A DNA stretch of 32,146 nt from Alphaproteobacteria bacterium (GTDB lineage: Bacteria > Pseudomonadota > Alphaproteobacteria > Micropepsales > Micropepsaceae). The position numbers and the translations under genes were made by a program. Every line of letters starts with the position of its first letter. Positions within the stretch are counted from its first letter, which is position 1. The notes under the pieces are model-generated. The model was given only the letters and a program-made list of their open reading frames with translations. It ran no database searches and was not told where the DNA came from. The DNA lies in the NCBI GenBank assembly GCA_947462105.1, contig CANHNJ010000021.1, positions 1-32,146 of the forward strand, given 5' to 3'. Of this stretch, positions 1 to 32,146 are shown piece after piece.

Positions 1-390
1 CATGCCACCGCTGGCCATGCCACCGCTTTTCATCGCCGTGGTGCCCATCGCGCCGGCCTTCATGCCGTCGCCCTTCATCGCGGTGGTGCCCATCGCACCG
101 GCCGCCTTCACGGCAGGCTTCATGCCGCCCGCCGCCATAGTGTTGGTATGGGCCATCATGCCGCCACCGGCAGCCATGCCCGCGCCCTTGGTCATGGCCT
201 TGGCGTCAGCCTTGGTATCCATTGCGTCCTTCTTGGCGGGGGTGGCCATGCCACCAGCGGCCATGCCGCCCGAAGCAGGGGCCGCCATGCCACTGGCAGG
301 CTTGGCCATCGGCGCAGCCGGCTGGGCGGCGACCGGCAGGATAAAGGCAAGCGTCGCGGCGAGTGCGGCCGGACCTAACAGATTTTTCAT
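1..390 (-). CDS. Met-rich repeat exported protein (MXKDX-like), C-terminus cut by window edge
   Basis: The reading frame starts at an ATG at 390 behind a GGAG ribosome-binding site and runs off the left edge, so only the first 130 residues are visible. It opens with a signal peptide (MKNLLGPAALAATLAFILPV, then AAAQ). The rest is low-complexity Met/Gly/Ala/Lys sequence with Met every 3-6 residues, including GGMAAGGM and two copies of GAMGTTAMK. There is no Cys in the visible part. It resembles the pentapeptide MXKDX-repeat proteins, small periplasmic proteins of unknown function. A Cu(I)-binding or methionine-oxidation-buffer role is my inference from the Met content. It is divergent from the ECF sigma gene and has its own TGTAAC-N17-CGTA promoter motif, so it is a likely target of that sigma factor. 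The opposite strand is also open here, but its frame has no plausible product. Confidence 0.8.
   Translation of the reverse strand, partial: MKNLLGPAALAATLAFILPVAAQPAAPMAKPASGMAAPASGGMAAGGMATPAKKDAMDTKADAKAMTKGAGMAAGGGMMAHTNTMAAGGMKPAVKAAGAMGTTAMKGDGMKAGAMGTTAMKSGGMASGGM
16..105. repeat. Two tandem ~45-bp units inside the Met-rich gene
   Basis: Positions 16-60 and 61-105 are near-identical units, each beginning CATGCC and containing TCATCGC(C/G)GTGGTGCCCATCGC. On the coding strand each encodes a GAMGTTAMK-type segment. Such arrays change length easily by slippage, so the copy number past the left edge cannot be predicted. Confidence 0.75.
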
Positions 391-421
391 CAGAAACTCC
401 CGTGGGTTGTGTCCCTGGCAA

Positions 422-448
422 TACGGACGGAAGGGCGTTTGGGTTACA
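422..448 (-). promoter_or_regulatory. ECF-type promoter for the Met-rich protein gene
   Basis: On the minus strand TGTAAC (448-443) is followed by a 17-nt spacer and CGTA (425-422). The -35 element and spacing are identical to the motifs before the sigma gene and the redoxin gene, with one -10 base changed. It would leave a leader of about 25 nt before the ATG at 390. I infer recognition by the adjacent ECF sigma factor. Confidence 0.7.
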
Positions 449-474
449 GGCACAATACGATAAGTTTTCACGGC

Positions 475-501
475 TGTAACTTTTCGCGCTTTCGCGGCGA
501 A
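475..501 (+). promoter_or_regulatory. ECF-type autoregulatory promoter of the sigma/NrsF operon
   Basis: TGTAAC (475-480), a 17-nt spacer, then CGAA (498-501), just upstream of the ECF sigma gene. ECF promoters typically have a conserved AAC-containing -35 and a CG-rich -10. From memory, the Caulobacter SigF motif GTAACC-N16-CGAA fits this pattern. The predicted start near 507-509 leaves only a 10-15 nt leader before the GTG at 520. Confidence 0.72.
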
Positions 502-519
502 ATATCGAAAGAGCCGGGT

Positions 520-1062
520 GTGATAGTCCAAGAAGCACAATATCGGGCCTGGATGGTTGCCGCCCTTGCGGGGGATGGCGCGTCCTACCGCATGCTGCTG
601 ACGGCGCTCACCCGGCATTTGCGAGGGTATTTTTCGCGGCGTCTCGATCCCGCCGCAGCGGAGGACGCAGTGCAGGAATGTCTGATCGCGATCCATACGC
701 ATCGCGCGACCTATGACAGCGCCATGCCCTTTACGGCCTGGATGTACGGCATCGCGCGCTACAAGCTGCTGGACGAATTTCGTCGCGTCAAACGGCGGGC
801 ACAAGTGCCGCTGGACGAGGCGCCCGACCTGTTCGCGCAGGATGAAAGCGAAGCGGCCACGGCGCGGCGCGACGTCAACCTGTTGCTGGCGCGGCTGCCG
901 GAAGCAAAGCGGAACCTGGTGCGGCAGATGAAGCTGGATGGCGACAGCATCGCCGAAGTGGCGGCGCGCAGCGGCATGTCGGAAACCGCCGTCAAGGTCA
1001 GCGTTCATCGCGCCATCAAATCGCTGGGCGACGATGTAAGGGACAGCAATGAGAACCGATGA
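520..1062 (+). CDS. ECF RNA polymerase sigma factor (NrsF-associated, SigF-like)
   Basis: An alternative sigma factor that directs RNA polymerase to stress promoters. The GTG at 520 has a purine-rich site (GAAAGAG) just upstream and gives 180 aa, normal for the family. The longer open frame upstream runs through the promoter motif. Sigma-2 spans about residues 25-90 (RRLDPAAAEDAVQECLIAIH, then FTAWMYGIARYKLLDEFRR). Sigma-4 spans about 120-175, with the helix-turn-helix DGDSIAEVAARSGMSETAVK. There is no N-terminal or C-terminal extension. The 3' end overlaps the DUF1109 anti-sigma gene by 14 nt, implying translational coupling. The exact ECF subgroup cannot be fixed by eye. Confidence 0.93.
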   Translation: MIVQEAQYRAWMVAALAGDGASYRMLLTALTRHLRGYFSRRLDPAAAEDAVQECLIAIHTHRATYDSAMPFTAWMYGIARYKLLDEFRRVKRRAQVPLDEAPDLFAQDESEAATARRDVNLLLARLPEAKRNLVRQMKLDGDSIAEVAARSGMSETAVKVSVHRAIKSLGDDVRDSNENR

Positions 1063-1687
1063 CCTGATCGCCACACTGTCGGCCGAGCTGGCGCCAACCC
1101 CGCCGGGCGTATTCTGGCGCCGTGTCGCGATCGGCACGGCGGGCGGCACGCTGGCAGCGGCCCTGCTGTGGCTGGGGAGCATGGGGCCAAGGGCCGACCT
1201 CGCCGAGGCCGTTGTCGCGTGGCCGTTCTGGATGAAGTTCTTCTATACGCTGACGATTGCCGTTACCGGGCTGTGGCTGCTGTCCCGGGCTGGACGGCCC
1301 GGCGCCACGCTGATGCCGCCGGTCCTCACCCTGCTCGTGCCCATCGCGGCGATGATCGCCCTGGCGGGGCTGGCCCTGATGGAGCCGGATGCGGATACGC
1401 ACCGCCTCCTGATGGGCCATACGGGCCTGTGGTGCCCCTTTGCCATCGCGCTGGTGTCGCTGCCGATACTGGCGGGCTCGTTCTGGAGCCTGAAAAAGCT
1501 TGCGCCGACCCGTTTGACGCTAGCGGGCGGCGCGGCCGGTCTCTTTGCGGGATCATCCGGCGCCTTTGTCTATGCCTTCTATTGCACCGAGAGCGCCGCA
1601 CCGTTTGTCGCGATCTGGTACAGCCTGGGCACTGGCCTATCCAGCATTGTCGGGGCCTTGCTGGGAAAAACCGCGCTGCGGTGGTGA
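1049..1687 (+). CDS. NrsF-type anti-sigma factor, DUF1109 membrane protein
   Basis: A 212-residue polytopic inner-membrane protein with about six hydrophobic segments between residues 25 and 205 and a short cytoplasmic N-terminus (MRTDDLIATLSAELAP) that should hold the sigma factor. Length, topology and position directly after an ECF gene match the DUF1109/NrsF family. Two cysteines, C129 (GLWCPF) and C179 (AFYCTE), lie in or beside membrane segments 50 residues apart. From memory, Caulobacter NrsF has two functional cysteines at 131 and 181, linked to the response to metals such as dichromate and cadmium. The inferred role is to sequester the sigma factor until a thiol-reactive or metal signal reaches the envelope. 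Confidence 0.9.
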   Translation: MRTDDLIATLSAELAPTPPGVFWRRVAIGTAGGTLAAALLWLGSMGPRADLAEAVVAWPFWMKFFYTLTIAVTGLWLLSRAGRPGATLMPPVLTLLVPIAAMIALAGLALMEPDADTHRLLMGHTGLWCPFAIALVSLPILAGSFWSLKKLAPTRLTLAGGAAGLFAGSSGAFVYAFYCTESAAPFVAIWYSLGTGLSSIVGALLGKTALRW

Positions 1688-1704
1688 GACCCGGCCCTGA
1701 TCGC

Positions 1705-1720
1705 TTAACGTCGAACTAAC
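1705..1720 (+). promoter_or_regulatory. CtrA-box-like site (one mismatch)
   Basis: TTAA-N7-CTAAC, differing by one base from the alphaproteobacterial CtrA consensus TTAA-N7-TTAAC, 40 bp upstream of the small CxxC protein gene. A single mismatched copy is weak evidence. Confidence 0.3.
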
Positions 1721-1760
1721 CCGCAACCACTACATTCCAGGCTGCAATCGGGAACCCGCA

Positions 1761-2063
1761 ATGGCCATTGGCACCGATTATCCCACCCCCGTGAACGTGA
1801 ACGGCTATTCGTGCAAAAACTGCACGGATGTGGGCTATGCGAAGAAGCACATTGATCCGGCCCATCCGCGTTCGGGCCCCTATGGGATCAACGCCAAGGA
1901 TGATCCCTCGGTCAACAAACCTGCCGCCGTGGTGTTTGGCGGTTCGCTGGCCGGCTTGAATGCGCCCGGCAAAATGGCTGATGGCCGCCCCGCGTCTGAA
2001 GACGTGCCAGCCAGCGCCTTCGCCAAAAGCGCCACTGGCACACAATTGGACCTCCAGGCCTAG
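1761..2063 (+). CDS. Small conserved-looking protein with a CxxC motif, function unknown
   Basis: A 100-residue protein with no signal peptide or membrane segment. The start is the ATG at 1761 behind GGGAA. The N-terminal half looks constrained: VNGYSCKNCTDVGYAKKHID carries a CxxC pair (C18, C21) and is followed by DPAHPRSGPYGINAKDDPS. The second half (AVVFGGSLAGLN and an Ala/Ser-rich tail) looks less structured. I have a vague impression of similar unnamed proteins in other alphaproteobacteria but cannot name a family. The CxxC could bind metal or form a disulfide. No TGTAAC-type motif precedes it, so it is probably not in the flanking ECF regulon; a CtrA-like site does. Confidence 0.75.
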   Translation: MAIGTDYPTPVNVNGYSCKNCTDVGYAKKHIDPAHPRSGPYGINAKDDPSVNKPAAVVFGGSLAGLNAPGKMADGRPASEDVPASAFAKSATGTQLDLQA

Positions 2064-2079
2064 AAATTGATTTCAAGCC

Positions 2080-2106
2080 TGTAACGTTTCTGGCAGCCCC
2101 AGCGAA
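2080..2106 (+). promoter_or_regulatory. ECF-type promoter of the redoxin gene
   Basis: TGTAAC (2080-2085), 17-nt spacer, CGAA (2103-2106), an exact match to the motif before the sigma operon. The ATG at 2137 lies 30 nt beyond the -10 element. This links the redoxin to the ECF/NrsF regulon although a gene intervenes. Confidence 0.72.
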
Positions 2107-2136
2107 CTACGGCAGAGACCATTTCAGGGGCAGCCA

Positions 2137-2709
2137 ATGCGAAAGCTCATCACGGCGGCAATTCTCGTGCTTGGGCTGGTTGCCCCGGCCTTGGCAAACC
2201 CCGACTTCGATCTTGGTCCGGCGGTCGGCGCCAAGGCCCCGTCCATCGGCAGCCCCCTGGACGCAACCGGCAAGCCGCGCGCCATGCCTTCCCTGGTGGG
2301 CGAAAAAGGCACTGTTCTTTTCTTTTTCCGGTCCGCCGCATGGTGCCCCTTCTGCCAGCTCCAGTTGATGGAACTGAATGGCGGCGTCGCGGAAATGGCC
2401 AAGCGTGGCTACAATCTTGTGGGCGTCTCCTATGACAGCCCGGCGGTGCAGGCCCGCTTCATCGCAAACCAGGGCATCAAGTTCACCCTGCTGAGCGATC
2501 CGAAATCCGAGATCATTGACCGTTTCAAGCTGCGCGATCCGCAATACGCGCCGGGCAGCCGGGCCTTTGGTGTGCCAAGACCCGCGATCTTCATCCTGGA
2601 CCGCGAAGGGGTCGTGAAGGCAAAGCTGTATGAAGACGCCTATACCAAGCGGCCGCCGTTGAAACTTGTGCTGGAGACGCTGGCCAGCGTCGCCGCGAAA
2701 GCCAACTAG
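2137..2709 (+). CDS. Exported AhpC/TSA-family redoxin with a WCPFC motif
   Basis: A thioredoxin-fold protein of 190 aa, probably acting in the periplasm on peroxides or protein thiols. A signal peptide covers about residues 1-20 (MRKLITAAILVLGLVAPALA). The redoxin core follows: VGAKAPSIGSPLDATGK, then VLFFFRSAAWCPFCQLQL with C70 and C73, then VGVSYDS and FGVPRPAIFILDREG, which carries the cis-Pro region. The CxxC form of the active site resembles thiol-disulfide redoxins more than a classical one-Cys peroxiredoxin, so the substrate is open. The start is the first ATG after AGGGGC. Its ECF-type promoter suggests it answers the same stress as the sigma/NrsF operon. Confidence 0.88.
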   Translation: MRKLITAAILVLGLVAPALANPDFDLGPAVGAKAPSIGSPLDATGKPRAMPSLVGEKGTVLFFFRSAAWCPFCQLQLMELNGGVAEMAKRGYNLVGVSYDSPAVQARFIANQGIKFTLLSDPKSEIIDRFKLRDPQYAPGSRAFGVPRPAIFILDREGVVKAKLYEDAYTKRPPLKLVLETLASVAAKAN

Positions 2710-2784
2710 GTCCGCAAAATCTCAGGCTTTGCGCCTGGACGGCAGGTGGTAGTATGCCCCCTGTCACCGGCGGGACAGCCCTCC

Positions 2785-3291
2785 ATGCAAAGAGCCAGCG
2801 CCATCTTCCTGCAGGCGGTCGTCATCCTGATCGGCATCGGGGCGCTGGCCTTCCTGATCTGGGAGCCGCAGGCGGAAGGCGTCAACGCCCACGCCACCGG
2901 CTTCGCCGAGATCTATCTCGATGATCCCTTCCTGGCCTATGGCTATGTCGCGTCGCTGTCGTTCTTCGCGGCGCTGTACCAGGCCTTCAAGGTTCTGGGA
3001 TATGCCGGGCACGGCACCATCTTCTCGGCGGCGGCGATGAAAGCCCTGCGCACCCTGAAGCGTTGTGCGCTCGCCATGATCGGCTTTGTCGCAGGCGGCG
3101 AAATCCTGATCCTGCTGCAACCCTCCGATGATCGCGCCGGCGGCGTCGTCATGGGCCTCCTGATCGCCTTCAGCGCGCTCACGATGGCGGCCATCGCGAC
3201 GATCCTGGAGCGGAATTTGCAAACGGCCCTGGATGCCGCCGCTGAAACTCAGGCCCGGCCGGGCACCCACATCTCTGCAAGCGCGACATAA
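2785..3291 (+). CDS. DUF2975 family inner-membrane protein
   Basis: A 168-residue membrane protein with four hydrophobic segments (about residues 6-28, 50-72, 90-112 and 122-145) and a short charged tail. FLAYGYVASLSFFAALYQAF, then FSAAAMKALRTLKRCALAMI and the final GGVVMGLLIAFSALTMAAIA, resemble DUF2975 in order and spacing. The family has no firm biochemical role. I chose the ATG at 2785 because the 13 codons before it lack the hydrophobic start usual for the family. Its 3' end overlaps the 3' end of convergent btaB by 43 bp. Confidence 0.8.
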   Translation: MQRASAIFLQAVVILIGIGALAFLIWEPQAEGVNAHATGFAEIYLDDPFLAYGYVASLSFFAALYQAFKVLGYAGHGTIFSAAAMKALRTLKRCALAMIGFVAGGEILILLQPSDDRAGGVVMGLLIAFSALTMAAIATILERNLQTALDAAAETQARPGTHISASAT

Positions 3292-3896
3292 CCGCGATAC
3301 AGGCTGCGAAAGCGAAACTCGCAGCCAAGGATTTGCGCCATCGCCGGCAGCCGGTCGCGCAATTCCAGGCGCGGCGTGACGGAGAAAATTCGCAGCCAGC
3401 CGAAAAGCAGGCGCCGGAACCAGCCCGGCAGGCCGGACTGATCGCCAAAATCGGCGACATGCAACGAGCCGCCCGGCGCCAGCAGCCCGGCAGCGCTGTG
3501 CAGCGCCAGTTCCCAGTCCGGAATCATCGAAAGCGTGTAGGACAGGATCACGCGATCAAACCGCGCCGTCCCGAAAAGCGCAGCCGGGTCAAAGTTGGTT
3601 GCATCCGCCTGCGCCACACGGATGCGGCCGGACTGGTTCTCCCGCGCGATGCTGGCCCGGGCCGTCGCCAGCATGACGCTGGAAAGATCGACGCCGAAAC
3701 AGCGGGCTTGCGGATAGCGTTGCGCGATACACAGCAGGTTGCGCGCGGTGCCACAGCCAATTTCCAGGACGCTGCCGCCACCGGCCAGATCAAGCTCGCG
3801 GATCAGGACGTCACGGCCCAGCAAATAGGGCTTGCGGGTGAGATCGTAAAAGTGGCGCTGGACGCGATAGATCTCGTCCATCCGGTTGCCGCTCAT
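3249..3896 (-). CDS. btaB: Betaine lipid synthase N-methyltransferase (BtaB)
   Basis: A SAM-dependent methyltransferase of 215 aa that adds three methyl groups to diacylglyceryl-homoserine, giving the phosphorus-free lipid DGTS at the membrane surface. The N-terminus DEIYRVQRHFYDLTRKPYLL is typical of BtaB. Motif I is VLEIGCGTARNL (about residues 42-53), followed by the acidic FGVDLSS, AQADATNF and LLAPGGSLHVADFGD. The ATG overlaps the btaA stop in an ATGA, so the two are translationally coupled. The pairing with btaA makes this specific function more likely than a generic methyltransferase. Confidence 0.9.
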   Translation of the reverse strand: MSGNRMDEIYRVQRHFYDLTRKPYLLGRDVLIRELDLAGGGSVLEIGCGTARNLLCIAQRYPQARCFGVDLSSVMLATARASIARENQSGRIRVAQADATNFDPAALFGTARFDRVILSYTLSMIPDWELALHSAAGLLAPGGSLHVADFGDQSGLPGWFRRLLFGWLRIFSVTPRLELRDRLPAMAQILGCEFRFRSLYRGYVALAEMWVPGRA

Positions 3897-5146
3897 GCCG
3901 GCATGGCCGTTTCATTGCGCGTATAAAGATGAAACGCGCCATAGATGGAGGAGCGATCCCTGGCATTCAGCTCTACGCTGCGCGCCGCGTGATAGGTCCA
4001 GCCGGAAAGGATGTCTTCCGGCACCTTGCCCGGCAGCAGGCGTTCGTCCGCCGCCGTGCGGAAGATGACCCGCGCGCCGGGCGCGGCGCAGCGGCTGATC
4101 TGCTGCCACAGCGCCGTCAACTGCTCCGGGGTCATCCAGTCCTGCGCATCCAGCAGGACGAAGCCCTGCACCGTGCCATCTGCGCTGCGCGCCAGGAAAT
4201 CGGTCATCGATTCATGCCGCACATCGACCCGGCCGGCGCGGCTGCGGATGGCTTCGAAATTTTCGGCTTCCAGATACGGCGGCAAGGCGCCGTTTCCGGC
4301 GACGTCATAGCCGCGCCCAAAAGCCTGCCGCGCGAAGTAATTCTCTTTCATCGGAAAGCCGCAGGCCAGCTTGCGGGCGCGCTGGCGCAGCACTTCCGGC
4401 AATCCGCCGGGATGTCCCGCCGCCAGTGCCGCATACTGCGCCGGCGGAATACCCAGGCCATACAGCGAGGCCGGGTGCTTGAGCATCGCCCGCAGCAGCC
4501 AGTGATCGAACACCGGGGCAAGCCTGTTCTCGAAATAATCCTGCTGCTCCTGCAGCGAGCGGGCCCGGGTCAGGGCACTGAGATCGACGCCCAGCGCCTT
4601 GCCCAGCAAATGACTGAAGCCGATGAAGCGGCCCAAAAGGCCCGTGCGATAGAACCCGCGGGCAAAGTCGCAGATGCGGCGGCGGCCAAACAGGTCGCGC
4701 GCCTGCCAGTAGCGCCGCGTCGCCTCGTCGAGGTGCGGCGCGATATAGTCGTCGAATTGCTGGATGTTGGACGCCAAATTGGCATGCGCGAAGAAGTTGG
4801 CGTAGTGCCAGTGCGACGGCAGGCACCGTGCCGCTGCAAGCTTCAGCTTGTTGAGGGCAATATGGGCGTGGTTGAGATCCACCGCCGTGATGCGCCCGGG
4901 ATTGCCAGTGAGATAGCTCAGAATGTTGCAGCCGCCGGACGCGATGGCGACGATATGATCGCCGGGCTTGATCGCCAGGGCTTCCAGATCCACGGCGGGG
5001 TCTTCCCAGATCTGCGGATACACCAGCCCCTGGAACGCGGCGCTGAACAGACGTTCGCGCAACCACGATCCCGAGCGGTCACGCCGCACCGCCTCATCGA
5101 CCCGCGCCGCCGTGGCGCGCCTTGTACCGGCAGCAATTCCAGCCAT
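3893..5146 (-). CDS. btaA: SAM:diacylglycerol 3-amino-3-carboxypropyltransferase (BtaA, DUF3419)
   Basis: The first enzyme of betaine-lipid synthesis. It moves the 3-amino-3-carboxypropyl group of SAM to diacylglycerol. From the ATG at 5146 the product is 417 aa, close to known BtaA. Family marks include GLVYPQIWEDPAVDLEAL, the SAM-binding IASGGCNILSYL with AVDLNHAHIALNKLKL, and in the second half VLLDAQDWMTPEQLTALWQQ and ARVIFRTAADE. Codons upstream of 5146 stay open but are Cys/Arg-rich and unlike the family. The gene is followed by btaB with a 4-bp overlap and preceded by a Pho-box-like repeat, which fits replacement of phospholipid under phosphate limitation. Confidence 0.93.
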   Translation of the reverse strand: MAGIAAGTRRATAARVDEAVRRDRSGSWLRERLFSAAFQGLVYPQIWEDPAVDLEALAIKPGDHIVAIASGGCNILSYLTGNPGRITAVDLNHAHIALNKLKLAAARCLPSHWHYANFFAHANLASNIQQFDDYIAPHLDEATRRYWQARDLFGRRRICDFARGFYRTGLLGRFIGFSHLLGKALGVDLSALTRARSLQEQQDYFENRLAPVFDHWLLRAMLKHPASLYGLGIPPAQYAALAAGHPGGLPEVLRQRARKLACGFPMKENYFARQAFGRGYDVAGNGALPPYLEAENFEAIRSRAGRVDVRHESMTDFLARSADGTVQGFVLLDAQDWMTPEQLTALWQQISRCAAPGARVIFRTAADERLLPGKVPEDILSGWTYHAARSVELNARDRSSIYGAFHLYTRNETAMPA

Positions 5147-5199
5147 TTTGTGCCTCGCACAGCAGCGAACCATTTGTCTTGTGCTACTAGGCGCACAGC

Positions 5200-5217
5200 A
5201 TGACGGGGCCATGACGT
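5200..5217 (-). promoter_or_regulatory. Pho-box-like direct repeat upstream of btaAB
   Basis: On the minus strand ACGTCAT (5217-5211), a 4-nt spacer, then CCGTCAT (5206-5200). This has the 7-4-7 layout of a PhoB box (consensus CTGTCAT-N4-CTGTCAT), with 5/7 and 6/7 matches. A weak -10 (TAGTAG, 5189-5184) lies about 10 bp further on, the usual PhoB-dependent spacing. Confidence 0.62.
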
Positions 5218-5242
5218 TTCTGCGGCAGGACTGTCGCGAAAC

Positions 5243-5273
5243 AAAAAGGGGAGCCGCAAGGCTCCCCTTTTTT
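5243..5273 (-). terminator. Rho-independent terminator after the PQQ dehydrogenase gene
   Basis: A perfect 8-bp stem GGGGAGCC/GGCTCCCC (5248-5255/5260-5267) with a GCAA loop, an A5 run on the left and T6 on the right. It reads as a terminator on both strands. In context it ends the minus-strand transcript whose last codon is at 5293. Confidence 0.9.
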
Positions 5274-5292
5274 CCGGCACGATGATCGCGCG

Positions 5293-7386
5293 TCAGTCCT
5301 GCGCGAAACCGCCGCCAGCGCCGCGACCGCCACGGCCACCGGCCGCTGCGGGTGCGGGCGGAAGCGGCAGGCGATAGCAGAGCAGTTCGGCGCCCTGGAA
5401 GCCGCCGCTGGCCACCACGATGTGCTGATGACCGTTCAGCATGTAGGTCATCGGCGAGCCGGTCTGGGGCTGGTTCATGAACACCGTGCCCACTTCCCGG
5501 CCGGTCATCTTGTCATAGGCCCGCAGGCGCGCCGCCTTGCGGCCCTGCTCGTCGGTGAAGGAACCACTGTCGCCGCAGATCACCAGGCTCTTGGTGGTCA
5601 GCACGCCCAGGATGCCCGACTGGCCGGTGCGCGGGATGGTGACGCCCTTCATCAGCGGATTGTTCTTGATGAAGTCCGGCGTTTCGCCATGCGCCATCTG
5701 CCACAATTGCGTGCCGCGCTTGAGGTCGATGGCGGTGATGCGGCCATAGGGCGGCTTGAGGATCGACATGCCGTTGATGGTCAGCAGGCCCGGCACGATG
5801 GGATCATTCAGACCATCCTTCAGGCTCGGGTCCACCGGCCCGCCAATGCGGCCGGCAACGCCGCCCGGATTGGCCGAGCCGCCAAAGCCCGCGCCCATAT
5901 TGTCGTTGGTGCCGCGCGAGGTCGGGGCCGGGTTCGACTTGGAATAGACATAGAAGATGCCGCTCTCCGGATCGTAAGAACCGCCCGGCCAGTTCGCGCC
6001 GCCCTGGCTTTCCGGCAGGTTGAGCGTTCCGAACATGCCCTGCTCCACCTTGCGCTGCACCGGCGGCGTGTAGGTGGTGGGGCCGATATGATAGTGGCTG
6101 ATGATCTCGCGCGAGCGCGCCCGCAGCTCCGGCGTCCAGTCGATGCCGAAATCCAGGCTGAAGCCCTGGCGGTCGAACGGCGGCGGCTTGGACGGCACCG
6201 GCTGGGTCGGCGCATACCATTCGCCGGGCATGTCGCCGGCTTCGACCTTGACTTCGTTGATCGGCCAGACCGGCTTGCCGGTGACGCGGTCGAGCACGAA
6301 CAGGTAGGCCTGCTTGGTGGGCAGCGCCAGGGCCTTCACCATCTTGCCGTCGATCTGCAGGTCGAACAGCGTCGCCGGGGCGGGAATGTCGCGGTCCCAC
6401 AGGCCGTGATGTTCGGTCTGGTAGTGCCATTTGCGCTGGCCGGTCTCGACATCGAGCGCCACCAGCGATTCCGTGAACAGCGCATCGCCCAGCCGCGTGG
6501 TGCCGACGGTATCGGCCTGGGGCAGCTCGATGCCGGCATAGACCAGGCCCAGTTCCGGGTCGGCCGACATCATCGCCCAGACGCCGGTATTGGTGGCGGT
6601 TTCCGCCTGCCCTGCCTTGATCCAGGTGTCGTAGCCGAACTCGCCCTTTTGCGGCACGGTGTGGAAGATCCATTTGCGCTTGCCAGTGCGCACGTCATAG
6701 CCGCGCAGATGGCCCGGGCCGGTGGAGGCCGAGGCATTGCCGATCACCGCGACGTCGCGCACGACCAGCGGCGGCGCATGAATGCCCACGACGCGGGCCC
6801 GGGGATCGACCACATGATCCCAGTCCAGGCGCAAATCCACTTCCTTGCCGTCCCCGAACTTGGGATCGGGCAGGCCGGTCTTGGCGTCGATGGAGACCAG
6901 CTGATAGCTGATGGTGGCATAGAGGATGCGTTCCTCCTTGCCGTCGGTCCAATAGGCGCAGCCCCAGCCGGAACCGCCGCGCGCGCCCTGACGGCCCTTT
7001 TCGTCATGGCGATAGGTCCAGATCAGGCGGCCGGTATAGGCATCCAGGCAGACCAGGTAGCGATCAAGCCCGACCGTGGAATACATCCGGCCATTCACCA
7101 CCAGCGGCGTGGCGTTGAAATAGGCGTCGGCCTTGTCACCGTAATTGTCGGTCTTGAAGCGCCATGCCACTTCCAGCCGGTTGAAGTTGGATGCGTTGAT
7201 CTCGTCCAGCGGCGCATAGCGCGTCGCCGCCAGGTCGTTGGCATTGCTCTGCCAGTTGGTGTTGGCCACCACGGGCGCGGCAGGGGCGCCGCCCGGCTGG
7301 CCTTGCGCCCGGGCGCCGATCACCGCCATCAGGCCGAGGGCGGAGGTCGAAGCGAGAACTTTTCTGCGATCAATGCTGCGTGTCAT
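5293..7386 (-). CDS. PQQ-dependent (quinoprotein glucose dehydrogenase-like) exported dehydrogenase
   Basis: A 697-residue protein with an eight-bladed PQQ beta-propeller fold, expected to oxidise sugars or alcohols in the periplasm and pass electrons to the respiratory chain. The N-terminus has a Tat-like signal (DRRKVLASTSALGLMAVIGA), so no membrane domain as in Gcd. Recognisable blades include NFNRLEVAWRFKT, TGRLIWTYRHDE, HHGLWDRDIPAPATLFDLQI, NWPGGSYDPESGIFYVYSK and GRITAIDLKRGTQLWQ. The C-terminus ends in the Gly/Arg-rich GGRGGRGAGGGFAQD. No PQQ-synthesis genes are in the window. The substrate cannot be read from sequence. It lies 77 bp after the MFS gene on the same strand and is probably cotranscribed with it. 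Confidence 0.88.
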   Translation of the reverse strand: MTRSIDRRKVLASTSALGLMAVIGARAQGQPGGAPAAPVVANTNWQSNANDLAATRYAPLDEINASNFNRLEVAWRFKTDNYGDKADAYFNATPLVVNGRMYSTVGLDRYLVCLDAYTGRLIWTYRHDEKGRQGARGGSGWGCAYWTDGKEERILYATISYQLVSIDAKTGLPDPKFGDGKEVDLRLDWDHVVDPRARVVGIHAPPLVVRDVAVIGNASASTGPGHLRGYDVRTGKRKWIFHTVPQKGEFGYDTWIKAGQAETATNTGVWAMMSADPELGLVYAGIELPQADTVGTTRLGDALFTESLVALDVETGQRKWHYQTEHHGLWDRDIPAPATLFDLQIDGKMVKALALPTKQAYLFVLDRVTGKPVWPINEVKVEAGDMPGEWYAPTQPVPSKPPPFDRQGFSLDFGIDWTPELRARSREIISHYHIGPTTYTPPVQRKVEQGMFGTLNLPESQGGANWPGGSYDPESGIFYVYSKSNPAPTSRGTNDNMGAGFGGSANPGGVAGRIGGPVDPSLKDGLNDPIVPGLLTINGMSILKPPYGRITAIDLKRGTQLWQMAHGETPDFIKNNPLMKGVTIPRTGQSGILGVLTTKSLVICGDSGSFTDEQGRKAARLRAYDKMTGREVGTVFMNQPQTGSPMTYMLNGHQHIVVASGGFQGAELLCYRLPLPPAPAAAGGRGGRGAGGGFAQD

Positions 7387-7463
7387 GGAAGCCTGCCCTG
7401 GATGATGCGCCCGGCCTGAAGATCATGCCGGTGCGCTTATTGATGTCCCGCTGTCGCCCGCGA

Positions 7464-8696
7464 TCAGGCGGAAGCGGCCTTGTTTAGATTGCGTGAAACG
7501 ATGACCGATACGGCCAGCAGGCCGAGGAACAGCATGAAGGCGGACTGGTAGCCCATCTTCGCCGCCAGCGGCGCGCCGAAGCCCTGCAGGCTGATGACGA
7601 TGGGCCCCATCAGGCCCATCACCTGGCCCAGCGCCTGGCGTCCGAAACGGAAGGCCACCAGACCCGGCCATACCGGCAGGATGCCGCCCGCCGCGCCGCC
7701 GACAAACAGGCTGACCACGAACAGCACGTTATACTCGGGCATCGTCAGCAGCAGGATCAGCGCCGTGGCGTTCAGGCCGACTGCGATCCAGAAGGTGTTG
7801 CGCAGGCCCATGCGGTCGGTCCAGGTCGCGAAGGCGAGCTTGCCGATGATCGCACCCACGCCCATCGCCACCACCAGGTTGCTGGCATCCAGCGCGCTGA
7901 CGCCGAAGGTGCGGGCATAGGGGACCATCGACGCGGTCAGCGCCAGATAGACGAAGACGCAGAGGATGTAGCTGATGCCGATGGACCAGAAGTCGCCACG
8001 GCGCAGCACGTCGCCGGTGGACATCAGGCTGGGCGCGGCGGCGGGCGCCGAGACGGGGGCCGAAGGTTCGGCACCATAGGCGCGCAGGCCCTTGTCCTCC
8101 GGGTGATCCTTGACGATGAAGAAAATGATCGGCACGGCGACAACGATCAGCACCACGGCAAAAGCCTGGTAGGCCGCCTGCCAGCCATGCTCCTGCATGA
8201 TGAGCGCCGCGACCTTGGGGATGACGAGCTGGCCGAACGAAGTGCCCAGCGTGGCGCAGGTCAGGGCGCGGCCGCGATTGGTGATGAACCAGTTGGAGAC
8301 GATGGTCGAAGCGCCCATCGGCGCGGCCATGACGCCGCCAAAGGCGACGATGACGGCATAGACGGCGATGAACTGCCACAGCGCCGTCACCTGCGACAGC
8401 GCCAGGAAGCCGAGGCCCAGCACGGCCAGGCCGGACATGATGCAGGCGCGCTTGGAATATTTTGCCAGCAGCCGCCCGGCATAGATGCCCAGGATGCCGC
8501 TGCCGACATTGGTCATGGCGAAGGCCAACTGCACCTGCGCCGGGGTGGCGCCGAAAGTCTGTGCGACGGGATTGACGAAGACGGTGAAGGAATAGAGCAC
8601 CGTGCCATAGACCATGCCGAAGGCGACGAAGGCCGCGAAGACAATGATCCAGCCGTAGAAGAAGCCGCCGCTTTGCGGCTGCGCCTGACCTGTCAT
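7464..8696 (-). CDS. MFS transporter, oxalate/formate antiporter-like (OFA type)
   Basis: A 410-residue inner-membrane carrier with twelve predicted transmembrane segments split by a central loop (about residues 195-220, KDHPEDKGLRAYG then an Ala/Pro-rich run). The N-terminus GFFYGWIIVFAAFVAFGMVY and the later GRLLAKYSKR and SNWFITNRGRAL loops match MFS carriers of the OFA/monocarboxylate group. The ATG at 8696 has a strong GGGGGAA ribosome-binding site. The frame extends 22 codons upstream with hydrophilic sequence that I do not include. Carboxylic acids are the likely substrate class. The nearby PQQ dehydrogenase and DctA support acid uptake or export. Confidence 0.85.
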   Translation of the reverse strand: MTGQAQPQSGGFFYGWIIVFAAFVAFGMVYGTVLYSFTVFVNPVAQTFGATPAQVQLAFAMTNVGSGILGIYAGRLLAKYSKRACIMSGLAVLGLGFLALSQVTALWQFIAVYAVIVAFGGVMAAPMGASTIVSNWFITNRGRALTCATLGTSFGQLVIPKVAALIMQEHGWQAAYQAFAVVLIVVAVPIIFFIVKDHPEDKGLRAYGAEPSAPVSAPAAAPSLMSTGDVLRRGDFWSIGISYILCVFVYLALTASMVPYARTFGVSALDASNLVVAMGVGAIIGKLAFATWTDRMGLRNTFWIAVGLNATALILLLTMPEYNVLFVVSLFVGGAAGGILPVWPGLVAFRFGRQALGQVMGLMGPIVISLQGFGAPLAAKMGYQSAFMLFLGLLAVSVIVSRNLNKAASA

Positions 8697-8834
8697 GACG
8701 TTCCCCCTTTTGTGGCGCCCGCTGGCCACGCTACGCTTTCGCCCTGAAGGCGGCCCGGTCATTGCCGGACTTTAAAAGAGATAGAGGCGGGGTCCGGGGC
8801 TGTAAAATGCGCGCCATAGCGGCCTTCCCTGCCC

Positions 8835-8851
8835 ATCTCACGCAATGAGAT
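8835..8851. other. Small hairpin between dctA and the MFS gene
   Basis: ATCTCA (8835-8840), five bases, TGAGAT (8846-8851). It has no adjacent T run, so it is not a convincing terminator. It could be an operator for the MFS gene that starts at 8696. Confidence 0.3.
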
Positions 8852-8898
8852 CGGCACGCCTTCGCAAGCGCACACAAATGACGCGAATCCGGGCGCGC

Positions 8899-10149
8899 CT
8901 AGCGGCGTGCCAGCTCCGACTCCAGGCGGGCGGTATCCAGTTCGCCTTCCCAGCGCGCCACGGCCAGCGTGGCGACGCCGTTGCCGATGATGTTGGTGAT
9001 GGCGCGGCATTCGCTCATGAAGCGGTCGATGCCGACAATGGTGGCCAGCGCCACCATCGGAATGGCCGGCACCACGCTCAGCGTCGCCGCCAGGGTGACA
9101 AAGCCCGCCCCGGTGACGCCGCTGGCGCCCTTGGAGGTCAGCATCGCCACGGCCAGGATGGTGAGCATCTGGGTCGCGCTGAGATCGATGTTGGTGGCCT
9201 GCGCCAGGAACAGGATCGCCAGCGTCAGGTAGATGTTGGTGCCGTCCAGGTTGAAGCTGTAGCCGGTGGGGATGACGAGGCCGACCACGGCGGGCGGCGC
9301 CCCCAGCCGCTCCAGCTTCTCGATCATCTTGGGCAGCGCCGGTTCGGACGAGGATGCCCCCAGCGTGATCAGCAGCTCGTCGCGGATGTAATAGAGAAAG
9401 CGCCAGATGGAGAAACCAATCAGGCGCGCGATCAGGCCCAGCACCACCGCCACGAACAGGAAGCAGGTGATGTAGAAGCAGGTGATCAGCGAGGCCAGCG
9501 GGATCAGCGCCGCCAGGCCATAGCGCCCCACCGTGAAGGCCATCGCGCCGAAGGCGCCAAGCGGGGCCAGCCAGATGATGGTGTGGATGATGCGGAAAAA
9601 CACCGCGACGATCTTTTCCAGCCAGCCCGAGACTTCGCGCCCGGTCTCGCCCAGCTTGGTGCAGGCGAAGCCGAACAGGATCGCCACCAGCAGCACCTGC
9701 AGCAGGTCGCCGCCGGTGAAGGCGCTGAAGAAGGTGTCGGGAATGATGTTCATCAGATGCTCGATGACGCTGTCGGCCTCGGCGCGCTTGGCGTAGCTGC
9801 TGACGGTGCCGGGATCGAGTGAGGCCGGATCGATGTTGAAACCGGCGCCGGGCTTGACGATCTCGCCCACGGCCAGGCCGATCAGCAGCGCCACGGTGGA
9901 AACGACTTCGAAATAGACGATGGCCTTGCCGCCGATGCGGCCGAACTTCTTCATGTCGCCCATCTGGGCGATGCCCAGCGCCACGGTGCAGAAGATCACC
10001 GGCGCGATCACCATCTTGACCAGCTTGATGAAGGCGTCGCCCAGCGGCCGCAAGCTTGCGCCGAATTCCGGCCATAGCGCGCCGACCATAAGGCCGAGCG
10101 CGATGCCGATCAGCACCTGAATGTAGAGTGTCCCCAGCAGGCGGCGCAT
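8899..10149 (-). CDS. dctA: C4-dicarboxylate:cation symporter DctA
   Basis: A secondary transporter of the DAACS (glutamate/dicarboxylate) family that brings succinate, fumarate or malate into the cell with protons or sodium. The 416 aa match DctA length. Diagnostic stretches are [15 protein letters not shown], the serine-rich hairpin [21 protein letters not shown], the substrate and cation site [16 protein letters not shown], and [43 protein letters not shown] near the C-terminus carries the conserved Arg and Asn residues. The ribosome-binding site is poor. No dctBD pair is adjacent, so regulation is not obvious. Confidence 0.93.
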
Positions 10150-10230
10150 GACGCGTTTATCCGGTATCGACGACAGAAATTGCCCGCCCTTTCCTTACCC
10201 GGTTCACCGGTTGGAAACAAACGCGGTCAA

Positions 10231-10260
10231 GAAAAAGGCCCCCGCTTGCGCGGGGGCCTG
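10231..10260 (-). terminator. Rho-independent terminator after the aldolase gene
   Basis: A perfect 10-bp stem AGGCCCCCGC/GCGGGGGCCT (10236-10245/10250-10259) with a TTGC loop, followed on the minus strand by T5. It lies 21 bp past the stop codon at 10281. Confidence 0.92.
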
Positions 10261-10280
10261 TTCTCAGAGCGGTGCGCCGC

Positions 10281-11288
10281 TCACCACGGATCGGTGCGCT
10301 TGGTGAAGGCGCGGCCCTTGTCCGCGGCCGGGCTGTCGCCGCCGGTGCAGATCATGGTGCCGTCCTTGATCTGCTGTTCGACATTGGCCTCGGAGCAGGC
10401 GTTGAGGAACTTGACGCCTGCCGCCTTGGTGGCGGCCAGCACGCGCGAGCGCACCAGCTGCATCACGGGGCTGTTCTCGCCGCCCTGTGCCGCAGGATAG
10501 GTGCCCGGACGGCCCAGGATGAAGAAGCCGTGATCGCCCGGACCCCATTCGGCAAACGAGATGCCCGGCACGCGCACCGAGGTTTCGACATTGGCGTCGG
10601 CGCGGGGATTTTCGATCTTGAGGCCGAAGAGGAATTCGCCATCGGGATTCATCGGCCAGGGATCGGCGATGCGCATATATTCCTGCTGCGAGACGCCCCA
10701 GACGGTGGCGGGATAGGACTGGCTGCCATTGCCGCGCGTGCCCTGGGCCAGGCCTTCGACGCGGGGCGCAAAGGGATAGCGCGCCGCCTCGATCATGGCG
10801 CGGGCCGCTTCCGGGCTTTCAGCGTTGCAGAGCAGGATGCCGTGCACGCCCTGCGCCAGCGTCTGCTGGATCATCCAGGCATTGGCGCGCACCGCGTCGG
10901 CCGTGCCCGAGATCGGCAGGGTGACAATGACCGGCACCGTCTTGTGACCGGTGCGGGTGCCGACCTCGACCAGGCCGCGCATGAACTCGCGCAGCTCCTT
11001 GAAGTCCATCGGGCCGTGTTCCATCTCGTAGGTGATGTAGTCGGCCTTGGTGGTGGCCAGGCGCTTGCCTTCCTCATAGCCGCCGCCGCTGATCTGGGCG
11101 TAATAGACCGGCTGGTTCTTCAGCCACATGTCGATGATGCGGTTGACGCGCTTGCCGGTGCGGGTCGTCGTCTTCGGCATTTCCGGAATCGCCGCATTGG
11201 GCGGCGAGACCGCCTGCTGCGCTTCCGCCGGCGCATAGACCAGCAGCGCGGCGGCCATGCCCGCCATCATGAAGTTCCGAATTTTCAT
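10281..11288 (-). CDS. Exported HpcH/HpaI-family aldolase
   Basis: A 335-residue protein with a clear Sec signal peptide (about residues 1-23, FMMAGMAAALLVYAPAEAQQ) before an HpcH/HpaI aldolase/citrate-lyase domain. Visible marks are DYITYEMEHGPMDFKELREF (the acidic-His segment), GVHGILLCNAESPEAARAMI, AARYPFAPRVEGLAQGTRG and FLFGLKIENPRA, whose Glu is a likely metal ligand. Family members such as GarL or HpaI cleave 2-keto-3-deoxy sugar acids or related hydroxy-oxo acids to pyruvate plus an aldehyde, usually in the cytoplasm. Export is the unusual point. The start has a strong GGAGG site. A GarR-like reductase lies 2.9 kb away. The catalytic set looks adapted rather than canonical, so activity is inferred. 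Confidence 0.85.
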   Translation of the reverse strand: MKIRNFMMAGMAAALLVYAPAEAQQAVSPPNAAIPEMPKTTTRTGKRVNRIIDMWLKNQPVYYAQISGGGYEEGKRLATTKADYITYEMEHGPMDFKELREFMRGLVEVGTRTGHKTVPVIVTLPISGTADAVRANAWMIQQTLAQGVHGILLCNAESPEAARAMIEAARYPFAPRVEGLAQGTRGNGSQSYPATVWGVSQQEYMRIADPWPMNPDGEFLFGLKIENPRADANVETSVRVPGISFAEWGPGDHGFFILGRPGTYPAAQGGENSPVMQLVRSRVLAATKAAGVKFLNACSEANVEQQIKDGTMICTGGDSPAADKGRAFTKRTDPW

Positions 11289-11363
11289 GCAATCCTCCCC
11301 AGGATGTTGTCCGGCCCGGGTTCAGCCCCTGCCTGTGGCGGCAGCCTGCGCTTAATTTTTTGC

Positions 11364-11381
11364 CATGAAAAGATGTTCATG
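11364..11381. promoter_or_regulatory. Inverted repeat CATGAA-N6-TTCATG upstream of the aldolase gene
   Basis: A perfect 6-bp inverted repeat (11364-11369/11376-11381) about 75 bp upstream of the aldolase start codon at 11288, in an AT-richer patch of the 190-bp gap. Position and symmetry suit a regulator-binding site. No regulator can be named. Confidence 0.4.
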
Positions 11382-11421
11382 TTCTGTGTGCGCTGCATCA
11401 TTCCGCCGGGGCGCATCCGGC

Positions 11422-11457
11422 AAACAAAAACGCCGCCGGGATGAACCGGCGGCGTTT
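11422..11457 (-). terminator. Rho-independent terminator after the bicupin gene
   Basis: A 12-bp stem AAACGCCGCCGG/CCGGCGGCGTTT (11428-11439/11446-11457) with a six-base loop, followed on the minus strand by a T-rich tract. It lies 20 bp past the stop at 11478. Confidence 0.9.
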
Positions 11458-11477
11458 CTGTTGCGATGCAGTCAGCG

Positions 11478-12488
11478 TTACTGCGTGCCGCCCGATTCGG
11501 GCGTGTAGTTGTGCTGGCCCTGCGGGAAGGGGTTGATGGCGACGCGGGTATCCATCTGGCCGGCCTTGAAGCTGGCGCGGTGGAAGCGGCCCTGCGCGGC
11601 GGTGACGATATCGCCCGCCTCGGACTGGACGACCTCCGGAATGCCCTCGATCAGGTGTTCCATCTTGCCTTCGATGATGAACCAGAACTCGGTGTATTCG
11701 GCGTGATAGTGGCCGAGGTTGGTCGAGGGCGGCGTGGGCACGCCCATGCCGCGGATGTTGTTCACGAAGAAGTGATCATCCGAGATGAAGGCGCCGGCGC
11801 GGCCGCCGCCATTCACGACATCCTTGTAGTAGTCGAGATAGAGCTTCTGGCCTTCCTTGATGCCGCCACGGTTCGCCGTGTAGATCGACTTGGTATAGGT
11901 GTAGCCCGGCACATCCTTCGGCTTCTCCGGGTTGGTATCGACCGGATATTGCGGATAATGGTCGGCCTCGCGCACGAAGAAATACAGGCCCGGCGTGCTG
12001 CTGATCACTTCCAGCGAATAGGGCGTGCGGTACGGGATGTTGATCTCGAAGCCCTTGGTGGCGACGAAGGGTTCCTGGCCGTCCACGGTGACGCGGATCT
12101 GGCCTTCCCACACGATCATGGCGACGCGGTTGTCGGGGTACATGACGCGCGGCGTCTTGGTGCCGGCGGCGAGCTGGATGTAGTCGGCCCACATTTCCTT
12201 GTTGCGGACGATGGGCTGTTCCCAGCTCGCGGTCTTGGAGTGCGAAGCCAGGATGTCCTTCAGGTGCCAGACCGGCTTGTTGACGCCGGAATAGGGCGTC
12301 AGGCGGGTCAGCTTCGGCACCCAGGCCTGGGGCGGCGGGCCGCCACGGCCACCACCAGCGGGCGCGGCAGGCGCACCAGCAGCGGGCGCACCGGCAGCCG
12401 GGGCATTCTGTGCGATGGCCGTCTGGGCGATCACGCCGAGCACGCCAGCGGCCGCTGCGGCAAGCATAAGGGTCTTGAAGGTGTTCAT
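11478..12488 (-). CDS. Exported bicupin-like protein
   Basis: A 336-residue protein with a signal peptide (about residues 1-26, ending AQTAIAQ), then a low-complexity Ala/Pro/Gly linker (AGAPAAGAPAAPAGGGRGG), then two cupin-like barrels. The second, about residues 225-310, has a metal-binding cupin motif 1 (GHYHAEYTEFWFIIEGKMEH) and motif 2 (GDIVTAAQGRFHRASF). The first (about 80-170, YIQLAAGTKTPRVMYPDNRV) lacks the HxH pair and may be structural. Cupins of this shape can be isomerases, dioxygenases or ligand-binding proteins, so the reaction is unknown. A strong GAGGAG site precedes the ATG. The promoter region carries a threefold GGGTCTA repeat. Confidence 0.82.
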   Translation of the reverse strand: MNTFKTLMLAAAAAGVLGVIAQTAIAQNAPAAGAPAAGAPAAPAGGGRGGPPPQAWVPKLTRLTPYSGVNKPVWHLKDILASHSKTASWEQPIVRNKEMWADYIQLAAGTKTPRVMYPDNRVAMIVWEGQIRVTVDGQEPFVATKGFEINIPYRTPYSLEVISSTPGLYFFVREADHYPQYPVDTNPEKPKDVPGYTYTKSIYTANRGGIKEGQKLYLDYYKDVVNGGGRAGAFISDDHFFVNNIRGMGVPTPPSTNLGHYHAEYTEFWFIIEGKMEHLIEGIPEVVQSEAGDIVTAAQGRFHRASFKAGQMDTRVAINPFPQGQHNYTPESGGTQ

Positions 12489-12595
12489 GAGGTCTCCTCA
12501 AAAGTCGGTTCTGTGCGCGCCGGGGAGATGCGCTGCGAATTGTTATTCCCCCAGCCGCCCCGCGCTGCGAGACGGCGGTTCAACCCGGCGCGACC

Positions 12596-12629
12596 ATAGA
12601 CCCTTTCGCCAAGGGGTCTATAGGGTCTA
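12596..12629. promoter_or_regulatory. Operator-like triple repeat TAGACCC/GGGTCTA upstream of the bicupin gene
   Basis: ATAGACCC (12596-12603) and GGGTCTAT (12614-12621) form an inverted repeat with a 10-nt centre. A third arm TAGGGTCTA (12621-12629) follows 9 bp after the second. The cluster lies 108-141 bp upstream of the start at 12488. A possible minus-strand promoter (TTGCGC, 18 bp, TATAGA) overlaps it, as expected of a repressor site. Confidence 0.55.
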
Positions 12630-12716
12630 CGATTATTTCCGCGCAAAATACCGTGCATGCCGCGAAATTGCTGCGCCGCAACAATAATCATACGAATGGA
12701 AACGGTTGTGACGGCG

Positions 12717-13910
12717 TCAGAAACCGCTGGCCGAAATCCAGAAGCTTTCTTCCCAGCGGCCGCCGGGCGCGATGCTCTGCAGCTCCTTGTAGATGCCCTT
12801 CTGCGCCAGGTTCATTGCATCGGTGATCCCGGCATATGGCTCGATGGCCACGAAGCCGCGTTCCGGCGGCGTCGGATTGGCATCGGCGGCGCTGAGCGGA
12901 ATGGCCGGACCAACGCTGACGGGCGGCGGCGGCGGCGCGGCATTGCCACGCCCGGCTGGGGCCCCGCCCCGGCCGGCGGCGCCCGGCACCGGCGGCACGG
13001 TCGAGTACAGCACCAGACCCTTGTAGTTCGGACCCATCGTCAGGCTGATCGACTCGCCGCCCGGCTTGCCAAAGGAAACCATCGCCCGTCCGCGCGCATC
13101 GCGTTCCACATCGCTGAAGACATCGTCGATCAGGCGATCGGCAAAGCGGCTCAGCGGAATGGCGCGGGTGTCGCCGCCGAAATAGGTCGAGGCGGGCTCG
13201 GTCTGGCCGGTGGGAATCTTGGCGTCGGTCAGCAGCCAATGCTTGGCGGGCGGGAAGCGCAGTTGCCAGTCGGAGCGGGCCGAATCCGACACCGCGAAAT
13301 AGGGATGCCAGCCCAGCACGACCGGCATCGGCTCCGCCGCGAGATTGTCGATGCGCGTGTGCACTTCCAGCACACCGCCGGACAGGCGGTAGGTGATGGT
13401 CAGCGTGTGCGCGAAGGGGAATTGCTGCATGTAGTCGGGATATTTGTAGAAATCGAGGCGGCTGGTGACCCAGGCGCTGCGCCCATCGGCCTTGGCCTCC
13501 ACCAGCTTCCAGGCGTTGGTGCCGCTCAGATAGCCGTGGATGGGAACGGGACCGCGCACATTGCCGAGTTCCATGTCGAAATTGTATTTCTTGCCGTTGG
13601 CATAGAAGGCGGTGCCGTCATTGCGATTGGCGAAGGGCGCCAGCAAGGGAATGCCGTTGAGGTTGGGGCGGGCGCGCATGTCATCCACCGAGCGGATCGC
13701 CATGCGGATGACGTTCTTGCCTTTCACCACCATCTCGTAGGCGTTGTTGACCGGCAGCAGCACCGACACAGTGGTGTCGGCCTTGGTGTCGCGCAACTGC
13801 ACCACATCGCCCAGGGTCTTGACGCCATATGCCGTCTGCGCCGCCGCCGTGGACAGGCCCAGGCCCGTGACCGCCAGCAGCGCCAGGATCGCCCGTGTCA
13901 TTCTCTTCAT
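12717..13910 (-). CDS. Exported aldose 1-epimerase (galactose mutarotase fold)
   Basis: A 397-residue protein with a signal peptide (RAILALLAVTGLGLSTAAAQ) and an aldose 1-epimerase beta-sandwich that interconverts alpha and beta anomers of sugars. Likely catalytic positions are the His in VPIHGYLSGTNAW (about residue 145), the His in VLGWHPYFAV (about 200) and the acidic FVAIEPYAGITDAMN near the C-terminus. A Gly/Arg/Pro-rich insert (VPGAAGRGGAPAGRGNAAPP) interrupts the domain at about residues 310-335. The ATG at 13910 follows GGGGGAA; a 19-codon upstream extension is rejected because it would bury the signal peptide. The exported form suggests it readies sugars for periplasmic oxidation, for instance by the PQQ enzyme. 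Confidence 0.87.
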   Translation of the reverse strand: MKRMTRAILALLAVTGLGLSTAAAQTAYGVKTLGDVVQLRDTKADTTVSVLLPVNNAYEMVVKGKNVIRMAIRSVDDMRARPNLNGIPLLAPFANRNDGTAFYANGKKYNFDMELGNVRGPVPIHGYLSGTNAWKLVEAKADGRSAWVTSRLDFYKYPDYMQQFPFAHTLTITYRLSGGVLEVHTRIDNLAAEPMPVVLGWHPYFAVSDSARSDWQLRFPPAKHWLLTDAKIPTGQTEPASTYFGGDTRAIPLSRFADRLIDDVFSDVERDARGRAMVSFGKPGGESISLTMGPNYKGLVLYSTVPPVPGAAGRGGAPAGRGNAAPPPPPVSVGPAIPLSAADANPTPPERGFVAIEPYAGITDAMNLAQKGIYKELQSIAPGGRWEESFWISASGF

Positions 13911-14147
13911 TGCTTCCCCCAAATTGCGGGATTCGGATCGTCCCCGCTTGGCCGCATCCTGCGCCAAAGCCGCGCGCTTGCAAACGCCTGCGCCCTGCCC
14001 CGCGCCGGGCGGCTCTCACCCGGGGAAAAGTCAGGTTTTTTTGCGTGCGCCCCGGGACAATGGGCCCGCTGCAGAGCAGCAGTGCGAACGGTTGCAGTCC
14101 GCGCCCGGCTGAAGGATAGTCCGCCCGGATTTTTGGGAGAATACGGG

Positions 14148-15041
14148 ATGATTATCGGTTTTGTGGGTCTGGGTCTGATGGGTCGGCCGATGGCGGGCCA
14201 TCTGCTCAAGGCCGGACACCAGGTGTTCGCCAACGACCTGTTCCTGATCCAGAACAACAAGCCGCTGCCGGAAGAACTGGCCGCTGCCGGTGCCGTCGAG
14301 ATCAAGTCGCTCAAGGAACTGGCCGCCAAGTGCGAAGTCATCATCACCATGGTGCCCGATACTCCGGACGTGGAGAAGGCGCTGTTCGGCAAGGACGGCA
14401 TCGCCGAAGGCCTGGCCAAGGGCAAGATCGTGATCGACATGAGCTCGATCAGCCCGATCGAGACCCAGGAATTCGCCAAGAAGGTCGAAGCGCTGGGCGG
14501 CGAATATATCGACGCGCCGGTGTCGGGCGGCGAAGTCGGCGCCAAGGCCGCCAGCCTCACCATCATGTGCGGCGGCAAGCAGGCGGTGTTCGACACGATC
14601 AAGCCGCTGCTCGAACTGATGGGCAAGAACATCACCCTGGTGGGTGACGCCGGTGCCGGCCAGATCACCAAGGTCGCCAACCAGATCATCGTGGCGCTGA
14701 ACATCGAGGCGGTGTCGGAAGCGCTGCTCTATGCCTCCAAGGCGGGTGCCGATCCGGCGCGCGTGCGCCAGGCGCTGATGGGCGGCTTCGCCGCCAGCCG
14801 CATCCTGGAAGTGCATGGCGAACGCATCATCAAGCGCACCTTCGATCCGGGCTTCCGCATCGACCTGCACCGCAAGGACCTGAACCTGGCGCTGTCGAAC
14901 GCCCGCAAGCTGGGCCTGTCGCTGCCCAACACCGCCACGGCGCAGGAGCTGTTCAACAGTTGCGCCGCGCATGGCGACGGCAACAAGGACCATTCCGCGA
15001 TGGTGACGGCGCTGGAGCGGATGGCGAACCACAAGGTGTGA
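14148..15041 (+). CDS. garR: 2-hydroxy-3-oxopropionate (tartronate semialdehyde) reductase, GarR/GlxR type
   Basis: An NAD(P)-dependent beta-hydroxyacid dehydrogenase of 297 aa that reduces tartronate semialdehyde to D-glycerate in glucarate/galactarate or glyoxylate breakdown. The Rossmann start is IGFVGLGLMGRPMAGHLLKAGH. The substrate motif is DAPVSGGEVGAKAASLTIMCG (about residues 122-142). The catalytic Lys is in GAGQITKVANQIIVALNIEA (about 171). The conserved helix KDLNLALSNARKLGLSLP is present. The ATG at 14148 follows GGGAGA; the reading frame is open far upstream but that part lies antisense to the epimerase gene. It is alone on the plus strand with its own terminator. 3-hydroxyisobutyrate dehydrogenase is the main alternative. 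Confidence 0.88.
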   Translation: MIIGFVGLGLMGRPMAGHLLKAGHQVFANDLFLIQNNKPLPEELAAAGAVEIKSLKELAAKCEVIITMVPDTPDVEKALFGKDGIAEGLAKGKIVIDMSSISPIETQEFAKKVEALGGEYIDAPVSGGEVGAKAASLTIMCGGKQAVFDTIKPLLELMGKNITLVGDAGAGQITKVANQIIVALNIEAVSEALLYASKAGADPARVRQALMGGFAASRILEVHGERIIKRTFDPGFRIDLHRKDLNLALSNARKLGLSLPNTATAQELFNSCAAHGDGNKDHSAMVTALERMANHKV

Positions 15042-15064
15042 GGCGCGACGCGCGTTAGCGCGGA

Positions 15065-15087
15065 AAATCAGTCCGGTGGACTGATTT
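15065..15087 (-). terminator. Perfect hairpin, possible terminator for the small minus-strand gene
   Basis: AAATCAGTCC (15065-15074), loop GGT, GGACTGATTT (15078-15087): a perfect 10-bp stem. On the minus strand it is followed by a short TTTT, on the plus strand by no T run, so it suits the gene ending at 15186 better than garR. Confidence 0.5.
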
Positions 15088-15152
15088 GAGCGCCGAACGC
15101 CGCGCGCTTGGGCGAGCGGCGCAGGCAACCATCCCTAATGACGGGAAACCAG

Positions 15153-15180
15153 ACGGCGGGCGCACAGCGTCCGCCGTTTT
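15153..15180 (+). terminator. Rho-independent terminator after garR
   Basis: A 10-bp stem ACGGCGGGCG/CGTCCGCCGT (15153-15162/15168-15177, one G-T pair) with loop CACAG and TTTT at 15177-15180. It lies 111 bp past the garR stop. Confidence 0.85.
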
Positions 15181-15185
15181 GCCTT

Positions 15186-15377
15186 TCAGACCAGGATGTC
15201 GAGCTTGCCGGCGCTGGTGGACGGCACGCCATAGGTCAGGGTCGAGGCGCGATTTTCCAGCGCTTCCGCCGCCTTCAGGAAGAGCTTGCTGTCCTGGGTT
15301 TCCGGCATGGCCGGCGCCGTCTGCCGCAGCAGCCGCGCGACGTGGGTAATCTGGCTGGTGTCGATGGTCTGTCCCAT
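15186..15377 (-). CDS. Small protein of unknown function
   Basis: A 63-residue ORF from the ATG at 15377, starting MGQTIDTSQITHVARLLRQT and ending TYGVPSTSAGKLDILV. It has no signal peptide or membrane segment. A predicted amphipathic helix (SKLFLKAAEALENRASTL) lies in the middle. The ribosome-binding site is poor; a TTG nine codons upstream is a possible alternative start. Composition is balanced and protein-like, and the gene fills a gap between terminators, which supports it being real. I recognise no family. Confidence 0.55.
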   Translation of the reverse strand: MGQTIDTSQITHVARLLRQTAPAMPETQDSKLFLKAAEALENRASTLTYGVPSTSAGKLDILV

Positions 15378-15487
15378 GCGCCCATGATGACAGACGCAAC
15401 GCAACTGTCTTGGCTAACCGCGTTTAACGATGAATGAAGGGTTTACTGGAACTTTTTCGACGGTCGCGCGGCCTGACGCCTTCGCTT

Positions 15488-15913
15488 CTATTTCCACGGC
15501 GTGATGGGCGGAATCACGACATCCGGGCCCTTCACCGGCACGGTGCCGAAATCGGCAGGGCCGACGATCTCCAGATATTCCATGTCCGGCGAATAATCGA
15601 AAAGATAGTGCACGATGCCGGGGCGCTGGTGCACGACATCGCCCGCCTCCACCAGCGTCTCGACCCCGTCATAGAAGAAGCGGGCCCAGCCCTTGGTCAT
15701 CACCACGATCTGGAAATCGCAGACATGATAATGCCAGCCGGTGCCTTCTTCCGGCGGCGCGTTGGCCTTGACCAGATGGGCGATCACCTTGCCGTTGGTC
15801 GCCACCGCCACGCCCAGATCGCGATAGAGAAAGAAATCGCGCAAGCCGCCGGGCAGAAACTTGGTGTCCTCCGGCTTGACGTGGGAAAACTGCATTCCGG
15901 TGCCGATACCCAT
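15488..15913 (-). CDS. Single-domain cupin protein
   Basis: A 141-residue cytoplasmic cupin. The ATG at 15913 follows AGGAG; an in-frame upstream extension of 50 codons is Cys-rich, covers the regulatory repeats and is not included. The metal site is GTGWHYHVCDFQIVVMTKGW (HYH plus the downstream Asp/Gln) and motif 2 is EAGDVVHQRPGIVHYLFDYS. The C-terminus is short (GPDVVIPPITPWK). Such small cupins may be dioxygenases, isomerases or sensors, and the sequence does not decide. Its promoter region holds a perfect palindrome and two 11-bp direct repeats, so expression is probably tightly controlled. Confidence 0.85.
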   Translation of the reverse strand: MGIGTGMQFSHVKPEDTKFLPGGLRDFFLYRDLGVAVATNGKVIAHLVKANAPPEEGTGWHYHVCDFQIVVMTKGWARFFYDGVETLVEAGDVVHQRPGIVHYLFDYSPDMEYLEIVGPADFGTVPVKGPDVVIPPITPWK

Positions 15914-15925
15914 GCCGATCTCCTG

Positions 15926-15942
15926 ATGCTGCAATGCAGCAT
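15926..15942. promoter_or_regulatory. 17-bp perfect palindrome next to the cupin ribosome-binding site
   Basis: ATGCTGC (15926-15932), AAT, GCAGCAT (15936-15942). It starts 12 bp upstream of the start codon at 15913, beside the AGGAG site. It could be a protein operator or, in the mRNA, a hairpin that limits ribosome access. Confidence 0.5.
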
Positions 15943-15946
15943 TAGG

Positions 15947-15990
15947 GCACCAAAACCCTTTCTTGAAAAGGGGTGTTTTGCACCAAAACC
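15947..15990. promoter_or_regulatory. Two 11-bp direct repeats GCACCAAAACC, 33 bp apart
   Basis: Identical copies at 15947-15957 and 15980-15990, start-to-start 33 bp, about three helical turns, so a protein pair would face the same side of the DNA. On the coding strand they read GGTTTTGGTGC. The proximal copy lies in the spacer of a possible promoter for the cupin (TTTCAA, 18 bp, TAATGC). Confidence 0.5.
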
Positions 15991-16073
15991 TGCTTTCGAA
16001 ATGAGCAAATAGGACAAAATTTGCGCGAGCGCCGCAGCAAAGCCGCGGCGCGACCCTCAGCATCCGAAAGCTT

Positions 16074-16150
16074 CCTTCCCCCGTGAGCGAAGCGACGAGC
16101 GGGGGAAGGCGTCACAAGGAGGTGTCGGCGAAGCCGACCCGACTTGTGAC
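16074..16150. repeat. REP-like double-hairpin intergenic element (divergent copy)
   Basis: Hairpin 1 is a perfect 10-bp stem CCTTCCCCCG/CGGGGGAAGG (16074-16083/16100-16109) with GCGAAGC in its loop. Hairpin 2 has outer arms GTCACAAG/CTTGTGAC (16111-16118/16143-16150) and an inner perfect stem GTCGGC-GAA-GCCGAC (16124-16138). Layout and apical GAA loops match the elements near 25650 and 32060, but most bases differ. It lies just beyond the stop of the M13 peptidase gene. Confidence 0.6.
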
Positions 16151-16159
16151 GGATGGGGG

Positions 16160-18217
16160 CTACCAGATATGCACCCGCTGGGCCGGCGGCAGATAGTATT
16201 TCTGGTCCGGGGTGACGCCAAAGGCATCGTACCAGGCATCCATGTTGCGCACCGCGCCGATGACGCGGAATTCCGCCACCGTGTGCTCGTCCGACAGGGT
16301 CTGGGTGCGGATGGCGTTCTCGCGCTGGAGCGTGCGCCAGATCTGGCCATAGCCCAGGAAGAAACGCTGGTCCCCGGTCAGGCCGTCGATCACCGGCGCG
16401 GCTTTGCCGCCCAGCGACAGCTTGTAGGCGCGATAGGCGATGGTCAGTCCGGCATTGTCGGCAATGTTTTCGCCCACCGTGTTCTTGCCGATGACATGCA
16501 GGCCCGGCAGCGGTTCAAACGCGTCATACTGGGAGATGATCCCGGCCGAGCGCGTGTCGAACGCGGCGCGATCTTCCTTGGTCCACCAGTCCTGGAAGAC
16601 GCCCTTGCCGTCATACTTGCTGCCCTGGTCGTCGAAGCCGTGGCTGATCTCGTGTCCGATCACCGCACCGATGCCGCCATAGTTCACCGCGTCGTCGGCC
16701 TGCGCATCAAAGAAGGGCGGCTGCAGGATAGCAGCCGGGAAGACGATCTCGTTCAGCGAGGCGTAGAAATAGGCGTTGATGGTGGATGGCGTCATGCCCC
16801 ATTCGCTGCGATCCACCGGCAGGTTGATGCGCGCGACCTGGCGATCATAGTCGAACAGGCTGGCGCGCTGGATGTTGCCGATCAGGTCGCCGGGCACGAC
16901 CCGCAGCGCGCTGTAATCGCGCCACGTGTCGGGATAGCCGATCTTGGGCGTGAACAGGCGCACCTTTTCCAGCGCCTTTTCCTTGGTCGCTGCACCCATC
17001 CAGTCCAGCTTGGGAATATCGGCCAGGAACGACTTGAGCAGGTTGGAGACCAGCGCATCGGCCTTGGCCTTGGCATCGGGCGGGAAGTAGCGCGCGACAT
17101 AGAGCTTGCCCAGGGCCTCGCCCATCTGGCCATCCAGCAGCCGCACGCCGCGCGTGGCGCGGTCAAGCTGCGCCGTGCGGCCACTCAGCGTGGTGGCATA
17201 GAAGGCGAAGTTCAGGTCGTCGAACCGCTTGGGCAGGTAGGACGCCATGTTGTGCAGATATTGCACCGTCAGATAATCCTGCCAGGTCGAGACCGGCGTG
17301 GCGGCGAAAATCTTCGCCAGCGGTGCGAAGGCCGTATTCTCCTGCACGATCACCTGGCGCGGCCCGGTGGGCGTGGTCAGCGGGATTTTCGTTTCCGCCA
17401 GGAAGGCGTCCCAGGGGAAGTCCGGCGCCATCGTCTTCAGCGCCGCCACGGTCATGGGATTGTAGACCTTGTCGGCGTCGCGGCGATCGGCGCGGTTCCA
17501 GTGCGCCCGCGCAATCTCGGTCTCCAGCGCCAGCAGGCGGTCGGCGCGCGCTTCGGCGCCGCCCAGTCCCGCCAGCGTCATCATGTCGGCGAGAAACTTG
17601 CGATAGGCCTCGCGGGTCTTCACCAGGGCGGGATTGTCGGAGAGATAATAATCGCGGTCGGGCATGCCCAGGCCCGCCTGCACCAGGTTCAGCGAATAGT
17701 TGCCGGGATTCTTGTCGTCGATGCCGATGCCGTAGCCGAAGATCGCACCGGCGGCGATCTGCGGCGACGCCATCAGCCGCGCCACCTCGGCATGGGTCTT
17801 CAGCCCCGCGATCAGCGCGATATCCTTGGCGACCGGCGCCAGCCCCTTGGCCTCGATGGCGGCGGTATCGACAAAGCTGTCATAGAAGTCGCGCAGCTTG
17901 CGCTCTTCCGGGTTGAGTTGCGCCACCGGGCGGGCGCGCAGGTCGGTGACGATGGCGCGCAAGCGCTGCTCGCTGAGAATTTGCAGATCGACAAAGCCGC
18001 CAATGCTGGCGCGCTCGGCCGGAATGGTGGCCGATTTCAGCCAGCTGCCATTGGCATAGCGGAAGAAATTGTCGCCGGGCCGGACGCTGAGATCGCGCGA
18101 GGACAGATCGACGCCCCAGCTGCCGAAGCGCTTGGCTTCCTGCCCCTGCGCGCCGATCACGGCGCCACCGGCGAGAAGGACAGCGCCCAGCAGGGCCAGG
18201 GCGGATTTGCGGGTCAT
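16160..18217 (-). CDS. Exported M13-family (neprilysin/PepO-like) zinc metallopeptidase
   Basis: A 685-residue secreted endopeptidase acting on oligopeptides. A signal peptide covers residues 1 to about 26 (ALALLGAVLLAGGAVIGAQG). The N-terminal M13 domain begins at VRPGDNFFRYANGSWLKSAT. The catalytic domain has NAYFYASLNEIVFPAAILQP, the zinc motif HEISH in GAVIGHEISHGFDDQG (about 521-525) and the third ligand in GENIADNAGL (about 583). The C-terminus ends QRVHIW where eukaryotic relatives have CxxW. The ATG at 18217 follows GGAG; a ten-codon upstream extension is excluded. It lies 44 bp after the DUF5666-like gene and may be the last gene of that operon. Confidence 0.93.
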   Translation of the reverse strand: MTRKSALALLGAVLLAGGAVIGAQGQEAKRFGSWGVDLSSRDLSVRPGDNFFRYANGSWLKSATIPAERASIGGFVDLQILSEQRLRAIVTDLRARPVAQLNPEERKLRDFYDSFVDTAAIEAKGLAPVAKDIALIAGLKTHAEVARLMASPQIAAGAIFGYGIGIDDKNPGNYSLNLVQAGLGMPDRDYYLSDNPALVKTREAYRKFLADMMTLAGLGGAEARADRLLALETEIARAHWNRADRRDADKVYNPMTVAALKTMAPDFPWDAFLAETKIPLTTPTGPRQVIVQENTAFAPLAKIFAATPVSTWQDYLTVQYLHNMASYLPKRFDDLNFAFYATTLSGRTAQLDRATRGVRLLDGQMGEALGKLYVARYFPPDAKAKADALVSNLLKSFLADIPKLDWMGAATKEKALEKVRLFTPKIGYPDTWRDYSALRVVPGDLIGNIQRASLFDYDRQVARINLPVDRSEWGMTPSTINAYFYASLNEIVFPAAILQPPFFDAQADDAVNYGGIGAVIGHEISHGFDDQGSKYDGKGVFQDWWTKEDRAAFDTRSAGIISQYDAFEPLPGLHVIGKNTVGENIADNAGLTIAYRAYKLSLGGKAAPVIDGLTGDQRFFLGYGQIWRTLQRENAIRTQTLSDEHTVAEFRVIGAVRNMDAWYDAFGVTPDQKYYLPPAQRVHIW

Positions 18218-18261
18218 GGACGTCTCCGGAGGGAATGGAACGCCCAAGTCTATTGGGAAAT

Positions 18262-18888
18262 TTACGGCTTTTCCAAGATAAGTCCGGGGGTGCTGCGCAG
18301 CCCCTTGGCATCGGTCTCGACCGAGACCGTGGCGATGGCACCGACCACCAGCAGCCGCCGGTCGCCGGGCACCAGCGCCCGCAATGTCGTGCCGCCCTGC
18401 ACCTGGATCACCGGATCGCCGGTGCAGACGGGGCTGGGCCGCGCCGGATCGGGACGATCCAGGCAGGCGCCCCCGGCCATGCGGCCACCGCGATAGAACA
18501 AAGTGACGGTGTTGGCGCTGACGGCAGTGACCGCGCCGCTGATGACAAAGCGGTCATTGCCCTGCGCCAGCCGCCCCTCGCCCGAGCCGCGCAACGCTTC
18601 GGGATAAAGCTGCAGCTCTTCGGCCACCAGCGCGCCATCGCGCGCCACGACGCGCGCGGCCGTCCAGGAACCGGTGCGGAAGGCCGCAAGCGCGCGCGGT
18701 TCGGTGGTCATGACCTGCGTATGGGGCTGCAGCCGGATCGCCACGCTTGCGCCGCCACTCTCCGGCGCAAGCTGGAAGGTCAGGCCATCAAACGCCGTGA
18801 TGCGGCCCTTGAGGCGCGGTACGCCCTGGGCCGTGGCGGGCAGGATGAAGGCCACCAGCAGCAACCCGGCAACGGCAAGGCGCTTCAC
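18262..18888 (-). CDS. Exported DUF5666-like protein of unknown function
   Basis: A 208-residue protein starting at a GTG (18888), five bases after the stop of the upstream methyltransferase-fold gene. A signal peptide covers about residues 1-20 (KRLAVAGLLLVAFILPATAQ). The body repeats a small beta-barrel pattern twice: LKGRITAFDGLTFQLAPESG, then ISGAVTAVSANTVTLFYRGG. ELQLYPEALRGSGEGR between them is typical of a widespread periplasmic family with DUF5666-like domains, sometimes misannotated as a metal transporter. A four-Cys region (GGACLDRPDPARPSPVCTG) may form a disulfide. No reaction is known. It shares an operon with two exported methyltransferase-fold proteins. Confidence 0.75.
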   Translation of the reverse strand: MKRLAVAGLLLVAFILPATAQGVPRLKGRITAFDGLTFQLAPESGGASVAIRLQPHTQVMTTEPRALAAFRTGSWTAARVVARDGALVAEELQLYPEALRGSGEGRLAQGNDRFVISGAVTAVSANTVTLFYRGGRMAGGACLDRPDPARPSPVCTGDPVIQVQGGTTLRALVPGDRRLLVVGAIATVSVETDAKGLRSTPGLILEKP

Positions 18889-18893
18889 GATGG

Positions 18894-19652
18894 CTATCCC
18901 GGTTTGCGGAACTTGAGCACGAACTGATCGGTCTTGCCCCGGACATCCTGCTCGAAGACGCGCTTGGTATTGTCGTCGGCGGGATGGGCCAGTATCCTCG
19001 ACTCCGACACCAGCCGGAAACCCGCCGCCTGCATGTCGCGCTTCAGGATGTCTTCGTCCATGCGATGCAGGGCTTCGGTGACGCCGATGCCCGCGCCCTT
19101 GGCCGCGCGGTGATCGATCACCATGTAGATGCCGCCCGGCTTGAGCGAGTCGAAGACGCGCTTGTTGATGACGGCGGGCGTGGTGTCGTACTGCTTGTTG
19201 TAGAGGTCATGGTAATTGTCGCTGGTCCAGACCATGTCCACCTTCTGCGGCGTCACGAAATCCACCAGCGGGCCGTGAATGACGCCGAGGTTGGGATAGA
19301 CCCGCTTCAGGTCGGTGAACTGGCGGTCCGGGTCCTGGTTCTGGGTCTTCAGGCGCGCATCATACTGGGTACCGAAATAGGCATAGACCTGGCCCTTCGG
19401 CCCCACCGCCTTGGCGAAGATGCGGGTGAAATAACCGCCGCCGGGCAGCAGGTCGGCCACAACCATGCCGGGCCGGATGCCGGCGAATTCCAGCAGCTCG
19501 GCCGGTTTGCGCAGGTCGTCGCGGCTGGTGTCGGCCTGCGGACGGCCCGCATCCTTCACCGCCGCTTCGATATGCGCCGGCGCCGCCCAGACTCCCAAAA
19601 TGGAGCCCGGCGACGCCAGCAGCATCAGGCTGGCAACAAGCGCCCTGCGCAT
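18894..19652 (-). CDS. Exported methyltransferase-fold protein (COG4798 type), copy 2
   Basis: A 252-residue protein with a signal peptide (RRALVASLMLLASPGSILGV) and a class I SAM-methyltransferase fold: ELLEFAGIRPGMVVADLLPG, GGYFTRIFAKAVGPKGQVYA, MVWTSDNYHDLYN, LKPGGIYMVIDH. The ending DNTKRVFEQDVRGKTDQFVL is shared with its neighbour. Its ATG overlaps the neighbour's TGA by one base (TGATG), so translation is coupled. The family is called predicted methyltransferase. An exported SAM enzyme would lack its usual cofactor supply, so true methyl transfer is uncertain. Confidence 0.83.
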   Translation of the reverse strand: MRRALVASLMLLASPGSILGVWAAPAHIEAAVKDAGRPQADTSRDDLRKPAELLEFAGIRPGMVVADLLPGGGYFTRIFAKAVGPKGQVYAYFGTQYDARLKTQNQDPDRQFTDLKRVYPNLGVIHGPLVDFVTPQKVDMVWTSDNYHDLYNKQYDTTPAVINKRVFDSLKPGGIYMVIDHRAAKGAGIGVTEALHRMDEDILKRDMQAAGFRLVSESRILAHPADDNTKRVFEQDVRGKTDQFVLKFRKPG

Positions 19653-20371
19653 CAGTTCGGCTTCTGGAACTTGAGGAGATACTGGTCGGTCTGACCGCGC
19701 ACATCCTGCTCCTGCACGCGCTTGCTGCGGTCATCCGCCGGATGGCGGACCGCATCGCTGGAGGCGACGAAGCGGAAGCCCGCGGCTTCGACCTGGCCGC
19801 GCACGGTGGCTTCCTTGGAACGATGCAGCGTCGAGGTGACATTTTCCGGCGCATCGGCGGCGGCGGCGTGATCGAGGATGATGTAGGTGCCGCCCGGCTT
19901 CAGCGCGGCGAAGACCTTGCGGTTGAAGGCCACCATGTCCATGCCCGCCGCATTCTGGAAGTCATGATAGTTGCGCGAGGTCCAGACCATGTCGACCGGC
20001 TCGGCCACGGCGAAGTCGGCGAAGGCACCCGCGACCGGCGTGACATTGGCGGCGACCGGCGTGGCGGGCGGCGCACCCGGACGCGCCGGGGCATAGGCGT
20101 AGATCTTGCCGTTGGTGCCGACCACCTTGGCGAAGATGCGGGTGAAGTAACCGGCGCCCGGCGCCAGCTCGGCAACCTTGTCGCCGGCCTTCATGCCGGA
20201 GAAGGCCACGGTTTCGGCAGGCTTGCGCAGGCTGTCGACCGACTTGTCGGCTTCGGGACGGCCAGCGTCCGCGACGGCGGCAGTGATCGCGGCGGACGGC
20301 ATCTGCGCCAGGGCCGGCGTCGCCAGCAGCATCAGGCCCGCCAGAGCGGTGCCCATCATCATGTGTTTCAT
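19652..20371 (-). CDS. Exported methyltransferase-fold protein (COG4798 type), copy 1
   Basis: A 239-residue paralogue of the next gene, with a signal peptide (MGTALAGLMLLATPALAQ). Shared blocks include DAGRP-AD-S-D-LRKPAE, GYFTRIFAKVVG, DMVWTSRNYHDF, LKPGGTYIILDH and the C-terminal QEQDVRGQTDQYLLKFQKP. The glycine loop is AELAPGAGYFT. The region between the fold motifs is changed: the copy-2 sequence YFGTQYDARLKTQ is replaced by an Ala/Pro-rich stretch. The ATG follows GGAGAAG. It is the first gene of a run of four on the minus strand and arose by tandem duplication with its neighbour, judging from order and similarity. Confidence 0.83.
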   Translation of the reverse strand: MKHMMMGTALAGLMLLATPALAQMPSAAITAAVADAGRPEADKSVDSLRKPAETVAFSGMKAGDKVAELAPGAGYFTRIFAKVVGTNGKIYAYAPARPGAPPATPVAANVTPVAGAFADFAVAEPVDMVWTSRNYHDFQNAAGMDMVAFNRKVFAALKPGGTYIILDHAAAADAPENVTSTLHRSKEATVRGQVEAAGFRFVASSDAVRHPADDRSKRVQEQDVRGQTDQYLLKFQKPN

Positions 20372-20415
20372 TGTCTTCTCCCTGAGATTGGTTCTTGCGC
20401 CTTGTTCCGCAGGGT

Positions 20416-20901
20416 TCAGTCCCTGTCGGACAGTTCAATCGGCACGCCCGGCTCGACCTTGGAGGCATGTATAACCAGCGAAGATTTCACGCTGGCGACA
20501 TTCTTTTCGGCAGTGAGCGTGTTGGTGATGAAAGCCTGAAATGCGGAGAGGTCTTCGGCCACGCACTTCAGCAGAAAGTCCACTTCGCCCGAAAGCATAT
20601 GGCACTCGCGCACCTGCGGCCAACGGCGAATACTTTGTTCGAATGCCTTGAGATCGCCATCTTTCTGACTGGCGAGTCCGACAAAAACGAAGGCGAAGAC
20701 TTCAAAGCCCAGCGCCTTGGCGTCGAGGTCGGCATGGTAGCCCTTGATGTAGCCCGCCTTCTCCAGCGCCCGCATCCGGCGCAGGCAGGGCGGCGCGGTG
20801 ATCTTGGCCCGGCGCGACAGCTCCACATTGGTGATGCGGCCGTCCTCCTGCAATTCGCTGAGAATGCGGCGGTCGATGGCGTCGAGCTTGGGAGGGGACA
20901 A
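20416..20901 (-). CDS. Lrp/AsnC-family transcriptional regulator
   Basis: A 161-residue feast/famine regulator. The N-terminal winged helix-turn-helix is LDAIDRRILSELQEDGRITN then VELSRRAKITAPPCLRRMRA, and the RAM ligand-binding domain follows (FEVFAFVFVGL, VRECHMLSGEVDFLLKCVA). Such proteins sense amino acids and usually bind DNA as octamers. The start is a TTG at 20901 with a moderate GGAAAG upstream; no ATG gives a complete domain. It is divergent from trxB across 173 bp. Lrp next to trxB and a LysR gene is a recurring alphaproteobacterial arrangement, to my recollection. Confidence 0.9.
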   Translation of the reverse strand: MSPPKLDAIDRRILSELQEDGRITNVELSRRAKITAPPCLRRMRALEKAGYIKGYHADLDAKALGFEVFAFVFVGLASQKDGDLKAFEQSIRRWPQVRECHMLSGEVDFLLKCVAEDLSAFQAFITNTLTAEKNVASVKSSLVIHASKVEPGVPIELSDRD

Positions 20902-20984
20902 GGGCGGCTTTCCGCTGAAGGCGCTTGGTTATAACGCTCGCTTGGCCGCCTGCGCAATAATATTTCTCAAAATGCGCCAAATGA

Positions 20985-22055
<1,071 letters not shown>

Positions 22056-22076
22056 TCGGGATTGCAGGGGGCCGTC

Positions 22077-22973
22077 ATGGACTGGGACAAGCTTCGCATC
22101 TTCCATGCCGTCGCCTCGGCCGGCAGCTTCACCCATGCCGGCCAGTCGCTGGGCCTGTCGCAATCGGCGGTCAGCCGCCAGATCAGCGCGCTGGAGGAGG
22201 AAATCTCCACGCCACTGTTCCAGCGCCATGCCCGTGGCCTCACCCTCACCGACGAAGGCGAGCTGCTGTTCGGCGCGGTGCGCGATGTGCTGGAACGCCT
22301 CGCCGCCGCCGAGGAAGCCCTGAAGAATGTCCATGAAAGCCCGCGCGGCACGCTGAAGGTCACCGCCAGCCACGGGATCGGCGCCTATTGGCTGCTGCCG
22401 CGCCTGTCGCTGTTCCTGCGGGAATATCCGGAAGTCGATCTGCATCTGGTGATGGATGATCACGAGCTCGACCTGGCCCAGCGCGAGGCCGACATCGCGC
22501 TGCGCCTGCGCGCGCCGGTGCAGGCCGACCTGATCCAGCGCAAGCTCTTCACCGCGCATTACCACATGTATGCGGACAGCAAGTATCTGAAGGCGTATGC
22601 GACGCCCACGACGCTGGACGAGATTCGCGACCACACCATCGTGGTCTATGGCGAAACCGCCGCACCGGAGATCCGCGACATCAACTGGCTGCTGGACCTG
22701 TTCCGCAAGAAGCAGAAGCCGGGCGCCAATGGCCGCATCGTGCGCATCAACAACATCACCGGCATTCTCAAGGCGATCGAATCCGGCGTCGGCATCGGCG
22801 TCATTCCCGATTATGTCGCCGCCGAGCATCCCAGCCTGGTGCGCATCCTGCCGGAAACCGAGGTCCCCAGCTTCGATATCCATCTCGTCTATGCCGACGC
22901 CCTGCGCAAGTCCAAGCGCGTCGCGGCGTTCCGCGACTTCGTGGTGAAGTCGTCGAAGGACTGGCAGTATTAG
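22077..22973 (+). CDS. LysR-family transcriptional regulator
   Basis: A 298-residue regulator with an N-terminal winged helix (WDKLRIFHAVASAGSFTHAG, then QSLGLSQSAVSRQISALEEE) and a periplasmic-binding-protein-like effector domain from about residue 90 (GTLKVTASHGIGAYWLLPRL to the C-terminus). The ATG at 22077 sits behind AGGGGG; a TTG 15 bp upstream is less likely. Following trxB closely suggests a redox or metabolic link, but the ligand is unknown. It converges on a pair of tiny minus-strand genes 22 bp away. Confidence 0.93.
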   Translation: MDWDKLRIFHAVASAGSFTHAGQSLGLSQSAVSRQISALEEEISTPLFQRHARGLTLTDEGELLFGAVRDVLERLAAAEEALKNVHESPRGTLKVTASHGIGAYWLLPRLSLFLREYPEVDLHLVMDDHELDLAQREADIALRLRAPVQADLIQRKLFTAHYHMYADSKYLKAYATPTTLDEIRDHTIVVYGETAAPEIRDINWLLDLFRKKQKPGANGRIVRINNITGILKAIESGVGIGVIPDYVAAEHPSLVRILPETEVPSFDIHLVYADALRKSKRVAAFRDFVVKSSKDWQY

Positions 22974-22995
22974 GCGTCAGCCGCCGGGCAGCGCC

Positions 22996-23187
22996 TCAGA
23001 CGGTGATGCCGGCCCTGACGCGGATATCGTCCACCGGCTCGCGGGCGTTGAAGACGCTGTTCACCGTGGTCAGCAGGCTGCGGCACAGGCCGTGGGTTTC
23101 GGCCCGCTCCTGCACCGAGACGATATGCTCGCAGTTGAGCAGGATCTTCCCGCCGGATTCCAGGGTCAGGCTGATCCATGTGCTCAT
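22996..23187 (-). CDS. Tiny FlbD-like protein (63 aa)
   Basis: A 63-residue protein from an ATG at 23187 behind a strong AGGAGA site. The pattern ISLTLESGGKILLNCEHIVS, a polar turn, then LLTTVNSVFNAREPVDDIRV, recalls the small beta-rich FlbD-like fold (G-K-x-hydrophobic-N-x-x-x-I, then a threonine strand, then an acidic 'V-D-D-I' helix). That is an impression, not a match I can prove. It is 10 bp after another tiny gene, so the two form a small operon. Confidence 0.7.
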   Translation of the reverse strand: MSTWISLTLESGGKILLNCEHIVSVQERAETHGLCRSLLTTVNSVFNAREPVDDIRVRAGITV

Positions 23188-23197
23188 GGCAAATCTC

Positions 23198-23404
23198 CTA
23201 GCGGATACGGTCGCTGTCGATGGCGGCCCGGGCGACCTGGACAGCGCGATCCAGGCTGCCGCTGCTGGGCGCGGCCCAGATCTCGGAGACATTGCCGTCA
23301 TGTTCGATCATGGCGCCGGCGCGCGTGACGCGTGCGGTGAAGCGGCCGCTCTCTTCGGTGACGGTGATGGTGTATTCAAAATATTCGGATTTCGTGGTGT
23401 TCAC
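23198..23404 (-). CDS. Tiny protein of unknown function (68 aa)
   Basis: A 68-residue ORF, most likely from the GTG at 23404 (product begins MNTTKSEYFEYTITVTEESG). An ATG five codons upstream is the alternative. An alternating beta-strand pattern (FEYTITVTEESGRFTARVTR) is followed by a helix (SLDRAVQVARAAIDSDRI). This beta-beta-alpha layout suggests a compact domain. It lies first in a two-gene unit with the FlbD-like protein. No family recognised. Confidence 0.65.
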   Translation of the reverse strand: MNTTKSEYFEYTITVTEESGRFTARVTRAGAMIEHDGNVSEIWAAPSSGSLDRAVQVARAAIDSDRIR

Positions 23405-23561
23405 GCATGGTCCCAACACGCGGACCTTTCAAGCCCAGATACGCCACGCCGCGCTGGGGGATGGCCGGGTGGTAGCACCGTTCGCGGCCGATACCTAGGA
23501 AAGCGTGCGGCCAGCCCTAAGCTGTTGTTCCCGGCAACATAATCGCGGCAGCGTCCGGGTC

Positions 23562-23589
23562 TTGAAAAGCGCATTGCCGACCCTATTTC
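23562..23589 (+). promoter_or_regulatory. Sigma-70-like promoter for the sRNA candidate
   Basis: TTGAAA (23562-23567), 16-bp spacer, TATTTC (23584-23589). Start of transcription is expected about 23594-23597, right where the first stem of the RNA begins. The -10 is a moderate match. Confidence 0.5.
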
Positions 23590-23591
23590 TG

Positions 23592-23697
23592 AAGTGTCGC
23601 CCTGCTACCCTCCCCAGCGGGCGGCCTTCCCGCTCTTCCCCCCTTGAGCGTGGACACTCAGACGGCGTGCGCGAAACCCGCGCGCGCCGTCTTTTTT
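23592..23697 (+). ncRNA. Candidate small RNA with C-rich single-stranded segments
   Basis: A stand-alone unit of about 105 nt on the plus strand, with promoter, structure and terminator but no reading frame. The outer stem is AGTGTC/GACACT (23593-23598/23653-23658). Inside lies AGCGGG/CCCGCT (23616-23621/23629-23634) with a 7-nt loop. It leaves two unpaired C-rich runs, CCCTCCCC (23608-23615) and TTCCCCCC (23636-23643), which are complementary to Shine-Dalgarno sequences. A 13-bp terminator hairpin with T6 ends it. Known alphaproteobacterial RNAs with exposed C-rich loops include the alpha-r14 'cuckoo' RNAs and GsrN; I cannot say whether this belongs to either. Confidence 0.6.
23661..23697 (+). 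terminator. Strong rho-independent terminator
   Basis: A 13-bp stem (23661-23673/23679-23691, one G-T pair) with loop AAACC and T6 at 23692-23697. It works only on the plus strand, yet the nearest plus-strand gene upstream ends at 22973 with two minus-strand genes between. Confidence 0.9.
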
Positions 23698-23787
23698 CTT
23701 GCCGCGCGCAGGACGACAGCGCCTCGCGAAGAGACCATCGCCTTGCTAGGATGACGGCGTCTGAACGGGCAATTTCGGGGGAAATGC

Positions 23788-24291
23788 ATGTGCAACAGTG
23801 ACAAGAGCCGCCGCGAGGCTTTCACAGCGCTTGGCGGCGCGCTTGGCGTGGGCCTGCTGTCCATCCCGGCGGACGGTGCCGAAGTGGCGGCACTGGCGAT
23901 CACCTGCATCGACTACCGGCTGGTGGATGACGCGGTGAAATTCTTCGGCGCCCACAAGCTGACCAATGATTATGACCAGGTGTCGCTGGCCGGTGCCGCT
24001 CTGGCGGCGGTGTCGGACAAGTTTCCGTCGTCCAACACCGCCTTCTGGGACCATGTCGGCATCGCCATCCAGCTGCATCATGTGAAGAAGGTGATCGTGG
24101 TCGATCACCGCGACTGCGGCGCCTACAAGGTGGCGTTCGGCAAGGACTACAAGGCCGATGCCGCCGGCGAAACCGCGCAGCACACAGGCGTGATGCACCA
24201 GGTGAAGGCGAAGCTGGCCAAGACCCACCCCGAACTGACGGCGGAATTCTACCTGATGGGACTGGACGACAAGGCCGACCGGATCCTCTGA
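23788..24291 (+). CDS. Short beta-carbonic-anhydrase homologue with a Tat-like leader
   Basis: A 167-residue protein with the beta-carbonic-anhydrase zinc motifs: C40-x-D42-x-R44 (ITCIDYRLVD) and H107-x-x-C110 (VVDHRDCGAYK), so both Cys, His and the Asp-Arg dyad are present. The N-terminus SRREAFTALGGALGVGLLSI looks like a twin-arginine leader with the usual hydrophobic stretch. At 167 aa it is shorter than typical enzymes (200 or more), lacking much of the C-terminal part. It may hydrate CO2 in the periplasm or be a non-catalytic relative. The ATG at 23788 has GGGGGA five bases upstream. Confidence 0.8.
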   Translation: MCNSDKSRREAFTALGGALGVGLLSIPADGAEVAALAITCIDYRLVDDAVKFFGAHKLTNDYDQVSLAGAALAAVSDKFPSSNTAFWDHVGIAIQLHHVKKVIVVDHRDCGAYKVAFGKDYKADAAGETAQHTGVMHQVKAKLAKTHPELTAEFYLMGLDDKADRIL

Positions 24292-24322
24292 CCCAGGCAC
24301 CAGGGCCGCAAAAAGCTGCGTC

Positions 24323-25543
24323 TTAATTGACGGAATAGCGCGCGGAGAGCTGCGCCTGGCTGGTGGTCAGGTGCACCGGCAGGCCGTCATTGCGGTATTC
24401 GAGACGGTGATTGCCCATCACCAGCACCTCGCCGGCAAGGCGCAGATTCGCGATGCCGGTATAGGACACGGCGATGGTGAGCGCGCCGCCATCCTCGGAA
24501 AAGGGGCTGGGCGTGGCGGCCGGGGTCTTGCGGGTCTGGAAGACATCGCCGCGCGCCGAAAAGCGCCAGTCTTCCCAGTCCAGCGACGCCAGCAGGAAGG
24601 CGGACTGGAACTTGGTCACCATCAGCGTGCCGCGCGACACCACCGAAGTGGTGCCAGCCATGTGCTGGCCGATCAGGATGATGTTGTCGAACTGGGTGCG
24701 GGCCCCGAAGGCCCAGAAGCGCGTGTCCCAGCCGGTATCGCGCGCCGACAGGGCGGCGGGATCGGCATTGTTGTCGTAGCGGATGACGCTGATCTTGCCG
24801 AGGCTGTCGGGCAGTTGCCAGACAATGCCGCCATAGGCGCCGACATCGCCATCGATCTCGTCGAACTCGCCGCTGTAGAAGGGCGGCTTCTGGCGGAAGA
24901 TGCGGATGGTGGCGTCGGGCATGCGGATACGCTCCAGCAGGCCGGTAGTGCGGTCATGCAGGCCCCAGCCGCGATCAGCCATCAGGATTCCGGTTTCATC
25001 ATTGCAGCACAGGATCGAACCGATCACCGACAGCGTGCCGAATGCGCCGGCATTCCAGCGCAGCGTCGCTTCCGCGCCGATGGTGCGCAGCTCTTCGCCG
25101 ATCCAGGTATTGATGGCCGAAGGCGTGATCGTATAGGGGCTTTGCCAGCCGATATCGTCATTTTCCATGCTGATGGAAGGGAAGAAGGCGCCCGCTTTCA
25201 CCGACCAGGAGAGATCGCCTGCGGCGCGCGGCGCATACAGCGCATAGGCTTCGAGGAAATCCAGCCCGGCGGAATCGGTCGGCTCCAGGCGGCCCACCAC
25301 GATGGCGGACAGTTCACTGCTGAAGGAGGCCTGTACCTGGCCGATGGCTTCGACGAAACGGAAATTGCCGCGATCCGGTCCGAAGCGGAATTTGCCCAGC
25401 CCGCCCTGGACCCAGCTTTTCTCCTCGGCAGGTGCGAGGACGCGCGCGTCCAGGTAGCCACTGAAGGCGAACTCGACGGCTTCGGCCCGCGCCACCGACA
25501 GGGCAAGCAAGGGAACGGCCAACAGGGGAAAACCAAGGCGCAT
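24323..25543 (-). CDS. Exported outer-membrane beta-barrel protein, porin-like
   Basis: A 406-residue protein with a signal peptide (RLGFPLLAVPLLALSVARAE) and alternating hydrophobic and polar strands through its length: FSGYLDARVL, LSAIVVGRLEP, LSWSVKAGAFFP, AFGTLSVIGSILCCN, ISVIRYDNNAD, FDNIILIGQHMAG, WRFSARGDVFQ, LRLAGEVLVMGNH. It ends AQLSARYSVN, an imperfect version of the aromatic C-terminal barrel strand. A CC pair in the middle is unusual for a barrel. It may be a passive channel; no substrate can be read. It converges on the carbonic-anhydrase homologue 31 bp away. Confidence 0.75.
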   Translation of the reverse strand: MRLGFPLLAVPLLALSVARAEAVEFAFSGYLDARVLAPAEEKSWVQGGLGKFRFGPDRGNFRFVEAIGQVQASFSSELSAIVVGRLEPTDSAGLDFLEAYALYAPRAAGDLSWSVKAGAFFPSISMENDDIGWQSPYTITPSAINTWIGEELRTIGAEATLRWNAGAFGTLSVIGSILCCNDETGILMADRGWGLHDRTTGLLERIRMPDATIRIFRQKPPFYSGEFDEIDGDVGAYGGIVWQLPDSLGKISVIRYDNNADPAALSARDTGWDTRFWAFGARTQFDNIILIGQHMAGTTSVVSRGTLMVTKFQSAFLLASLDWEDWRFSARGDVFQTRKTPAATPSPFSEDGGALTIAVSYTGIANLRLAGEVLVMGNHRLEYRNDGLPVHLTTSQAQLSARYSVN

Positions 25544-25614
25544 GTCCCGATGTTACCGGGCGATTCTTAAAGGCGCGTTTACACTCGAAACCCGCAAAAA
25601 CACGGGCTTTCCTT

Positions 25615-25683
25615 CCCCTTTCGCGCGAAGCGCCGGAAAGGGGGAGATGCCGTAGCTGGCGAGGCGAAGCCGGTTAAGCCAGC
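25615..25683. repeat. REP-like double-hairpin element, copy A
   Basis: Hairpin 1: CCCCTTTC/GAAAGGGG (25615-25622/25636-25643) enclosing GCGC-GAA-GCGC. Hairpin 2: GCTGGC/GCCAGC (25655-25660/25678-25683) enclosing GGC-GAA-GCC (25663-25671). In reverse complement it matches the element at 32021-32094 closely, including GGCTTCGCCTCGCCAGCTAC. It sits between the porin promoter and the aminotransferase stop. Confidence 0.75.
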
Positions 25684-25697
25684 GAAGGCAGAGGAGG

Positions 25698-27080
<1,383 letters not shown>

Positions 27081-27082
27081 TC

Positions 27083-27574
27083 ATGAGGCGGACAGGATTG
27101 GCCTTCACGGCCCTGGCAGCGCTGCTGGCTTCGGCCCCGGCACAGGCGCAGGCCCCGTTCGAGGCCCGTAAGGCCCCCGCATTCGCCCCCATTATGGACA
27201 AGGTCTGCCTGCCCCTGCTGAAGGGCGGCAAGGTCGCCGATGCCGCTGCCGCCGCCAAGCCGCTGGCCTTTGCCGAGAACGCCCGCAACGCCAACATGGT
27301 GACGCTGGAGCGCGACGAGACCTTCTCGCTGACCGTCGGCCCGGCCTATTGCTTCCTCACGCTGGGCCTGTCGTCGCCCACCCATTTCCGCGCCGTCGAA
27401 GGCGAGTTGCGGGCCTGGCTGCCGCGGCTGGGCCGCTATTGGGCGGGGCCGGTCGAAGGCGACGAGATCATGGGCGTGCGCGCCCGCAAATATCGCGCGG
27501 GCGGTTTCACCGTGACGCTGGAAGAACAGGTGGACGAGTATGGCCGCCGTCTCAACATGACGATGGCGCCATGA
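27083..27574 (+). CDS. Exported protein of unknown function
   Basis: A 163-residue protein with a signal peptide (about residues 1-23, FTALAALLASAPAQAQA). The mature part has two Cys (MDKVCLPLLKGGKV and GPAYCFLTLG) that could pair in the periplasm, a central helix rich in Ala, and a C-terminal beta stretch (FTVTLEEQVDEYGRRLNMTM). I recognise no family. Its stop overlaps the next start as ATGA, so it is coupled to the lipoprotein gene and probably acts with it. Confidence 0.78.
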   Translation: MRRTGLAFTALAALLASAPAQAQAPFEARKAPAFAPIMDKVCLPLLKGGKVADAAAAAKPLAFAENARNANMVTLERDETFSLTVGPAYCFLTLGLSSPTHFRAVEGELRAWLPRLGRYWAGPVEGDEIMGVRARKYRAGGFTVTLEEQVDEYGRRLNMTMAP

Positions 27575-28011
27575 GGCGCTGGCTTGCTCTGGTCTCGCCG
27601 GTGCTGCTGGTGGCGTGCTCGAAGGCGCAGCCGCCGGCCGGCAAGTGGGAAGGCGGCTATGAGAGCAACGGCACGCTGGTGGTGGCGCGGGTGGAAATCC
27701 TGCCCACGGGGCTGGTGAAGATCAGCGCGCCGGACCTGCTTGGTATTGCCGATACGTCGCTGGAGAAGATGGCGCAGAACCGCGCCCGGCTGGCGGCGGA
27801 GCTGGCGAACGGCTGGGGCGATGTTGCGCCACGCGCCTTCGAATTCGACGGCAAGACCTTCCGCAAGCCCGGCGGCGTCGCACCGCAGATGGTGTGGGAC
27901 AAGACGACCAACCAGATGACGCTGCAATTCTATTTCGGCAACAACCCGGCGCTGCCGGTGCATCTGCGGCCGGTGACAGAGTTTCACGACAGTCCGTTTG
28001 CAAGCGGCTGA
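27571..28011 (+). CDS. Putative lipoprotein of unknown function
   Basis: A 146-residue product whose N-terminus MRRWLALVSPVLLVACSKAQ has a lipobox (LVAC, Cys16). The mature part starts GKWEGGYESNGTLVVARVEI, a beta-rich pattern found in small periplasmic lipoproteins, and later has LEKMAQNRARLAAELANGWG. The start ATG overlaps the previous stop by 4 bp. A terminator lies 15 bp past the stop, so the two genes form a closed operon. Function unknown. Confidence 0.78.
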   Translation: MRRWLALVSPVLLVACSKAQPPAGKWEGGYESNGTLVVARVEILPTGLVKISAPDLLGIADTSLEKMAQNRARLAAELANGWGDVAPRAFEFDGKTFRKPGGVAPQMVWDKTTNQMTLQFYFGNNPALPVHLRPVTEFHDSPFASG

Positions 28012-28025
28012 CGATTGGTCCGAAC

Positions 28026-28058
28026 AAGCCAGGCCATGACAGTGGCGTGGCTTTCTTT
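28026..28058 (+). terminator. Rho-independent terminator after the lipoprotein gene
   Basis: Arms AAGCCAGGCCA/TGGCGTGGCTT (28026-28036/28043-28053) pair at all but one central position, with a six-base loop, followed by TCTTT. Confidence 0.78.
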
Positions 28059-28167
28059 ATCAGCCTTGCTTTCGTGACCGATCCGCGCCCGTGCAGAATT
28101 AATCCGTAATAACAAAGGGGTGGCTTTAATGAAGGCCGGTTGGTAGTTTCCGCCACCCCAAATTCCC

Positions 28168-28836
28168 GTGGAGTCCCCGCCCTTGCCGCGCAGAAATCTC
28201 CTGATCGCCATCGCCGCCGCCATCGTCGTCATCGCCGGTGCCGTCGGCGCATACTTCTTCTTCTCGTCCGATAGCGGCTCGCAGACCGCTTCCGCGCCCG
28301 AGGCGGTCAATTCTAGCTTCCCCTCCGCCGGGGGCGAGCCGTCCGGCCCGCCGGGCGCCCTGCCCGATCCCGTCGTGGTGGTGCTGGACCGCGCCGCGCT
28401 GCTGGGCGCCTCCAAGGTCGGCCAGGACATCAATCGCCAGATGCAGGCCTTTACCAACGCCGCGCGCGACCGCCTGGCGGGCGAGCGCCGGGCGCTGGAG
28501 AACGAGGCCCGCGCGTTGCAGGCCGAGGGCGTCACCGAGGCCGAACGCGCCAAGCGCCTTCCCGGGCTGCAGGCGCGCGAGCAGCGCTTCATGGCCGCGT
28601 CGGGCCGCGAGGAAAATATCCTGAAGGCCACGATGGCGGCGGCGCATGCCGAGGTCGGCAAGGCGATGGGCCCGATCATCGCCGACATCACCAAGCAGCG
28701 CGGCGTCAACATGGTGCTGGACCGCGCCGCCGTGATGCTGTCCACCACGCCGGATTTCGACATCACCCCCGATGTGATCAAGGCGCTGGACGCCAAGATG
28801 CCGACGCACCAGGTCGCGCTGATCACGCCGAAGTAA
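28168..28836 (+). CDS. OmpH/Skp-like periplasmic protein with membrane anchor
   Basis: A protein of 222 aa from a GTG at 28168, or 217 aa from a TTG at 28183 that has a better-placed GGAG; the choice is open. An N-terminal membrane segment (NLLIAIAAAIVVIAGAVGAY) is followed by a disordered Ser/Pro/Gly linker (about residues 33-65). The OmpH-like core then runs VVVVLDRAALLGASKVGQDI, a long charged coiled coil rich in Ala/Arg/Glu, then NMVLDRAAVMLSTTPDFDITPDVIKALDAK. Skp-type chaperones hold outer-membrane proteins in the periplasm. This copy is not beside bamA, so it may be an accessory paralogue. Confidence 0.83.
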   Translation: MESPPLPRRNLLIAIAAAIVVIAGAVGAYFFFSSDSGSQTASAPEAVNSSFPSAGGEPSGPPGALPDPVVVVLDRAALLGASKVGQDINRQMQAFTNAARDRLAGERRALENEARALQAEGVTEAERAKRLPGLQAREQRFMAASGREENILKATMAAAHAEVGKAMGPIIADITKQRGVNMVLDRAAVMLSTTPDFDITPDVIKALDAKMPTHQVALITPK

Positions 28837-28860
28837 GCGCGCCCGCCGCGCGAATTCCGT

Positions 28861-29706
28861 TCATCGGTTGAGCGCGGCAAATTCCGCAGGCGTCAGGGCG
28901 ATGGCGCATGCCGCCACATTCTCTTCCAGGTGCCCGACCTTCGAGGTGCCGGGGATCGGCAGCATCACCGGCGAGCGCGCCAAGAGCCAGGCCAGCGCGA
29001 CCTGGGCCGGCGTCGCGTCATGGGCAGCGGCGATCTTCGCCAGCGCGCCGCCGCTATCGGCCAGCCCGCCTTCGGCCAGCGGACAATAGGGAATGAAGCC
29101 GATGCCGTTCTTCTCGCAGTAATCGAGCACGTCCTCGCTCTCGCGCGACGCCATGTTGTAGTGGTTCTGCACCGTGGCGACGGGGAAGATTTTCTGCGCT
29201 GCCTTGATCTGCGCCACCGAAACTTCCGACAGGCCGGCAAAGCGGATCACGCCTTCGTCGATCAGTTCCTTCACCGCCCCGAACTGGTCGGCGGCGGGAA
29301 CGTTCCCGCCCACGCGATGCAACTGCCACAGGTCGATCCGCGCCACGCCCAGCTTCTTGAGGCTGCGCTTCGCCTCGGCTTTCAGATGTTCCGGCCGCGT
29401 ATTGACGGACCAGTAGTCGGGACCGGAACGGGTGAAGCCCGCCTTGGTGGCGACAAGCAAGCCATTATAGGGATGCAGCGCGGCGCGGATCAGTTCCTCG
29501 GAGACATCGGGGCCGTAACTGTCGGCGGTGTCGATGAAGTTCACGCCCAGCCCGGGCAGGCGCTTGAGCACGCGGATCGCTTCGGCCTTGTCGCGCGGCG
29601 GGCCCCAGACGCCGTTGCCGGTAATGCGCATGGCGCCGAAGCCCATGCGGTGAACGGCGATTTCGCCGCCGATCCGAAACGTGCCGGAGCTGGATGCGTT
29701 GGTCAT
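28861..29706 (-). CDS. Aldo/keto reductase
   Basis: An NADPH-dependent oxidoreductase of 281 aa with a TIM barrel. The tetrad is visible: Asp and Tyr in [17 protein letters not shown], Lys in LLVATKAGF, His in [10 protein letters not shown]. The NADPH-binding end has [20 protein letters not shown]. Sequence style ([17 protein letters not shown]) points to the YdbC-like or general AKR group that reduces aldehydes; the substrate is unknown. The ATG at 29706 follows the DUF486 stop by a single base, so it is the third gene of a unit starting at 30119. Confidence 0.92.
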
Positions 29707-29707
29707 T

Positions 29708-30052
29708 TCAGTTCCACTTGTGAAAGGCAAAGAAGGCCGCGCCGCAGAGGAAGAGAAACGAGACGCCGTGATTCCATTCCAGCTTCTCGCCCAGATAGGT
29801 CACTGAGAACACCCCGAACACGATCAGGGTGATGATCTCCTGCATCGTTTTCAACTGGGCGGCGGAATAGACCTGGTGGCCAATCCGGTTGGCGGGCACC
29901 GCCAGGCAATATTCGAAGAAGGCGATGCCCCAGCTTATCAGCACCACGGTCCACAGCGCGGTGGCGGGGAAGCGCAACTGGCCGTACCAGGCAACCGTCA
30001 TGAAGACGTTGGAAACCACCAGCAACGCGATGGGCGCGATAAAAGGCGACAC
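29708..30052 (-). CDS. DUF486 (DMT-like) inner-membrane protein
   Basis: A 114-residue protein with four membrane segments. The family signature is clear: [60 protein letters not shown] and the C-terminal [23 protein letters not shown]486 proteins are small relatives of the drug/metabolite transporter superfamily, with no proven substrate. The start is a GTG at 30052 with GAGGG upstream. It overlaps nothing but follows the 21-residue ORF by one base, and aldo/keto reductase follows it. Confidence 0.88.
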
Positions 30053-30053
30053 T

Positions 30054-30119
30054 TCAGACCCTCGTCCAATTGTGCGGGACGTCCAGCAGGAGAATCGGCG
30101 TCACAAAGGCGCTGCTCAT
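30054..30119 (-). CDS. Candidate 21-residue upstream ORF, coupled to the DUF486 gene
   Basis: ATG at 30119 has an excellent TTGAGGA site five bases upstream. The frame encodes MSSAFVTPILLLDVPHNWTR plus Val and stops at TGA (30056-30054), one base before the GTG of the DUF486 gene. No family is known for it. The strong ribosome-binding site and close coupling suggest it is translated, either as a functional micropeptide or to deliver ribosomes to the next GTG. Confidence 0.5.
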   Translation of the reverse strand: MSSAFVTPILLLDVPHNWTRV

Positions 30120-30371
30120 ATTTTCCTCAATTCCACTCCAGGACGGTGAAGTCGCTGGAAACATTACAGTTACAAGGCGCTTATCCTGCCGCCCACGGCA
30201 TGGCGGAGAATTGCGGCGGCGGAAAAAGTTTAACAGCCCCTCCAATGGGGGTTTCTGGCGACAGTCCGATACAAATTTGCTTCCCGGCCACCTTGGCGGG
30301 GCCCCGGCACAGGACCAAGCTTCTTCCCGTTCCGTATCCCGAGGCGCTCCACCCACAGGATACGGCCAGTC

Positions 30372-30430
30372 AGGACGGCCGGGCCCGCTTTGCGTGCCCC
30401 CACCCAGAGCCCGGTTCGGCCGTCCTTTTT
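30372..30430 (+). terminator. Plus-strand rho-independent terminator without an upstream gene
   Basis: A perfect 10-bp stem AGGACGGCCG/CGGCCGTCCT (30372-30381/30417-30426) enclosing a second small hairpin (GGGC/GCCC), ending in TTTTT. It has no T run on the other strand. No plus-strand gene lies between 28836 and it, so it must end a non-coding or leader transcript. Confidence 0.75.
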
Positions 30431-30473
30431 CCCAAAAAGCGACCATAGCGACAAAGCATTACAGCTTGAGCCC

Positions 30474-30503
30474 TTGCACCGGCCTTTGCGAACACGATAT
30501 TTG
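30474..30503 (+). promoter_or_regulatory. Possible promoter of the NodT-family gene
   Basis: TTGCAC (30474-30479), 18-bp spacer, TATTTG (30498-30503), 73 bp upstream of the ATG. TTTGC occurs twice across it (30485-30489, 30500-30504), which may mark a regulator site. Matches are moderate. Confidence 0.35.
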
Positions 30504-30576
30504 CACAAACGCCGGGGGGGGTTGCCCGGCCAGAAAGCCGCCCCTGCTGTGGGCGCCATGAGGCGATGAGAATTTG

Positions 30577-32001
30577 ATGCGCACCTATTCCAAGGCCCTG
30601 TCCGTCAGCGCGTTCGCGCTCCTGCTGGCGGGCTGCCAATTGACCCCACCGCCCGCCGCCCTGAAATCCACCGACGTGCCCGCCGCCTTCACCGCGCCGG
30701 TGGTGGACAAGGCCGCCCCGGTCTGGGCCGCCGCCGACTGGTGGACCAAGTTCAACGCGCCCGAACTTCCCGCATTGATGGAAGTGGCGATGCGCGAAAA
30801 CCTCGACCTCAAGGTCGCCGCTGGCCGCATCCTGGAAGCCGAGGCCAACAACACCATCGCCTTCTCGGCGCTGCTGCCGTCCGTCAATGGCAGCGCGAGC
30901 GCCACCAAGCGCGGCAACAACACCACCGATGCCGATACCTTTGGCGCCGGCCTGTCGGGCAGCTATGTGCTGGACTTCTTCGGCCAGAACCGCGCCCGCG
31001 TCGAAGCCTCACTGCAGAATCTGCGCTCGGCCCGCTATGCCGAGACCACGGTGCGCCTGACGGTGCAGTCCTCGGTCGCCAGCACCTATTTCACCATCCT
31101 GGCCCTGCGCGAGCGCATCTCCATCACCCGCCAGAACCTTGACCTGTCGCGCCGCCTGCTGGCGATCAGCCAGGCCAAGTTCGCCGCCGGTGTCTCCTCC
31201 AACCTGGACGTGATGCAGGAAACCGCCACCGTGGCGCAGCAGCAATCGACGCTGCCCCTGCTGATCGAGCAGGAGCGCGAAGCGCGCTACACCCTGGCGA
31301 TCCTGCTGGGCATGCCGCCGGAAGGTATCGAGATCCGGGCGCAGAACCTGGATGGCCTCGCCACCCCGACCGTGCAGCCGGGCATCCCGTCCGACCTGCT
31401 GCTGCGCCGCCCCGACATCGCCCAGGCCGAAGCCAACCTCTATGCCAGCCATGCCAACGTGGACGCCGCCCGCGCCGCCTTCTTCCCGCAGATCGGCATC
31501 AGCGCCGGCGTGAGCTGGTCGTCGGCCGTGATCGGCACCATCTTCGATCCGGCCAGCCTGGCCTGGAACATCGGCGCGTCGCTGGCCCAGACCATCTTCG
31601 ACGGCGGCACCATCAACGCCCGCAGCCAGGCCGCTCAGGCGGTCCAGCAGGAGCAGATCGCCACCTACCGCTCCACGGTCTTCAAGGCCTTCCAGAATGT
31701 GGAAGCGTCCGTCGGTACCGCCGACGCCGTGACCCAGCAGCTCGGCTTCATCACCGAGCAGGAGCGCGCTTCGGTCGAGGCCCAGCGCATCTCCGAGCTG
31801 CAATATCGCGAAGGCACCATCGACATCACGACCCTGCTGAACACCCAGCAATCCATGTTCGGCGCGCAGAACTCGCTGGTGCAGACCAAGCTGTCCAAGC
31901 TGCAGAGCAGCGTGAACCTCTTCATCTCGCTGGGCGGTGGCTGGAGCCAGAAGCAGTCGGATGACACCTATGTGAAGCAGCTCGACTGGTTCCCGCTGTA
32001 A
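30577..32001 (+). CDS. NodT-family RND efflux outer-membrane lipoprotein
   Basis: A 474-residue TolC-like channel. The N-terminus has a lipoprotein signal, ALLLAGC, with Cys20. Two OEP repeats follow: first WWTKFNAPELPALMEVAMRE, with NLDLKVAAGRILEAEAN, then from about residue 255 LLLRRPDIAQAEANLYASHA, with ARAAFFPQIGISAGVSWSSA. Long alpha-barrel helices and ISELQYREGTIDITTLLNTQ close the domain. The ATG at 30577 is preferred over a TTG one codon earlier. In this family the gene is usually next to an RND pump and membrane-fusion protein; if present here they lie outside the window. Confidence 0.93.
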   Translation: MRTYSKALSVSAFALLLAGCQLTPPPAALKSTDVPAAFTAPVVDKAAPVWAAADWWTKFNAPELPALMEVAMRENLDLKVAAGRILEAEANNTIAFSALLPSVNGSASATKRGNNTTDADTFGAGLSGSYVLDFFGQNRARVEASLQNLRSARYAETTVRLTVQSSVASTYFTILALRERISITRQNLDLSRRLLAISQAKFAAGVSSNLDVMQETATVAQQQSTLPLLIEQEREARYTLAILLGMPPEGIEIRAQNLDGLATPTVQPGIPSDLLLRRPDIAQAEANLYASHANVDAARAAFFPQIGISAGVSWSSAVIGTIFDPASLAWNIGASLAQTIFDGGTINARSQAAQAVQQEQIATYRSTVFKAFQNVEASVGTADAVTQQLGFITEQERASVEAQRISELQYREGTIDITTLLNTQQSMFGAQNSLVQTKLSKLQSSVNLFISLGGGWSQKQSDDTYVKQLDWFPL

Positions 32002-32020
32002 TCAAACCCCTCCGCCCATC

Positions 32021-32094
32021 GCTGGCTTAATCGGCTTCGCCTCGCCAGCTACGGGCACCTCCCCTTCCGATGCGCTTCGCGCATGAAGGGGAGG
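32021..32094. repeat. REP-like double-hairpin element, copy B
   Basis: Hairpin 2: GCTGGC/GCCAGC (32021-32026/32044-32049) enclosing GGC-TTC-GCC (32033-32041). Hairpin 1: CCTCCCCTTC/GAAGGGGAGG (32058-32067/32085-32094) enclosing ATGCGC-TTC-GCGCAT (32070-32084). It is the reverse orientation of copy A and shares most of its bases, 20 bp after the NodT stop. I see no T run, so a terminator role is not obvious. The final 52 bases hold nothing else I can identify. Confidence 0.78.
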
Positions 32095-32146
32095 AGGTTC
32101 ACGGCCCTAGCGGAGGGTCGCCCGGCGGAATGCCGGGCTCGCGTTT

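Follow-up and report, generated by a model that had tools for sequence, protein, structure and literature searches.

A switch formed by an ECF16-type sigma factor and its NrsF-family membrane anti-sigma factor probably (roughly 80%) controls a regulon for the repair of methionine oxidation in the cell envelope. This reading follows from one promoter type that precedes the genes for the sigma factor and the methionine sulfoxide reductases MsrA and MsrB, both in this genome and in its relatives. The regulon would most likely defend the envelope against bleach-like oxidants rather than against copper. The window, i.e., the whole stretch of 32,146 nucleotides that was analyzed, is contig C21 of a 2.17-Mb genome in 41 contigs.

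The operon begins with a GTG-started gene (520..1062, plus strand) for an ECF sigma factor of 180 residues, which contains both region 2 (Sigma70_r2, 3e-11) and region 4 (Sigma70_r4_2, 9.1e-8) and scores 188.8 bits against NCBIfam PRK12539 (cut-off 171). The gene that directly follows (1049..1687, plus strand) overlaps it by 14 bp and encodes an NrsF (DUF1109) protein of 212 residues that matches PF06532 over its full length (7.1e-57). Its cysteines C129 and C179 are the two that have been studied in relatives. The NCBIfam NrsF equivalog (NF042994) gave 136.3 bits, which is under its curated cut-off of 300. Judged by domains and gene order, the two proteins are an ECF16-type pair. Within the family, NrsF was detected in 62 of 96 genomes.

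Three promoter-like sites in the window consist of TGTAAC, a 17-bp spacer, and CGAA or CGTA. TGTAAC-N17-CGAA is found ahead of the sigma gene (475..501, plus strand) and ahead of a redoxin gene (2080..2106, plus strand), and TGTAAC-N17-CGTA (448 to 422, minus strand) diverges from the sigma operon toward a Met-rich gene. The distance from the end of the motif to the start codon is 18 nt for the sigma gene (GTG, 520), 31 nt for the Met-rich gene (ATG, 390), and 30 nt for the redoxin gene (ATG, 2137). All three sites proposed in the initial annotation are exact matches, and its statement that the window holds no other full copy of the motif was confirmed: 100 dinucleotide shuffles of the window gave a mean of 0.02 copies, and none of them reached three. 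Also borne out was its outline of an ECF sigma/NrsF pair with a promoter on its own operon, accompanied by two genes for exported proteins with the same promoter, the divergent Met-rich gene and the redoxin gene. This motif is the one published for ECF16 promoters, with the consensus (T/C)GTAAC-N17-CGAA (PMC8315932, partial text); the sigma-operon site also fits the form (T/C)GTAAC-N16/17-CGAA that we drew from the available parts of three sources (PMC8315932, PMC3420878, and PMC3511200).

We then consider the whole genome, which was scanned for the TGTAAC form only. The exact N17 motif has four copies, one of them outside the window (C1:60318), and the backward-read control has five; with one mismatch allowed, the control outnumbers the motif by 102 to 37. 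Because the control is commoner than the motif, rarity alone is weak evidence. The spacing is more informative: TGTAAC-N(10-24)-CGWA matches 21 times, namely four times at N17, five times at N16, and 12 times over the other 13 spacings, and the excess at the two published spacings has a Poisson P of 1.3e-4 (for at least nine matches). Thus, the genome search recommended in the initial annotation did not separate the exact N17 motif from its control and did reveal a spacing-specific signal. A spacing of exactly 17 bp, as first described, holds for the three window sites; that of the regulon is 16 or 17, with N16 sites before MsrB and a further MsrA. The backward-read counts could be taken to mean that the shared motifs reflect chance or a general promoter instead of one regulon. 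This is very improbable in view of the spacing excess, the coherence of the downstream genes, the conservation of the motif at redoxin, MsrA, and MsrB genes with near-empty controls, and the joint change of the -35 boxes of sigma and redoxin genes (see below).

Two of the nine N16/N17 matches, both N16, look like chance, so that seven form one coherent set: the sigma factor, the Met-rich protein, the redoxin, an exported MsrA, an exported MsrB, another MsrA, and a small exported protein. The fourth N17 site (C1:60318) is 23 nt upstream of the exported MsrA gene (PF01625, 1.1e-54). About 1.6 kb beyond it, an N16 site is located 51 nt upstream of the MsrB gene (PF01641, 2.3e-47), whose product has a twin-arginine-like leader. 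Another N16 site is found 29 nt upstream of the other MsrA, the sole further MsrA of the genome, and one more precedes the small exported protein gene, which faces a second, ECF16-like sigma gene. The two matches judged by eye to be chance, which are counted in the nine, are C1:9901, followed after more than 200 bp by an ORF of TonB receptor type, and C7:76351, which falls within an opposite-strand ORF resembling adenylosuccinate lyase. None of the nine matches has a recognisable copper gene behind it. With regard to linked MsrPQ genes, the contig ends in the Met-rich gene, and the one PF00174 protein of the genome lies elsewhere (C14:51119). This protein was rejected as an MsrP partner, as it has no nearby motif match and no exported N-terminus was seen.

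The second sigma gene (L038:954-1439, minus strand; C1:77731-78297 in the genome itself) is 66% identical to the first, ends inside region 4, and has its own CGTAAC-N16-CGAA promoter, which is outside the nine matches because only TGTAAC was scanned. It has no nrsF gene beside it, and a search of the genome detected no second NrsF. The two facing genes have two facing N16 promoters, and the small exported protein is poor in Met. This locus looks like a decaying paralogous module.

To assess conservation, 40 NrsF loci were fetched from genomes of the family, and 31 sigma loci (30 of the 40 plus L094) with at least 45% identity were analyzed; eight loci below this threshold and two without a sigma gene were left out. 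NGTAAC-N16/17-CGWA is present before the sigma gene in 31/31 loci, with a divergent copy in 16 of them. Among the eight loci of lower identity, the motif is present in five and missing in three. For other genes, the pattern was compared with three controls (read backward, with spacings 10–14, and with spacings 19–23). The searches for MsrA and MsrB each gave a match in 66 of 69 genomes, and the 30 best loci of either were used: the pattern is found upstream of exported MsrA in 26 (controls 0, 1, and 0) and upstream of MsrB in 17 (controls 0, 2, and 2). In six genus members, MsrA is directly behind nrsF and has a motif of its own.

The MsrA promoter occurs in 20 of 21 genomes with NrsF and in six of nine without it (P = 0.069). 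The corresponding figures for the redoxin promoter, in either of the two forms described below, are 13 of 19 and three of 10 (Fisher P = 0.064), so that both links to NrsF presence are suggestive and not significant. An ECF16-type promoter is kept before exported MsrA in six genus members in which NrsF was not detected (G070, G075, G077, G080, G081, and G047, the last just 62% complete; loci L213, L212, L191, L192, L199, and L211). The nearest sigma matches of NrsF-less genus members are 25–35% identical, and no TGTAAC-type motif was seen at the nearest sigma loci of the NrsF-less genomes with an MsrA promoter.

The Met-rich gene (1..390, minus strand) is incomplete, since the contig end at base 1 cuts its reading frame. 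The available part encodes at least 130 residues, including 19 Met, no Cys, and one His, behind an N-terminus that is signal-like by eye. The contig stops within this repetitive gene, whose repeats may have caused the break in the assembly. The MXKDX repeat profile (TIGR02953) gave 13.4 bits against a cut-off of 41 on this incomplete gene, and a profile search yielded no match to DUF2282 (bufferin precursor). An exported (by eye) Met-rich protein that is divergent from an ECF16 sigma gene and has its own promoter is the arrangement of MrpX/BcrX. A Met-rich stretch divergent from the sigma gene was observed in 15 of the 31 sigma loci versus two of 233 background windows, and 12 of these 15 loci also have the divergent motif; no stretch above the threshold was found in the other 16. 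In one genome (G035, L054:1667-2332, minus strand), the divergent promoter-bearing slot holds an exported DUF1223 protein (PF06764, 5.3e-57; CSSCPPA motif) instead of a Met-rich gene.

Met-rich sequences can bind Cu(I), and the abundance of Met in this protein (19 in 130 residues) would suit a copper or heavy-metal unit, in which it binds periplasmic Cu(I) and NrsF senses metals. Caulobacter SigF/NrsF controls a response to chromium and cadmium (PMC3511200, partial text), and clusters for bufferins, which are copper-chelating peptides, contain NrsF genes (PMC12452194, partial text). However, three of the nine genomic matches precede Msr genes and none precedes a recognisable copper gene, the match at the TonB receptor-like ORF being of the chance type, and the Met-rich protein has neither a DUF2282 match nor Cys, and only one His. 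As the convincing promoter copies outside the window point to methionine sulfoxide reductases, the emphasis of the initial annotation on Cu(I) and metals was not upheld, and we consider a metal-handling unit unlikely. Methionine repair is the reading followed below.

The redoxin gene (2137..2709, plus strand) encodes 190 residues with an N-terminus that is signal-like by eye, an AhpC-TSA domain (3.6e-26), and the motif WCPFC (C70 and C73). A predicted model based on 34 sequences (pLDDT 90.6) has a peroxiredoxin fold, matching structures of BCP, AhpE, and AhpC (best Foldseek E-value 6.3e-13); its best structural match is 4mh2 (Z 22.5, rmsd 1.7 over 153 residues). Sequence matches in PDB are best to BCP/PrxQ-type peroxiredoxins, followed by ResA. 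The active-site signature of peroxiredoxins is PxxxTxxC. In all 34 aligned redoxins (the window protein and 33 of 36 relatives; L140, L143, and L145 were left out), this signature is replaced by RSxxWCP(F/Y)C, with Cys at the place of Thr/Ser and Ser at the place of Pro. C73 falls on the Cys of PxxxSxxC when the protein is aligned to 2cx3. A classical peroxiredoxin identity was therefore rejected, as the fold agrees and the signature is missing. The CxxC pair (C70 and C73) is invariant in 34/34 sequences, as in ResA/TlpA-type thiol-disulfide oxidoreductases, and this dithiol suggests that the chemistry of the redoxin is disulfide exchange. It is a real possibility, if short of an even chance, that the protein is instead an envelope peroxidase acting in parallel to methionine repair and not an electron donor to MsrA/MsrB: the fold (Z 22) and the BCP/PrxQ-type sequence matches would agree with this, whereas the loss of PxxxTxxC in 34/34 redoxins argues against it.

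Close relatives of the redoxin are rare in the genus. They are 63–84% identical and occur in G069 (two copies), G036, G074, G072, and G070; G025 has fragments only, on two contigs. The motif is upstream of all six whole copies, and in G069, G036, G074, and G072 one copy and the sigma/nrsF genes are no more than about 1.3 kb apart. A Rhodospirillaceae MAG (L136/L238) has a 65%-identical redoxin behind a sigma-nrsF pair. A search of named genomes yielded 36 relatives that are at least 37% identical, by their titles mostly from Alphaproteobacteria including Sphingomonadales. NGTAAC-N16/17-CGWA is located within 260 bp upstream in 16 of 34 testable loci (controls 1, 1, and 0), a count that omits two of the 36 loci near contig ends and 27 weaker relatives (L163–L189). 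Six of the loci (L127, L129, L131, L132, L133, and L134) are in genomes that also belong to the genus-member set, so the two sets are not independent. NrsF was detected in 21 of the 31 searched genomes that have redoxin relatives.

The 18 redoxin loci without the NGTAAC motif include five with a TGCAAC form and 13 with neither form. In four genomes (Sandarakinorhabdus limnophila, Sandarakinorhabdus sp. AAP62, and two Sphingomonadales MAGs), both the redoxin promoter (L145, L152, L141, and L143) and the sigma promoter (L232, L233, L231, and L230) are TGCAAC-N17-CGAA. S. oryzae (L146) has the TGCAAC form at the redoxin gene, and NrsF was not found there. Over these loci together with L142, ten in all, there are 12 matches to TGCAAC-N16/17-CGWA and none to the same pattern read backward. 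This coordinated change of the -35 box is our strongest argument for assigning the redoxin to the sigma factor, although it may represent a single evolutionary event; of the five redoxin promoters with TGCAAC, three are identical to one another.

Between nrsF and the redoxin gene is an ORF for 100 residues (1761..2063, plus strand) with no family match in profile searches. It is missing at the G069 locus, where the redoxin directly follows nrsF, and is probably not part of the system. A DUF2975 protein (3.8e-18) is encoded directly behind the redoxin (2785-3291, plus strand), and a DUF2975 relative follows the redoxin in L140 too. Farther along (3252-5212, minus strand), a methyltransferase gene adjoins a gene for a DUF3419 protein (1.4e-105), an arrangement that we take to resemble betaine-lipid synthesis genes.

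A reasonable model is that a periplasmic oxidant, most likely hypochlorite-like reactive chlorine and possibly peroxide, would alter NrsF, probably via C179, and that the altered NrsF would free the sigma factor, as relatives of the pair suggest. The sigma factor would then transcribe its own operon, the Met-rich gene, the exported MsrA and MsrB genes, the second MsrA gene, and the redoxin gene from one promoter type. These promoters are present at the regulon genes; we infer their dependence on the sigma factor. The Met-rich protein might take up oxidant as an expendable sink, and its sulfoxides, like those of other envelope proteins, might be reduced by MsrA and MsrB. Both reductases require a thiol donor, for which the CxxC redoxin is a speculative candidate, perhaps recharged in turn by a DsbD-type protein; the genome encodes one DsbD_TM protein. 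The inducer is not fixed by the family, because the responses of Caulobacter SigF and of the Sinorhizobium ECF16 sigma factor differ (PMC3511200 and PMC6180224, partial texts); in the latter, H2O2, Cd, and chromate all failed to elicit a response (PMC6180224, partial text).

Where exported MsrA/MsrB take their electrons from matters in practice for bacteria in which MsrPQ does not fill this role. A shared promoter type links the redoxin to the methionine-repair sigma factor, and in one group the promoters of the two have changed together, which makes the redoxin a directly testable donor candidate. That the SxxWCP(F/Y)C redoxin supplies MsrA/MsrB with electrons as their dedicated periplasmic donor, in place of the MsrPQ branch found in known hypochlorite systems, in several Alphaproteobacteria is a tentative and rather doubtful proposal; if true, it would describe a self-contained, thiol-driven Met-rich sink cycle whose donor is built on a peroxiredoxin fold. 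The ECF16 theme of a Met-rich sink plus Msr extends to many species of one genus, and the set of neighbors is apparently exchangeable. No redoxin in an ECF16/NrsF regulon was found in print in the literature searched, where NRSF is also the name of a eukaryotic factor. Nor did we find there the variant seen here, in which MsrA/MsrB are combined with a recurrent redoxin.

The core of the finding is already known from published ECF16 systems with Met-rich proteins and Msr enzymes. The module had been called little described in the initial annotation, which is fair for the redoxin but not for the combination of ECF16/NrsF, Met-rich peptide, and Msr, which has been published for hypochlorite (PMC8315932 and PMC4623255, partial texts). 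The Brucella melitensis BcrS/AbcS system with bcrXQP similarly has an ECF16 sigma/NrsF operon and a divergent gene for a Met-rich MXKDX protein, TGTAAC...CGAA-type promoters on both, and methionine sulfoxide repair; HOCl induction is a feature of the Brucella system, whose repair enzyme, the MsrPQ-type BcrQP, is encoded together with the Met-rich peptide in a single operon, whereas here MsrA/MsrB are encoded elsewhere and a redoxin is added. Msr genes are common to ECF16 regulons (both points from PMC8315932, partial text). In Azospira suillum, SigF/NrsF, yedYZ, and mrpX form a hypochlorite system that shares the sigma/anti-sigma pair, the Met-rich peptide, and a methionine sulfoxide reductase with the present one; it has YedYZ in place of MsrA/MsrB, and the available part of its description names no redoxin (Melnyk 2015, as cited in PMC4623255). 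Caulobacter SigF/NrsF is also a sigma/NrsF pair, with the promoter GTAACC-N16-CGAA and YedY in its regulon, but this regulon consists mostly of two DUF2282/DUF692 operons, and its inducers are Cr and Cd and not agents producing ROS (PMC3511200, partial text). Bradyrhizobium EcfF/OsrA, an ECF16 system with the promoter GTAAC...CG(t/a), includes three MetSO reductases, and the part of the source used here names no Met-rich protein (PMC3420878). A co-regulated periplasmic thioredoxin and a DsbD-like protein have been proposed as its electron source; the thiol partner there is a predicted membrane-anchored thioredoxin, whereas here it would be an exported CxxC protein with a peroxiredoxin fold (PMC3420878, partial text).
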